Source: Roseateles saccharophilus
GTDB taxonomy: Bacteria > Pseudomonadota > Gammaproteobacteria > Burkholderiales > Burkholderiaceae_C
Reading direction: 5' to 3'
Assembly: GCF_004342485.1 (NCBI RefSeq)
Contig: NZ_SMBU01000007.1
Location: forward strand, 124,001 to 188,000
DNA: 64,000 bases
Part shown: positions 1 to 64,000 of the stretch, in pieces
Numbering within the stretch: the first letter of the stretch is position 1
Layout: every line of letters begins with the position of its first letter
Notes under the pieces: model-generated
What the model was told of the DNA's origin: nothing
The model's database searches: none
What the model saw: only the letters and a program-made list of their open reading frames with translations
Translations under genes and position numbers: made by a program

Positions 1-1320
1 GAGGCTGAGGTTGGGCGCCGCGTTGGCCGGCATGCGCAGCCGCAGGCCCGCGTGGCGCAGCCGGCCGGCGAAGCGCTCGGGGCCGAGGCGGTCCAGCAGG
101 TCCACGGCGGGCACGTTCAGCGAGCGCTGCAGCGCCTCGGACACGCTGACCGGCCCCGAGAAATCCGCCTGGAAGTTGCCAGGCGCATAGCCGCCGAAGT
201 TCTGCGGCGCGTCGATGAGCAGGCTCTCGGAATGGATCAGGCCCTCGTCCAGCGCCATGCCGTAGAGGAAGGGCTTGAGCGTCGAGCCCGGCGAACGCTG
301 GGCGCGCACCATGTCGACGTGGGAGCCGCGGCGCGCATCGCCGAAGTCGGCCGAGCCGACATAGCCGCGCACCTCCAGCGTGCGGTTGTCGACGACGAGG
401 GCCGCCATCGAATTGGCCTCGGGCAGCGTGTTCAGCCGGTCGGTCAGCAGCTGCTCCAGGCGGGCCTGCAGGCCGGCGTCCAGCGTCGTCTGGATGACGG
501 CTTCCGATTTGCCCTCGCGGCGGGCCTGCTGGCGCAGCCGCTCGGCCGCCAGCGGGGCCAGCCAGCGGGCGCGCAGCGGCGGCGCGAAGACGCGCTCCAG
601 CTTGGCGTCGGCCACCTCGGCGGCGGGCCAGACGTGCAGGGTCTGCATGCGCGTCAGCACCTTGTCGCGCGCGGCCTGGGCGGCCTGCACGGCACGGTCG
701 GGGCGCAGCCGGGTGGGCGACTGCGGCAGCGCGACGAGCAGCGCAGCCTCCGCGGGCGACAGCTCGGCCGCGCCCTTGCCGAGGTAGGCGCGGCTGGCCG
801 TCTCCACGCCCTCCAGCGGCCCGCCCATCGGTGCGAGGTTCAGGTAGAGGGTCAGGATCTCGCGCTTGCTGCAGTGGAGTTCGAGCTGCAGCGCGCGGGC
901 GATCTGGCGCAGCTTGGCCGGCACGCTGCGGCCGGCGGCTTTGTCGTCCACCAGCCGCGCGACCTGCATCGTCAGCGTGGACCCGCCCGACACGATGCGC
1001 CCATGCCGCGCCCACTGCCAGGCCGCGCGCGCCAGCGCCACCGGGTTCACGCCCGGGTGCCAGCGGAACCAGCGGTCCTCGTAGTGCAGCAGCGCCTCCA
1101 GGTAGCGCGGCGACACGGCCTCGGGCGTCGTCGGCTGGCGCTGCGCGCCGTCCTCGCTCGCCCAGCTGCGCAGCGGCGTGCCGTCGGCGGCCAGCACGGT
1201 CAGCGTGGGGGAGTCGGCCGCGGGCCGGGGCAGCGGGAAGGCGAAGTCCAGCGCGAGGACGGCCAGCAGCAGCGCGGCGAGGGTGAGTTCGAAGCGGCGC
1301 AGGCGGCGAGGGCTTGGCAT
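1..1320 (-). CDS. pbpC: Penicillin-binding protein 1C (3' end cut by window)
   Basis: Bifunctional peptidoglycan synthase of the PBP1C class, anchored in the inner membrane. The start at 1320 gives a short arginine-rich N-terminus and one hydrophobic segment (about residues 9-28). A glycosyltransferase domain follows, with EDRWFRWHPGVNP and GGSTLTMQVARL, the latter typical of GT51 enzymes. The transpeptidase domain contains SPGSTLKPFLYG, whose serine of STLK is the expected acyl-enzyme nucleophile. The reading frame is open to base 1, so the remaining transpeptidase part and the C-terminal BiPBP_C domain lie outside the window. In many proteobacteria pbpC directly follows an alpha-2-macroglobulin gene; here that gene (3678-8765) is on the same strand but separated by toxin-antitoxin remnants. 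Family identification is firm; the role (periplasmic repair with the macroglobulin) is a published hypothesis for the pair. Confidence 0.93.
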   Translation of the reverse strand, partial: MPSPRRLRRFELTLAALLLAVLALDFAFPLPRPAADSPTLTVLAADGTPLRSWASEDGAQRQPTTPEAVSPRYLEALLHYEDRWFRWHPGVNPVALARAAWQWARHGRIVSGGSTLTMQVARLVDDKAAGRSVPAKLRQIARALQLELHCSKREILTLYLNLAPMGGPLEGVETASRAYLGKGAAELSPAEAALLVALPQSPTRLRPDRAVQAAQAARDKVLTRMQTLHVWPAAEVADAKLERVFAPPLRARWLAPLAAERLRQQARREGKSEAVIQTTLDAGLQARLEQLLTDRLNTLPEANSMAALVVDNRTLEVRGYVGSADFGDARRGSHVDMVRAQRSPGSTLKPFLYGMALDEGLIHSESLLIDAPQNFGGYAPGNFQADFSGPVSVSEALQRSLNVPAVDLLDRLGPERFAGRLRHAGLRLRMPANAAPNLSL

Positions 1321-1344
1321 GCCCGTCGTTTGTGCTGTCGGCAC

Positions 1345-1653
1345 TCAGGCCGGATGCATGGGTTGGGCCACCAGGCGCACGCCGAGCGCCGCGCAGACGC
1401 GGCTCACCGTGTCAAAGCGCGGCTCGCTGCCGGGCCGGAGCGCCTTGTACAGCGCCTCACGCGTGATGCCCGATTCCTTGGCGATCTGCGTCATGCCGCG
1501 AGCGCGGGCGATATCGCCGAGCGCGGCAGCCAGCAGCGCCGGATCGTTCTCTTCCAGAACCGCCGTGAGGTAGGCCGCCAGTTCTCCTTCGCTGTTCAGG
1601 TACTCGGCGGCATCGAACTCGGGCAGCTCGGAAACCTTGATCTTCTGGGTCAT
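1345..1653 (-). CDS. HigA-like addiction-module antidote (XRE-type HTH)
   Basis: A 102-residue DNA-binding antitoxin of the HI1420-type family ('putative addiction module antidote'). The N-terminal segment around SELPEFDAAEYL is typical of this family, and a helix-turn-helix follows (about residues 50-75, MTQIAKESGITREALYKAL). It normally binds and neutralises the RelE-fold toxin encoded just upstream and represses the operon. Its ATG at 1653 lies 3 bases after the toxin stop codon at 1657-1659, the usual toxin-first order of this family. The frame is intact, whereas the toxin gene is frameshifted (see 1657-1954), so it may be an orphan antidote. Confidence 0.85.
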   Translation of the reverse strand: MTQKIKVSELPEFDAAEYLNSEGELAAYLTAVLEENDPALLAAALGDIARARGMTQIAKESGITREALYKALRPGSEPRFDTVSRVCAALGVRLVAQPMHPA

Positions 1654-1656
1654 CGT

Positions 1657-1954
1657 TCAATCCTCCAGGGAGCGGGCCAGCTTGATGGCCCGGCTGATGT
1701 CGGCAAGCTGCATCGACTTGTCGCCACCGCCCAGCATGACGATCAGCGTGTTGCCCCGCAGGACGTAGTACATGCGCCAGCCCGGACCGAAGTGCGCGCG
1801 CATCTCGTACACCCCTTCGCCAACAGCTTCCATGTCGCCGAGATTGCCCAGTTGCACCTTGCGCAGCCGCTTGATGAGACTGCCTGACGAGGCCATCCTT
1901 CAGGCCCCTGAGCCAGTCCGAGAAGGGCTCGAGCCGCCTCACGGTGTACGTCAT
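1657..1954 (-). pseudogene. RelE/HigB-like toxin, frameshifted
   Basis: Partner of the downstream antidote, from the HI1419-like RelE/ParE-fold family (about 100 residues, mRNA-cleaving toxins). The N-terminal part (MTYTVRRLEPFSDWLRGLKD, from ATG at 1954) and the rest (ASSGSLIKRLRKVQLGNLGD through GGGDKS, ending at 1657) are in different frames. The switch falls at about 1893-1897. Aligning to the usual family spacing, one residue is missing at the junction, as expected for a 2-base deletion (or 1-base insertion). An internal ATG at 1896 could still give a 79-residue product lacking the first beta-strand and helix. Either the toxin is inactivated, or the base call is wrong; programmed frameshifting is less likely, as no slippery run is visible. 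Confidence 0.75.
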
Positions 1955-2023
1955 CGGCGAACTGTAATCGAACGATTACACAAACTCAAGAAAGCCGTGG
2001 CAAGCAAATGCGGCGCGAATTGT

Positions 2024-2419
2024 TCAGCGCGGGCTGGACGCGGCCCGCATCGCTCGCACCGTCTGCAGCTCGGCCTTCAGCCACTGCGCACTCTCCACCG
2101 GTGCCTTGCTGCCCGCGCAGCGCACGAGATAGGGCTTGCCGCTCATGCTGCTGTCGGACGCGCCGCGCTCGATGAACTGCTCGGGGGTCTGCACCATGTC
2201 CTTCCCCTCCAGGTAGTCCAGCTTCTTCAGCAGGTGCGCCTTGGCCTCGGCGCCGGTGTACCAGCTGCCGTTGCGGTTGAACTCGCAGCCGGAGGCCTGC
2301 AGGCGGTTCAGCAGGGCGTTGACCTCGGCGCGGGCGGCCGGAGGCAGCGGGGCGGCGATGGCTTCACCGGCAGCGGCAAGCAAGGCGAGCGAGGCAAAAA
2401 AAGCGGGGGCGATACGCAC
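2024..2419 (-). CDS. DUF5329 family exported protein
   Basis: A 131-residue protein with a signal peptide (MRIAPAFFASLALLAAAGEAIA, cleavage after about residue 22). The mature part resembles DUF5329: an N-terminal helix (LPPAARAEVNALLNRLQ), two conserved cysteines (CEFNRNGSWY near residue 45; YLVRCAG near residue 101) probably forming a disulfide, and KLDYLEGKDMV...FIERGAS in between. It is likely periplasmic; no function is established. It ends 3 bases upstream of nothing obvious and follows the TIGR03643 gene by 3 bases, so the two are probably one transcript. They are intact and look unrelated to the neighbouring toxin-antitoxin fragments. Confidence 0.75.
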   Translation of the reverse strand: MRIAPAFFASLALLAAAGEAIAAPLPPAARAEVNALLNRLQASGCEFNRNGSWYTGAEAKAHLLKKLDYLEGKDMVQTPEQFIERGASDSSMSGKPYLVRCAGSKAPVESAQWLKAELQTVRAMRAASSPR

Positions 2420-2422
2420 CGT

Positions 2423-2656
2423 TCAGCGTCCGTGAGGCCAGGTCGAGCGCTTGGTGGGGCCCTTGGCGGCCTTGCCCTTGGCCGCCCACAGCCTGTAGGC
2501 CGCCGGCGTCAGCTCGCGCTTCAGCAGGGCCACCAACTGGCCGTGGCCGATGCCGTGCTCCAGCATCACCTTGTCATAGGGCGGCCGGTCATCCCAAGCG
2601 GTGGCGATCACGCGCTTGATTTCTTCGGGGCTGAGTTTGGGAGCGGGTTTGGCCAT
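2423..2656 (-). CDS. TIGR03643/DUF2805 family small protein
   Basis: A 77-residue protein with the family pattern LSPEEIKRVIATAWDDRPPYDKV, a central GIGHGQLVALLKREL helix resembling a helix-turn-helix, and AAYRLWAAK followed by a basic tail (KGKAAKGPTKRSTWPHGR). The family is common in proteobacteria and bacteroidetes and has no assigned function; the basic tail and helical core suggest nucleic-acid binding, which is inference only. The stop codon lies 3 bases before the DUF5329 start. Confidence 0.75.
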   Translation of the reverse strand: MAKPAPKLSPEEIKRVIATAWDDRPPYDKVMLEHGIGHGQLVALLKRELTPAAYRLWAAKGKAAKGPTKRSTWPHGR

Positions 2657-2708
2657 GGGGGATTGTGTGTCGCCTTCAGCTGCTGAAGCTGGCGCAGTCG
2701 CTAGCTCG

Positions 2709-2837
2709 CCAGCCGGGCTCAGTCGCGCAATGATCCACGGACTCGGCCACGCCTTCCTTGATGGGCTTGCGCATGTCCGGCACGGTCAACAGGTGCAGCG
2801 TATTCCGGATGGCGCGCCAGTCTTCTGAGGACCGCAG
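2709..2837 (-). pseudogene. Phd/YefM-type antitoxin C-terminal fragment
   Basis: About 43 codons read as SSEDWRAIRNTLHLL, then VPDMRKPIKEG and a final EPGW. This matches the C-terminal half of Phd/YefM antitoxins, in which 'EDWxAIxETLYLL..PGMRxSIxEG' is characteristic. The N-terminal DNA-binding half is absent: upstream codons in the same frame (to an ATG at 2888) show no resemblance to the family. No Txe/RelE partner is next to it. I read it as a remnant; it sits between two other broken toxin-antitoxin loci. Confidence 0.6.
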
Positions 2838-2918
2838 CAGCTGGGTCGGCATGGTTTGTTGGGAGTTGCTCCGTTCACCCCGACCCACCTGGTTTGAACT
2901 TCCGCAGAAATCCGGGTC

Positions 2919-3360
2919 TCAAATATCAAGTTGCGGCCATCCTGTCTCCAGCACTTCCACCGCCCTTCTTGCATCGACGATCGGGATGCCCTGATAACTC
3001 CCCAGTGGCAACAAGTCGCGCCGGTCGCCCGTCGCGATCAATTCCACCGTGCCCGCCAAGGCCGCAGCGAGGACATGATCGTCATCGGGGTGCGCTGGGC
3101 ACAACGCTCGGCGTTTCGGCAGGCGTGACGACGAGGGCGATCCGGCGCAGGTTGTCGACGACGGCTTGCGCGGTTAGCCCAACCTGTTCGAGCCGAGCCG
3201 CGAATTTGGGCCGATTGAGCAGGTCGAGCAACTCAGCCAGCAACACCTCGCTGGTGCAAAGCTCGAAATCGCCCGCCAAGGCGCTCAACAGCAAGCGCCG
3301 AGGCAGCCCGCCTGCGATGACGCCCGAGACGAGCAGATTTGTGTCGAGCAATAGCCGCAC
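2919..3360 (-). pseudogene. PIN-domain toxin, frameshifted
   Basis: PIN-family ribonuclease toxin (COG1569 type, about 140 residues). The first part, from GTG at 3360, reads RLLLDTNLLVSG (first catalytic aspartate in LLLDTN) and continues to LAELLDLLNRPKFAARL. The second part reads HPDDDHVLAAAL and LIATGDRRDLLPLG (the later acidic residues) and ends at 2919. The frames change at about 3100-3115: removing one base in the CCCAGCG stretch would join VVP to AHPDDD in one frame, as in intact relatives. The gene is therefore probably inactivated by a 1-base insertion or carries a sequencing error. It belongs with the antitoxin gene immediately upstream. Confidence 0.75.
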
Positions 3361-3616
3361 GATGCCTGCCGCCGCTCAGGCGCCTTGGGGGCTGCGCCTT
3401 TGCGCGCGCCGCCTGGATCTCGGCTTCGACCTCGTCGTCGCTGACGGGCGGCAGCTCCAGCCCATCCAGCCTCGCCAGGCCAGCGGTGAGGCGCTGCGCG
3501 GCCGCGGCGCGTTCCTCGCGCGCGGTCAGGAAGTCGACGAAATCCATGACCTCGGCGACGCGGTTCGGTGGCAGCTTCTTCAGCCGCTCGATCAATTGGG
3601 CTTCGATCGCTGTCAT
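3233..3616 (-). CDS. Antitoxin-like protein of the PIN module (DUF2281-like)
   Basis: Upstream partner of the PIN toxin. The N-terminal 50 residues (IERLKKLPPNRVAEVMDFVD then FLTAREER) are the helical dimerisation pattern of small antitoxins of the DUF2281 kind; the acidic VSDDEVEAEIQAARA segment would contact the toxin. As read, the ORF is 127 codons and runs 42 codons into the toxin gene, which is unusual. A single-base shift near 3395-3410 would instead end it at TGA 3376-3378, 15 bases before the toxin start, the normal arrangement. The C-terminus is therefore doubtful. Confidence 0.6.
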   Translation of the reverse strand: MTAIEAQLIERLKKLPPNRVAEVMDFVDFLTAREERAAAAQRLTAGLARLDGLELPPVSDDEVEAEIQAARAKAQPPRRLSGGRHRAAIARHKSARLGRHRRRAASALAVERLGGRFRALHQRGVAG

Positions 3617-3677
3617 GAATCACTCCTCAGGGCATGGGCCCATCGTGCGGATGGTAAGAGGGTCGGCCTTGGCGAGC

Positions 3678-6600
3678 TCACTTCTTGTCCACCACGTTGA
3701 TCTCCCCCTCCCCCTTCCCAATCCCCCTCACCTCCGGCCGATACATATCCTCCGCAAAAGTCGCCGGCACCACATAGCGCCCCGGCGTCACCGCCCGCAC
3801 CAGGTAGAACATCTCCAGCGGCTGCCCCAGCTGGGCCGCGGCCACGAAGCGGTCGTCGCGGTATTCGGTGTGCACGATGCGCTCGTTCGCATTCGCCTGG
3901 GCCACGTTGACGCCCTCCACCGTGAACTCGCCGGCCTGGGGGCCCTGGCTGAGGTTGAGGTTCTCGATCTCGAAGCCGGCCGGGATGCGGTCCACGACCA
4001 GGCCGTCCTTGATGGCCTGGCTGGCCTTCACGCGCAAGCGCACGACGAACATCTCGCCGGTGCTGAACTGGCGCGCCGTCACGGGCTTGCCGTCGGTCGT
4101 GAACATCGCGCGCTCCACCGAGATGCGGTCGCTGCTGGGCGCCGGCGGCTTGACGGGATAGCCCTGGGCGGTGATGTCGACGAAGAGCGGTGCGCTGCCG
4201 TCGTTCTTCAGCGCAATGCCTGACTTGAGCTGCGCGGCCGCAAAGCTCTGCTGGCCCACGCCGTTGCCGGTCCAGGGCTCGGCCTTGGCGCCGACGGTGA
4301 CGGCAGTCTTCCAGCTGTCGTCCTTGGTGGCGCCCGCGGCCTGCACGGCCAGGAACAGGGCCAGGCGCTCCTGCGTGGAGTAGTAGTTGCGGCGGCTGAA
4401 GTCGTCGGACAGGTCGAACAGCAGGTTCTCGCGGCGCTCGTGCTGCACCTTGTGGCGCAGCAGCAGCGCATAGGCCAGCGCCCGGTCGCGCACGCGCGAG
4501 CCGTAGTCGCCCAGCCACTGGCCCCACCAAGTGTTGCCCAGGTCTTCGGGCTGGTAGCCGTAGCCGCGGGCCATCGCGTCGTCGAGCGCCACCTTGGCGC
4601 GGGGCTCGTCGCCCATGGCTTTCAGCGCCAGGCTGAGCTGCACCAGCGGCAGCGGCGACAGCGCATTGGCGCGGTACTGGTCGTGCAGCGTGCGCAGCGT
4701 GGCCAGCGGCGCCTTCTGCTCGCGGGCCAGGATGTAGCCGGCGTGCGCGGCCTCGGCAAAGCGCTGGTGGGCGATGCGCAGCAGCTCGGCGTCGCGGTAG
4801 TCGCTGAGGTGGCCCTTGTCGTCGCGCCTGGGGGCCTTGGGTGGCACGGTCTGCTGGGCGGGGCTGCGCTGGAACTGCTCCAGCAGGTTGTCCAGCGAGC
4901 GCTTCAGCATGGCCTCGGGCACGGCGAAGCCGGCGTCGCGCGCGTCCTGCAGGAAGCCGGTGACGTAGGCGCTCAGCCAGGCTTCGTAGGGGCTGCTGGC
5001 CGCCCACAGGCCGTAGCCGCCCTTGGGCTGCTGCATGCCGGCCAGGCGGGCGAAGGCGCTGTCCAGCCGCTTGGCGCGCTCCTCGCGCGGCACCGGCGTC
5101 ATGCCCCAGCGCTTGGCGGCCTCGTCGTCGATGAAGACCAGGGGGTAGGCGCTGGAGGTGGTCTGCTCCAGGCAGCCGTAGGGGTACATCAGCAGGCCCT
5201 GCACCTGATCCTTGATGTCGATGGGCGGCGTGTTGGAGACGGTCAGCGCCACGCTGGCCGAGCCGGCCCAGTAGGCGTCCAGCAGGGCCTTGTCCAGCGC
5301 CTGCGTGGCGCCGGGCTCCAGGCGCAGTCGGCGGCTCTCGCGCGTCAGCGGCGTGACGGGCTGCACCTGCAGCGCGGCCTGGCGCGTCAGGCTCAGGGCC
5401 CCGGCGCCGACCTTGACCTCGATGGGCGCCAGGCCGTAGGCGTCCAGTGCCTCGGCCTGGAAGCGCAGGATCTGGCGCTGCTTGTCGGCGAGCTTGACCG
5501 GCTCGGTCGAACCGGTGATGCGCACGGGCCCGCTGGAAGACACGGCCACCTTGACCTCCTGCGGCGCGCCGCTGAGGTTGGTCACGTCGAGCGCGATGGT
5601 GGCTTTGTCGCCGGGCGACACGAAGCGCGGCATGTTCAGCTCGGCCACCAGCGGCGCGGCGACGACGGTCTCGGCCTGCGCCGACGCATAGCTGTCGGCG
5701 CTGCTGACCACGGCCATCACGCGCAGCGTGCCGTTGAAGTCGGGCAGCTTCAGGTTGATGGTGGCTTCGCCTTTGGCGTCCAGCGCCACGGGGCCGCTGA
5801 ACAGGTCCACCAGCAGCAGCTTGCGCGGCATGGACTGCGAATCGCGCTTGCCCGCATCGCCGCCGAAGCGCTGCTTGGCCGCATTGCCCTCCATCTTCTC
5901 GATGAGGCGGCCGTAGAGGTCCAGCATGTCGGCGCCAAACCGGTGCTTGCCGAAGAAGAAGTCCTGCGGGTCGGGCGTCTTGAAGTTGGTGATGTTCAGG
6001 ATGCCCACGTCCACCGCGCTGACGGTGACGATGGCCGCCTTGCCGGCCAGCGCGGGGACCTTGACGCCCACGGTCAGCGGCGTGGACGGCACGGCCTTGG
6101 CCGGCGCGGTCAGTGTCACTTTCGGCTTGCGGTCTTCGCGGTTCAGCGGCAGGTGCACCAGGCCCAGCGCGCGGGCCGGCGTTACGCGGTCGCCCTCGCT
6201 GCCGGGGCGGAAGGCGGCGACGGTGACGTAGAGGTCGTGCCGCGCCCAGGCGGCGTCGCTCGAAATCGGGATCTCCAGGTCGGTGCCCGAGGCCTTCACG
6301 CCGATGCGCCTGGCCCACAGCACGCGGTCGCCTTCCACCGTGACGATGGCCTCGCCGTCGTGCGGCGGCTTGATGGCGAGCTTGGCCACGTCGCCCGGCT
6401 TGAAGGGCGCGCCCTGCAGCTTGAGCTGCACGCGGTCGGGGCGGTTGCCGACATCGTCGGCATCCTGCGCGCCGTAGCCGGCATAGAAGGCGTAGCGCGT
6501 GGTCAGCTTGGACTCGGGGTCGGTGACTTCCAGCCGGTAGCGGCCCCAGCGCACGGGCAGGCTGATCTTCGTGCGTGCGTTCAGCGCCAGCGTGCGCGCC

Positions 6601-8765
6601 TCCACCAGCTCCTCGCTCACGTTGAAGCCGGAGTTCCAGCCGCGGCCGTCGTCATAACGCCAATACCACTGGCGCTCCTCGTAGACGAGTTTCAGGTCCA
6701 GCGCCTTGGCCGGCCTGAACTGGCCCTTGGCGTCCACGCGCACCAGCTCGAACTCGGCGAGCGAGCCCTCGGCGGCCACGTTACGGTCGAACAGCGGGCG
6801 CACGCCCACCAGCACCGGCGCGGGCCACCACACGCGCTCCAGCGCGCGCACGACCGGCCGGCCGCCGCTCTCTAGCAGGCTGAAGGCCGCGCGCAGCTTC
6901 ATCGGCGACTTGCGTTCGGCGAGCTGGGGCGCCAGCGTCATCTCGGCGTGGCCCTGCTCGTCGAGGTCCTGGGCTTCCAGGTCCTGGCGGTTCTTGGCCT
7001 TGTCGTCGTCCAGCGTGCCGAAGATGAAGCCGGGCAGCTGCTGCGGCAGCGGGTTCAGCAGCCGTTCGCTGTAGGCGCTGGCCTGCAAGCGGTTGCCGGC
7101 AGCGGGCGCGCCGTAGAGGTAGTCGCCCTGCACCTGCACCGGCAGCGCGCCGTCGCCGCTCATCGGGCCTTCGGCGGCGGTCAGCGTGAGCTTCATGCGC
7201 TCGGGCAGGAACTCCTCGACCTTGAAGGCCCATTGCGCATCGGGCACCTTGGCGCCGGGGTCGATGCGGGCCTGGACCGTCCAGCCGCCGGTGGGCGCAT
7301 CGGCCGGCAGCGTGATGCCCTGCTGGTAGTAGCCGGTGCCCGCCTTGTTGGGCTGAACCAGCTGCTCGACGAGCTTGCTGCCGTCGGGCTTCTTGACCGT
7401 GATGGTGATGGGCAGGGGCTTGGGCTGAGGCTTGCCGTCGGCGTCGCGCGCCAGCACGGAGAGCTGGAAGTTCTCGCCCGGCCGGTAGAGGTCGCGGCCG
7501 GCGTAGACGAAGAGCTTGTTGTTGCGCGACGGGTAGCCCGTGGCCTCGAACTCGGTCAGATCCAGCGCGGCGTCGCGCAGCGACAGCACGGACATCTCCT
7601 TGCCCTCACGCCGCGCCAGCACCGCGCGGGCCTTGTCGCTGTTGCCGTTGAAGACCGCATGGCCGTCGCCGTCGCTCTGGGCCTGGGCTAGCACCTTGCC
7701 GGCGTCGTCCACCAGGCTCAGCTCGATGCCCGACATCGCCTTGCCGCTCTTCAGCGAGGTCGTGAACACGTCCAGCTGGGCGGCATGGCGGCGCAGGTGC
7801 AGGCCGATGTCGGTGACGTAGTAGTGCGTGACCTGGTAGTCCCAGCCGAAGCGGCCGGGCGTGTTCATCACCGCGATGTAGATGCCGGGCTCCTGCAGTT
7901 CCTTGATGCCCTCCACGGGCAGGAAGCTGACGTTGCGGCGGTTGGGGCGCGGGTCGGTCGTGAAGCGGGTGATGTAGACGCTGTCGCTCATCGCGCGCAG
8001 CTCGTCCAGCACCCAGCCGCCCACGGTGCCCTTGAGGCGACGCTGGTTGTCGCTGTAGCCGTCGTAGTAACAGCCGCCCTCGCAGTCGTCCTCGCCGGCC
8101 TGGGCGTTGCGCTCGCGCCGCCCGCCCACCTGCTCCAGGAAGGCCGGCAGCGAGGCCGGCTTGATGCGCAGGAACTGCACGTCCACCTCGGGCGTGTTGA
8201 CGGTGACGATGGGCAGGCCGCCGTTCTGGCCCGCCGGCAGCACCAGGCCCTTGCTGGCGAAGTAGTAGCTCTGCGGCATGGCCTCGCTGACGGCCTCGCA
8301 GCTCTGCGGCGTGGCCAGCTTGGCGCCGCCGCGGGACGCGATATCGGCCGTCAGCGCAATGCGGTAACTGCGGTCCGGCGTGACATAGGGCAGGTAGAGC
8401 ACGCGCGGGTTGTCGGCCAGCACCCAGCGTGCGGCCAAGGGCTTGAAGCTGGCGTCGGCCGGCGCTGTCTTTTTCTCGCTGCTGCCGTCGTCCTTGACCT
8501 TGGGCGCGTCGCCCTCGCTGGCCGTCAGCAGCTTGGCGAAGTCCTGCTTGCCGTCCAGCGGCTGCGTGAAGACGACGGCGATGGCCGGCGAGCCGTCGAA
8601 CAGCCGCGCGCGGCACTCGGTGAACGCGAACGCCTGCTCACTGCCGATGTCGGCGCTGTTGGGCAGGCTGGGCGCCTTGGCGTGCTGCCAGGCGAAATAC
8701 CCCGCCACGGCCGCGCCGGCCACGGCCACCGCCGCAGCAGCGGCCTTCACGATGCTGGAAGCCAT
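3678..8765 (-). CDS. Bacterial alpha-2-macroglobulin with thioester motif
   Basis: A 1695-residue periplasmic protease-trap protein. An N-terminal hydrophobic segment (about residues 5-25) follows MASSIVKAAAA and has no lipobox cysteine, so it is either a signal anchor or a signal peptide; the E. coli YfhM relative is a lipoprotein. MG-type beta domains and an MG2 domain (GRDLYRPGENFQLSVLARD) come first. Near residue 1195, GCLEQ supplies the Cys-Gln internal thioester that traps attacking proteases. A helical thioester domain follows (WAASSPYEAWLSAYVTGFL), then a C-terminal receptor-like beta domain (VVDRIPAGFEIEN). In the known bacterial system it works with PBP1C to guard and repair the envelope. 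The pbpC gene lies downstream on the same strand, but 2.3 kb away. Start at 8765 is the first ATG and gives the membrane segment. Confidence 0.95.
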   Translation of the reverse strand: MASSIVKAAAAAVAVAGAAVAGYFAWQHAKAPSLPNSADIGSEQAFAFTECRARLFDGSPAIAVVFTQPLDGKQDFAKLLTASEGDAPKVKDDGSSEKKTAPADASFKPLAARWVLADNPRVLYLPYVTPDRSYRIALTADIASRGGAKLATPQSCEAVSEAMPQSYYFASKGLVLPAGQNGGLPIVTVNTPEVDVQFLRIKPASLPAFLEQVGGRRERNAQAGEDDCEGGCYYDGYSDNQRRLKGTVGGWVLDELRAMSDSVYITRFTTDPRPNRRNVSFLPVEGIKELQEPGIYIAVMNTPGRFGWDYQVTHYYVTDIGLHLRRHAAQLDVFTTSLKSGKAMSGIELSLVDDAGKVLAQAQSDGDGHAVFNGNSDKARAVLARREGKEMSVLSLRDAALDLTEFEATGYPSRNNKLFVYAGRDLYRPGENFQLSVLARDADGKPQPKPLPITITVKKPDGSKLVEQLVQPNKAGTGYYQQGITLPADAPTGGWTVQARIDPGAKVPDAQWAFKVEEFLPERMKLTLTAAEGPMSGDGALPVQVQGDYLYGAPAAGNRLQASAYSERLLNPLPQQLPGFIFGTLDDDKAKNRQDLEAQDLDEQGHAEMTLAPQLAERKSPMKLRAAFSLLESGGRPVVRALERVWWPAPVLVGVRPLFDRNVAAEGSLAEFELVRVDAKGQFRPAKALDLKLVYEERQWYWRYDDGRGWNSGFNVSEELVEARTLALNARTKISLPVRWGRYRLEVTDPESKLTTRYAFYAGYGAQDADDVGNRPDRVQLKLQGAPFKPGDVAKLAIKPPHDGEAIVTVEGDRVLWARRIGVKASGTDLEIPISSDAAWARHDLYVTVAAFRPGSEGDRVTPARALGLVHLPLNREDRKPKVTLTAPAKAVPSTPLTVGVKVPALAGKAAIVTVSAVDVGILNITNFKTPDPQDFFFGKHRFGADMLDLYGRLIEKMEGNAAKQRFGGDAGKRDSQSMPRKLLLVDLFSGPVALDAKGEATINLKLPDFNGTLRVMAVVSSADSYASAQAETVVAAPLVAELNMPRFVSPGDKATIALDVTNLSGAPQEVKVAVSSSGPVRITGSTEPVKLADKQRQILRFQAEALDAYGLAPIEVKVGAGALSLTRQAALQVQPVTPLTRESRRLRLEPGATQALDKALLDAYWAGSASVALTVSNTPPIDIKDQVQGLLMYPYGCLEQTTSSAYPLVFIDDEAAKRWGMTPVPREERAKRLDSAFARLAGMQQPKGGYGLWAASSPYEAWLSAYVTGFLQDARDAGFAVPEAMLKRSLDNLLEQFQRSPAQQTVPPKAPRRDDKGHLSDYRDAELLRIAHQRFAEAAHAGYILAREQKAPLATLRTLHDQYRANALSPLPLVQLSLALKAMGDEPRAKVALDDAMARGYGYQPEDLGNTWWGQWLGDYGSRVRDRALAYALLLRHKVQHERRENLLFDLSDDFSRRNYYSTQERLALFLAVQAAGATKDDSWKTAVTVGAKAEPWTGNGVGQQSFAAAQLKSGIALKNDGSAPLFVDITAQGYPVKPPAPSSDRISVERAMFTTDGKPVTARQFSTGEMFVVRLRVKASQAIKDGLVVDRIPAGFEIENLNLSQGPQAGEFTVEGVNVAQANANERIVHTEYRDDRFVAAAQLGQPLEMFYLVRAVTPGRYVVPATFAEDMYRPEVRGIGKGEGEINVVDKK

Positions 8766-8855
8766 CCGAATCCCTCACAGAGTGCGGGCGGAGTTTAGGG
8801 ACGGAAGGCAGGCCTGGCGGACGGAGAAATTCCCCAGGTTCAGGGCCTGGAGGCG

Positions 8856-8957
8856 CTACGGCAGCAGGCCGCTGGCGGGCAGTGTCAGTGCCACGACGAA
8901 GCCGAGCACCGACGCAAGCAGGGCGGCGGCGACGCGGAGTCGGGCGGGCGTGAACAT
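8856..8957 (-). CDS. Possible 33-residue membrane peptide
   Basis: A short open frame beginning MFTPARLRVAAALLAS and ending VALTLPASGLLP, consisting of a basic N-terminus and one hydrophobic stretch, as in small single-span membrane proteins. It lies alone between the macroglobulin start and the AraC gene, on the same strand as both. No convincing ribosome-binding site or family match was recognised, so coding status is uncertain. The rest of 8766-9043 shows nothing else. Confidence 0.3.
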   Translation of the reverse strand: MFTPARLRVAAALLASVLGFVVALTLPASGLLP

Positions 8958-9043
8958 GAGGTGGATAGTGGGCCACAGCGCTGCCCGATGTGCCCCCTAA
9001 CTCGCCGTGATTGCTGACGACGTGCTGGCAGCAGCCACGCGCA

Positions 9044-9958
9044 TCAGCGCGCGCCGAGCGCGCCGCGGTAGCCGCCGGGCGTCACGCCGACGCCGGCCTT
9101 GAAGCGCTGGCTCAGGTGGCTGGCGCCGGCATAGCCGCAGGCGGCGGCGATATCGGCCAGCGGCAGGCGCGTGTCGCGCAGCAGCGTGCGGGCGCGCTCC
9201 AGCCGGCGCGCGGCCACCCAGTCGTGAACGCTGCAGCCCATCGACGCGCGGAACATGCGCGCGAAGTGGAACTCCGACAGGTGGGCCTCGGCGGCCAGCC
9301 GCGGCAGGCTGAGCTCGCCACCGTCCAGATGGGCGTCGACGCAGGCCAGCACGCGCCGGCGCGCCGCGCCCGACAGGCCGCCCGCGGCGGCCCGTTCGGC
9401 CCGTTCGGCCCGCTCGCGCTGGCGGGGCCTGGCGGCCTGCAGCACCAGGTGGTCCAGCGCGGCCTGGCTAAGCGCGTCGATGCGCAGGCGCTCGTCCGGC
9501 GCCTGCCAGTCGCGCGCGGCCACGTCCTGGGCCCAGGCGGCCAGCACGGCGTCTTCGCCGAAGATGCGCTGCTCCAGCGTGATGGCCCGTGGCTCGGCGT
9601 CCAGCAGGCGCACGACGCGGTCCGCCCAGGCGCCGTCCGACAGATAGAGGTGCACGAAGCGCAGCGGGCCGGCCACGTTCCAGCGCGATTCGTGCTCGGC
9701 CGGCAGCACGCAGTGGCAGCCGGGGCGGCCGGTCTCGCGCGGCGTCTCGACGAGGTGGGTGGCATGCCCGCCCTGCAGATAGACCGACAGCGTGTGGTGG
9801 CCGGGGCGCCGGTAGTCCATGCGGCCGCCGTGGTTGTGCCACTGCACCAGGCGCAGCCCGTCACCGAGCCCGAGCTCGCGCTCGCGGCGCGCGCTGGAGC
9901 GGCCCAGCACGTCGAAGACGGGCTGCTGGTCGGTGGCGCCGGCGGTCAGGTCGAGCAT
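9044..9958 (-). CDS. AraC family transcriptional regulator
   Basis: A 304-residue regulator with an N-terminal cupin-like sensing domain (about residues 20-130; GRPGCHCVLPAEHESRW) and two C-terminal AraC helix-turn-helix motifs (about 205-300). The first is LPRLAAEAHLSEFHFARMF; the second is LADIAAACGYAGASHLSQRF, followed by GVTPGGYR. A short tandem repeat in the linker gives RAERAERA. It is transcribed divergently from the DMT transporter at 10060, with 101 bp between starts, so it probably controls that exporter and itself. The inducer is unknown. Confidence 0.9.
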   Translation of the reverse strand: MLDLTAGATDQQPVFDVLGRSSARRERELGLGDGLRLVQWHNHGGRMDYRRPGHHTLSVYLQGGHATHLVETPRETGRPGCHCVLPAEHESRWNVAGPLRFVHLYLSDGAWADRVVRLLDAEPRAITLEQRIFGEDAVLAAWAQDVAARDWQAPDERLRIDALSQAALDHLVLQAARPRQRERAERAERAAAGGLSGAARRRVLACVDAHLDGGELSLPRLAAEAHLSEFHFARMFRASMGCSVHDWVAARRLERARTLLRDTRLPLADIAAACGYAGASHLSQRFKAGVGVTPGGYRGALGAR

Positions 9959-10059
9959 GCCGCGATGCTAGGGCCGGCGGCCTTGCCCCTGCCGTGGTGG
10001 GGGCGACGAAGCGCAGGAATATGCAATCGCGCGGCGGCTTGGAGCCCCATGCTGGCGGC

Positions 10060-10971
10060 ATGAATGCATTCCTGTATGTGCTGGTCGTGCTGATCTGGGG
10101 CACGACCTGGATCGCGCTGAAGTGGCAGCTGGGCCCCGTGCCCATCGCGCTGTCCATCGCCTACCGCTTCGGCCTGGCGGCGCTGCTGCTGTTCGCCTGG
10201 TTGCTGTGGCGGCGCCAACTCGTCGTGCCGCGCGGCCGGGCGCTCGTCTGGGTGCTGGCCCAGGGCCTGTGCCTGTTCTGCCTGAACTTCGTCTGCTTCC
10301 TGAACGCGAGCCGCACGGTGGCCAGCGGCCTCGTCGCCGTCGTGTTCTCCAGCGCGGCGCTTTGGAACGCGCTGCTGGCGCGCGTCGTGCACGGTCGCAC
10401 CATCGCGCCTCAGGTGCTGGCCGGTGGCGCGCTGGGGCTGACGGGCCTGGTGCTGCTGTTCTGGCCCGAGATCAGCGGCGGCCAAGCCAGCCTGGCCGGC
10501 CTGGCCTGGGCGCTGGGCGGCACGCTGTGCTTCTCCACCGGCAACCTGCTGTCGGCCGCGCTGCAGGGCCAGGGGCTGAAACCGGTGCAGACCAATGCCT
10601 GGGGCATGGCGGTCGGCACGGCCCTGCTGGCGGGCTATGCGCTGCTGGCCGGCCTGCCGTTGGCCTTCGACGCGAGTGCCCGCTATGTCGGCGCCTGGCT
10701 CTACCTGGCCATCCCGGGCTCGGTCATCGGCTTCACGGCCTATCTGACGCTGGTCGGGCGCCTCGGGCCGGAGCGCGCCGCCTACAGCACGGTGCTGTTC
10801 CCGGTCGTCGCGCTGAACGTGTCGGCCTGGGCCGAGGGCTACCGCTGGACGGCGCCGGCCCTGGCCGGCCTGGTGCTGGTGATGGCCGGCAATGTGCTCG
10901 TCTTCAGGCGGCGCGCTTCGAAGACCAGCGCTCCCACAGTGCCACCGTCTCGCCCACCAGCCCGCGCCTGA
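10060..10971 (+). CDS. EamA/DMT family transporter
   Basis: A 303-residue inner-membrane protein with about ten hydrophobic helices arranged as two EamA repeats. The first begins VLVVLIWGTTWIALKWQLG, a typical EamA opening; the second begins near GLAWALGGTLCFSTGNLLSA. Such proteins usually export amino acids or metabolites; the substrate cannot be read from sequence. The ATG at 10060 was chosen because it opens directly into the first helix; upstream in-frame codons have no transporter character. The last 22 codons overlap the convergent livM gene by 68 bp, and the tail (TSAPTVPPSRPPARA) is low-complexity. Confidence 0.88.
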   Translation: MNAFLYVLVVLIWGTTWIALKWQLGPVPIALSIAYRFGLAALLLFAWLLWRRQLVVPRGRALVWVLAQGLCLFCLNFVCFLNASRTVASGLVAVVFSSAALWNALLARVVHGRTIAPQVLAGGALGLTGLVLLFWPEISGGQASLAGLAWALGGTLCFSTGNLLSAALQGQGLKPVQTNAWGMAVGTALLAGYALLAGLPLAFDASARYVGAWLYLAIPGSVIGFTAYLTLVGRLGPERAAYSTVLFPVVALNVSAWAEGYRWTAPALAGLVLVMAGNVLVFRRRASKTSAPTVPPSRPPARA

Positions 10972-11887
10972 AGGCCAGCACGCAGACGATGAAGATCAGG
11001 CCGGTGACCAGGCTGACCGATTCGCCCAGGCCCTGGAACCAGGCCACGCCGGTCAGGTCGGCCAGCAGGTTGCCGAGGTCGCCGATCTTGTTCTCGAGCG
11101 CGATGATGACCAGGGCGCCCACCATCGGGCCGACGAGCGTGCCCATGCCGCCCACCAGGGTCATCAGGATGACGAGGCCGGAGGTGGTCCAGATTGCGTC
11201 GGTCAGCGTCGCGAAGCCCAGCACCAGGGTCTTGGTGGCGCCGGCCAGGCCGGCCAGGCCGGCGGACAGCACGAAGGCCAGCAGCTTGAACTGGGCCGTG
11301 TCATAGCCCAGCGACGTGGCGCGCGCCTCGTTCTCGCGGATGGAGGTCAGCACCTGGCCGAAGGGCGAGTGCACGATGCGATAGATCAGCCAGAAGGCCG
11401 CGATGAAGATGCCGAGCACGACGTAGAACAGCACCAGGTCGTTCTCGAGGTTCAGGCCCAGGAAGCTGCCGCGTGGCACCGACTGCAGGCCGTCCTCGCC
11501 GCCGGTGAAGGGCGCCTGCAGGAAGAAGAAGTACAGCATCTGCGCCAGGGCCAGCGTGATCATCGAGAAGTAGATGCCCGAGCGGCGGATGGCCAGCAGG
11601 CCGAACACCAGGCCCACGCCGGCCGCGCCCAGCATGCCGGCGAGCAGGCCCACCGGCGTCGGCAGGCCCCAGACCTTGAGCGCATGGCCGGTCACATAGG
11701 CGGCCGTGCCGAGGAAGGCCGCGTGGCCGAAGGACAGCAGGCCCGTGAAGCCGACCAACAGGTTGAAGGCGCAGGCGAACAGCGCGAAGCACAGCACCTT
11801 CATCACGAAGACGGGATAGGCGCCGAACAGCGGCAGCAGGCCGATGCCGACGAAGAGGGCGATGTAGCCGATGAGCTTCTTGTTCAT
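10904..11887 (-). CDS. livM: Branched-chain-type ABC transporter permease LivM (set 1)
   Basis: Inner-membrane permease of the HAAT family, 327 residues, with 8-9 hydrophobic helices and the LivM signature FNLLVGFTGLLSFGHAAFLG near residue 45. The cytoplasmic loop SPFGQVLTSIRENEARA contacts the ATPases. The ATG at 11887 overlaps the LivH stop by 4 bases (ATGA), so the two are translationally coupled. It is the last gene of an 11-gene minus-strand run that begins at 21216. Family is certain; the transported compound may be something other than leucine, isoleucine or valine. Confidence 0.92.
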   Translation of the reverse strand: MNKKLIGYIALFVGIGLLPLFGAYPVFVMKVLCFALFACAFNLLVGFTGLLSFGHAAFLGTAAYVTGHALKVWGLPTPVGLLAGMLGAAGVGLVFGLLAIRRSGIYFSMITLALAQMLYFFFLQAPFTGGEDGLQSVPRGSFLGLNLENDLVLFYVVLGIFIAAFWLIYRIVHSPFGQVLTSIRENEARATSLGYDTAQFKLLAFVLSAGLAGLAGATKTLVLGFATLTDAIWTTSGLVILMTLVGGMGTLVGPMVGALVIIALENKIGDLGNLLADLTGVAWFQGLGESVSLVTGLIFIVCVLAFRRGLVGETVALWERWSSKRAA

Positions 11888-12771
11888 TTCTCTTTGCCGA
11901 ACAGGCCGGCCGGTCGGACGAGCAGCACGACGGCCATGACGACGAACACCACCGTGTTGGACGCCTCGGGGTAGAAGACCTTGGTCAGCCCCTCCACCAG
12001 GCCCAGGCCCAGGCCCGTCAGGATGGAGCCGAGGATGGAGCCCATGCCGCCGATGACGACGACGGCGAAGACCACGATGATGAGGTTGGACCCCATCAGC
12101 GCCGACACCTGCAGGATGGGCGCGGCCAGCACGCCGGCGAAGGCCGCCAGCGCGACGCCGCCGGCATAGGTCAACGTCACCATGCGCGGCACGTTGATGC
12201 CGAAGGCCTGCACGAGCTTGGGGTTCTCGGTGCCGGCGCGCAGCTTGGCGCCGAGCGAGGTCTTCTCGATCAGCGCCCAGACCGCGAAGCAGACCACCAG
12301 CGACGCCACGACCACCCAGCCGCGGTAGTTGGGCAGGATCATGAAGCCGAGGTTGGTGGCGCCGGTGAGCTGGTCGGGTACCGAGTAGGGCTGGCCCGAG
12401 ACGCCATAGACCGAGCGGAACACGCCCTCGATGACCAGCGTGATGCCGAAGGTCAGCAGCAGGCCGTAGAGGTGGTCCAGCTTGTAGAGCCACTGCAGCA
12501 TCGTGCGCTCTATGACGATGCCGACGAGGCCGACGGCCAGCGGCGCGAGACCGAGCATGAACCAGTAGTTCAGGCCCAGGTATTCCAGCCCCATCCAGGC
12601 GAAGAAGGCCCCCATCATGTACAGCGCCCCATGGGCGAAGTTGATGATGTTGAGCATGCCGAAGATGACCGCCAGGCCCAGAGACAGCATCGCGTAGAAC
12701 GAGCCGTTGACCAGGCCGAGCAGCAGCTGGCCGAGCAGGGCGGGCAGGGGAATACCGAAGATCTCAGTCAT
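11884..12771 (-). CDS. livH: Branched-chain-type ABC transporter permease LivH (set 1)
   Basis: A 295-residue permease with about eight helices. It shows the LivH pattern GLVNGSFYAMLSLGLAVIFG, then MLNIINFAHGALYMMGAF, and the C-terminal VVIGGMGSILGSILTGL loop. It forms the membrane channel together with the adjacent LivM. It starts 21 bp downstream of the substrate-binding protein stop at 12792, and its stop overlaps the LivM start. Confidence 0.92.
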   Translation of the reverse strand: MTEIFGIPLPALLGQLLLGLVNGSFYAMLSLGLAVIFGMLNIINFAHGALYMMGAFFAWMGLEYLGLNYWFMLGLAPLAVGLVGIVIERTMLQWLYKLDHLYGLLLTFGITLVIEGVFRSVYGVSGQPYSVPDQLTGATNLGFMILPNYRGWVVVASLVVCFAVWALIEKTSLGAKLRAGTENPKLVQAFGINVPRMVTLTYAGGVALAAFAGVLAAPILQVSALMGSNLIIVVFAVVVIGGMGSILGSILTGLGLGLVEGLTKVFYPEASNTVVFVVMAVVLLVRPAGLFGKEK

Positions 12772-12791
12772 CGCGCAGCGTCCTCAGAGGA

Positions 12792-13988
12792 TCACTTCTT
12801 GACGAGAGGGCATTTGGAATCGGCCAGCTTGGTGAACGCCTCGTCGCCCGGGATGCGGGTCACGACCTTGAAGTAGTCCCAGGGCTCGGTGGACTCCTTC
12901 TGCGACTTGACCTGCAGCAGGAACATGTCGTGGATACCGCGGCCGTCTTCCTTGCGGATCGTGCCCTTGGTGTAGAAATCGTTGATCGGCGTGGCCTTCA
13001 TCTTGGCCAGCACCTTGTCGGCGTCGTCGGTCTTGGCGGCGTCGACGGCCTTCAGGTAGTGGCTCACGGCCGAGTAGTCGGCGGCCTGCAGCGAGGAGGG
13101 CATGCGCTTCATCTTCTCGAAGAAGCGGCGGCTCCAGGCGCGGGCCTCGGGGCTCTGGTTCCAGTACCATGAGTCGGTCAGGTACATGCCCTCGGTCGTC
13201 TTCAGGCCCAGGGAGTGGATGTCGTTGATGAACATCAGCAGGCCGGCGAGCTTCATGCTCTTGGTGATGCCGAATTCGTTGGCCGCCTTGACCGCATTGA
13301 TGGTGTCGCCGCCGGCATTGGCCAGGCCCAGGATCTGCGCGCCCGAGCTCTGGGCCTGCAGCAGGAAGCTGGAGAAGTCGCTGGCGTTCAGCGGGTGCTT
13401 GACGCTGCCCTTGACCGTGCCGCCGCTCTTGGCCACGACGGCGGCCGTGTCGGACTGCAGGGCCGCGCCGAAGGCGTAGTCGGCGGTCAGGAAGAACCAG
13501 GTCTTGCCGCCGCCTTTGGTCACCGCCGCGCCCGTGCCGTTGGCCAGGGCCACGGTGTCGTAGGCGTAGTGGATGGTGTAGGGCGTGCAGTTGGCGTTGG
13601 TCAGCGCGGAGCTGCCGGCGCCGATGGAGATGAAGGGCTTCTTCTTCTCGGCGGCCACGGTGGCCATGGCCAGGTTGGCGCCGGAGTTCGTGCCGCCGAC
13701 CAGCAGGTCCAGGCCCTGGGTGTCGATCCATTCGCGCGCCTTGGCGGAGGCGACGTCGGCCTTGTTCTGGTGGTCCGCGAAGATGAACTCGATCTTCTTG
13801 CCCGCGGCCATGCCCTTCATGTCGGCGATGGCCATCTTGATGGCCTCGACGCCGCCGGCGCCGTCGATGTCCGCATACACGCTGGACATGTCGGTCAGGA
13901 AGCCGATCTTGATGACGTCGCCGGAGATCTGCGCGTGGGCGGCCAAGCCGCAGCTGGCGAGGGTGGCGGCGATCAGGGTTTTCTTCAT
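12792..13988 (-). CDS. ABC transporter periplasmic substrate-binding protein (set 1)
   Basis: A 398-residue Peripla_BP_6 protein (LivJ/K fold). The signal peptide is MKKTLIAATLASCGLAAHA, followed by QISGDVIKIGFLTDMSSVYA. Two lobes are evident (VGGTNSGANLAMATVAAEKK and the later KLAGLLMFINDIHSLG region). It delivers the ligand to LivHM set 1. The DMSSVYADIDG opening and the LLMFINDIHSLG region resemble binding proteins associated with aromatic or organic-acid uptake as much as with amino acids, so the ligand is left open. A GGAGACAACC ribosome-binding site precedes ATG 13988. LivF lies 37 bp upstream. Confidence 0.9.
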   Translation of the reverse strand: MKKTLIAATLASCGLAAHAQISGDVIKIGFLTDMSSVYADIDGAGGVEAIKMAIADMKGMAAGKKIEFIFADHQNKADVASAKAREWIDTQGLDLLVGGTNSGANLAMATVAAEKKKPFISIGAGSSALTNANCTPYTIHYAYDTVALANGTGAAVTKGGGKTWFFLTADYAFGAALQSDTAAVVAKSGGTVKGSVKHPLNASDFSSFLLQAQSSGAQILGLANAGGDTINAVKAANEFGITKSMKLAGLLMFINDIHSLGLKTTEGMYLTDSWYWNQSPEARAWSRRFFEKMKRMPSSLQAADYSAVSHYLKAVDAAKTDDADKVLAKMKATPINDFYTKGTIRKEDGRGIHDMFLLQVKSQKESTEPWDYFKVVTRIPGDEAFTKLADSKCPLVKK

Positions 13989-14025
13989 GGTTGTCTCCAG
14001 TGGTTGATGACCGCGTGGTTGCGGG

Positions 14026-14739
14026 TTAGACGCTGAGCAGCTCGTCCAGCTGGGCCTGGTGGGCGGGCAGGTCGGCTGCGGGGAAGGACAGCACGACCTC
14101 GCCGTGCTCGATGACGATGAAGTGGTCGGCCAGTGGCGCGGCGAAGCGGAAGTTTTGCTCCACCATGACGATGGTGAAGCCCTGGGTCTTCAGCGCGCGG
14201 ATCATGCGTGCCAGGGCCTGGACGATGACGGGTGCGAGGCCCTCGGAGATTTCGTCCAGCAGCAGGATGTCGGCGCCGGTGCGCAGGATGCGCGCGACGG
14301 CCAGCATCTGCTGCTCGCCGCCCGACAGCCGTGTGCCGGGGCTGTGGCGGCGCTCCGCGAGGTTGGGGAACATCGCGTAGATCTCGGTCTCGCTCATGAC
14401 CTTGCCGCGCCTGGCCTTCAGCAGCGGCGGCAGCCGCAGGTTCTCCTCGGTCGTCAGGCTCGCGAAGATGCCGCGCTCCTCGGGGCAGTAGCCCAGACCC
14501 AGGTTGGCGATGCGGTGCGTGGACAGGCCGACGGTCTCGTCGCCATGGACCTTGATCGAGCCCTTGCGGGCGCCCGTCAGGCCCATGATGGCGCGCAGCG
14601 TCGTCGTGCGGCCCGCGCCGTTGCGGCCCAGCAGCGTGACGACTTGGCCCGGCTGCACGCTGAGCTTGATGCCGTGCAGGATGTGGCTCTCGCCGTACCA
14701 GGCGTGGAGGTTGGTGATTTCGAGGGCAGGTGTTGCCAT
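14026..14739 (-). CDS. livF: ABC transporter ATP-binding protein LivF (set 1), Walker A Lys replaced by Arg
   Basis: A 237-residue ATPase of the LivF type: ABC signature LSGGEQQMLAVARIL, Walker B ADILLLDEISEGLAP, H-loop in VMVEQNF. The Walker A motif reads GRNGAGRTTT: the codon is CGC, so the phosphate-binding lysine expected in GxxGxGK[ST] is arginine. LivF of set 2 has the normal GRNGAGKTST. The substitution is conservative in charge, and the rest of the protein is intact, so it may be a natural subfamily variant with reduced or asymmetric hydrolysis. The start was set at ATG 14739 (MATPALEITNL), because residues upstream have no family similarity and lie over livG. Confidence 0.92.
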   Translation of the reverse strand: MATPALEITNLHAWYGESHILHGIKLSVQPGQVVTLLGRNGAGRTTTLRAIMGLTGARKGSIKVHGDETVGLSTHRIANLGLGYCPEERGIFASLTTEENLRLPPLLKARRGKVMSETEIYAMFPNLAERRHSPGTRLSGGEQQMLAVARILRTGADILLLDEISEGLAPVIVQALARMIRALKTQGFTIVMVEQNFRFAAPLADHFIVIEHGEVVLSFPAADLPAHQAQLDELLSV

Positions 14740-14740
14740 G

Positions 14741-15511
14741 TCAGTGAGCCCCCGCCAGCTCGGTCGCCTCGGTGCCCATATAGGCCTCCAGCACCGCCGG
14801 ATGCCTGGACACCGTGGCGTAGTCGCCTTCGGCCAGCACGGCACCACGAGCCAGCACGGTGATGCGGTCGGCGATGCTCGACACCACCTTCATGTTGTGC
14901 TCCACCATCAGCACCGTGCGGCCCTCGGCCACGCGCTTGATGAGGGCGGTTACGCGGTCTACATCCTCGTGGCCCATGCCCTGCGTCGGCTCGTCCAGCA
15001 GCATCAGCTGCGGCTCCATGGCCATCGTCGCCGCGATCTCGAGGGCGCGCTTGCGGCCATAGGGCAGGTCGCCGGCCTTGAGCTGGGCCATGTCGCGCAG
15101 GTCCACCAGCTCCAGCAGCGCCAGCACCTTGGCGTCCAGCGTCTTCAGGCCGGTGAGGCCCCTCCAGAAATGGAAGCTCGTGCCGGTGAAGCGCTGCAGG
15201 CCGATGCGCACGTTCTCCAGCACCGTGAGGTGGGGGAAGACGGCCGAGATCTGGAAGCTGCGGATGACGCCGCGCCGCGCGATCTGCGCCGAGTTCTCGC
15301 CGGTGATGTCGTGGCCCGCGAACACGATGCGGCCGCGCGTGGGCGTGAGGAACTTGGTCAGCAGGTTGAAGCAGGTGGTCTTGCCGGCGCCGTTGGGGCC
15401 CAGCAGTGCGTGGATGTGGCCGCGCTGCACCTGCAGCTTGACCGAGTCCACGGCGGTGAAGCCTTTGAACTCCTTGGTCAGGTCTTGCGTCTCGAGGATG
15501 AATTCGCTCAT
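14741..15511 (-). CDS. livG: ABC transporter ATP-binding protein LivG (set 1)
   Basis: A 256-residue ATPase: Walker A GPNGAGKTTCFNLLT near residue 40, Q-loop IRRGVIRSFQ-type region, a divergent signature LPYGRKRALEIA (LivG proteins commonly have LxYG rather than LSGG), Walker B LMLLDEPTQGM, and the H-loop in VEHNMKVV. It pairs with LivF. ATG 15511 follows the alpha/beta hydrolase stop by 60 bp. I see no promoter in that gap, so it is probably read from the upstream set-2 transcript. Confidence 0.92.
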   Translation of the reverse strand: MSEFILETQDLTKEFKGFTAVDSVKLQVQRGHIHALLGPNGAGKTTCFNLLTKFLTPTRGRIVFAGHDITGENSAQIARRGVIRSFQISAVFPHLTVLENVRIGLQRFTGTSFHFWRGLTGLKTLDAKVLALLELVDLRDMAQLKAGDLPYGRKRALEIAATMAMEPQLMLLDEPTQGMGHEDVDRVTALIKRVAEGRTVLMVEHNMKVVSSIADRITVLARGAVLAEGDYATVSRHPAVLEAYMGTEATELAGAH

Positions 15512-15571
15512 GGACTTTGGGGTTGGCTGCGCGACTCTAGGCCCTGGGACCCGGGGCCGGCTTACGGGCAT

Positions 15572-16417
15572 TCACGGGGTGGCGGCGTCAGCGGCGAGGA
15601 AACGTTCGATCAGGCCGATCTGCTCCGGCGTGTTCAGGGCCGGCGCGTGGCCGCAGCCGGGGATCAACGCCACAGCCGCACGCGGGCCGCGCTCGCGCAT
15701 GGCCTGGGCGGTCTCGGCGGTCAGCAGCGTCGAGTCTTCGCCGCGCAGGCAGAGCACCGGCAGGTCGAGCTGGTCCCAGGCCTCCCACAGCAGATAGTCG
15801 TCGGGGTGGTGCTCGAACTGCGCCACCAGCGCCGGGTCGTAGTGTGTCGTCACGCGGCCGTCGGGCAGGCGGCGCAGGGAGTGTTCCGTCAGGTGGCGCC
15901 ACTGTGTGTCGCTCAGGTGACCGAAGCTGGCGTAGATCTCGCGGAAATAGGCCTCCAGCTCGGTCACCGTCGCGAAGCTTGGCGGCTGGCCGGCATAGGC
16001 TTTTATGCGCACCAGCGCCGGTGCGGCCAGCTCGGGGCCGTTGTCGTTGAGCACCAGGCGGCGGATGCGCCCGCGCAGCCGGGTTGCCGCACCCAGCGTG
16101 CCGATGGCGCCGCCCATGCTCGTGCCCACCCAGTGCACCTTCTGCAGGCCGAGCTGGTCCAGCAGGGCCTCGGCCTGCTCGACGTAGAAGTCCAGGCAGT
16201 ACTCGCGTGCCGGGTCCACGGCCCATTGCGACAGGCCGCGCCCCAGGGTGTCGGGGCAGACGACATGCCAGCGTGCGCTGAGCGCCGTGGCGAAGTCGTC
16301 GAAGTCGCGGCCGCTGCGGGCCAGGCCATGCCAGGCGATGACGGTCGGCGCGCCTGCGTCGCCCCATTCGGTGACGTGCAGCTCGCGGCCCAGGCAGTTG
16401 ACGTAGCGGGACCTCAT
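15572..16417 (-). CDS. Alpha/beta hydrolase embedded in the transporter operon
   Basis: A 281-residue alpha/beta-fold hydrolase. An oxyanion region (VIAWHGLARSGRDFDD) precedes the nucleophile elbow GTSMGG, then a probable acid residue in CLRGEDSTLL and a catalytic histidine in GCGHAPALN. It has no signal peptide, so it acts in the cytoplasm, presumably on an ester, lactone or similar bond in the imported compound. Its ATG overlaps the LivM-2 stop by 4 bases (ATGA), showing translational coupling and a functional link with the importer. The exact substrate is unknown. Longer upstream starts in this frame lie over livM and were rejected. Confidence 0.9.
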   Translation of the reverse strand: MRSRYVNCLGRELHVTEWGDAGAPTVIAWHGLARSGRDFDDFATALSARWHVVCPDTLGRGLSQWAVDPAREYCLDFYVEQAEALLDQLGLQKVHWVGTSMGGAIGTLGAATRLRGRIRRLVLNDNGPELAAPALVRIKAYAGQPPSFATVTELEAYFREIYASFGHLSDTQWRHLTEHSLRRLPDGRVTTHYDPALVAQFEHHPDDYLLWEAWDQLDLPVLCLRGEDSTLLTAETAQAMRERGPRAAVALIPGCGHAPALNTPEQIGLIERFLAADAATP

Positions 16418-17496
16418 GCTTTGACCCTCCTCCCTCGCGTCCAGGCCGCCAGCCGCAGCCGCCCGACGATGCCGCCGGGGAAGTGGTAGACGGCCAGCAC
16501 GAACAGCAGGCCCAGCCACAGCAGCCAGCGGTCGGGCGACACCAGCGTGCTGACGATCGGTACGCCTTCCACCAGGCTGCCGGCCCATTTCAGCAGCGCC
16601 TGCAGATAGTTCTGCGCGACGATGAAGAGCACGCTGCCGATGACGGCGCCGTAGATGGAGCCCATGCCGCCGATGACGACGATGAGCAGCAGGTCCAGCA
16701 TGATCTCCATGCTCATCGCCGTCTCCGGGCCGGTGTAGCGCAGCCACAGCGCCAGCAGTGCGCCGCCGCAGCAGGCCAGCAGGGCCGCGATGATGTTGGC
16801 GCCGGTGCGGTAGACGACAGGCCGGTAGCCGATGGCCTCGGCGCGGAACTCGTTCTCGCGGATGGCCTGCAGCACGCGGCCGAAGGGCGAGTTGACGATG
16901 CGCAGCAGCAGCAGGATCAGCGCGGCCACGGCGACGAACAGCAGGTAATAGGTCAGCAGCCGGCCGTCCAGCGTGACGCCTAGCAGCGGCTCGTCCATGA
17001 ACTCGGTCGAGGGCCGCAGGATCTCGGGCAGCTGGAAGTTCAGCCCGTCCTCGCCGCCGGTGAAGTCGCTCAGCTGCGACGCCAGCGTCATGAAGGCCGA
17101 GGCCACGGCCAGCGTGATCATCGCGAAGAAGATGGCCTTCACGCGCAGGCTGGCAAGGCCCATCGCCAGTGCCAGCACGGCGCTCAGCGCGAGGGCCGCG
17201 GCGAAGCCGATGGCGAGCGACGCCCAGTCCGAACCCAGCCGCGTCGATGCGATCGCGATGCCGTAGGCACCGATGCCGACGAACATCGTGTGCGCGAAGC
17301 TGACGATGCCGGTATAGCCCAGCAGCAGGTCGTAACTGGCGACGAGCAGGATGAAGACGATGATCTTGGCCGCGACGTTCAGCGCCTGCGTGCCGGGGAA
17401 GATGAAGGGCGCGCCGAGCAGGCCGATGAAGCAGGCGATCAGCAGCGCGGCCAGGACGCGGCTGCGCGGCAGGTCGTGGGACAGCAGCGCGCGCAT
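16414..17496 (-). CDS. livM: Branched-chain-type ABC transporter permease LivM (set 2)
   Basis: A 360-residue HAAT permease, larger than set-1 LivM because of an extra loop after helix 5. Landmarks are LLGYTGIVSFAHTMFVGIGA, DFTGGEDGLNFQLP and SPFGRVLQAIRENEFRAEAIG. The basic tail RLRLAAWTRGRRVKA is cytoplasmic. The start codon at 17496 shares one base with the LivH-2 stop (TGATG), a re-initiation arrangement. It is followed by the coupled hydrolase. Confidence 0.92.
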   Translation of the reverse strand: MRALLSHDLPRSRVLAALLIACFIGLLGAPFIFPGTQALNVAAKIIVFILLVASYDLLLGYTGIVSFAHTMFVGIGAYGIAIASTRLGSDWASLAIGFAAALALSAVLALAMGLASLRVKAIFFAMITLAVASAFMTLASQLSDFTGGEDGLNFQLPEILRPSTEFMDEPLLGVTLDGRLLTYYLLFVAVAALILLLLRIVNSPFGRVLQAIRENEFRAEAIGYRPVVYRTGANIIAALLACCGGALLALWLRYTGPETAMSMEIMLDLLLIVVIGGMGSIYGAVIGSVLFIVAQNYLQALLKWAGSLVEGVPIVSTLVSPDRWLLWLGLLFVLAVYHFPGGIVGRLRLAAWTRGRRVKA

Positions 17497-18470
17497 CACT
17501 TGGCTCCCACCGGATAGAGGCCCTGGGGCCGCCACAGCAGGATGGCGACCATCAGCCCGATGTTGGAGAACAGCGCCGCCTTGGGGGCGATGAAGCCGGC
17601 GTAGTTGGCCACCAGGCCCACCAGCAGCGCGCCGACCAGGCAGCCCACGGTGGAGCCCAGGCCGCCGATGATGATGACGATGAAGAGCAGCAGGTTGACC
17701 TGGGCGCCGATCTGCGGCGTGACGCCCTGCTGCACCAGGCCCCACAGCACGCCGCCCAGGCCGGCCAGCGCCGAGCCGGCGACGAAGACGCCGACGAAGA
17801 GGCGCCGGATGCGGTAGCCGAGGGCCTCGACCATCTCGCGGTCCTGCACGCCGGCGCGGATCAGCAGGCCGATCTTGGTGCGGTTCAGCACCAGCAGCAG
17901 CGCGACCAGCACGACGATGCCGATGGCCATCGCCAGCAGGCGGAACTTCTCGACCGCCACGTCGCCGACCAGGAAGATGCCGCGCAGCGTCTCGGGCATG
18001 GGCAGCGGGATGAGCTGGGCGCCCCAGCTCGCCTTGATGAGCTCCTCGCCGATGATCATGCCGCCCATCGTGATGAGGATCTGCTTCAGGTGCTGGCCGT
18101 AGACGGGCCGGACGAGGACGCGCTCGAAGACGACGCCCACGGCGGCGGCGATGGCCATGCCGGCGAGGCAGGCGGCGGCCAGTGCGCTGAGGTTGGCGGC
18201 GACGCTTTCGCTGCTGGCCCAGGGGGCGAGGGCGGCGAGCACGGTGGTGGCCATGAAGGCGCCCAGCGCGATGAAGACGCCGTGGCCGAAGTTCAACACG
18301 TCCATCAGGCCGAACACCAGGGTCAGGCCGGAGGCGATGACGAAGATGATGAGGCCCATGGCGAGGCCGGCCAGGGTCAGGTTGAGCCAGGTGCTGGGGC
18401 TGCCGGTGAGGGGCAGGGCCAGCAGCATCAGCGCGGCGAGGAGGGCCAAGGGTTTGGGGTCGAGTTTCAT
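17496..18470 (-). CDS. livH: Branched-chain-type ABC transporter permease LivH (set 2)
   Basis: A 324-residue permease with an extra N-terminal helix (PLALLAALMLLALPLTG) before the usual LivH core (GLAMGLIIFVIASGLTLVFG, LMDVLNFGHGVFIALGAFMA). The C-terminal loop FIVIIIGGLGSTVGCLVGAL is typical. ATG 18470 (MKLDPKPLALL) was chosen; the frame extends further upstream but without family similarity. There is a 49-bp gap from LivF-2. Confidence 0.92.
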   Translation of the reverse strand: MKLDPKPLALLAALMLLALPLTGSPSTWLNLTLAGLAMGLIIFVIASGLTLVFGLMDVLNFGHGVFIALGAFMATTVLAALAPWASSESVAANLSALAAACLAGMAIAAAVGVVFERVLVRPVYGQHLKQILITMGGMIIGEELIKASWGAQLIPLPMPETLRGIFLVGDVAVEKFRLLAMAIGIVVLVALLLVLNRTKIGLLIRAGVQDREMVEALGYRIRRLFVGVFVAGSALAGLGGVLWGLVQQGVTPQIGAQVNLLLFIVIIIGGLGSTVGCLVGALLVGLVANYAGFIAPKAALFSNIGLMVAILLWRPQGLYPVGAK

Positions 18471-18519
18471 GCGCCTGCCTCGAATGACTCGGGCCCTGGC
18501 ATCAAGCAGGGGATGGAAC

Positions 18520-19254
18520 TCATTGATGCGCCCCCAACGACAGCCCCAGCAGCCGCTGCTGCAACTCCGTATCTGCAATCAACGCAGCCATCGCCCCGCG
18601 ATGCACGACCTTGCCGTCGTCCATCACCGCCACCCGGTCGCCCAGCTCCGCCGCGACGCGGAAGTTCTGTTCCACCAGCAGCACCGTCGTCCCCGCCTCA
18701 GCCTTCACCGATCGCAGCGCCTCGATCAGGTTCAGCACGATGGCCGGCGCCAGACCCTTGCTGGGCTCGTCGATGACGAGCAGCTCGCGCGGCTCGATCA
18801 GCGCGCGGGCAATCGCCAGCATCTGCTTCTGGCCGCCCGACAGCTTGCCGGCCGGATGGCCCCAGAAGGTCTTCAGCGCCGGGAAGAAGCCGAACAGCCA
18901 GTCCAGCCGCGCCGTGTCCAACTCGGCCAGCTTCCTGGCCCGACGAGCCGCCAGCAGCAGGTTCTCGGCCACCGTCAGCTCGCCGAACACGCCCATGGTT
19001 TCCGGTACATAGGCGATGCCGCGCGCGGCGATAGCGGGCGTGGCGAGCTGGGTGATGTCTTCGCCCTTGAAGCTCACCGTGCCACGGCTGGCCGTCCACA
19101 GGCCCATCAGCGTGCGCAGCGTGCTGGTCTTGCCGGCGCCGTTGCGGCCTAGCAGCATGGTCACCTGGCCGGCCGGCACCTCGAGGTCCACGCCGTGCAG
19201 GATGTGATACGCGCCGACGTGGGTATGGACACCGCGGAGTTCCAGCAGGTTCAT
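18520..19254 (-). CDS. livF: ABC transporter ATP-binding protein LivF (set 2)
   Basis: A 244-residue ATPase with canonical Walker A GRNGAGKTSTLRTLMG, signature LSGGQKQMLAIARAL, Walker B ELLVIDEPSKGLAP and H-loop VLLVEQNF. It pairs with LivG-2. Its start overlaps the LivG-2 stop by 4 bases (ATGA). The intact Walker lysine contrasts with LivF of set 1. Confidence 0.92.
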   Translation of the reverse strand: MNLLELRGVHTHVGAYHILHGVDLEVPAGQVTMLLGRNGAGKTSTLRTLMGLWTASRGTVSFKGEDITQLATPAIAARGIAYVPETMGVFGELTVAENLLLAARRARKLAELDTARLDWLFGFFPALKTFWGHPAGKLSGGQKQMLAIARALIEPRELLVIDEPSKGLAPAIVLNLIEALRSVKAEAGTTVLLVEQNFRVAAELGDRVAVMDDGKVVHRGAMAALIADTELQQRLLGLSLGAHQ

Positions 19255-19994
19255 GCGGCGACTCCGAGGTAGGCCTCTTGCACGATGGGCGAAGCGATGA
19301 CCGTCGCCGGGTCGCCATCGGCCACCAGCCGGCCCTGGTGCAGCACGATGATGCGGTCGGCCAGCTCGCGCACGACGTCCATCTTGTGTTCCACCAGCAG
19401 CAGCGTGTGGCGCTTCTCGGCCTTCAGCGCGCGGATCAGGTCCAGCACCACGGGCACCTCGTCCACGCTCATGCCGGCCGTCGGTTCGTCGAAGAGATAG
19501 ACCTTGGGGTCGAGCGCGATCAGCATCGCCACCTCGAGCTTGCGCTGGTCGCCATGCGGCAGGCTGGCGGCGAGGTCGTCGGCGCGCGAGGCGAGGCGCA
19601 CGCGCTCGAGGATGGTGCGCGCCTCGGCGATCAGCTCGCGGTGCGACAGCCACACCGACAGCAGCTTCAGCCCCTTGCGATGCCGCGCTTGCACGGCCAG
19701 GCGCACGTTCTCCAGCACGCTCAGGTGGGCGAACAGCTGCGTCAGCTGGAAGGCCCGGCCCAGGCCGCGGCGCGTGCGCACCGGGGCCGGCTGGTCGCTC
19801 AGGTTCTCGCCGTCCAGCCAGACCTCGCCGCTGCTCGCGGGCAGCTGGCCCGAGATCAGGTTGAAATAGGTCGTCTTGCCCGCGCCATTGGGGCCGACGA
19901 TGGCCGTCAGCGTGCCGGGCTGGAAGGCGCAGGACACGCCGTCGACGGCCACATGGCCGCCGAAGCGGATCGTCAGGTTCTTGGTTTCGAGCAC
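19251..19994 (-). CDS. livG: ABC transporter ATP-binding protein LivG (set 2)
   Basis: A 247-residue ATPase: Walker A GPNGAGKTTYFNLISG, a divergent signature LPHGDQRKLEVAMLI, Walker B KVYLFDEPTAGMSVDE and H-loop LLVEHKMDVV. It starts 16 bp after the binding-protein stop and overlaps livF-2 by 4 bases. This places the whole set (binding protein, G, F, H, M, hydrolase) in one tight operon. Confidence 0.92.
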   Translation of the reverse strand: MLETKNLTIRFGGHVAVDGVSCAFQPGTLTAIVGPNGAGKTTYFNLISGQLPASSGEVWLDGENLSDQPAPVRTRRGLGRAFQLTQLFAHLSVLENVRLAVQARHRKGLKLLSVWLSHRELIAEARTILERVRLASRADDLAASLPHGDQRKLEVAMLIALDPKVYLFDEPTAGMSVDEVPVVLDLIRALKAEKRHTLLLVEHKMDVVRELADRIIVLHQGRLVADGDPATVIASPIVQEAYLGVAA

Positions 19995-20010
19995 GGGCCG
20001 TCGTCCGCAA

Positions 20011-21216
20011 TCAGCGCTTGTTGCGGATGGGCACGTTCATCTCTTCGGGCTTGATCTCCCGCACCAGCTCCGGCACGCCCCAGGGGAAGGCCGGGTCCAC
20101 CTTGATCTTGAAGTGGTACATGGACTGCATGGCCTGGTGGTCCTCGGCGCGGAAGGTCATCCGGCCCTTGGGCGTCTCGAAGCTCATGCCTTCCATGGTC
20201 TTGATGAGCTTGTTGGTCGTCGTGTCGCCGCCGGTCTTCTTCAGCGCTTCGACCAGGGCGATGGCCGCGCTCATGCCGCCGGCCGTGAAGAAGTCGGGCG
20301 GGGTCTTCCACTGCTTGTAGTGGTTGGACACCAGCCACTCGTTGACCGGGTTCTTCGGGATGCCGAAGTAGTAGTAGGTCGCACCCTCCATGCCCGGGAA
20401 CTGCTTGTAGGCGGCCATGGCCGGCAGGATGTTGCCGCCCGAGCCGACGGCGATGCCATAGCGCTTTTGCAGGTCCAGCGCGGCCAGCGCGCCGAAGGGC
20501 GTGGTCGCACCCGCCCACACGACGGCGATGACCTTGGGGCCGGGCTTGTCCTTGAGCGCATCCACCAGGCGCTGGATGCCGGCGGTGAAATCGGTCGTCT
20601 GCGTGGGCAGGTATTCCTCGTGGACGATCCTGGCCTTCTTCAGCGCTTCCTTGTAGGCCTTCACGGCGTCGCGGCCGAAGGCGTAGTCCTGGGCCAGGAT
20701 GCCGATGTTCAGGCCGGCGATGTCCGAGGCCACCGCGTTGCCGATGGCGTCCTGCGAGGAGTTGCGGCCGGTGCGGAAGATGTACTTGTTCCACTTGTCG
20801 CCGGTGATGGAGTCGGCCACGGCGGGCTCCACGAGCAGGATCTTCTTGTACTCCTCGGCCACCGGCAGCATGGCCAGGGCCACGCCGCTGGACGAGGGGC
20901 CGACGGCGATGTCGGCCTTGTCGTCGCCATAGGCGGCGGCCAGCAGGCTCTTGCCCACGTCGGGCTTGCCCTGGTCGTCCTTCTCGATGACGACGATCTT
21001 CTTGCCGGCCACGGTCATCGTGCCGCCGGTGGCGTAGTCCAGGCCCATCATGAAGCCGGTCTGCGTCTGCTTGCCATAGGCCTCCAGCGGGCCGGTCTTG
21101 CTGTAGACGTGGGCGATGCGGATTTCATTGCCGGCGGCCAGCGCGAGGCCGGTGGTGACCAGCGTGACGGCGGCGAGCGCGAGGCGGCGCGTCACAACGG
21201 ACGTGATGGGGCGCAT
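20011..21216 (-). CDS. ABC transporter periplasmic substrate-binding protein (set 2)
   Basis: A 401-residue Peripla_BP_6 protein with a signal peptide (about residues 1-28, RRLALAAVTLVTTGLALAAG). The mature domain starts NEIRIAHVYSKTGPLEAYGK, the pattern of amino-acid, amide or aromatic-compound binding proteins; YYYFGIPKNPVNEW lies in the second lobe. It is first in the operon, downstream of a -24/-12 promoter at 21278-21295. Its leader, CAGGAGACAAGCC, is identical to that of the TonB receptor gene. A ligand imported by this system, possibly after TonB-dependent outer-membrane passage, is inferred from context. Confidence 0.9.
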   Translation of the reverse strand: MRPITSVVTRRLALAAVTLVTTGLALAAGNEIRIAHVYSKTGPLEAYGKQTQTGFMMGLDYATGGTMTVAGKKIVVIEKDDQGKPDVGKSLLAAAYGDDKADIAVGPSSSGVALAMLPVAEEYKKILLVEPAVADSITGDKWNKYIFRTGRNSSQDAIGNAVASDIAGLNIGILAQDYAFGRDAVKAYKEALKKARIVHEEYLPTQTTDFTAGIQRLVDALKDKPGPKVIAVVWAGATTPFGALAALDLQKRYGIAVGSGGNILPAMAAYKQFPGMEGATYYYFGIPKNPVNEWLVSNHYKQWKTPPDFFTAGGMSAAIALVEALKKTGGDTTTNKLIKTMEGMSFETPKGRMTFRAEDHQAMQSMYHFKIKVDPAFPWGVPELVREIKPEEMNVPIRNKR

Positions 21217-21277
21217 GGGCTTGTCTCCTGAAGTTCGTTTTTCACACTGCTCTGTCGGCAGACGGTGTCTTCCCTTT

Positions 21278-21295
21278 TTGCAAGGGCCGTGCCCG
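21278..21295 (-). promoter_or_regulatory. Sigma-54 (-24/-12) promoter for the ABC operon
   Basis: On the minus strand the sequence reads GGGCACGGCCCTTGCA, i.e. GG-N10-GC with the CACG and TTGC context of sigma-54 promoters (consensus TGGCACG-N4-TTGC). The GG lies at 21292-21293 and the GC at 21280-21281, about 60-65 bp before the binding-protein ATG at 21216. An enhancer-dependent activator is encoded immediately upstream. Confidence 0.72.
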
Positions 21296-21368
21296 GCGGG
21301 GAAGGGGGCGCCGGGGCGGTTTTTCTGCGGGTTGTCCCGAGGTTTCTGGCCGTTAGGGACGGTGCGAG

Positions 21369-21378
21369 TGTCCGAAAT

Positions 21379-21382
<4 letters not shown>
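21369..21382 (+). promoter_or_regulatory. Candidate activator-binding element (copy 1)
   Basis: TGTCCGAAATTCAG, beginning 76 bp upstream of the -24 GG of the ABC-operon promoter and overlapping the last codons and stop of the activator gene. A version matching at 11 of 14 positions (25251-25264) begins at exactly the same distance from the second sigma-54 promoter. The spacing suits an upstream activating sequence for the sigma-54 activator; binding is inferred. Confidence 0.5.
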
Positions 21383-22872
<1,490 letters not shown>

Positions 22873-22916
22873 GGCCGCGGCAATGTACCGCGGCCAGGCC
22901 AGCGTGGGTCCCGCCA

Positions 22917-25112
<2,196 letters not shown>

Positions 25113-25159
25113 GGCTTGTCTCCTGGTTGTGTATGTCGTGTCGGATGCCAGGCGCCAAA

Positions 25160-25177
25160 GCGCAAAAGCCGTGCCCG
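25160..25177 (-). promoter_or_regulatory. Sigma-54 (-24/-12) promoter for the TonB receptor
   Basis: The minus strand reads GGGCACGGCTTTTGCG, a GG-N10-GC element (GG 25174-25175, GC 25162-25163) nearly identical to the promoter at 21278-21295 (GGGCACGGCCCTTGCA). Transcription would begin around 25150, giving a leader of about 38 bases with the CAGGAGACAAGCC ribosome-binding region. Confidence 0.72.
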
Positions 25178-25250
25178 CGCCAGAACGGGGCGGATCGGGT
25201 GGAAACCCTTGCGCGCTTACCCGCGGTTTTGCTGCCTGCAAGGCCGGCAC

Positions 25251-25264
25251 TGTCCGGAGATCAG
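25251..25264 (+). promoter_or_regulatory. Candidate activator-binding element (copy 2)
   Basis: TGTCCGGAGATCAG starts 76 bp upstream of the -24 GG of the TonB promoter, the same spacing as copy 1. Further upstream, CTGTC and GACAG arms flank GTCGGCAGAC (25291-25300), a 10-mer that also occurs at 21254-21263, near the transcription start of the ABC operon. The same intergenic region serves the divergent hydrolase at 25386, for which I found no -24/-12 promoter. Confidence 0.5.
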
Positions 25265-25385
25265 CCAATGCGGGGGGCGGCCGCTGTCCAGTCGGCAGAC
25301 AGGAGCGCCGGCATCGGCCGGCCCATACCCAGGGAATCGGCTCGCCGATATGCTGCGCCGCTGCCCCAACCCCCGGAGACCCGTG

Positions 25386-26318
25386 ATGCCCAAGCGCCTG
25401 CTTTCCGTTGCCCTCGCCCTGGCCTTCAGCGCCAGCACCGCCCTGGCCGCCGGCCCCCAGCTCAAGGGCCAGGCGCCCGGCTGGTATCGCCTGCAGCTGG
25501 GGGACTTCGAGATCACCGCCCTCAACGACGGCGTGCTGGACCTGCCCGTGGACAAGCTGCTGCAGCAGCCCGCGGCCAACACCGTGCGCGCGCTGCAGCA
25601 TGCCTATCTCGGCCTGCCGCTCGAGACCTCGGTCAACGCCTACCTCGTCAACACCGGCGGCAAGCTCGTGCTCGTCGACACCGGCACCGCCGGCCTGTTC
25701 GGGCCGACCGCCGGCCGCATGCTGGACAACCTCAAGGCCTCGGGTTATGCGCCCGAGCAGGTCGACGAGATCGTCATCACGCACATGCACGGCGACCACA
25801 TCGGCGGCGCGGCCGCGACGGTGTTCCCGAACGCGACGCTGCGCCTGGACAAGCGCGACAGCGACTTCTGGCTGGCGCCCGAGCAGGTTGCGAAGAACGG
25901 CGACGGTGGCAAGGCTATCGCTGCCATCGTCAAGGGCTTTGCCGACGCGGGCCGTTTCAAGCCCTTCGAGGGCAGCCAGGCCGGCGTCGAGATCGTGCCC
26001 GGCGTGAAGGCCTACCCCGCCTACGGCCACACGCCCGGTCACAGCAACTACGTCGCCGAGAGCCAGGGCCAGAAGATCATGTTCTGGGGCGACCTGATGC
26101 ATGTCGCCGCGGTGCAGTTCCCCAAGCCCGCGGTGACCGTCAAATTCGACTCCGACCCCAAGGCCGCTGCACCCGCACGCGAGAAGGCTTACGCCGCCGC
26201 AGCCCAGGGCGGCTACTACGTCGCCGTGGCCCACGTCAGCTTCCCCGGCATCGGCCACCTGCGCGCGGACGGCAAGGGCTACGACTGGCTGCCGGTCAAT
26301 TACTCGACCAACCGCTGA
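25386..26318 (+). CDS. Exported metallo-beta-lactamase-fold hydrolase
   Basis: A 310-residue protein with a signal peptide (KRLLSVALALAFSASTALAA) and an MBL fold. The metal site is THMHGDHIGG (H133, H135, D137, H138), with further ligands likely in YGHTPGHSNY and MFWGDLMH. It resembles periplasmic MBL proteins related to lactonases, not clinical beta-lactamases; the substrate is unknown. It is transcribed divergently from the TonB receptor, sharing a 273-bp intergenic region with the second activator element. It could act on the same compound before import, which is inference from position. ATG 25386 follows a GGAGACCC ribosome-binding site. Confidence 0.9.
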   Translation: MPKRLLSVALALAFSASTALAAGPQLKGQAPGWYRLQLGDFEITALNDGVLDLPVDKLLQQPAANTVRALQHAYLGLPLETSVNAYLVNTGGKLVLVDTGTAGLFGPTAGRMLDNLKASGYAPEQVDEIVITHMHGDHIGGAAATVFPNATLRLDKRDSDFWLAPEQVAKNGDGGKAIAAIVKGFADAGRFKPFEGSQAGVEIVPGVKAYPAYGHTPGHSNYVAESQGQKIMFWGDLMHVAAVQFPKPAVTVKFDSDPKAAAPAREKAYAAAAQGGYYVAVAHVSFPGIGHLRADGKGYDWLPVNYSTNR

Positions 26319-26357
26319 AACAGGCTGCCCGGGCGGCGATGCGCCGCCGCCCGCCCG

Positions 26358-29300
26358 TCAGGCCGGGTCCGCCGGTGGAGGCGCCTCCGGCCGAGATTCG
26401 ATCACCACCGCCCTGCCCGGCCAGGCCTCGCCCGCGCTGAAGGCGGCCCAGGCCCAGCCCACCCAGCGCAGCAGCGAGGCCGCCAGCCACAGCGCCCAGG
26501 CCAGCATGGCCGCGCGGTAGAGCCACAGCGGCGCGCTCAGCACCCAGGCGCCGGCCGTGTGTTCGGTGAAGCGGTCGCCCATCCAGCTCAGCAGATGGCT
26601 GCTGGAATCCGGGCCGGCGACGAGCAGGTCCGGATAGCCCAGCAGGCCGGTGCGCAGCACGTCCAGCAGTGCGCCGACGGCGCACAGCGTCAACAGCACC
26701 AGGCCCAGCTGCACGGCGATGCGCAGGCCGCGCGAGCCCTGGCCGGCCCAGCGCCGCCGCGCTTCCAGCGCGCCGAACCAGCCGGCCAGCACGCCAAGAG
26801 CCCACAGCGACACCGGCGCCACACCCAGCACCAGCAGCACCCAGGCCGGCCGGCCCATCAGGCCTGGCACGCCGCGCGGCGCCCACCAGGCCAGCAGCAG
26901 CGCCACGGCCAGCGCGCCCCAGATCAGCACGGCCGGCCCGATCAGCGGGCCGCCGACGGCCAGCACGATGCGGTCCTCGGGCACCGCCAGCGTCAGGCTG
27001 TCGTTGACGCCGCCCAGGCCCAGCGCCAGCCCGGCATGCCGCCACCCCGCGCCCATGCCTTCGGGCACCCGCCAGCGGATCTCGGCGGCCTGCGCGCCCG
27101 GCGTCAGCGGCAGCGTCAGTGCGCCGTCGCGCAGCTGCAGGGCCAGGGGCTCCCCATTGATCTTCACGCCCAGCAGCTCGGCACCGGCCGGCAGCTTCAG
27201 CGTGTGCGGGCCGCCGAGGCTGGCCCGCAGCTTCAGCTCCAGCGCCACGTCGCTGCTGCGCTCGCCGGGCTCGATGCGGGTCTGCACGCCGTCCAGCGTC
27301 AGCGTCTGGCCGTCGACGCCGGCCGGCTTCTTCACGGCCAGCTTCAGCGTCTCGCCGGGCCAGGGCCGCCACTCGGGCAGCCATTCGCCGCCCTGCTGCA
27401 GGGCCGTCGGCGGCAGCCCGCTGGCCTCGGCATGCCATTGCGTCGATGCGGCCAGCGTCCACTGCTCGACCTGGTTGGGCTCGTGGCCGGCCGCCAGGGT
27501 CAGCGCCGCGCCGGGTTGCAGGCTGCTGGCCACATCGGCCTCGTCCTCGGCGCCCAGCTGCAGGCTGGCCATGCCGCCCTCCACCGTCACGCGCGCATCG
27601 CCCACGGCCTCGCCGGGCAGCAGGGCCCAGCGCACGCGCAGCGGCGCGCGGCTGGGGGCGGCGCGCTCGATATGGGTCTGGACCTGCCAGCGCAGGCCCA
27701 GCTCCAGGCGGCGCTGCACGCGCACCAGCGGCGGCAGCGCGTCGCGCTGCGTGCCGGCGTCTTCGGCGCGCGCGCCGCCGGCCGTGGCGGCCTCGCGGCT
27801 CAGCGTCAGCGCGCCGCTGCTCTGGCCGCGCGGGTCCAGGCCAGCCAGCGTCCAGCCGCGCAGCTCGGTCTGCAGTTCGCGCGGCGGCAGCGGCAGCGCG
27901 ATGTCCAGGCCGCTGGCATCGCCCACGTCGGCGGCCAGCACGAGCTGGTGCACGCCGGCCGGCACGGCGGCCCAGAGCCGCCCCTGGTCGTCGCGCCGCG
28001 TCGCGGCCGGCTGGCCGTCCAGCAGCACGCTGGACGGCTGCCAGCCCTTGCCCTGGCCGGGCAGCGGCACGGCCACCAGGGCCTGGGCATGCACCTCGGC
28101 GCGCAGCTGCACGGCCGGGCCCTGGGCGCTGACGAGCAGGCGCGCGAGCTCGGCGCAGCGTGGCAGGCAGTCCGGCGGCGTCGCGAGCTTGCCGCGCAGC
28201 GCCTGCAGCTGCGCGTCGCTGGGCCAGGCCGCGCCCATGTCCTCGGCCTTGATGGGGGTTGGCGTGGCCGCGTCGCCGGGTGTGGGTGCGAGGCCCAGGG
28301 CGGCCAGCAGGGCCAGGGCGGCACCGGCACCGCCGCGCGGCAGGCGGGGAAAGCGGGGCAGTGGCCACCCCGCCACGGCCGCCAGCGCGAGCGCGAGCAG
28401 GGCCAGGCCGAGCAGCTTCAACAGCGCCGTGGCCCAGGGCGGCAGCAGCCAGAGCTTCAGCGTCTGCGCAGGCGTGACGGGGCCGCTCCAGCTCAGATGG
28501 TGGCCGCGCCACTGCCAGGCCGGCAGGCCGGGGCCGGTCTGCACGCGGGCGGTGGGGTCCACGCGGTCCATGTCGCTGCTGGAGGGCACGGAAAACTTGG
28601 GCGGCGGCACCAAGGGCGCAGCCGGCGCGCTTCTGCGCAGCTCGCTGGCCATGCGCTTCTGCTGCAGGACCACGGCCGCAGGGGCGGCGACGGGCTCCTC
28701 GGCCATCGCCATGCCCCCGCGTTCCAGGCTCGGGTAGATCGCCTGCCTCACCTCCTGCACCGCATACGGCAGCAGCACCAGGCCGATCAGCACGGCCACG
28801 GCGAGCCGGCCGCGCGCGAAGCCGGTCTGCATCCGCCCGGCCGGCAGCACGCGCGCCAGCGCCGTCAGCGCCAGCAGCCCGAACCACAGCGCCGCGGGCG
28901 GGCTGCCCGGCGTGTGCCAGGTCAGCGCCAGCGCCACGCCGAGCAGCAGGCCCACCCGCCAGCCCAGCAACCGATAGGCGGCCAAGGCGGCCAGCAGCAC
29001 GAAGAAGAAGTCCCACAGCGTCCACATCGACACCCAGGCACCATCGGCGCGGCTCGGGCCCTGGGCGTGCAGCAGGCGCCAGCCGGGCGGCAGCTGCAGC
29101 GTCGCCTCGAGCTGGTCCACGGGTACGCTCCAGCCGCTGGCCGGCAGCGTCCCGCGCGGCCAGCGGCTGTCGGCCGCGATGCCGTCGCCGCTGCGGCGCA
29201 CCTCGAAGCCGGCCGGGCCGTCGGGCGCCAGCCGGGTGATGGGTTGGTCCTGGCCGGCCAGCGCCGCGCGGCCGAGCAGGCCCGGCGCGGCCATCGTCAG

Positions 29301-30440
29301 CCGCGAGCTGGCCGACAGCTGTCCGCTGAAATGGTCGTTAGCGGTAAGGCCCCCGCCGTCGAAATCCAGCCACAGCCGGCGCGTCAGCTTCAGCGCATCC
29401 GGCGCCGGCCTGGCATTGCCGCGCTGCAGCTCGGTCAGCTTCAGCGTGTCGCCGGGCTTCAGGCGAAAGGCCGGCAGCGCGCGCCAGGCCTCGGGCATCT
29501 CGATCTGGCGCGGGTCCACGCTGGCCGGGCCCTCGGGCCGGATCAGGCGCAGCGCCGGCTCGGCCTTGACGACCCAGACCTCTTCTCCGCCCTCGCCCTG
29601 CGGCAGCTTCAGCGCCTGCACCGGCGCCGTCAGCCGCGCCTGCAGCTCGATGTGCCAGGCGCCGGGCCGGGCCTGCACGACGAGGCGGCCGTTCTCGGCC
29701 AGGCGCGCGGGCAGGGGGCTGTCCAGCTGCATCGCGACGAAGCCCGGCAGCAGCGCACGCGGCAGCTCCACCGCGCGGGCGCGGCCGGCCACGCGCAGCT
29801 CGAAGGCGCTGGTCACGCCCAGCGGCAGATCGTCGTCGACGAGGCGCACGGTCTTCAGGTCCAGGCTGTCGCTGGCCTCGGCCGGGCCGGCAACGGCGCG
29901 CAGCCACAGCCGCCCCTCGGCGTCGGGCGCGCGGCTCTGCGTCGCGCCGTCGCTGGTCACGACGATGGCACCCAGGCCCGCCGGCACGGCCAGGTTCTGC
30001 GGCATCTCCTTCGCACCCCAGGCGATGCGGCCCTCGACGACATGGGCGCCCGGCGGCAGCCACACGGCCGGGTGGCCGCCGGACTCGGCCACGGCGAGGG
30101 CCTTGCCGCCGGCCTTCACGTCCTGCGGCCAGGCACCCGCCTCGCCAGGCAGGGCCACGCGCGCGGGCGCGCCGAAGACCTGCATCTCGAGCCGGAAGCC
30201 CGCGTCGCGCGCGCCGACGCTGAGCTGCAGCCGGCCCGGCCACACGCAGACGGCCGGCTCGGCCGCGTCATGCGGCGCCGGGCAGCCTAGTGGCGGCTGG
30301 CCCTGCAGCGCCCATGGCAGCCAGTCGCGCGCGGCGGCGGGCAGCTCGGCGGGTGTCAGCGGCGCGGCCGGGGCGCTTGTGAAGGCGAGGGCGGCGAGCA
30401 GGCCGGCCGCAAGAGGCCGGCGCAGGATGTGTATCTGCAT
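26358..30440 (-). CDS. Very large membrane protein of unknown function
   Basis: I do not recognise a named family. It has 1360 residues, starting at ATG 30440 with a GGGAGAACC ribosome-binding site. Layout: signal peptide (LAAGLLAALAFTSAPAA); a periplasmic beta-rich region (about 25-465) with two cysteines (LGCPAPHD, AVCVWPG); a membrane block (about 473-590, LWDFFFVLLAALAAYRLLGW onward); a proline/alanine-rich linker; another hydrophobic pair (about 665-720); a second periplasmic domain (about 725-1145) opening with a cysteine pair (CLPRCAELA) and rich in Leu-Gln-Pro beta strands; and a final block of about six helices (1150-1345). The duplicated periplasmic-plus-membrane plan suggests internal repetition. 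It is a single gene, flanked by the MBL hydrolase (convergent) and an EXORDIUM-like gene (divergent). Confidence 0.85.
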   Translation of the reverse strand: MQIHILRRPLAAGLLAALAFTSAPAAPLTPAELPAAARDWLPWALQGQPPLGCPAPHDAAEPAVCVWPGRLQLSVGARDAGFRLEMQVFGAPARVALPGEAGAWPQDVKAGGKALAVAESGGHPAVWLPPGAHVVEGRIAWGAKEMPQNLAVPAGLGAIVVTSDGATQSRAPDAEGRLWLRAVAGPAEASDSLDLKTVRLVDDDLPLGVTSAFELRVAGRARAVELPRALLPGFVAMQLDSPLPARLAENGRLVVQARPGAWHIELQARLTAPVQALKLPQGEGGEEVWVVKAEPALRLIRPEGPASVDPRQIEMPEAWRALPAFRLKPGDTLKLTELQRGNARPAPDALKLTRRLWLDFDGGGLTANDHFSGQLSASSRLTMAAPGLLGRAALAGQDQPITRLAPDGPAGFEVRRSGDGIAADSRWPRGTLPASGWSVPVDQLEATLQLPPGWRLLHAQGPSRADGAWVSMWTLWDFFFVLLAALAAYRLLGWRVGLLLGVALALTWHTPGSPPAALWFGLLALTALARVLPAGRMQTGFARGRLAVAVLIGLVLLPYAVQEVRQAIYPSLERGGMAMAEEPVAAPAAVVLQQKRMASELRRSAPAAPLVPPPKFSVPSSSDMDRVDPTARVQTGPGLPAWQWRGHHLSWSGPVTPAQTLKLWLLPPWATALLKLLGLALLALALAAVAGWPLPRFPRLPRGGAGAALALLAALGLAPTPGDAATPTPIKAEDMGAAWPSDAQLQALRGKLATPPDCLPRCAELARLLVSAQGPAVQLRAEVHAQALVAVPLPGQGKGWQPSSVLLDGQPAATRRDDQGRLWAAVPAGVHQLVLAADVGDASGLDIALPLPPRELQTELRGWTLAGLDPRGQSSGALTLSREAATAGGARAEDAGTQRDALPPLVRVQRRLELGLRWQVQTHIERAAPSRAPLRVRWALLPGEAVGDARVTVEGGMASLQLGAEDEADVASSLQPGAALTLAAGHEPNQVEQWTLAASTQWHAEASGLPPTALQQGGEWLPEWRPWPGETLKLAVKKPAGVDGQTLTLDGVQTRIEPGERSSDVALELKLRASLGGPHTLKLPAGAELLGVKINGEPLALQLRDGALTLPLTPGAQAAEIRWRVPEGMGAGWRHAGLALGLGGVNDSLTLAVPEDRIVLAVGGPLIGPAVLIWGALAVALLLAWWAPRGVPGLMGRPAWVLLVLGVAPVSLWALGVLAGWFGALEARRRWAGQGSRGLRIAVQLGLVLLTLCAVGALLDVLRTGLLGYPDLLVAGPDSSSHLLSWMGDRFTEHTAGAWVLSAPLWLYRAAMLAWALWLAASLLRWVGWAWAAFSAGEAWPGRAVVIESRPEAPPPADPA

Positions 30441-30663
30441 GTGGTTCTCCCGGGCCGGATGCTCGCAGTTTCCAAGCCCCTCAGGGCCAACCCGCACTCC
30501 TCGCTAACCCGCCGGGGCGCAGACAGCTCGGCGACAGTCTGGCGGGGCGCCGTTCAGGGTTTCTGCGCTGCTGGACTGGCGGGCCGCTGTCTAGCCTGCG
30601 GGTCTCCTCGGCCAAACCCACGGCCGTGGCAGACCGACCAACTATCGTTGAGGGAAATCCATC

Positions 30664-31596
30664 ATGAACCAATCAACTCGAATCGGCCTGCTGGCAGCGG
30701 CCGCCATGCTCGCCGGCGCCGCCATGGCGCAGTCGAACTCCGAACTGAACCCGAACCGGCATGTGCAGCATCGCATCAACGATGGCAGTGCCAGCAACGA
30801 GGCGCCCACGGCGGGCGGCACGACCTCGCTGTCGCCGATCACCAACCACGGCGGTCCCGTGATGGCGGGCCAGCCCAACGTCCACGTGATCTGGTACGGC
30901 AACTGGAACCAGACCAATGGCAGCGACACGCCGGCGGGCCAGCAGATCATCCGCGACCTGATCGCCGGCCTGAGCGGCTCCAACTATCTGGGCATCACCA
31001 AGAGCTACAGCTCGACCAACGGCGCCGTCTCGGGCCTGCTGGGCACCTACAACGAGGGCGTGGACACCGGCAGCCAGGGCACGCGGCTGAGCGACTCGCG
31101 TGTGCAGTCCATCGTCCAGAGCTACATCACGAAAAAGGGCGCGGCCGACCCCAACGCGATCTACTTCGTGCTGACCTCCACCAACGTGTCGGAGTCCTCG
31201 GGCTTCTGCAACCAGTACTGCGGCTGGCACACCTCGGCGACGATCTCCGGCCAGGTCGTCAAGTACAGCTTCGTCGGCAATGCCAACCGCTGCCTGAGCT
31301 CCTGCGCGGCCCAGACCATCAGCCCGAACGGCAACCCCGGCGTGGACGGCATGGCCTCGGTCGTCTCGCACGAGCTGGAGGAGACGCTGAGCGACCCGCA
31401 GGCCAATGCCTGGTACGACGCCAGCGGCGCCGAGAACGCCGACAAGTGCGCCTGGACCTTCGGCAGCCACCAGCAGACGGCCGCCAACGGCTCGTCCTAC
31501 AACCAGACGCTGGCCGGTCGTAACTACCTGATCCAGCGCAACCTGTCCGCGGTCGATAGCAAGTGCTACACGGACTACGCCAACAAGCTGCAATAA
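30664..31596 (+). CDS. Secreted EXORDIUM/phosphate-induced protein 1-like protein
   Basis: A 310-residue protein with a signal peptide (LLAAAAMLAGAAMAQ). The mature part carries the landmarks of the plant EXORDIUM/PHI-1 family (PF04674): GGPVMAGQPNVHVIWYGNW, SNYLGITKSYS, ISPNGNPGVDGMASVVSHEL and SDPQANAWYDASGAENADKC. The SHELEET segment resembles a HExxE-type metal site, but no protease activity is established. Six or more cysteines suggest disulfides and an extracellular location. In plants the family affects growth and sugar signalling; its bacterial role is unknown. It is followed by an overlapping NTF2-like gene. Confidence 0.82.
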   Translation: MNQSTRIGLLAAAAMLAGAAMAQSNSELNPNRHVQHRINDGSASNEAPTAGGTTSLSPITNHGGPVMAGQPNVHVIWYGNWNQTNGSDTPAGQQIIRDLIAGLSGSNYLGITKSYSSTNGAVSGLLGTYNEGVDTGSQGTRLSDSRVQSIVQSYITKKGAADPNAIYFVLTSTNVSESSGFCNQYCGWHTSATISGQVVKYSFVGNANRCLSSCAAQTISPNGNPGVDGMASVVSHELEETLSDPQANAWYDASGAENADKCAWTFGSHQQTAANGSSYNQTLAGRNYLIQRNLSAVDSKCYTDYANKLQ

Positions 31597-32069
31597 GCCT
31601 CGCGGCGCTCGCCCTGGCCACCCCGGCCGGGGCGGCCGACCATGGCACGCCGCTGCCGACGCGGCTGGTGCAGGCCGCCGTGCAGGCCGAAGAGTCCGTG
31701 CTCGCGGCGGCCCGCGCCCATGACGCGCGCCAGCTCGAAGGCCTGCTCGGCGACGACTTCTCCATGATCTCCGCCACCCACGCGGACAGCCCGGTGCCCT
31801 ACGAAGCCTGGGTGGATGCGATGGTGCGGCCCGGCGCCGGCGACTATGCCGTGCGTGCCGTGCTGGCGCAGGAGGTAGCGCCCGGCCGGGTGCTGTCCAG
31901 CCTCGTGCTGCAGCCGCGCGCCAGGCAGGCCGCGGTCTTCGTCGTGGACCTCTGGCAGTCGGATGTGACGCCGTGGCGGCTGCTCTCGCGGCATGCCGCG
32001 CGCGCGGGTGGCCCGGCCAAGGCCCTGCCGGGCGACGCGCCCAGCCAGGATCTGCCGAAGAAGTTCTGA
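31563..32069 (+). CDS. NTF2-like (DUF4440-type) exported protein
   Basis: About 168 residues with a probable signal peptide (RQQAAISLAALALATPAGAA). The core is of the SnoaL/DUF4440 kind: EESVLAAARAHDARQLEGLL, then DDFSMISATHADSPVPYEAW and the strand AAVFVVDLWQSD. The only upstream start in frame is GTG 31563, which overlaps the EXORDIUM-like gene by 34 bp, implying coupled expression; the first 10 residues are therefore uncertain. These proteins are often small enzymes or binding domains, and no specific role can be given. Confidence 0.7.
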   Translation: MLHGLRQQAAISLAALALATPAGAADHGTPLPTRLVQAAVQAEESVLAAARAHDARQLEGLLGDDFSMISATHADSPVPYEAWVDAMVRPGAGDYAVRAVLAQEVAPGRVLSSLVLQPRARQAAVFVVDLWQSDVTPWRLLSRHAARAGGPAKALPGDAPSQDLPKKF

Positions 32070-32086
32070 AGGCCCGGCGCGGGCCT
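32070..32086. terminator. Hairpin between convergent genes
   Basis: A perfect inverted repeat with arms AGGCCCG and CGGGCCT around GCG. It begins directly after the NTF2-like stop and 11 bp from the prfC stop on the other strand. There is no T-run, but the position suits a bidirectional terminator. Confidence 0.5.
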
Positions 32087-32096
32087 CAACCCAGGT

Positions 32097-33725
<1,629 letters not shown>

Positions 33726-33774
33726 GGAGTTCTTTGGGCGGGCTAACCCGCGATTATCCGTGCCGGCCCGCCGG

Positions 33775-34467
33775 CTACATCCCCTTGAAGCGCCCCCGAT
33801 GCGCGCGGCTGACGAGCAGGGCCTGGGCCAGGCCGCGCATATGCACCCACAGATCGCCGTCGTCGCGGCGCTCGATGCGCTCGATGGCGCGGGCGTTGAC
33901 GACCGAGCCGCGGTGGATCTGCCAGAACAGCTGTGGGTCCAGCGCCTGCTGCAGTTCGCCCAGCGATGTGCGCAGCAGCAGCTGCTCGCCACCCTGGCTC
34001 AGCGCCCGCGTGTGGCGCTGCTCGGAGCGCAGCGCGGCGAGCTGGTCCACGTCCAGCAGCTTCATCGTGTTGCCCGTCCAGGCCTGCAGGAAGCGAAGCC
34101 CTGCGCGCGGCAGCTGCGCGGCTTGCAGGCGCTGCACCGTGGCCGCGAGGCGCGCGGGCGTGACGGGCTTGTGCAGATAGTCCACCGCGGCCCGCTCGAA
34201 GGCCGCCAGTGCGTGCTCGGCATGCGCGGTCACGAAGACGAGGCGGGTGCCGGCTGGCACGAGCTGGGCGAGTGCGAGGCCGTCAATGCCGGGCATGCGG
34301 ATGTCGAGGAAGGCGATGTCGGGTCGCAGCTTGTCCAGCAGGCGGCGTGCTTCGGTGCCGTTGCGGGCCAGCGCCACGATGTCCAGCTCGGGCCAGGCCT
34401 CGGCCAGCAGTTCTCGCAGCTCGTCGAGCAGCTGGGGTTCGTCGTCGGCGAGGAGGGCGGTGGTCAT
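33775..34467 (-). CDS. LytTR-type response regulator
   Basis: A 230-residue regulator. The receiver domain (1-115) has ADDEPQ, the phospho-acceptor aspartate in IAFLDIRMPG and the conserved lysine in YLHKPVTP. The LytTR DNA-binding domain (about 130-230) includes QIHRGSVVNARAIERIERR. It is the cognate partner of the upstream kinase: its ATG overlaps the kinase stop by 4 bases (34464-34467). Its target genes are not evident from the sequence. Confidence 0.92.
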   Translation of the reverse strand: MTTALLADDEPQLLDELRELLAEAWPELDIVALARNGTEARRLLDKLRPDIAFLDIRMPGIDGLALAQLVPAGTRLVFVTAHAEHALAAFERAAVDYLHKPVTPARLAATVQRLQAAQLPRAGLRFLQAWTGNTMKLLDVDQLAALRSEQRHTRALSQGGEQLLLRTSLGELQQALDPQLFWQIHRGSVVNARAIERIERRDDGDLWVHMRGLAQALLVSRAHRGRFKGM

Positions 34468-35498
34468 GGCAGCGGCAGCAGCAGTGTGGCTTCGGTGAGG
34501 CCCTGGGCGTTGGTGGCGAGGGTCAGGCGGGCCTGATCGCCGTGCAGCGCCTGCAGGCGCTGGCGCAGGTTGGCCAGCGCCAGGCCGTGGCCCGAGGGCG
34601 GGCCGCCGGTCAGTGCCTGGCCGCTGTTGGTGACGCGCAGTTGCAGCTGGCCGCCGACCTGCTGGGCCTGCATCAGCACCTCCCCGCCATGCTCGCTCGG
34701 CTCGATGCCGTGCTGGATGGCGTTTTCCACCAGCGGCTGCAGCATCAGCGGCGGCAGTGGCAGCGCGTGCAGGTCGGCGGCCACGTCGATGCGGTAGCTC
34801 AGCCGCTCGCCCAGGCGCAATGCCATGATGGCGAGGTAGTGCTCGACGATCTGACACTCCTGGCCCAGCGTGGATTCGTCTGCCTGCCGCACGCGGCTCA
34901 GCGTGGTTGCCAGCAGGCCGCTGACGGCGTCGAGCAGCGGCAGCGCACGCGCCGAGCCCTGGCGTACGAAGCTGCGCAGCGTGGCCAGCGTGTTGAACAG
35001 GAAGTGCGGCTCGATCTGGGCCTGCAGCATCTGCAGCTCGGCCCGCAGCCGTGCGCGCTCCTGCTCCACGCGACGCACAGCGCGCAGCCGGCGCAGACCC
35101 TGCACCAGCGGCAGGACCAGCAGCAGCGCGCCGAAGCTCAGGTGCAACCCCGCCCGGGTGATGCGCTCCGCCGCCGTCATGGGCTGGGTCAGCAGGCCCT
35201 GTTCGACGGCCCATCCCAGTGCCGCACCTATCAGCAGCGCGAGCAGCAGCCCGATCAGCGTGGCGCGTGGCCCGGGGCCGGCGCGGCGGCCGAGTAGCCC
35301 GCACAGACCGTCGGTGGTGGCGTAGCCCAGCCAGAGGCCCAGGGCCAGCGGCCAGAACGCGTACTCGCGCATCCAGAGCCCGTCCAACCCGAACACCAGC
35401 ACGCCGGTCGCCAGCGGGCCGGTGCGTTGCCAGCCCAGCTGCTCTTCCTTCAGGGCCTGGGCCAGCTCGCTGCCCAGCGTGTGTTCGGCGCGGCTCAA
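34464..35498 (-). CDS. LytS-like sensor histidine kinase (TTG start)
   Basis: A membrane kinase of the His_kinase (PF06580) type, about 344 residues. Four N-terminal hydrophobic helices (including FWPLALGLWLGYATT and IGLLLALLIGAALGW) precede a coiled linker (RRVEQERARLRAELQML). The histidine box is QIEPHFLFNTLATLRSF, and the ATPase part has PLVENAIQHGI and GHGLALANLRQRL. The best start is TTG 35498, which overlaps the stop of the upstream gene (TTGA). The frame continues upstream, but only over that gene and without similarity. Three coupled genes result: exported protein, kinase, regulator. Confidence 0.88.
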   Translation of the reverse strand: MSRAEHTLGSELAQALKEEQLGWQRTGPLATGVLVFGLDGLWMREYAFWPLALGLWLGYATTDGLCGLLGRRAGPGPRATLIGLLLALLIGAALGWAVEQGLLTQPMTAAERITRAGLHLSFGALLLVLPLVQGLRRLRAVRRVEQERARLRAELQMLQAQIEPHFLFNTLATLRSFVRQGSARALPLLDAVSGLLATTLSRVRQADESTLGQECQIVEHYLAIMALRLGERLSYRIDVAADLHALPLPPLMLQPLVENAIQHGIEPSEHGGEVLMQAQQVGGQLQLRVTNSGQALTGGPPSGHGLALANLRQRLQALHGDQARLTLATNAQGLTEATLLLPLP

Positions 35499-36064
35499 GG
35501 AGGCGTCAGGTGGCTGGGTTGGCGGGGCAGCACGGGCGCGCCGGGGCCGCCGGTGGTGGCCACGTCCTGCGCCACGATGTCGAGCTGGAAATGCGTCGCC
35601 TGCAACTGACCCGGGCCGTTGAGCAGGAAGCCGAAGCTGAGCGCGGTGGCGTCGGCCGGCACGTCCAGCACCACTTCCGCCCGTTGCCAGCCGAAGCTGC
35701 CGCGCAACGGTCGCTCGTACATATTGTCGAAGGCCGCGACGCGCTGGCCGCTGTCCACACGCATCCACAGACCGCCCCAGGCTGCCAGCCGGTCGGCGCG
35801 CAACTCGGCGCTCAGGCGCACGCGCTTGCCGGCGTAGTCGGTGCCGGCGATCTGTTGCATCAGGCTGGAGAAGCCCGACGTGCCGGGCTTGCAGTCGATG
35901 CTGAAGGCCCGGGGGCTGGGCGCGCCGTCCACGGCCACGACGCGGCCTGCGCAGGTCTGGGCGTCACCAGACTGTTGCCAGCCCGCCGGCAGGCCGGTGG
36001 GCCTGGCCAGTGCCGTGGCGAGCACGCCGACGCCGATGGCGGCGACAAGCGCATAGGTTTTCAT
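35495..36064 (-). CDS. Small exported protein coupled to the LytS/LytTR pair
   Basis: A 189-residue protein with a signal peptide (MKTYALVAAIGVGVLATALA) and a single beta-rich domain: RVRLSAELRADRLAAWGGLW, MRVDSGQRVAAFDNM, LRGSFGWQRAEVVLDVP, LSFGFLLNGPG. This pattern recurs in bacterial proteins, sometimes as an accessory domain of regulators, and resembles a carbohydrate-binding-like sandwich; no function is known to me. The stop overlaps the kinase start by 3 bases, so it may be a ligand-sensing accessory of the kinase. An in-frame ATG at 36136 exists, but 36064 opens directly into the signal peptide. Confidence 0.8.
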   Translation of the reverse strand: MKTYALVAAIGVGVLATALARPTGLPAGWQQSGDAQTCAGRVVAVDGAPSPRAFSIDCKPGTSGFSSLMQQIAGTDYAGKRVRLSAELRADRLAAWGGLWMRVDSGQRVAAFDNMYERPLRGSFGWQRAEVVLDVPADATALSFGFLLNGPGQLQATHFQLDIVAQDVATTGGPGAPVLPRQPSHLTPP

Positions 36065-36216
36065 CGATCTTTCTCCCGTGGCAGACACGAATCGGTCCGC
36101 ACGCAGGCTAGGGTTGTACGACCCCGCCCGTGGCATGACGCGGCGAACGGTCGCTGGCGCTGCAACAGGGGGTCAAAACCCGACACGAGCGGAGCCGGGT
36201 CGGCCGGCGAAAGACG

Positions 36217-36822
36217 TCATGCCGCTTGCAAGAAAGGCTTGACGACACCCAGCACGCGCTCGACATAGGCGTCCTTCTCGCCCACCGGCGCCGCGTAGCG
36301 CAGCGCGTCGCGCGCCGCATCGAGGCCGGCGCGGCGGGCCATGACCCAGGTGGCCAGGTATTGCGAGGCCAGGCAGCCGCCGGCCGTCGCGATGGGGCCG
36401 CGGGCGTGGAAGGGCTCCTCCAGCACGCGCACGCCGGCCTCGACGACCCAAGGCTTGGTCGTCGAATCGGTGCAGGCGGGCATGTCGGCCAGCAGCCCGA
36501 GGCGGGCCATCAGCAGCGTGCCCGAGCACTGGCCGGCGATGAGCTGGCGCAAGGGGTCCAGGCGCAGCCGGTCCAGCAGCGTGCCGTCCGTGGCGATGGC
36601 GCGGGTGTGGATGCCGCTGCCGAACAGCACGACATCGGCCTCGTTGGCGAACTCCAGCGGCTGCTGGGCCTGCACGGTCACGCCGTTCATCGACGTGACC
36701 TGGGCGCCCGGGCTCGTGATCTCGGCCTGCCAGCCCAGGTGGTGCAGCCGGTTGATCAGGCCGAGCGCGATGAAGCTGTCGAGCTCGTTGAAGCCGTCGA
36801 AGGTGACGACGGCGATCTTCAT
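36217..36822 (-). CDS. DJ-1/PfpI family protein
   Basis: A 201-residue protein of the class-I glutamine amidotransferase-like fold: AVVTFDGFNELDSFIALGLI at the start, the nucleophile-elbow cysteine in AGQCSGTLLMARLG, and IATAGGCLASQYL in the second half. Members are chaperone-like, glyoxalase-like or regulatory; the substrate is unknown. The ATG at 36822 shares a base with the dps stop (TGATG), so it is translated with Dps, which suggests a stress-protection role. Confidence 0.85.
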   Translation of the reverse strand: MKIAVVTFDGFNELDSFIALGLINRLHHLGWQAEITSPGAQVTSMNGVTVQAQQPLEFANEADVVLFGSGIHTRAIATDGTLLDRLRLDPLRQLIAGQCSGTLLMARLGLLADMPACTDSTTKPWVVEAGVRVLEEPFHARGPIATAGGCLASQYLATWVMARRAGLDAARDALRYAAPVGEKDAYVERVLGVVKPFLQAA

Positions 36823-37316
36823 CACTCTTCGAGCAGGCTGCGCAGCATCCACGCGGTTTGTTCGTGGACGGTCAGCCGCTGCGTCAGCAGGTCGGCGCTC
36901 GGCTCGTCGCCGGCCTTGTCGAGCAGCGGAAAGATGGAGCGGGCGGTGCGTGCGATGGCCTCGTGGCCCAGCATCAGCAGCTCCACCATCTTCATCGCCT
37001 TGGGCGGCTCGGCGGGCGCGTCGGGCAGGCCGCTGAGCTTGGCGAACTGGGCATAGCTGCCCGGGGCCGCATGGCCCAGCGAGCGGATGCGCTCGGCGAT
37101 GGGGTCGACCGCGTTCCACAGCTCGGTGTACTGGGCCATGAACATCGCATGCAGGCTGTTGAACATCGGCCCGGTCACGTTCCAGTGGAAGTTGTGCGTG
37201 GTCAGGTAGAGGGTGTAGGTCTCGGCCAGCAGCTTGGACAGGCCGGCGGCGATGGCGGCGCGGTCCTTCTCGCTGATGCCGATGCCGAGCGTGGGGGCGG
37301 CGGATTTCTTGGCCAT
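36822..37316 (-). CDS. dps: DNA starvation/stationary-phase protection protein Dps
   Basis: A 164-residue ferritin-like protein forming a 12-mer that binds DNA and oxidises iron with hydrogen peroxide. The ferroxidase ligands are in THNFHWNVTGPMF (His) and the later LWNAVDPIAERIRSLG (Asp, Glu). The lysine-containing N-terminus (MAKKSAAP) may bind DNA. Upstream lies a 155-bp gap shared with the divergent chemoreceptor. It belongs functionally with katG and oxyR nearby. Confidence 0.95.
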   Translation of the reverse strand: MAKKSAAPTLGIGISEKDRAAIAAGLSKLLAETYTLYLTTHNFHWNVTGPMFNSLHAMFMAQYTELWNAVDPIAERIRSLGHAAPGSYAQFAKLSGLPDAPAEPPKAMKMVELLMLGHEAIARTARSIFPLLDKAGDEPSADLLTQRLTVHEQTAWMLRSLLEE

Positions 37317-37471
37317 GGATGAACACTCCTGAAGAAGACGGCCGAGCCTAACGGATTCCCGGCGCCCCCGCAGGGCGTGGACGCTGGGCCGGGCGGTCGA
37401 TAGAGTCGGCGCCAGGGAGTGTCATCCGAAGGCCGTCGCGGTGCCCGGCGGCCCTGCACAGGAGGGGCCCC

Positions 37472-39286
37472 ATGCTTGCCAAGTTCAAGTCCCTGCGTTC
37501 CCAGTTGGTCGCGCTGGCGGTGTTGTCGATGGCCCTGGGCCTGCTGGCCCTGGCCGTGGCGAACTACCTGACCGCACGCGGCCAGGTGCTCGACGACCTG
37601 CAGAAGAACACGCTGGGCCTGGCCCAGGCCCAGGCCCAGGCAATCTCGGACTGGGCGGCGTCCAAGGCGGCGGTCGTCAAATCGACGACGCCGGTGGCCG
37701 CCGTGCCGGAGGCCGATGCGCCGAAGTTCCTCGTGCAGGCGCACGATTCGGGCGGCTTCGACAACAGCTATGTCGCCTTCGCCGACAAGCGCATCCTGTT
37801 CAACGCGCCGCAGAACCTGCCGCCGGGCTATGACCCGACCGGCCGGCCCTGGTATCTGCAGGCCGCGGGCGCCAGCGGCCCGGTGCTGACCTCGCCCTAC
37901 AAGGACGCGGCGACGCAGCGCATGGTGGTGACCTTCGCCGTCGCCGTGAAGGAGGGCGGCAACACCACCGCGGTCGCGGCGGGCGACGTGTTCCTGGACA
38001 ACGTCGTCAACATCGTCAAGTCCATCAAGCCGACGCCGAGCAGCTTCGCCTTCCTGACCGACAAGGACGGCAACTTCATCGCCCACCCCGACCTCAAGCG
38101 CGGTGGCACGCCGGCCAAGGACGTGGTGACGGGCCTGACGCCGGACCGGCTGCACCAGCTGGCGGCGGGCGCCAGGCTGGAGCCCGCCGATATCGACGGT
38201 GTGGCCCACGAGCTGCTGGCCACCGAGGTCAGGGGCACGGACTGGGTGCTGGTCATCGCGCTGAACAAGTCCGAGGCGCTGGCCAGCCTGCGCAGCCTGG
38301 CGGTCAGCTCGGTGGTGGCGGCAGCGATCGTGCTGGTGCTGGCCGGCCTGGTCATCGGCGGCCTGGTGGCGCAGCGGCTGCGCCGCCTGGCCCAGCTCGA
38401 CGAGGTGATGCAGGACATCGCCTCCGGCGACGGTGACCTGACGCGCCGCGTCAGCACGGCCGGCGAGGACGAACTGGCCGCGATCGCGCGCAGCTTCAAC
38501 ACCTTCGTCGAGAAGCTCAGCGGCGTGCTGCGCGAGATCCGCGACAGCAGCGAGTCGGTGCGCACGGCCTCGCAGGAGATCGCCGTCGGCAACCAGGACC
38601 TGTCGGCCCGCACCGAGCAGACGGCCAGCAGCCTGGAGCAGACCTCCAGCTCGGCCGAGCAGCTGACCGACACGGTGAAGCTCAATGCCGAGCGCGCGGC
38701 CCAGGCCAACCAGCTGGTGTCGGCGGCGTCCAGCGTGGCCCAGCGCGGCGGCGACGTGGTGTCGCGCGTCGTCAGCACGATGCAGGACATCAGCGCCAGC
38801 TCCAGCCGCATCGCCGACATCATCGGCGTCATCGACGGCATCGCTTTCCAGACCAACATCCTCGCGCTGAACGCGGCCGTGGAGGCGGCGCGCGCCGGCG
38901 AGCAGGGGCGCGGCTTCGCGGTCGTGGCCTCGGAGGTGCGCTCGCTGGCGCAGCGCTCGGCGGATGCGGCCAAGGAGATCAAGACGCTGATCTCGGCCTC
39001 GGTGGAGCGGGTGGAGAGCGGCTCGCGCCTCGTGCACGAGGCCGGCGAGACGATGACGGAGATCGTCGGCTCGGTCGGCCAGGTGACGGGCATCATGCAG
39101 GAGATCGCCGCGGCCAGCAGCGAGCAGAGCGGCAGCATCGTCGAGGTCAGCACGGCCGTCGGCCACCTCGACCAGCTGACTCAGCAGAACGCGGCGCTGG
39201 TGGAGGAATCCGCCGCCGCGGCCGAGGCGCTGAAGCAGCAGGCCGAGCGCCTCGCGGCGGCGGTCGGTGCTTTCAGGTTGACGTGA
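37472..39286 (+). CDS. Methyl-accepting chemotaxis protein (dCache sensor)
   Basis: A 604-residue chemoreceptor. TM1 is at about residues 12-32; a periplasmic dCache domain (about 40-270) has the motif [13 protein letters not shown]2 is at about 278-302 ([20 protein letters not shown]); then HAMP (about 303-356) and a signalling domain whose tip reads [20 protein letters not shown]. Dense AQAQAQA and glutamate/serine-rich helices precede methylation sites ([14 protein letters not shown]). Small-molecule ligands such as amino or organic acids are usual for dCache; the exact one is unknown. GGAGGGGCCCC precedes ATG 37472. Confidence 0.94.
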
Positions 39287-39287
39287 C

Positions 39288-39307
39288 GGGGCGGGTCGCC
39301 CCGCCCC
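39288..39307. terminator. GC-rich hairpin after the chemoreceptor
   Basis: Arms GGGGCGGG and CCCGCCCC around a 4-base loop, starting 2 bases after the chemoreceptor stop and 12 bases from the end of the convergent small gene at 39319. No T-run; probably a bidirectional terminator. Confidence 0.5.
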
Positions 39308-39318
39308 GCCCCGCGTCC

Positions 39319-39432
39319 TCAATGCGCCAGCCAGTGGCCGAGCTGCTCGGCCTGGAGCAGCCCCGCCAGCGCGGCGAGGTTGCCGCCGGTGAAGATGGCC
39401 CAGCCGAGGCCGTGTTGCAGGGTCCTTGCCAT
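39319..39432 (-). CDS. Small membrane protein downstream of katG
   Basis: A 37-residue open frame, beginning [20 protein letters not shown] and ending with [13 protein letters not shown], with one hydrophobic segment. Its ATG lies 12 bases after the katG stop, preceded by AGGAGGGAC-like purines (the complement of 'gtcctcctt'), a strong ribosome-binding site. It is likely co-transcribed with katG and hence peroxide-induced. No family recognised. Confidence 0.6.
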
Positions 39433-39443
39433 GGCGTCCTCCT

Positions 39444-41642
<2,199 letters not shown>

Positions 41643-41652
41643 TTAATGACAA

Positions 41653-41693
41653 CTATTGAGCGATGGTTCTAAATAGAACTAATCTAACAATAG
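41653..41693. promoter_or_regulatory. Probable OxyR operator upstream of katG
   Basis: An AT-rich island in a GC-rich region contains two concentric inverted repeats: outer arms CTATTG (41653-41658) and CAATAG (41688-41693), inner arms GTTCTA (41666-41671) and TAGAAC (41674-41679), both centred at 41672-41673. A 41-bp element with four spaced half-sites of the ATAG/CTAT kind fits the extended OxyR footprint. It lies 47-87 bp before the katG start. Confidence 0.65.
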
Positions 41694-41699
41694 CCAAAA

Positions 41700-42292
41700 T
41701 CATCAAGCGCCGCCGGGCGGGCCCATGTCGTGAAGGTGCTCGCGATGCTCTGGCCGGCCAGGTCCAGCGCGCTGCACACGCTGCGGCCTTCTCCAGGCCG
41801 CTGCAGAAGTTGTAGGTGCCGCGGCCCTGGGCGTCGCGCACGCTGGCCGTGAAGCGGTCGCCCAGCTGGCAGGCCACCCAGGCGGTGCCGTTCCAGTGCA
41901 GGTCGCCGCGGCGGGCGCAGCTGCCGCCGACCGCCCAGGCCTGGTTCGTGCCGGCGGCGCTGTAGCCGCTGCTCTGGCTGAGCCTGTTGACCGAGGTGTA
42001 GTGGATGTTGCCGGCCGCGTCCGGCGTGTTGTCCGCTGACGCTGCTCTCGGCCGTCTTGCCGGCGATGGCGGGCAGGGCGCCGATGACGGCGCTCGTCAC
42101 CTGCCTGGCCACGTCGGCCGCCGAGGCGGTGCCGCCGCTGAGGTCGGCCTGGCCGGCCACGGCTTTGAGCATCGGCCCGGGCCAGCGTCGTGGCCTGCAC
42201 GAGGCGCGCGACGAGGGTGGCCTGCTTGCTGGCGGCGTCGCTGGCGGCCGTGAAATCGGCCAGCGGCGCAGTGCGGGACGGAGCGGCTTCAT
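41700..42292 (-). pseudogene. Decayed gene with several frameshifts
   Basis: Three coherent stretches follow each other in different frames on the minus strand: DFTAASDAASKQATLVARLV then QATTLARADA (about 42255-42178), AVAGQADLSGGTASAADVAR to PAIAGKTAESS (about 42170-42035), and GNIHYTSVNRLSQSSGYSAA with LHWNGTAWVACQLGDRF and TYNFCSGLEK (about 42015-41790). The last part, with its paired cysteines and WNGTAWV, resembles C-terminal domains of secreted or pilin-like proteins. No single intact frame covers the region. It fills the gap between katG and oxyR; the original identity is not recognised. Confidence 0.55.
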
Positions 42293-42397
42293 GGTGACGG
42301 TCCCCGGTTGTGCCGCTCTTGAGGCGGCGAGGGCTGCATGCTCGGCAGCCCCCGGCGGGGCGTCATCATCAGTTTTTGCGAGACCTGGCGCAGATGC

Positions 42398-43318
42398 TCA
42401 GGACAGGCGTTCGACGCCGTCGAGCTGGCAGTCGTAGACCGCATTGCGCAGCGCAGCGATGGCCTCGTAGCGCGTGAAGCTGCGCCGCCAGGCGAGCACG
42501 ACGCGCCGCGTCGGGATGGGCTGGCTGAAGGGCACGAAGGCCAGATGCGGCGACGGCTCGCGCGGCACCGACAGTTGCGGCACCACCGTCACGCCCATGC
42601 CCGAGGCCACCATGTGCTTGATGGTCTCCAGCGACGAGCCCTCGAAGCTGCGGCGTATGCCCTCGGCGTCGCTGGAGAAGCGCGCGAACTCGGGGCAGAC
42701 CTCCAGCACATGGTCGCGGAAGCAGTGGCCCGTGCCCAGCAGCAGCATGGTCTCGCGCTTGAGTTCCTCGGCGGAGATGGCCTTGCGGCCGGCCAGCGCG
42801 TGCGTGGCCGGCAGCGCGACGACGAAGGGCTCGTCGTACAGGCGCGCGGTGGCCAGGCCCGCATCGGGAAAGGGCTCGGCCATGATGGCGCAGTCCAGCT
42901 CGCCGGTGCGCAGCATCTCCAGCAGCTTGACGGTGAAGTTCTCCTGCAGCATCAGCGGCATCTGCGGATAGCGCTCGATGGTGTGCTTGACCAGCTCGGG
43001 CAGCAGATAGGGGCCGATGGTGTAGATGATGCCCAGGCGCAGCGCGCCGGACAGCGGGTCCTTGCCGCGCTTGGCGATCTCCTTGATCGCGCCGGCCTGC
43101 TCGATGACCGACTGCGCCTGGCGCACGATCTCCTCGCCCAGCGGCGTGACGCTGACCTCGCTGCCGCCGCGCTCGAAGATCTTGACGTCCAGCTCCTCCT
43201 CCAGCTTCTTGATCGCGACCGACAGCGTCGGCTGCGACACGAAGCAGGCCTCGGCCGCGCGGCCGAAATGGCGCTCGCGGGCGACGGCGACGATGTAGCG
43301 CAACTCGGTCAGGGTCAT
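42398..43318 (-). CDS. oxyR: Hydrogen peroxide-sensing LysR regulator OxyR
   Basis: A 306-residue LysR-type regulator. The N-terminal winged helix ([38 protein letters not shown]) is followed by the regulatory domain. The two redox cysteines fall at C199 and C208 ([14 protein letters not shown]), the same positions as in E. coli OxyR, so peroxide sensing by a disulfide is expected. Probable targets here are katG (operator at 41653-41693) and possibly dps. It is divergent from panB. Confidence 0.96.
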
Positions 43319-43404
43319 GGTGGCTGGGAGCTTCTCGGCGGGGACCCGAACGCTACACTGCGGCCGCCCTGGGTGGTGCTTCAGGGTTTATACGGAGAAG
43401 CCTC

Positions 43405-44211
43405 ATGACGGACCGCAAGCCGATGACCCTGCCGCGCCTCGCGCAGATGCATGCCACGGGCGAGAAGATCGCGATGCTGACCTGCTATGACGCGGCCTTC
43501 GCGAGCCTGCTGGACGAGGCCGGCGTGGACATCCTGCTGATCGGCGACTCGCTGGGCAATGTGCTGCAGGGCCGCGGCTCGACGGCGCCGGTCAGCCTGG
43601 AGGACATGGTCTATCACACCTTCTGCGTGTCGCGCGGCCACAAGTGGGCCTGGATCATTGCCGACCTGCCCTTCGACAGCTACCACGTGTCCAAGGAAGA
43701 GGCCTGGAAGAGCTCGGCCGCCCTCGTGAAGGCCGGCGCCCACATGGTCAAGCTCGAGGGCGGCGGCTGGACGGCCGAGACCGTGCGCTTCCTGAGCGAG
43801 CGCGGCATCCCGGTCTGCGTGCATCTGGGCTTCACGCCGCAGACGGTCAACGCGCTGGGCGGCTTCAAGGTGCAGGGCCGCGACGAGGCCGGCGCCGCGC
43901 GCATGAAGCGCGAGTCGCAGGAGGCCGTCGAGGCCGGCGCCGCCATGCTGCTCTATGAGATGGTGCCGGCCGCGCTGGCCGCCGAGATCACTGCCGCCTC
44001 GCCGGTGCCCGTCATCGGCATCGGCGCCGGCGTGGGCTGCTCGGGCCAGGTGCTGGTGCTGCACGACATGCTCAACATCACGCCGGGCCGCAAGCCCCGC
44101 TTCGTCAAGGACTTCATGGCCGGCAAGGATTCCGTGCTGGCGGCCGTGAAGGGCTATGTGGACGAGGTCAAGGCCGGGACCTTCCCGGTCAACGAGGTGC
44201 ACGGGTTCTAG
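43405..44211 (+). CDS. panB: 3-methyl-2-oxobutanoate hydroxymethyltransferase
   Basis: A 268-residue cytoplasmic enzyme transferring a one-carbon unit from methylene-tetrahydrofolate to ketoisovalerate, the first step of pantothenate synthesis. Landmarks: [33 protein letters not shown] (Mg-binding aspartate), [10 protein letters not shown] and [20 protein letters not shown]. Length is normal. It is followed after 83 bp (containing a repeat) by panC. Confidence 0.97.
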
Positions 44212-44220
44212 GACAACAAT

Positions 44221-44290
44221 GCCCCCACGCTCACTTCGCTCGCTGCCCCCAGATGGGGAGCGTCAGCGGCTTCGGGCGGCCGGGCGCCAC
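44221..44290. repeat. Interspersed GC-rich repeat between panB and panC
   Basis: The core GCCCCCACGCTCACTTCGCT, continuing into CGCTGCCCCC and a short GGGG counter-arm, is of a kind familiar from Burkholderiales intergenic regions. GCGAGCGAAGTGAGC forms an imperfect hairpin. It fills the panB-panC gap and could fold in the mRNA. Copy number in the genome cannot be judged from this window. Confidence 0.5.
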
Positions 44291-44294
44291 TGAC

Positions 44295-45134
44295 ATGCAA
44301 GTCATCCACACCATCCACGAACTGCGCGAGGCCCTCGCCATCCACCATTCGCGCGGCTTCGTGCCGACGATGGGCAACCTGCATGACGGCCATCTGGCGC
44401 TCGTGAAGCAGGCGCGCGAACTCGTCGGCCCGGCCGGCGCCGTCGTCGCCAGCATCTTCGTGAACCGGCTGCAGTTCGCGCCGCACGAGGACTTCGACAC
44501 CTATCCGCGCACGCTGGCGCGCGACTGCGAGCTGCTGGAAGCCGCTGGCTGCGACCTCGTCTTCGCGCCGAGCGAGAAGGAGCTCTACCCCGAGCCCCAG
44601 GGCTACAAGGTGATGCCGCCGGCCGAGCTGGCCGACATCCTCGAGGGGCATTTCCGCCCGGGCTTCTTCACCGGCGTCTGCACGGTCGTGCACAAGCTCT
44701 TCAACATCGTGCAGCCGACGCTGGCTGTATTCGGCAAGAAGGACTACCAGCAGCTGATGGTGCTGCGCCGCATGGTGGCGCAGATGGCCCTGCCCATCGC
44801 CATCCATGGCGGCGAGACCCGCCGCAGCACCGAAGGCCTGGCGCTGTCGTCGCGCAACGGCTATCTGAGTGAGGCCGAGAAGGCCGAGGCCCTGCGCCTC
44901 TCGCGCACGCTCAAGGCCCTGATCGCCCGCTGGCAGGCCGGCGAGCGCCACCTGGCGGTTATGGAAGCCGATGCGATGCAGGCCCTGCGCGACGCCGGCT
45001 GGGCGCCTGACTACGTCACGCTGCGCCGCCAGCACGATCTGGGCGAGGCCGTCGACGGCCAGCCGCTGGTGGCGCTGGCCGCCGCGCGCCTGGGCGGCAC
45101 GCGGCTCATCGACAACCTCGAAGTCACCGGTTAG
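44295..45134 (+). CDS. panC: Pantoate-beta-alanine ligase
   Basis: A 279-residue enzyme that joins pantoate and beta-alanine using ATP, the last step of pantothenate synthesis. The nucleotidyl-transferase signature is [15 protein letters not shown] (HxGH), followed by [17 protein letters not shown] and the [14 protein letters not shown] lysine region. [12 protein letters not shown] is the KMSKS-like segment. ATG 44295 ([14 protein letters not shown]) was chosen over 44253, which would begin in the repeat. The stop overlaps the convergent FKBP gene stop. Confidence 0.96.
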
Positions 45135-45613
45135 TTGTTGACGCTCACCAGCTCGATGTCGAACACCAACGCGGCGTTCGCCGGGATGGTGCCGTTGCCG
45201 GCGCCGGTGCTGCCGTAGGCCAGCGTGGCCGGGATGGTGATCGTGCGCTTGCCGCCGACCTTCATGCCGGTGACGCCCTGGTCGAAGCCCGGGATGACGG
45301 CGCCAGTACCAAGCGTGAACGTCAGTGGTGTCTTGCCGACGGAGGTGTCGAACTGCGTGCCCTTGGTGTCGGCAACTCGCACGTCGTAGATATAGCCCGT
45401 GTAGTTCACGGACACGTTCTTCGTCGTGTCGGCCTGCGTGCCGGTGCCCAACGTGGTGTCGACGATCTTCAGCGCCGTCACATTGGCCCAGCCATAGGCC
45501 GAGTAGTCCGTGGACGTGCTCGAGCTGCTGCTGCCGCCACCGCAGGCGGCGAGGCCGAGGCTGGCGCTCAGGGCGAGCAGGAGGGCAAGACGGCGGGAGC
45601 GAAAGGCGTGCAT
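45131..45613 (-). CDS. FKBP-type peptidyl-prolyl isomerase lipoprotein
   Basis: A 160-residue protein with a lipoprotein signal ([13 protein letters not shown], lipid on the cysteine at about residue 24), a serine-rich linker and an FKBP domain ([60 protein letters not shown]). It probably assists folding in the periplasm while anchored to a membrane. It is divergent from a second isomerase lipoprotein at 45750. Confidence 0.92.
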
Positions 45614-45638
45614 GGCAGGTACGGCAGGAGTGGAAAGG

Positions 45639-45663
45639 CGCGCCGCCCCAGGGCAGCGGCGCG
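45639..45663. repeat. 8-bp-arm dyad between the two isomerase genes
   Basis: CGCGCCGC (45639-45646) and GCGGCGCG (45656-45663) form a perfect inverted repeat with a 9-base loop, 26 bp upstream of the FKBP start. It could be an operator or a leader hairpin; nothing decides between these. Confidence 0.35.
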
Positions 45664-45749
45664 GACTATAGCCAGCGCGTGTAAACGCTTGTAAGCCAGG
45701 TCAACAGCTCCGGAAACATCGCGTTGAACTCCCATCCACGGAGATGCCC

Positions 45750-46478
45750 ATGCGCCTGCCCAGCCGCTTTCATGCCCGCCTCGCCGGCCTGTTGCTCACC
45801 GCCAGTGTGGCCGCGCTGCTGAGCGCTTGCGGCGGTGGCGCCGAAATCGACATCAGTGGTGGCGGTGGTGGTGGCGGAGGGGGTGGTGGCGGCACGCTCT
45901 ACCCGCAGCCCAATCCCAACCCCGACCCGCCCACGCAGTCTTGCAGCCAGGCCGGCCTCGCCGCATCGGCGGCCAGCAAGTGGAGCACGGTCTGCATGCT
46001 GACCAGCAGCGGCGAGATCGTCGTCGAGCTCTACGACAGCTATGCGCCGCAGACGGTGGCCAATTTCTACAACTACGTGTCCGCGGGCTTCTACACGAGC
46101 ACGCTGATCCACCGCGTCGACCGCGACTTCGTCGTGCAGGGCGGCGGCTACACGAGTGGCATGGTCGCCAAGGCGCCGCTGTACGCGCCCATCAAGCTGG
46201 AGAGCAACAACGGGCTGTCCAACCTGCGCGGCACGATCGCGATGGCCCGCCGCAGCGACCCCGACTCGGCGACCAGCCAGTTCTTCTTCAACGTGCAGGA
46301 CGACGCCAGCCTGGACTACCAGAGCGCGGCCAACCCTGGATATGCCGTCTTCGGCCGCATCATCTCGGGCCTGGCCACGCTGGATGCGATCAATGTCGTG
46401 CCGACCTATACCTACAGCCCAACCGACATCGAGCCCCGCACCGAGGTGCTGGTCTATTGGGTGCAGCGCCTGAAGTAG
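45750..46478 (+). CDS. Cyclophilin-type peptidyl-prolyl isomerase lipoprotein
   Basis: A 242-residue protein with a lipoprotein signal (AGLLLTASVAALLSAC), a 12-glycine run followed by a proline/asparagine-rich linker, and a cyclophilin domain: VELYDSYAPQTVANFYNYV, LIHRVDRDFVVQGGGYT, MARRSDPDSATSQFFFN. The key arginine and Phe/Gln of the active site (HRV, FVVQGGG, SQFFFN) are present. ATG 45750 has GGAG at the correct distance; ATG 45744 lies within 1 base of that GGAG and is less likely. The glycine run is coded by imperfect GGT/GGC repeats and may vary in length. Confidence 0.92.
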   Translation: MRLPSRFHARLAGLLLTASVAALLSACGGGAEIDISGGGGGGGGGGGGTLYPQPNPNPDPPTQSCSQAGLAASAASKWSTVCMLTSSGEIVVELYDSYAPQTVANFYNYVSAGFYTSTLIHRVDRDFVVQGGGYTSGMVAKAPLYAPIKLESNNGLSNLRGTIAMARRSDPDSATSQFFFNVQDDASLDYQSAANPGYAVFGRIISGLATLDAINVVPTYTYSPTDIEPRTEVLVYWVQRLK

Positions 46479-46510
46479 GCGCCGCCTCCGCGGGTGGCAG
46501 ACTTGCACCC

Positions 46511-47632
46511 ATGCCCCCTGCCAACACCCGCCCCATCCGCCGCATCGCCATCACCACCGGCGGCGGCGACGCGCCGGGCCTGAACGCCGTTATCTGCGCC
46601 GTCACGCGGGCGGCGCTGCAGCGGGGCTGGGACTGCATCGGCATCCGCGACGGCTACGACGGCCTGCTGCGGCCCGAGCGCTACCCGCAGGGTGGCTGCA
46701 TCACGCTGACGCGCGAGCGCGTCGAAGGCATCGCGGCCCTCGGCGGCACGTTGCTGGGCTCCACCAACAAGGGCGATCCCTTCGCCTTCCCGACCGCGCA
46801 GGCCGATGGCAGCATCGCGCTGCTCGACCGCTCCGAGGACCTGCTGGACGCCCTTGCCCGCGAGCGCGTCGATGCACTGGTGGCCGTGGGCGGGGACGGC
46901 TCGCTCGCCATCGCCCACCGGCTGGCGCAGCGGGGCCTGTGCGTCGTCGGCGTGCCCAAGACCATCGACAACGATCTCGACGGTACCGTGACGACCTTCG
47001 GCTTCGACACCGCCGTCGGCTTCGCGAGCGAGTGCATCGACCGCCTGCACACGACGGCTGCCAGCCACCACCGCGTGTTCGTCGTCGAGGTGATGGGCCG
47101 TTATGCCGGCTGGATCGCGCTGCATGCCGGCCTGGCCGGCGGCGCCCACGCCATCCTGCTGCCCGAGCTGCCCTTCGACCTGGCGGCGGTGGCCGGCCTG
47201 GTGGCGCAGCGCGACGCGCGCGGCCTGGCCTATTCCATCGTCGTCGTCGCCGAAGGCGCCTACCCCAGGGACGGCGTGCATGCGCTGCTGGGCGGCGCCG
47301 AAGCCGGCCACGCCGAGCGCCTGGGCGGCATGGGCGAGCAGGTCAGCGCCGCGCTGGCGCGGCTGACGGGCAAGGATGCGCGCTGCGTCGTGCTCGGCCA
47401 CCTGCTGCGCGGCGGCAGCCCGAGCGCCTTCGACCGCGTCGCCGCGCTGCGCTTCGGCGCGGCGGCCGTGCGTGCGCTGGCCGCCGGGCAGGCCGATGTC
47501 ATGGTGGCGCTGGACGGCAACGACGTGCGCCCCGTGCCGCTGGCCGACGTCGCCGGCCGCATGAAGGCCGTGCCGCTGGACGGCGACACGCTGGCCACCG
47601 CCCGCGACCTGGGCATCTGCCTGGGCGGCTGA
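46511..47632 (+). CDS. 6-phosphofructokinase with mixed phosphoryl-donor signature
   Basis: A 373-residue PFK family enzyme: TTGGGDAPGLNAVI at the phosphoryl-donor loop, GGDGS, PKTIDNDLDGTV with the catalytic aspartate, VVEVMGRYAGWIAL and VLGHLLRGGSPSAFDR. The residues that discriminate donors are mixed: glycine in GGDGS (ATP type) but lysine in PKTIDND (pyrophosphate type). The donor therefore cannot be read off. Many Burkholderiales lack this step and use the Entner-Doudoroff route, so its presence is informative. Start at ATG 46511, 33 bp after the cyclophilin stop. Confidence 0.92.
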   Translation: MPPANTRPIRRIAITTGGGDAPGLNAVICAVTRAALQRGWDCIGIRDGYDGLLRPERYPQGGCITLTRERVEGIAALGGTLLGSTNKGDPFAFPTAQADGSIALLDRSEDLLDALARERVDALVAVGGDGSLAIAHRLAQRGLCVVGVPKTIDNDLDGTVTTFGFDTAVGFASECIDRLHTTAASHHRVFVVEVMGRYAGWIALHAGLAGGAHAILLPELPFDLAAVAGLVAQRDARGLAYSIVVVAEGAYPRDGVHALLGGAEAGHAERLGGMGEQVSAALARLTGKDARCVVLGHLLRGGSPSAFDRVAALRFGAAAVRALAAGQADVMVALDGNDVRPVPLADVAGRMKAVPLDGDTLATARDLGICLGG

Positions 47633-47636
47633 GGCC

Positions 47637-47653
47637 CGCCCGCGCGTCGGGCG
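47637..47653 (+). terminator. Hairpin after the phosphofructokinase gene
   Basis: Arms CGCCCG and CGGGCG around CGCGT, 5 bases after the stop. No T-run follows; a weak terminator at best. Confidence 0.35.
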
Positions 47654-47763
47654 CCGCTGCGGCCCGGCCCCGCGCTTCTGCGCTTCGTCGGCTGTGGCGC
47701 GACACGGGCCCCGGCGTCGGCGACGATGCGCGCCTCTTTCAACCCCTGTCCTCGAGAACTCGA

Positions 47764-47952
47764 ATGAACCGCTTCATCGCCTTCGCCGCCACCCTGGCCG
47801 CCGCCGCCCTGCTCAGCGCCTGCGTCTTCGCGCCGCCGGTCACGACCTCCACCGACTCGGTCTCCATCACCCGGATGAGCGAGCAGGCCGTCGCCACCTG
47901 CGGCGCCGGCAATGTGAAGGAAGTGAACGCCAAGAGCTTCACCTGCAAGTGA
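47764..47952 (+). CDS. Small lipoprotein
   Basis: A 62-residue protein with a lipoprotein signal (AATLAAAALLSAC, lipid cysteine at about residue 20) and a short mature part containing two further cysteines (VATCGAGN, KSFTCK) that could form a disulfide. No function is known to me. It stands alone, ending one base from the convergent recG stop. Confidence 0.7.
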   Translation: MNRFIAFAATLAAAALLSACVFAPPVTTSTDSVSITRMSEQAVATCGAGNVKEVNAKSFTCK

Positions 47953-47953
47953 G

Positions 47954-50002
<2,049 letters not shown>

Positions 50003-50079
50003 GGCCGGCATTGTGCCGGCGCACCTCACGAAACCAGGTATCGCGGGCCGAGCGTGCCCGCCGGGCCGCGGTTCCGGCC

Positions 50080-50832
50080 TCAGCGGAAGTAGCGCTGCCT
50101 CAGCCGCTCGTAGCGGCCGTCGTGCTTGATCGCGTCCAGCGCTGCTTGCAAGCGCCGCACCAGGGCCGGGTCGGCGTCGGGGTGCAGACCGTAGAAATAG
50201 CTGCGCGTGCCGTCCAGCTCCATCACTGCCTGCAGCGTGTCGTAGGGCAACTGCAGCTGGCGCAGATTCCAGGCGGCGGCCCAGTCCAGCAGGACCACGT
50301 ATTGCATGCGGCCGGCGAGCAGTTTGCGCACGTTGGTGGCATCGTCCAGGCCGTGCTCGAGCTGCTGGCCGGGCCTGAGCCCGGCAGCCTGCAGCTGCCT
50401 GTCGGCAGCGGAATCGCGCACGACGCCGATGTGTGCATCGCCCAGCTCGCTCAGCTGCGTCAGCGTCAGGTCGCTGCGGCGGGCCAGCTTGTAGATCAGC
50501 ACGCGCCGCTGCGCGATCGGGCCGACCCACTGGAACTGCGCCTCCCGCTCCGGCGTGCGCGTCAGCGAGAACAGCACACTGCCCGGCTGGGCCTCGGCCT
50601 GCTGCACGGCCCGCTGCCAGGGCAGCACCCGCAGCTGCAGCGGCAGGCCGGCGCCAGCGGCCATCAGGCGCAGCAACTCGACGCTGAAGCCCTGCGGCCC
50701 GGCCTCGTCCTGGTAGTTCAGCGGCGGCAGGTTCTCGGTAAAGCCGAACAGGCCGCGCTCGGCCCCGGCCGCCAGGGCCGGGATTTCCATGCCGACGAGG
50801 GCGGCCAGGGCGAGACAGGAGCGGCGCTTCAC
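50080..50832 (-). CDS. Periplasmic solute-binding protein (SBP_bac_3 type)
   Basis: A 250-residue protein with a signal peptide (SCLALAALVGMEIPALAAG) and a family-3 binding domain: LFGFTENLPPLNYQDEAG, GFSVELLRLMAAGAG and LFSLTRTPEREAQFQWVGPI. It binds an amino acid or similar small molecule. No permease or ATPase gene is adjacent, so it may serve a distant transporter or a signalling role, as many solo proteins of this type do in Burkholderiales. Confidence 0.85.
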   Translation of the reverse strand: MKRRSCLALAALVGMEIPALAAGAERGLFGFTENLPPLNYQDEAGPQGFSVELLRLMAAGAGLPLQLRVLPWQRAVQQAEAQPGSVLFSLTRTPEREAQFQWVGPIAQRRVLIYKLARRSDLTLTQLSELGDAHIGVVRDSAADRQLQAAGLRPGQQLEHGLDDATNVRKLLAGRMQYVVLLDWAAAWNLRQLQLPYDTLQAVMELDGTRSYFYGLHPDADPALVRRLQAALDAIKHDGRYERLRQRYFR

Positions 50833-50860
50833 GAGGCCGCATTCTGGCCCGTCATCGTGA

Positions 50861-53647
<2,787 letters not shown>

Positions 53648-53686
53648 CCTTAGTCATCCCGCCGCGGCGCCCCGCAAGATGCCGGC

Positions 53687-54190
53687 ATGCTGAGACTCCT
53701 GTTCGCCCCGTTGCGCTGGCTCTTCCGGGTCGTCTTCGCGCTGCTCATCCTGTTCGAGGAATGGGGCTGGGAGCCGCTGCGGCGGGCCTTTGCGCTGCTG
53801 GCGCGGCTGCCGGTCATCCGGCATGTCGAGGCCCTGCTGCGCCGCCTGCCGCCGCGCTGGGCCTTCGTCGTGCTGCTGCTGCCCAGCCTGTTCATCCTGC
53901 CCATCAAGCTGCTGGCCGTCTGGTTCGTCGCCAGGGGCCATGTCGTGTTCGGCGTTGCCGTCATCGTCGCGGCCAAGGTGGGCGGCACGGCGCTGCTGGC
54001 CTGGCTGTTCCAGCTGATCCAGCCGGCGCTGATGCAGCTGCCGTGGTTCGCCCGCTTCTACGCGCGCTGGACGGGCTGGAAGGCCGAGCTGCTGGCCTGG
54101 GTGAGGGCCAGCGCGGTGTGGCGCACGGCGCGCGCGATCAAGCTGCGCCTGCGGCGCTGGTGGCGGGGGCGGTCGCAGGCGCCGCGGTGA
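53687..54190 (+). CDS. Hypothetical membrane protein
   Basis: A 167-residue protein with about three hydrophobic segments (LLFAPLRWLFRVVFALLILF, WAFVVLLLPSLFILPIKLLA, VAVIVAAKVGGTALLAWLF) and a basic tail (IKLRLRRWWRGRSQAPR). It resembles uncharacterised inner-membrane proteins often found after tgt in Burkholderiales; no function is known to me. Its 3' end overlaps the convergent kinase gene by 53 bp. Confidence 0.75.
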   Translation: MLRLLFAPLRWLFRVVFALLILFEEWGWEPLRRAFALLARLPVIRHVEALLRRLPPRWAFVVLLLPSLFILPIKLLAVWFVARGHVVFGVAVIVAAKVGGTALLAWLFQLIQPALMQLPWFARFYARWTGWKAELLAWVRASAVWRTARAIKLRLRRWWRGRSQAPR

Positions 54191-56387
54191 GGCGCAGCCG
54201 CAGCGTCGCGGTCGTGCCGCGGCCGGGCTCGCTGCGCAGGTGCAGGCTGCCGCCCATCAGCTCGACGATCTCCTTGACGATGGCCATGCCCAGGCCGGTG
54301 CCGGGGATGGCGCCGGACTTGTCCGCGCGGTAGAAGCGTTCGGCCGCGCGCTCCAGCTCCTGCGGCGTCATGCCGATGCCGTGGTCCTCGATCTCGATGT
54401 CCACATGCCCGGGCCCGTTCGGCGCCACGCGCAGCGCGACGCCGCCGCCGCCCGGCGAGTACTTGTAGGCGTTGGACAGCAGGTTGCGCAGGGCCTGGCC
54501 GAGCTTGCCGGTGTCGACGTGCACCCACAGCGGCGCCTCCGGCAGCGCGAGGGCCGGCGGCTCGCGGCCCTCGGGCACGCCGAAGTCCCCGACCGTCTGG
54601 CGCACCAACCCCTGCAGGGCGGCGGGGCGGAACTGGAAGTCCAGCGCGTGGCGCGACTCGATGCGCGCCAGGTCCAGCAACTCGTCGAGGATGTCCATCA
54701 TGGCGCGGCTCTGGCGGTGTACGCGCTGCAGCAGTTCGCGCTGGGTCTTGGGCGGGTGCTCGCGGTGGATCAGCAGCTCGGTGAAGCCGAAGATGCTGGT
54801 CATCGGGGTGCGCAGCTCGTGGGCGGCCGTGGTCAGGAACTCGCTCTTCAGCCGGTCCACCTCGAACTGCTGGCTGACGTCGCGGATATGCAGCAGCTGC
54901 GGCGTCTCGGCGCCGCCGCCGTCGTGCAGCGCGAAGGACAGGATGCGCGGCATTGGCCGCGCCATGCGCATGATGCGCGGCTCGTCGCGCAGCTCCTGCA
55001 GGCGCAGCGGGCGCTGGGTGCCGGCCTCCGCAAAGCGGCCCTGCAGCAGGTCCTCGAGGCCGGCCTCGTCGCGGCCGAGAACATCGCGGTCGGCCAGCGC
55101 GGTCAGCAGCGCGCAGGCCGGGCTCACGTATTGCACGCGGCGCTCGGCATCGAAGGAGATGAAGCCGTCGGGCGTCAGGTTGAAGATGGCGTGCAGCTGG
55201 TCGGTCTGGCGGCGCAGCCGCGCGACCATGTCACCGACCTGGCGCGACAGCTGCTCGATGGCATTGCTGTGGGCGGCCGATGGCGCCGAACCGGCAGAGC
55301 CGAGCAGCTCGCTCATGGCCTGCATCGCGTGAGCGCGGGTGTCGAGCTCGGCGCGCAGCCGGTCCTCCAGCGCCTGCTGCTTGCTCACGTCGCGCAGCAC
55401 GAGCACGGCACCGGCCGCCTCGCCCTGCTCGGAGCGCACCGGCGCCAGGCTGGCCTCCAGCACCTGCTCGCCGCGCTCGAAGCGCCGGCCCTGCCAGCCG
55501 GTGTCGGCCGCGGGGTCGATGTCGAGCTCGGGCAGCAGCTCGGCGACGGCCCGGCCCAGCAGCGCGGGGCTGCTGCTGCCGAGCAGGCGGCCGAGCACGG
55601 GGTTGGCGAGCACGACGTCGCCGGCCCGATTGACGGTGGCGACGCCCTCGGCGATGGAGGCCAGCGTGACGGCGGCCTGGGCGCGTTCGGCCTGCAGCGA
55701 GGCGGCAACCTGGTTGACGATCTCGAAGGTGCGCTGGAACTCCAGCGGGGCCTCGTCGGTGCGCATCGGCTGGATGGCCTGGCCGCCCCCCTGCTGCAGC
55801 CGTGCGCCGAGGTCGCGCACGCGGTCGAGCTGGCCCAGCCAGCGCCGCAGCGGCCACCACACCAGCGCGCCGCCGGCGAGCGTTCCGACGACGGAGAACA
55901 GCATTGCCAGGCGCACCACCTGCCAGATGTCGGCCGCGATGCGCTCGCCCCACGGGGTCAGCCGCGTGACGCCGTAGTCGCGCCCGCCGACGGAGATGGT
56001 GGCGTTGGCCGGCTCGAGCTGTGCGGCGATGCGTGCGACCAGCCAGTCGGGCGGCGTGGGGCTGGGGTGGTCCTGGCGCACGACCTCGATGCGCCCGCCC
56101 TTGAGGTCGATGAAGGCGGCGCGCTGGAACAGCGGGTGGGCGATGGCGCGGTCCAGCGTGCGCTTGATGGTGTCGTAGTCGCCGATGACGGCCGAATCCG
56201 CCATGGCCGGTGCGAGCATGGCCAGCATGGCCTGCGAATCGGCCTCGGCGTCCTCCAGGCTCGAGTTGAACTCATAGGCGATGAAGATGCCGAAGGCCAG
56301 TGTCACCAGCAGCGTCAGCGCGGCCATGTAGAGCAGCAAGACGCGGCCGACCAGGGAGCGCGGGAACAGGGCGATGAAGGCGGCCAT
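54138..56387 (-). CDS. PAS-containing sensor histidine kinase
   Basis: A 749-residue membrane kinase. Two transmembrane helices (about 10-35 and 160-182) flank a periplasmic loop; two PAS-like domains follow (about 235-350 and 395-520; LHAIFNLTPDGFISFDAERR). The HisKA box is FLTTAAHELRTPMTSIFGF, and the ATPase part has NLLSNAYKYSPGGGG, IEDHGIGMTPQEL and GTGLGMAIVKEIVELMGG. There is no receiver domain and no response regulator nearby. It starts 3 bases after the stop of a PhnD-like binding protein, which probably presents the ligand to its periplasmic loop. Upstream extension of the frame to 58871 lies over other genes. Confidence 0.92.
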   Translation of the reverse strand: MAAFIALFPRSLVGRVLLLYMAALTLLVTLAFGIFIAYEFNSSLEDAEADSQAMLAMLAPAMADSAVIGDYDTIKRTLDRAIAHPLFQRAAFIDLKGGRIEVVRQDHPSPTPPDWLVARIAAQLEPANATISVGGRDYGVTRLTPWGERIAADIWQVVRLAMLFSVVGTLAGGALVWWPLRRWLGQLDRVRDLGARLQQGGGQAIQPMRTDEAPLEFQRTFEIVNQVAASLQAERAQAAVTLASIAEGVATVNRAGDVVLANPVLGRLLGSSSPALLGRAVAELLPELDIDPAADTGWQGRRFERGEQVLEASLAPVRSEQGEAAGAVLVLRDVSKQQALEDRLRAELDTRAHAMQAMSELLGSAGSAPSAAHSNAIEQLSRQVGDMVARLRRQTDQLHAIFNLTPDGFISFDAERRVQYVSPACALLTALADRDVLGRDEAGLEDLLQGRFAEAGTQRPLRLQELRDEPRIMRMARPMPRILSFALHDGGGAETPQLLHIRDVSQQFEVDRLKSEFLTTAAHELRTPMTSIFGFTELLIHREHPPKTQRELLQRVHRQSRAMMDILDELLDLARIESRHALDFQFRPAALQGLVRQTVGDFGVPEGREPPALALPEAPLWVHVDTGKLGQALRNLLSNAYKYSPGGGGVALRVAPNGPGHVDIEIEDHGIGMTPQELERAAERFYRADKSGAIPGTGLGMAIVKEIVELMGGSLHLRSEPGRGTTATLRLRLTAAPATAPATSAAGAA

Positions 56388-56389
56388 GC

Positions 56390-57223
56390 TCAGCGGAGCT
56401 GCGGCGGGGCGCTCTGGTAGAAGCGCCGGTAGGCCGCGTATTCGCGGCCATCGGAGGCGACGAAGACGGCGTCTGGCGGCAGGCCGATGAGCTTGCCGGT
56501 GGTGGCCAGGATCTCGCGCCCGCGCGGGTCGGCGGCCATGCCGATGAAGGCGCGGGCCACGGCCTGGGCATCGCGCTCGGGCACCTTGGGCGAGACCATC
56601 AGTGCGAGATCGTAATAGGGCTCGGAGGTCCACAGTACGCGGAACTGCCGGCCCTCGCGCCTGGCATAGCCCTCGACCAGCTGCGAGTTGGCCCCCACCG
56701 CCGCCACCTTGCCGCTGAAGAGCTGGGCGAAGGCGCCGTCCATGTTGCCGCCGAAGACGGTGCGCACATCGAGCTTGCGCTGCAGCATCTGGGCGTAGGT
56801 GGTCTTGTAGGCGATGAAGGCCTCGGGGCCGGGGAAGCCGACCTCCTTGCCTTGGAGCTGGCCGAGTTCGGTGATGGGTGAGTCGGCCGCGACGACGATC
56901 TGGCCGTGCAGAGGCGGTGTGTTGCGCCGGCCGAAGACCTTCCAGCCGAGCTGCTCGCGCTCCGGGCTGAAGAGATGGTTGGTGAAGGCGAACTCGACCT
57001 CCTGGGCCAGCACGAAGGCGGTCGTGTCGGCCGAGGTGCGGCCGAGCTTGAGCGAGAGCTTCACGCCGCTCTTCTCGGACACATAGGACACGATGGGGTT
57101 CCAGTAGGACGCCGCCGTCGTGAGATTGGCCTGGTTGACGGGTGAGAAGCGGTATTCGGTCTGGGCGCCGGCCGGCAGGGCCATCGCCAGGGTGGCCAGC
57201 AGCGAGAACAGGGCCTTCATCAA
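56390..57223 (-). CDS. PhnD-like phosphate/phosphonate-type binding protein
   Basis: A 277-residue protein with a signal peptide (KALFSLLATLAMALPAGA) and the PhnD/TauA-like fold: RFSPVNQANLTTAASYWNPI, TAFVLAQEVEFAFTNHLF and GKEVGFPGPEAFIAYKTTYA. No permease or ATPase gene is adjacent. Its coupling to the sensor kinase (stop 56390, kinase start 56387) indicates a sensory rather than transport role. The ligand (phosphonate, phosphite or another anion) is unknown. Confidence 0.87.
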   Translation of the reverse strand: MMKALFSLLATLAMALPAGAQTEYRFSPVNQANLTTAASYWNPIVSYVSEKSGVKLSLKLGRTSADTTAFVLAQEVEFAFTNHLFSPEREQLGWKVFGRRNTPPLHGQIVVAADSPITELGQLQGKEVGFPGPEAFIAYKTTYAQMLQRKLDVRTVFGGNMDGAFAQLFSGKVAAVGANSQLVEGYARREGRQFRVLWTSEPYYDLALMVSPKVPERDAQAVARAFIGMAADPRGREILATTGKLIGLPPDAVFVASDGREYAAYRRFYQSAPPQLR

Positions 57224-57304
57224 TGCTCCATCGGCGCGACGCGGGCGCGCCAGGGCAGATTTTGAGCGCAGGGCCGCGACTTTTCCGTTTGGGCTGCGTC
57301 AAGG

Positions 57305-57322
57305 GCGGGCCACGCGGCCCGC
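57305..57322 (-). terminator. Hairpin after the radical SAM operon
   Basis: Arms GCGGGCC and GGCCCGC around a 4-base loop, 55 bases past the radical SAM stop on the minus strand and upstream of the PhnD-like gene. No T-run; a plausible operon terminator or RNA-stabilising hairpin. Confidence 0.45.
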
Positions 57323-57376
57323 CGGTCCGGCGGATTTCCGTGAACTCCTGCGCGGCTCGCCACCAAGGCAGCGGCC

Positions 57377-58840
57377 TCAGCGGGCCGGCGCGGCGCTGGC
57401 GATCGGGATCTCGCGCCGGCGGCGGGCCTGGTCCAGCCCGCGCTGGATGCGGCCGAGCTGCAGGGCGCGCTCGTCGCGGTGGAAGAGGTTGTAGGCCTCG
57501 AAGGGGATGAGGCGGCCGTCGGGTCGGGCGATGTGGATGCAGCTCTTCTTCAGCGCGCGGATGTCCAGGGACTGGGCATCCATGAACTGCACGATGAGCA
57601 CGCGGAAGACGTCGCGATAGCTCAGGCGCGGCGCCTCGATCCTGGGCAGGCAGCACAGCAGCTCCGACAGGCAGCTGGACTGGCTCTCGGGCGAGTGGTT
57701 GGTGGAGAACAGCTTGAAGACCTGGGCCTTCAGCGCCGGGTCGCCCTCGAAGACGATGGTGCTGCGCTCGCCGGCCAGCAGCGTGGCGGCGTCGAGATAG
57801 CGGGTCAGCGGCACCAGGCCTTCGGGGCCGCCAGGATTGCGAAGGGCATAGGCCATCGCCAGCGTGTCGGGGTTGCAGGGCACGGGCAGCACGTCGGCCG
57901 GCGTGAACACGCCGCTCTGCTCGGCGATGCGGCGGCGCAGTTCGCTGACGGTCAGGCGGTGCTTCGCCGGGTCGTAGGCCTCGACGCGGCCGGCGTTCTG
58001 GATGGGCTGCAGCGTCACGCCGCGCACGCAGGAATAGCGCTGGCCATGGCGGATCACGTCGCCGATCTCGTCGTCGTTGACGCCGCGCTTGACGGTCATG
58101 ACCAGCGTCGTCGACAGGCCCAGCGCGTCCAGCCGGGCCAGTGCTGCTTCGTGCGGGCCGCGCAGGTCGGCGCCGCGCAGGTCCATCAGCGCCTCGCGTT
58201 TGAGCGAGTCGAACTGCAGATAGACCTCCAGCCCCGGCGCATAGCTGGCCAGGCGCTCGGCGAAGGCGGCGTCCTGGGCGATGCGCAGCCCGTTGGTGTT
58301 GACCATCAGATGCTTGATGGGTCGGGCGCGGGCGGCGTCGAGGATGGCGAAGAACTCGGGGTGCAGCGTCGGCTCGCCGCCGGAGATCTGCACCACGTCG
58401 GCCTCGCCCTCGCTCGCGACGATGGCGTCCAGCATCGCGACGACTTCTTCGAGCGAGCGGTGCGAGAGCCGCTCCGGCCCGGAGGCGGCATAGCAGGTCG
58501 GGCAGCGCAGATTGCAGTGGTCGCTGATCTCGACGATGGACAGGCAGCTGTGCTGCATGTGGTCGGGGCAGAGGCCGCAGTCGTAGGGGCAGCCGTAGGT
58601 CATCGGCGTCGCGAAGCGCTGCGGCATCTCGGGCGGCTTCACATAGACCTCGCGGCACAGGCGGTAGTAGTCGGCGTCGTCGCTGACCAGCACGCGCTCG
58701 GTGCCGTGGGCCGGGCACCATTTGTCCATGTAGACCCGCTCGTCCTTGATGAGGATCTTGGCCTCGCAGGGGTGCAGGCAGGTCGTGCAGACGGACTGCG
58801 TGGTGTCGTAGAACAGATAGGGGCGGGTCTTGCGGTTCAT
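57377..58840 (-). CDS. Radical SAM enzyme of the MJ0619/tetraether-synthase-like family
   Basis: A 487-residue iron-sulfur enzyme. The radical SAM motif is C109-x3-C113-x2-C116 (DHCNLRCPTCY), followed by the SAM-binding GGEPTLHPEF. The N-terminus is cysteine-rich: C18-x2-C21, C25, C42 (WCPAHG), and a second CX3CX2C at C84/C88/C91 (TYGCPYDCGLCPDH). 'CPYDCGLCPxH' together with the N-terminal zinc-ribbon/rubredoxin-like cysteines is characteristic of the family containing archaeal MJ0619, a synthase that joins lipid tails. A further CC pair (LLCCLPR) occurs near residue 400. The ATG overlaps the Lgt-like stop (ATGA). The substrate is probably a lipid or lipid-linked molecule, inferred from family and operon; membership is by motif only. 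Confidence 0.85.
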   Translation of the reverse strand: MNRKTRPYLFYDTTQSVCTTCLHPCEAKILIKDERVYMDKWCPAHGTERVLVSDDADYYRLCREVYVKPPEMPQRFATPMTYGCPYDCGLCPDHMQHSCLSIVEISDHCNLRCPTCYAASGPERLSHRSLEEVVAMLDAIVASEGEADVVQISGGEPTLHPEFFAILDAARARPIKHLMVNTNGLRIAQDAAFAERLASYAPGLEVYLQFDSLKREALMDLRGADLRGPHEAALARLDALGLSTTLVMTVKRGVNDDEIGDVIRHGQRYSCVRGVTLQPIQNAGRVEAYDPAKHRLTVSELRRRIAEQSGVFTPADVLPVPCNPDTLAMAYALRNPGGPEGLVPLTRYLDAATLLAGERSTIVFEGDPALKAQVFKLFSTNHSPESQSSCLSELLCCLPRIEAPRLSYRDVFRVLIVQFMDAQSLDIRALKKSCIHIARPDGRLIPFEAYNLFHRDERALQLGRIQRGLDQARRRREIPIASAAPAR

Positions 58841-59574
58841 GCGGGAACGGGAGGTGCTTGCCGTGCGCCACGCACGACGACGGGCAGGTAGGCGGCCAGA
58901 GCGACGAGGCAGGTCCACTGGATGCCCGACAGGCCCAGCGGAAACGCGACGGGGACGGGCTTCAGGAACTCGACCGCGAAACGCCACAGCAGATAAGAGC
59001 TCAGGAAGAGCTTGAAGGCCAGGCCCGGTGTTGCGAAGCGTGCGCGGTACAGCGCCCAGCCCAGCGGCAGCACGACGGCGATCTCGTAGAGCTGGGTCGG
59101 ATGGCGCGGCGTGCCGTCACCGAAGTCCACGCCCCAGGGCAGGTCGGTCGGCAGGCCATAGGTGTCGTCATGCAGGCCGGCGAGGAAGCAGCCGATGCGG
59201 CCGATGGCGAGGCCTACGGCGATGGGCCACACCATCGCGTCTCCGGTGCTGCGGGTCTGGCCGGTGAGCTGCTTCGCGATCTCGACGCCGACGAGGCCGC
59301 CGAGCAGGCCGCCGACGATGCTCTGGCCGGGCCACAGCGCCTGGCCTCGCCAGGCGGCCAACGCGACGTCGGGGCGCTCGATCAGGAAGACGAGCTTGTT
59401 GCCGATGGCGGCGCCAAGCAGCAGACCGACGAGGACCGCGAAGTTGCCGGGCGCCAGCACGCCGTCCCCGCCCAGGCGGCGCTGCGTTGCCCGCCACATC
59501 GCCGCGCCCAGAGCCATGCCGGCCCAGGTGAAGGCGCTGTGCACCCAGGCGCCGGTAGTGGCGTCGGCGATCAC
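58837..59574 (-). CDS. Lgt-like prolipoprotein diacylglyceryl transferase family protein
   Basis: A 245-residue integral membrane protein with about seven helices. It shows Lgt family landmarks: GRIGCFLAGLHDDTYGLPTD, PWGVDFGDG, and RHPTQLYEI (H-P-x-Q-L-Y). Canonical Lgt transfers diacylglycerol from phosphatidylglycerol to lipoproteins, but this copy is shorter, lacks the usual N-terminal arm and sits in an operon of lipid-related genes. It is therefore more likely a specialised paralogue than the housekeeping enzyme. The start is GTG 59574, overlapping the previous stop by 4 bases (GTGA). Confidence 0.85.
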   Translation of the reverse strand: MIADATTGAWVHSAFTWAGMALGAAMWRATQRRLGGDGVLAPGNFAVLVGLLLGAAIGNKLVFLIERPDVALAAWRGQALWPGQSIVGGLLGGLVGVEIAKQLTGQTRSTGDAMVWPIAVGLAIGRIGCFLAGLHDDTYGLPTDLPWGVDFGDGTPRHPTQLYEIAVVLPLGWALYRARFATPGLAFKLFLSSYLLWRFAVEFLKPVPVAFPLGLSGIQWTCLVALAAYLPVVVRGARQAPPVPA

Positions 59575-59813
59575 GGCTGAGGCTTGAACAGCCGCCACAG
59601 CCTGCGTCCGGCCCACCATGTCAGCACCCCGCCGCCAATCAGGCAGGGGACCGAAAAGATAAGGACAACCGTACCGTAGCTGTTGGGGCCTTGGCGGAAG
59701 ATGTCCGGCACGGCGCTCACGGTGAACACGGTTCCGCACAAGCCCATCGCGCCGAAGCCCAGCGTGGCGACCGCAAGCAGGGCAATCGTGAAGAAGCGTT
59801 CGAATTGGCTCAT
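59571..59813 (-). CDS. Small two-helix membrane protein
   Basis: An 80-residue protein with two hydrophobic segments (FFTIALLAVATLGFGAMGLC and YGTVVLIFSVPCLIGGGVLT) and a basic end (GRRLWRLFKPQP). No family recognised. It is joined by 4-nt overlaps on both sides (ATG 59813 over the acyltransferase stop; stop over the Lgt-like GTG), so it belongs to the lipid operon, perhaps as a scaffold or subunit. Confidence 0.8.
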   Translation of the reverse strand: MSQFERFFTIALLAVATLGFGAMGLCGTVFTVSAVPDIFRQGPNSYGTVVLIFSVPCLIGGGVLTWWAGRRLWRLFKPQP

Positions 59814-61804
59814 GCCGCGGCCTCCAGCAAGCCGAGAACACTCGTTTGAAGGCCTTCTGGCGACACGCTGGCGGCAGGTGCGGGCGTGCCCACGCTCAGG
59901 CTCACCCGGCTCCAGAACCCGCGCCGCACTGGCTTGACCATCGCTCGGCCGCCTTCGACGCGCGAGAAATAGCTGCCCCACAGATTGCCCAGGGCCATCG
60001 GGATGACGGGCACGTCGGGCAGGCCCTCGACGAGCTTCATGACGCCGCCCTTGAAGGGCTGCAGCGCGCCGTCGCGCGTGATGCCGCCCTCGGGGAAGAT
60101 GCAGACCATCTCGCCGTCCTCCAGCACTGCGCGGGCCGCGGCGAACGCGGCCTCGTAGGTGGCCGGGTCGGTCTTCTGTGGCGCGATCGGGATGGCCTTG
60201 GCGAGCCTGAACATCCAGCCCAGCACTGGCGTCCTGAAGATCTGGTGGTCCATCAGGAAGCGGATGGGGCGGGGGCTGGCGGCCATCAGCAGCACGGCGT
60301 CGACGAAGCTGACGTGGTTGCAGACCAGCACGGCCGCTCCGGCGGTGGGCAGGCGCTCGTCGTGCACGATGCGGAAGCGATAGACCAGGCGCGTCAGCAC
60401 GAAGGCGACGAAGCGCAGCAGGTACTCGGGCACGATCAGGAAGATGTAGGCCGCGACGACCGCATTGGCGATGCCGACGGCCAGGAAGACCTGCGGGATG
60501 GACAGGCCCGCGCCCAGCATCGCGCCGGCGATGACGGAGCTGGCGATCATGAAGACCGCGTTCAGGATGTTGTTGGCCGCGATGATGCGGGCGCGGTGCG
60601 TGGGCTGGGCGCGCAGCTGGATCAGCGCATACATCGGCACGCTGTACAGGCCGGCGAACAGGGCCAACGCGCCCAAGTCCGCCAGCACGCGCCAGTGCGC
60701 CGGCAAGACCAGGAAGCCGCCCACGCTGTAGGGCTCGCTCGCGGGCAGGCCGGTGGAGGCGAAGTAGAGGTCGATGGCGAACACGCTCATGCCGATGGCG
60801 CCCAGCGGCACGAGGCCGATCTCGACATGGCGCTTGGACATGACCTCGCACAGCAGCGAGCCGATGCCGATGCCGATGGAGAACACCGCCAGCAGCAGCG
60901 ACGCGACCTGCGGGCCGCCGTGCAGCACCTCCTTGGCAAAGGCCGGGAAGTTGGCGAGGAAGACGGCGCCGAAGAACCACATCCACGAGATGCCCAGCAG
61001 CGAGCGGAACACGGCCACGCCCTCGTGCGCGAGCTTCAGGTTGCGCCAGGTCTCGGAGACGGGGTTCCAGTTGATGACGAGGCCGGCGTCGGTGGACGGG
61101 CTGGCCGGGATGGCCTGGGCCGTGGCGCGGCCGGCGATGGCGAGCCCCATGCAGGCCCAGGCGACATGCTGCGGCCCGACGACGGCCTGGTCCACCAGCA
61201 CGCCGCCGAGCAGCTGACCGAGCAGGATGGCGACGAAGGTGCCCATCTCCACCATGCCGTTGCCGCCGGTCAACTCGCGCTCGTTCAGCTGCTGCGGCAG
61301 GTAGGCGTACTTGACCGGGCCGAACAGCGTCGAGTGCAGGCCCATCAGGAAGACGCACAGCAGCAGGGCCGGCACATGGGTGGCATAGAAGCCCCAGCCG
61401 GCGATGGCCATGATGGCGATCTCCAGGCTCTTCACGAGCTGCATCAGCCGCGCCTTGTCGTGCTTGTCGGCGAGCTGGCCGCTGGTGGCCGAGAACAGCA
61501 CATAGGGCAGGATGAACAGCGCGCCGATGACCAGGCCCGCCATCTTGGGCGGCAGCCATGCCAGCTGCAGCTGGTAGGTGATCATCAGCGTGAACGCGAA
61601 CTTGAAGACGTTGTCGTTCGCGGCGCCGAGGAACTGCGTCCAGAAGAAGGGCGCGAAGCGGCGCTGGCCGAGCAGGGCGAACTGGTTCGGGTGAGATGGC
61701 ACCCCTCGACCGACGAAATCGTCGGCCGATCCCCCGAGGGGATGCGGGCCCGCTTGGGGGCGGCCCGGCGCTGGGCCCTTTGGCGTCATGGAGTCGTTGC
61801 TCAT
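59810..61804 (-). CDS. LplT-like transporter fused to 1-acylglycerophosphate acyltransferase
   Basis: A 664-residue two-domain inner-membrane protein. Residues about 45-440 are a 12-helix major-facilitator domain (FFWTQFLGAANDNVFKFAF, GPVKYAYLPQQLNERELTGG) like the lysophospholipid flippase LplT. Residues about 450-650 are a PlsC-type acyltransferase with NHVSFVDAVLL (HxxxxD) and VCIFPEGGITRDG. The combination imports and re-acylates lysophospholipids, as Aas/LplT do. No AMP-ligase (Aas) domain is present. The first 40 residues are low-complexity and partly coded by an interspersed repeat. The start ATG 61804 overlaps the DUF2145 stop (ATGA). Confidence 0.9.
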   Translation of the reverse strand: MSNDSMTPKGPAPGRPQAGPHPLGGSADDFVGRGVPSHPNQFALLGQRRFAPFFWTQFLGAANDNVFKFAFTLMITYQLQLAWLPPKMAGLVIGALFILPYVLFSATSGQLADKHDKARLMQLVKSLEIAIMAIAGWGFYATHVPALLLCVFLMGLHSTLFGPVKYAYLPQQLNERELTGGNGMVEMGTFVAILLGQLLGGVLVDQAVVGPQHVAWACMGLAIAGRATAQAIPASPSTDAGLVINWNPVSETWRNLKLAHEGVAVFRSLLGISWMWFFGAVFLANFPAFAKEVLHGGPQVASLLLAVFSIGIGIGSLLCEVMSKRHVEIGLVPLGAIGMSVFAIDLYFASTGLPASEPYSVGGFLVLPAHWRVLADLGALALFAGLYSVPMYALIQLRAQPTHRARIIAANNILNAVFMIASSVIAGAMLGAGLSIPQVFLAVGIANAVVAAYIFLIVPEYLLRFVAFVLTRLVYRFRIVHDERLPTAGAAVLVCNHVSFVDAVLLMAASPRPIRFLMDHQIFRTPVLGWMFRLAKAIPIAPQKTDPATYEAAFAAARAVLEDGEMVCIFPEGGITRDGALQPFKGGVMKLVEGLPDVPVIPMALGNLWGSYFSRVEGGRAMVKPVRRGFWSRVSLSVGTPAPAASVSPEGLQTSVLGLLEAAA
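61701..61780. repeat. Interspersed dyad repeat inside a coding sequence
   Basis: Nested inverted repeats: CCCCTCG (61702-61708) with CGAGGGG (61735-61741), enclosing CCGACGA (61710-61716) with TCGTCGG (61719-61725); the segment continues through GATGCGGGCCCGCTTGGGGG. This kind of element is normally intergenic in Burkholderiales. Here it provides roughly codons 9-35 of the transporter-acyltransferase gene without breaking the frame. Confidence 0.6.
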
Positions 61805-62583
61805 GGCTTGACCGGTTGCGGTGGTTCGGACAGGTTCGCGCGCGGCAGCCAGGCAAACATCGAGTCCACGGTGACCGTGTCGATGTGGCTGGTGAAGCGG
61901 CGCGCGCTCGGATGATCGTCGAAGGCGATGTTGGCCTGGGTCATGCGCCCGCCGAGGCGGGTCAGCGTGGACAGGTGCAGGTCGGTGGGCTGGTAGCCCT
62001 GGGCGCGCAGCCAGGCCTGGGCGTCGCGGCGGGTGGCCAGGCCCGGCGCGGCCGCGCCGGCCAGCGTCTCCAGCACCCACTGGTTGCTCTGCTGATAGGT
62101 CGTAGCGAAGGGGTAGGCCACCATGCTGTAGCGGCGCTCGTTGAAGCGCGCCACGCGGGCGTTGTCGGTCAGCACCGGCAGCAGGGCCTGCTGCAATTCG
62201 GGCTTGAGCGCGACATAGGCGGCGTCATAGCGGTAGGGCTTGTCCATGAAGAACTCGCCCAGGCCCTGGCGGTACAGGGCCGCGTGGTCGGTGCCGCAGT
62301 GGTTGAGCTTGTGCATCACGCGCCAGACGGCGGGCTGTTGCGTCGTGTCTTTGTAGACGAAGCCCAGGTGGGACCACTGCAGGCCGTACTTGGAGAGATC
62401 CTGGCCGGCGCGGGCCAGCAGCACGACCTGGGCGCCACTGGCGTCGAGCTGGCGGGCCGTGGCCTGGGCGAGGGCCAGGCCCTGCTCGACCTGGCGAACC
62501 GTCTGCGGCTTCTCCTCGCAGGGCCGGCCGGCCTGGGCTGCGGCCGCTGCGGCGAGCAGCAGCAGGGCAGCGATGCGTTTCAC
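61801..62583 (-). CDS. DUF2145 family exported protein
   Basis: A 260-residue protein with a signal peptide (RIAALLLLAAAAAAQAG). The mature domain contains VVLLARAGQDLSKYGLQWSH, HLGFVYKD, LNHCGTDHAALYRQGLGEFF and MVAYPFATTYQQSNQWVLET, the pattern of DUF2145. The conserved H, C, N and Q residues resemble NlpC/P60-like cysteine peptidase or amidase/acyltransferase folds (inference). It is probably periplasmic. Both ends carry 4-nt overlaps with neighbours. Confidence 0.85.
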   Translation of the reverse strand: MKRIAALLLLAAAAAAQAGRPCEEKPQTVRQVEQGLALAQATARQLDASGAQVVLLARAGQDLSKYGLQWSHLGFVYKDTTQQPAVWRVMHKLNHCGTDHAALYRQGLGEFFMDKPYRYDAAYVALKPELQQALLPVLTDNARVARFNERRYSMVAYPFATTYQQSNQWVLETLAGAAAPGLATRRDAQAWLRAQGYQPTDLHLSTLTRLGGRMTQANIAFDDHPSARRFTSHIDTVTVDSMFAWLPRANLSEPPQPVKP

Positions 62584-63005
62584 CGGCTGACCTGCTCGTT
62601 GTAGAGCAGGGCCTTGCCGATCTCGTTGGGGATGAAGGCGATGACCTCGCCCGCCACCGACAGCACGGTGCCCGCGCCGATGACCGAGACGGTCACCGCG
62701 GCGCCGGTCGACACGACGACGCCCCTGGCCAGCTGGCCCGAAGTGCGCAGGCTGATGCGCACGCCGTCGGAGGCCCGCTCCAGCACCCAGACGGTCGCGC
62801 CGCCGACCACCTCGACGCTGACGACGGTCAGCGTGACGCCCGCGGCCAGGATGGCCGACGGCGCGACGCTGAGGGCCGCGCCGGTGGCGCTGACGGCCAT
62901 GACGGACAGGGCGACCGGCGCGACCGAGATCGCGCTGAGCTCTGACTGGGCCTGCGCGCAGGACAGGGCCAGGGACAGGGTGAGGGCGGCGAACAAGGGC
63001 TTCAT
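62580..63005 (-). CDS. Hypothetical exported protein, first of the lipid operon
   Basis: A 141-residue protein with a signal peptide (LFAALTLSLALSCAQAQ) and a valine/alanine/serine-rich hydrophobic middle (SVAPSAILAAGVTLTVVSVE, GAAVTVSVIGAGTVLSVAGE) ending FIPNEIGKALLYNEQVSR. Small weakly hydrophobic segments could associate with the membrane. Not recognised as a named family. Its stop overlaps the DUF2145 start (ATGA). Confidence 0.7.
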   Translation of the reverse strand: MKPLFAALTLSLALSCAQAQSELSAISVAPVALSVMAVSATGAALSVAPSAILAAGVTLTVVSVEVVGGATVWVLERASDGVRISLRTSGQLARGVVVSTGAAVTVSVIGAGTVLSVAGEVIAFIPNEIGKALLYNEQVSR

Positions 63006-63027
63006 GTCGAGGGCTCCCGGGGGTGGG

Positions 63028-63492
63028 TCACTGGGCTTCGGCGCTGGCGGCCATCGCCTCGCGGCGGCCCTGCAGGCGGGCCTCGAACAGGTCGGCCTCG
63101 TGGGCGTCGCGCAGCATCTTGGCCAGCGTGAAGACGTTGGAGATCAGGTAGAGCCAGCAGACGCCGAGGTAGGCCTTCCAGACCGGCTGTATCTCCATGC
63201 GCCACAGGCCCCAGCCCGTCAGGCCCATGGCCAGTGCGAAGCCGCTCCAGACGACGAGGCGCCACATCGGCGTGTCTACCTGGCGGTCCTGGTTGTCGCG
63301 GATGAACTTGGCCAGCGCGAAGGCGGTGGACAGGCAGAACACATAGCCCATCACCATGAAGGCGCGGTCCAGGTCGGCGCCGGGCAGCCAGGCCAGGCCC
63401 GAGCCGCACAGCATCACGCTGATGGCGAAGGACACCCAGACCTGGAGGCGCCAGGCGCCGGTGTCGCGACGGATGACGGGAGCGTTGGCCAT
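63028..63492 (-). CDS. YiaA/YiaB-like inner-membrane protein
   Basis: A 154-residue protein with two similar two-helix units: WVSFAISVMLCGSGLAWLPG with MGYVFCLSTAFALAKFIRDN, then VWSGFALAMGLTGWGLWRME with LISNVFTLAKMLRDAHEADL. This duplicated hairpin is the YiaA/B pattern; no function is known. ATG 63492 (MANAPVIRRD) was chosen, but the frame is open to ATG 63606, which overlaps the upstream amidohydrolase stop (ATGA), so a 192-residue product is possible. The 22-bp gap to the next gene suggests loose linkage with the lipid operon. Confidence 0.72.
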   Translation of the reverse strand: MANAPVIRRDTGAWRLQVWVSFAISVMLCGSGLAWLPGADLDRAFMVMGYVFCLSTAFALAKFIRDNQDRQVDTPMWRLVVWSGFALAMGLTGWGLWRMEIQPVWKAYLGVCWLYLISNVFTLAKMLRDAHEADLFEARLQGRREAMAASAEAQ

Positions 63493-63602
63493 GTTGTCGT
63501 CGTGTGACCGGCTGTTGCGATGGGCGCGATCTTGCGTGATGCCTGCGAAGGCCGGCTCGGGAATAGTGCCGAGGCGCACGGCGAGCGCCGCGAGGTAGCG
63601 TT

Positions 63603-64000
63603 TCATGCGCCCGATGGGCGTTCGAAGTGGGGGCGGGTCGCGAAAACGGGCGCGGTGAAGGCGGCACCGCGCCAGCGCGCGAGGCGCTTGAGGGCCAGGT
63701 CGAAGAGCAGCGGGTTGTGCTCGCGCAGCCGTTCCAGCGCGGGCGCATCGGTGGCCTCCAGCAGGCCCGCGCCGACCAGGGCGGGCAGGCGGATCGCGGC
63801 CGGGATGCCGGGCAGCGGGTAGTCCGAGCCATGCAGCAGGCGCGGGTGCCAGTCCTCGCGTGCCAGCAGCATGCGGGCGACATCGGGCCCGCGGTTGGCC
63901 TGCAGCACGACGGAGACATCGCCCAGCAGCCGGCCGCCCCAGTCCTCGTCCATCAGCCGGGCGAACAGCGAGAAGGAGCTGGCCGGGCGCGGGCGCCCGC
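63603..64000 (-). CDS. Amidohydrolase family protein, C-terminal part
   Basis: The 3' end (about 131 codons) of a minus-strand gene that continues beyond the window. The visible part contains LLHGSDYPLPG, with the aspartate expected to bind the catalytic metal in TIM-barrel amidohydrolases of the Amidohydro_2 type, followed by helices ending DLALKRLARW. The substrate is unknown, and the remaining metal ligands lie outside the window. Confidence 0.75.
   Translation of the reverse strand, partial: GRPRPASSFSLFARLMDEDWGGRLLGDVSVVLQANRGPDVARMLLAREDWHPRLLHGSDYPLPGIPAAIRLPALVGAGLLEATDAPALERLREHNPLLFDLALKRLARWRGAAFTAPVFATRPHFERPSGA

Follow-up and report, generated by a model that had tools for sequence, protein, structure and literature searches.

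A radical SAM enzyme related to Tes and an Lgt-like membrane protein form a conserved gene pair in bacteria and some marine archaea

The described systems closest to the locus reported here are tetraether synthase, the radical SAM enzyme Tes that joins lipids into archaeal membrane-spanning lipids (GDGT-MAS; MJ0619, PDB 7tol and 7tom), the radical SAM (seleno)protein TrsS (NF045646), the prolipoprotein diacylglyceryl transferase Lgt (E. coli, PDB 5azb) and the LplT/Aas pathway of lysophospholipid recycling. In Tes, Met439 is a ligand of the C-terminal cluster (PMC9433317). A bacterial membrane-spanning lipid synthase, Mss, is described in print as a radical SAM enzyme that shares the Tes architecture (PMC13274423), and on that description it resembles the enzyme studied here. 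The roles of bacterial “Tes homologues” are stated as not assessed in the available portion of a paper from the brGDGT field (PMC11868695). A gene pair that is a candidate for the family described below has one mention in print, which in the text available is made in passing and is left there without interpretation. Among open-licence PMC papers we found no paper dedicated to the pair, a null result that is partly weak.

Gene layout in the window and the conserved pair

The window (the whole stretch of 64,000 nucleotides that was analysed) had been reported to carry a minus-strand operon of six genes joined by five 4-nt start/stop overlaps. All six ORFs and all five overlaps were confirmed in the sequence (Table 1), and domain profiles matched the assignments made in the preliminary description, namely DUF2145 (268 bits), MFS plus PlsC-type acyltransferase, LGT and Radical_SAM. 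GTG is the start codon of the DUF2145 gene too, a point absent from that description. The operon itself stood, but its limit of six genes did not, as it extends upstream into a YiaA-like gene, which stops 22 nt upstream of the start of the exported protein and is likely a member of the same operon, and then into an amidohydrolase gene. We refer to the radical SAM enzyme as TesX and to the Lgt-like protein as LgtX.

Table 1. Genes and start/stop overlaps of the operon, in window numbering.
Feature	Position	Strand	Remarks
TesX, radical SAM enzyme	57377..58840	-	487 aa; Tes relative with altered C-terminal cysteine set (C322, C396, C397, C434)
LgtX, Lgt-like membrane protein	58837..59574	-	245 aa; GTG start
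Small membrane protein	59571..59813	-	80 aa; third component of the module; Cys26 closes first hydrophobic helix
LplT-like transporter fused to PlsC-like acyltransferase	59810..61804	-	No acyl-ACP synthetase domain; accessory
DUF2145 protein	61801..62583	-	GTG start; accessory
Exported protein	62580..63005	-	141 aa; apparent N-terminal signal sequence (by eye); accessory
YiaA/B-type membrane protein	63028..63606	-	Start uncertain
Amidohydrolase, 3′ part	63603..64000	-	Overlaps YiaA-like gene by ATGA (63603-63606); continues to 64826, beyond window end
Overlap 1	62580-62583		GTGA, from sequence
Overlap 2	61801-61804		ATGA, from sequence
Overlap 3	59810-59813		ATGA, from sequence
Overlap 4	59571-59574		GTGA, from sequence
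Overlap 5	58837-58840		ATGA, from sequence

We examined 88 loci from several bacterial phyla and three archaeal metagenome-assembled genomes (MAGs), using a home-made gene caller that misplaced some starts and missed the TesX gene of locus L058. The link between the radical SAM and Lgt-like genes is conserved: TesX and LgtX co-occur in 80 of the 88 loci, are co-oriented in 76 of these 80, and lie no more than 50 nt apart in 54 of the 76. Among 399 Burkholderiales genomes, TesX (at least 54% identity) was found in 10, LgtX in 10 and both in 9 (Fisher p = 1.5e-16). LgtX was also detected in 11 of 149 genomes of Acidobacteriota, the phylum of the Paracidobacterium genome G768, and 9 of these 11 have a match to the Tes profile within 3 kb on the same contig. 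Pairwise distances of TesX and LgtX correlate (Spearman 0.56 across 76 loci; best of 200 shuffles, 0.11), which we take as evidence of co-inheritance only. The conserved core is a small gene set common to many bacteria and some marine archaea.

The accessory genes of the operon are seldom near the pair. Whereas LgtX lies within four genes in 82 of 90 rows, the LplT-PlsC gene is found within five genes in 14, the DUF2145 gene in 6 and the exported-protein gene in 4. The idea that all six genes act as one functional unit was rejected on these counts. Other genomes share the gene order: in 6 of the 90 rows, the window included, DUF2145 and LplT-PlsC are followed by a small membrane protein or two and then by LgtX and TesX. 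Relatives of the amidohydrolase are encoded directly upstream of LplT-PlsC in four loci (L042, L049, L051 and L056), and the exported protein had no match in Pfam or NCBIfam.

These frequencies bear on a reading of the operon in which lysophospholipids are re-imported and re-acylated in the ordinary way and LgtX and TesX are bystanders. It would account for the fused LplT-like and PlsC-like domains, and six loci encode an Aas-like protein with PlsC and AMP-ligase domains close to the module, the domains having been verified for one of them. The fusion protein lacks the acyl-ACP synthetase domain of LplT/Aas systems, matching NF005291 (LplT, PlsC and acyl-ACP synthetase) with 517 of 1349 bits and only to position 594 of 1140. 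Against this reading, it adjoins the module only in the minority of loci counted above. We consider this reading extremely unlikely.

TesX in relation to Tes and TrsS

Profile searches assigned a Radical_SAM domain and an HMPTM N-terminal zinc ribbon to TesX. Its kinship with the MJ0619/Tes fold holds over the whole length, since the structure model matches PDB 7tom with a TM score of 0.77 (7tol is alike) and the next entry reaches 0.36. All TesX rows (96, a number that includes three repeated loci, as do the counts below) have the SAM-cluster CX3CX2C cysteines C109, C113 and C116. The ligands of the rubredoxin-like site and N-terminal cluster are similarly retained (C18, C21, C42, C84, C88, C91 and H94 in 96/96; H45 in 93/96), and the SAM-closing loop residues Q278, G284 and R285 are those of Tes.

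The C-terminal cluster is where TesX departs from Tes. Three Cys ligands of the Tes cluster were inferred in this analysis from conservation; the equivalent of the first is present in 22 of 96 TesX rows and those of C455 and C470 in none. The Met439 equivalent is kept in 40 rows and absent in 56, and that of Tyr459 is absent throughout. Four other cysteines (C322, C396, C397 and C434) are invariant or nearly so in TesX, two of which, C396 and C397, fall in a stretch (372-402) that is poorly resolved in the model. Because TesX lacks at least two of the inferred cluster ligands, C–C coupling of the Tes type may be impossible for it.

TesX also scores below the cut-offs of two curated families. 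Against the Tes profile NF045702 (cut-off 450 bits) it reached 249.8 bits; the best of 53 members had an E-value of 4.6e-89, corresponding to about 300 bits as judged from L093 (298 bits, E = 1e-88). The three archaeal MAGs had no match above the Tes cut-off. In phylogenies, TesX forms a clade apart from archaeal Tes, with support of 0.90 (96 sequences), 0.99 (99 sequences) and 0.999 (103 sequences, including L013, L014, L035 and L036); L166 and L167 entered the tree with cut N-termini and are placed less securely than the tree suggests. TesX was therefore not classified as Tes, and the earlier view of it as a lipid-joining enzyme of the MJ0619 type was not supported, as it lies outside the Tes clade and below the Tes cut-off and lacks most of the inferred C-terminal ligands.

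Nevertheless, TesX could be a true bacterial enzyme that couples tail to tail and makes membrane-spanning lipids of the diabolic-acid type, with LgtX and the small protein delivering or positioning lipids. The fold and the SAM loop agree with this, and TesX and an archaeal Tes align across 478 aa with 31.6% identity (E = 8.7e-62 if the database size is taken as 1e11), which is within the published numerical limits for a “Tes homologue.” Given the missing equivalents of C455, C470, Tyr459 and, in most rows, Met439, and a Tes profile match that ends near position 335 of 486, both in the TesX of the window and in each further member scanned individually, we regard tail-to-tail coupling as unlikely.

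The best NCBIfam match of TesX is the TrsS profile (303 versus 250 bits for Tes), covered over nearly its full length. With 303.4 bits, the TesX of the window is well below the cut-off of 490, and the other members scanned were judged to be so from the best E-value among the 53 (7.6e-102); on these scores, TesX was not classified as TrsS. No TrsS sequence above the cut-off was found in 369 genomes. A non-lipid pathway, such as TrsS may act in, with LgtX as a scaffold, would fit this ranking. It fits less well with the subthreshold scores and with the phosphatidylglycerol-pocket residues kept in the Lgt homologue, and appears distinctly improbable to us.

LgtX and the small cysteine protein

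The proposed Lgt kinship of the membrane protein was borne out by the Pfam LGT profile (94.7 bits; cut-off 24.9) and by a fold search in which E. coli Lgt (5azb) was the only match at E ≤ 0.001. Equivalents of R143, Y235 and R239 (E. coli Lgt numbering) are kept in all 84 LgtX rows, three repeated loci being included in this and the following counts; in the window these are R126, Y194 and R198. H103 of the HGGL motif is needed in E. coli Lgt. At its position LgtX has Val in 70 rows, Leu in 7, Ile in 6 and a gap in one, and the N146 position of the Lgt signature is Cys in all 84 (V87 and C129 in the window). LgtX has invariant residues of its own, E98 and K101, and three of three loci of the sister clade encode an LgtX with the same residue set. 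With H103 lost, N146 replaced and the TIGR00544 (Lgt) score at 32.8 bits against a cut-off of 118.9, LgtX was not classified as Lgt. The genome also encodes a canonical Lgt-type protein elsewhere (G000:C3, 255 bits).

A small, fast-evolving membrane protein with a Cys at the end of a helix was found near the pair in 68 of 88 loci, a soft count as the search for missed ones used a looser motif and was partly by eye; such a protein was not found in the other 20, including the three archaeal loci. Of 86 small hydrophobic proteins near the pair, 63 have a hydrophobic stretch with a Cys behind it and Gly or Phe as the next residue, versus 13 of 72 farther away; because the loci are related, the p-value for this difference is optimistic. 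Cys is present in 69 of 71 aligned small proteins (one in L041 and one in L075 lack it), and two or three copies sometimes adjoin the pair (L039, L065, L089, L101 and L111). In the usual lipobox, Leu is at position -3. The form encoded downstream has Leu at -4, Asn at -3 in 12 of 30, Ala at -2 in 19 of 30 and Ala at -1 in 20 of 30. The form encoded upstream has Leu at -1 in 26 of 39. By these residues, the small proteins have no proper lipobox.

The near-universal Cys, rapid evolution and multiple copies would suit a peptide substrate modified directly by TesX, in the style of a radical SAM maturase, with LgtX adding a lipid. On the other hand, a domain profile search found no SPASM match in TesX, the closest solved structure is that of a lipid enzyme with RiPP maturases far behind, and the small protein was not found in 20 loci. 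We consider a peptide-maturation role decidedly unlikely.

A possible membrane module and its implications

The module probably acts by modifying either a lipid of the membrane or a protein anchored to it by lipid. The data show the homologies, the gene linkage, the residue changes and the occurrence of the small Cys protein; how the proteins sit in the membrane, the donor and acceptor, the sequence of the steps, the chemistry and the product are given here as we infer them. Tentatively, and as a possibility rather than a probability, we propose a dedicated three-part membrane module in which LgtX passes diacylglycerol to an acceptor of an unusual kind and TesX alters a lipid chain. LgtX, an inner-membrane Lgt paralogue, would take diacylglycerol from phosphatidylglycerol; the most likely acceptor would be either the small membrane protein, at its conserved Cys, or a lipid that this protein holds. 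Cytoplasmic TesX, of the Tes superfamily, would then abstract hydrogen from a lipid chain of the LgtX product, which may be coupled or otherwise modified, with the help of a C-terminal iron-sulfur site whose cysteines are not those of Tes. In some betaproteobacteria, LplT-PlsC may recycle the lysolipid by-product. Our confidence in a diacylglycerol-transfer module is lowered because the lipobox of the small proteins is shifted. The loss of H103 and N146 in LgtX and the 20 loci in which no such small protein was found also speak against it.

A more specific and very unlikely version is that LgtX lipidates a Cys in an uncut transmembrane helix and TesX joins the chain to a second lipid or to the small protein itself, giving a covalently stapled, membrane-spanning lipoprotein. 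If true, this would be a new lipid–protein modification in bacteria, and it may extend, with a different acceptor, to some marine archaea.

The compact module named here is present in bacteria, of which many are in culture, as well as in archaeal MAGs. Members of the TesX clade count numerically as Tes homologues, yet their C-terminal cluster residues differ, and no tetraether capacity should be read from hits of this type before those residues have been checked.

Linkage of TesX and LgtX

The linkage of TesX, a radical SAM relative of the tetraether synthase Tes, with the Lgt-like membrane protein LgtX is firm, as are the separate TesX clade and the residue changes. A genome search found TesX-type matches in 11 of 399 Burkholderiales genomes. 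One of these, G152, has two more distant paralogues (35% and 30% identity); leaving it out and counting the window, ten genomes carry TesX at ≥54% identity. When nine window proteins were used as tblastn queries, an Lgt-like gene adjoined the enzyme in 8 of 10 neighbourhoods. The two without an Lgt-like match are a short contig (L023) and the G152 locus (L024), which lies outside the TesX clade. LgtX was itself found in 10 of the 399 genomes. Nine genomes carry both proteins, G236 carries TesX without LgtX, and G052 a weak LgtX match without TesX.

A scan of GTDB genomes revealed at least 577 relatives at any closeness, and the best 80 of these were carried forward. By record label, these 80 come from Proteobacteria, Bacillota, Acidobacteriota and Myxococcota, with one from Planctomycetota, one from Elusimicrobia, one Omnitrophota MAG and three archaeal MAGs. 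Genes were called with a home-made caller on 91 stretches including the window, yielding 90 rows; three are repeats of a locus under two identifiers, and there are 88 distinct loci. LgtX lies within four genes upstream of TesX in 82 of the 90 rows and immediately upstream in 65, and both were called in 80 of the 88 distinct loci. Among the other eight, L024 is outside the clade, L023, L043 and L083 are near contig ends, LgtX was not called in L061, L070 and L105, and TesX in L058 was overlooked by the caller, though detected by the scan.

In 149 Acidobacteriota genomes, Tes-type proteins are far commoner than LgtX: a Tes-profile match at E 1e-40 occurs in 87 (above the cut-off in 26), LgtX in 11. 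Nine of these 11 have a Tes-profile match within 3 kb on the same contig, G968 has one on a different contig, and G899 has none. Further partial Tes-profile matches lack LgtX alongside (e.g., G997, G1000 and second matches in G980 and G1007). G767 and G768 each have a full-length Tes-type match plus TesX.

Residue changes in TesX and LgtX

TesX scores 303 bits against the TrsS profile and 250 bits against the Tes profile, under both cut-offs. GDGT-MAS is the best match of its structure model (mean pLDDT 86), with a TM-score of 0.77; the next different entry has 0.36. A tree of 135 sequences separates TesX from 30 archaeal Tes-profile proteins: it groups in a 96-member clade with support 0.90, and including three sister sequences gives a clade of 99 with support 0.99. 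On a long branch among the archaeal Tes are two acidobacterial Tes-type proteins, entered with N-termini cut.

All 96 TesX sequences (three loci are repeated in this set and in the LgtX set) retain the SAM-cluster ligands and the cysteines of the rubredoxin-like and N-terminal sites. For the Tes C-terminal site, we inferred cysteine ligands from conservation in 30 Tes sequences; passages of PMC9433317 name Met439 as a further ligand. Two of these cysteines are missing in 96/96 TesX and the third in 74/96; Met439 is retained in 40/96 and Tyr459 in none. TesX instead has C99, C322 and C434 (96/96) and C396 and C397 (93/96). Because the intermediate bonds to the sulfur of one cluster, according to passages of PMC9433317, the C-terminal change bears on the chemistry. 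Full-length acidobacterial Tes-type proteins (L166, L167) are the reverse of TesX, with the C-terminal cysteines present and the N-terminal C/C/C absent; their rubredoxin-like cysteines are present. The two Tes/TrsS-like paralogues of L024 have all three inferred C-terminal cysteines. A pair resembling them occurs in L172.

The sole fold match of the LgtX model (mean pLDDT 94) at E 0.001 or better is E. coli Lgt (TM 0.57). All 84 rows share R126, Y194 and R198, which correspond to R143, Y235 and R239 of E. coli Lgt. The H103 position holds V, L or I in 83 (one gap), and the N146 position Cys in 84/84. In the portions of PMC4728403 consulted, Lgt variants at H103, R143 and R239 do not complement, and the transfer site is placed at R143 and R239. 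E98 and K101 are new invariants across the 84 rows. Judging by position, they should lie close to where the third helix ends on the cytoplasmic side, and they could dock TesX. Three sister-clade and three archaeal-phylum proteins share this residue set. The second Lgt in the genome is of the canonical type.

The small membrane protein and neighbouring genes

Of 86 small hydrophobic proteins encoded within four genes of the pair on the same strand, 63 have a hydrophobic stretch and then Cys-Gly or Cys-Phe, compared with 13 of 72 farther away. By script, 49 of 87 loci have such a protein; adding 19 by a looser motif and personal judgement gives 68 of 88. The upstream form (~80 aa) has G-x-C-G after the first helix and the downstream form (~100 aa) A-A-C-F-G after the last. 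Neither has a proper lipobox, and the distribution of Lys and Arg in the sequence points to a probably outward-facing Cys end. Of 46 such proteins compared with Pfam, one had a family match with E ≤ 0.001.

In the window, the six genes and five 4-nt overlaps of the preliminary description are present, and Pfam upheld its domain labels. The operon is longer than was described: a YiaA-like gene and an amidohydrolase gene, which crosses the window end, lie upstream on the same strand. A helix-turn-helix gene in L185, with close relatives in L037-L040, is a possible regulator. The binding protein and histidine kinase genes downstream of the operon have no clustered counterpart among neighbours in other loci.

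Within five genes, LplT-PlsC occurs in 14 of 90 rows (16 members over all loci), DUF2145 in six (seven) and the exported protein in four (seven). LplT-PlsC, DUF2145 and the small gene had no tblastn match in the ten Burkholderiales neighbourhoods. An Aas-like PlsC and AMP-ligase protein is encoded near the module (TesX, LgtX and the small protein) in L042, L044, L046, L049, L051 and L063 (domains confirmed for L042 only). A 2OG-Fe(II) oxygenase-type gene lies just upstream in L065, L068, L069 and L074 (domain confirmed for L065 only).

Coordinates of genes and clusters discussed in the text
Feature	Location	Strand	Context
Phosphonate-type periplasmic binding protein gene, overlapping PAS histidine kinase gene	Window, 54138-57223	Operon strand	Downstream of operon
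Helix-turn-helix gene	L185:2470-3225	Divergent	Upstream of amidohydrolase
Two Tes/TrsS-like radical SAM paralogues, radical SAM/SPASM protein, two class-III aminotransferases, two short-chain dehydrogenases, flavin oxidoreductase, LPG-synthase-type membrane protein	L024:5344-18116		Burkholderiales
Tes-type protein, full-length	L166:5133-7223		Acidobacterial
IcmF-type fused isobutyryl-CoA mutase gene	L184:9638-12970		Archaeal MAG, near module
Aas-like protein	L042:3738-5882		Near module
2OG-Fe(II) oxygenase-type gene	L065:8440-9138		Just upstream of module

Archaeal and published homologues

The TesX-LgtX pair occurs in three MAGs labelled as marine archaea or euryarchaeote. The L184 contig (L113 region) looks archaeal, because an aNOP56-type gene (174 bits, under the cut-off of 452) lies ~2.4 kb from LgtX. 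No Tes match above the cut-off was found in the three genomes, and MAGs can be incomplete. One putative Tes homologue among 231 MG-II MAGs, mentioned in part of PMC8941075, may belong to the TesX family.

Bacterial Tes homologues, with function unproven, are reported in sections of PMC8941075 and PMC11868695, and an excerpt of PMC10087280 proposes brGDGTs as the product of one or both Solibacter homologues. By blastp against archaeal Tes found here, TesX passes the published E-value and identity thresholds, for which the published query was different. A gene pair that may be this one is named once, for Pseudarthrobacter, in the available text of PMC12010503, where interpretation is absent. As altered members of known enzyme families, TesX and LgtX pose a good, testable question.
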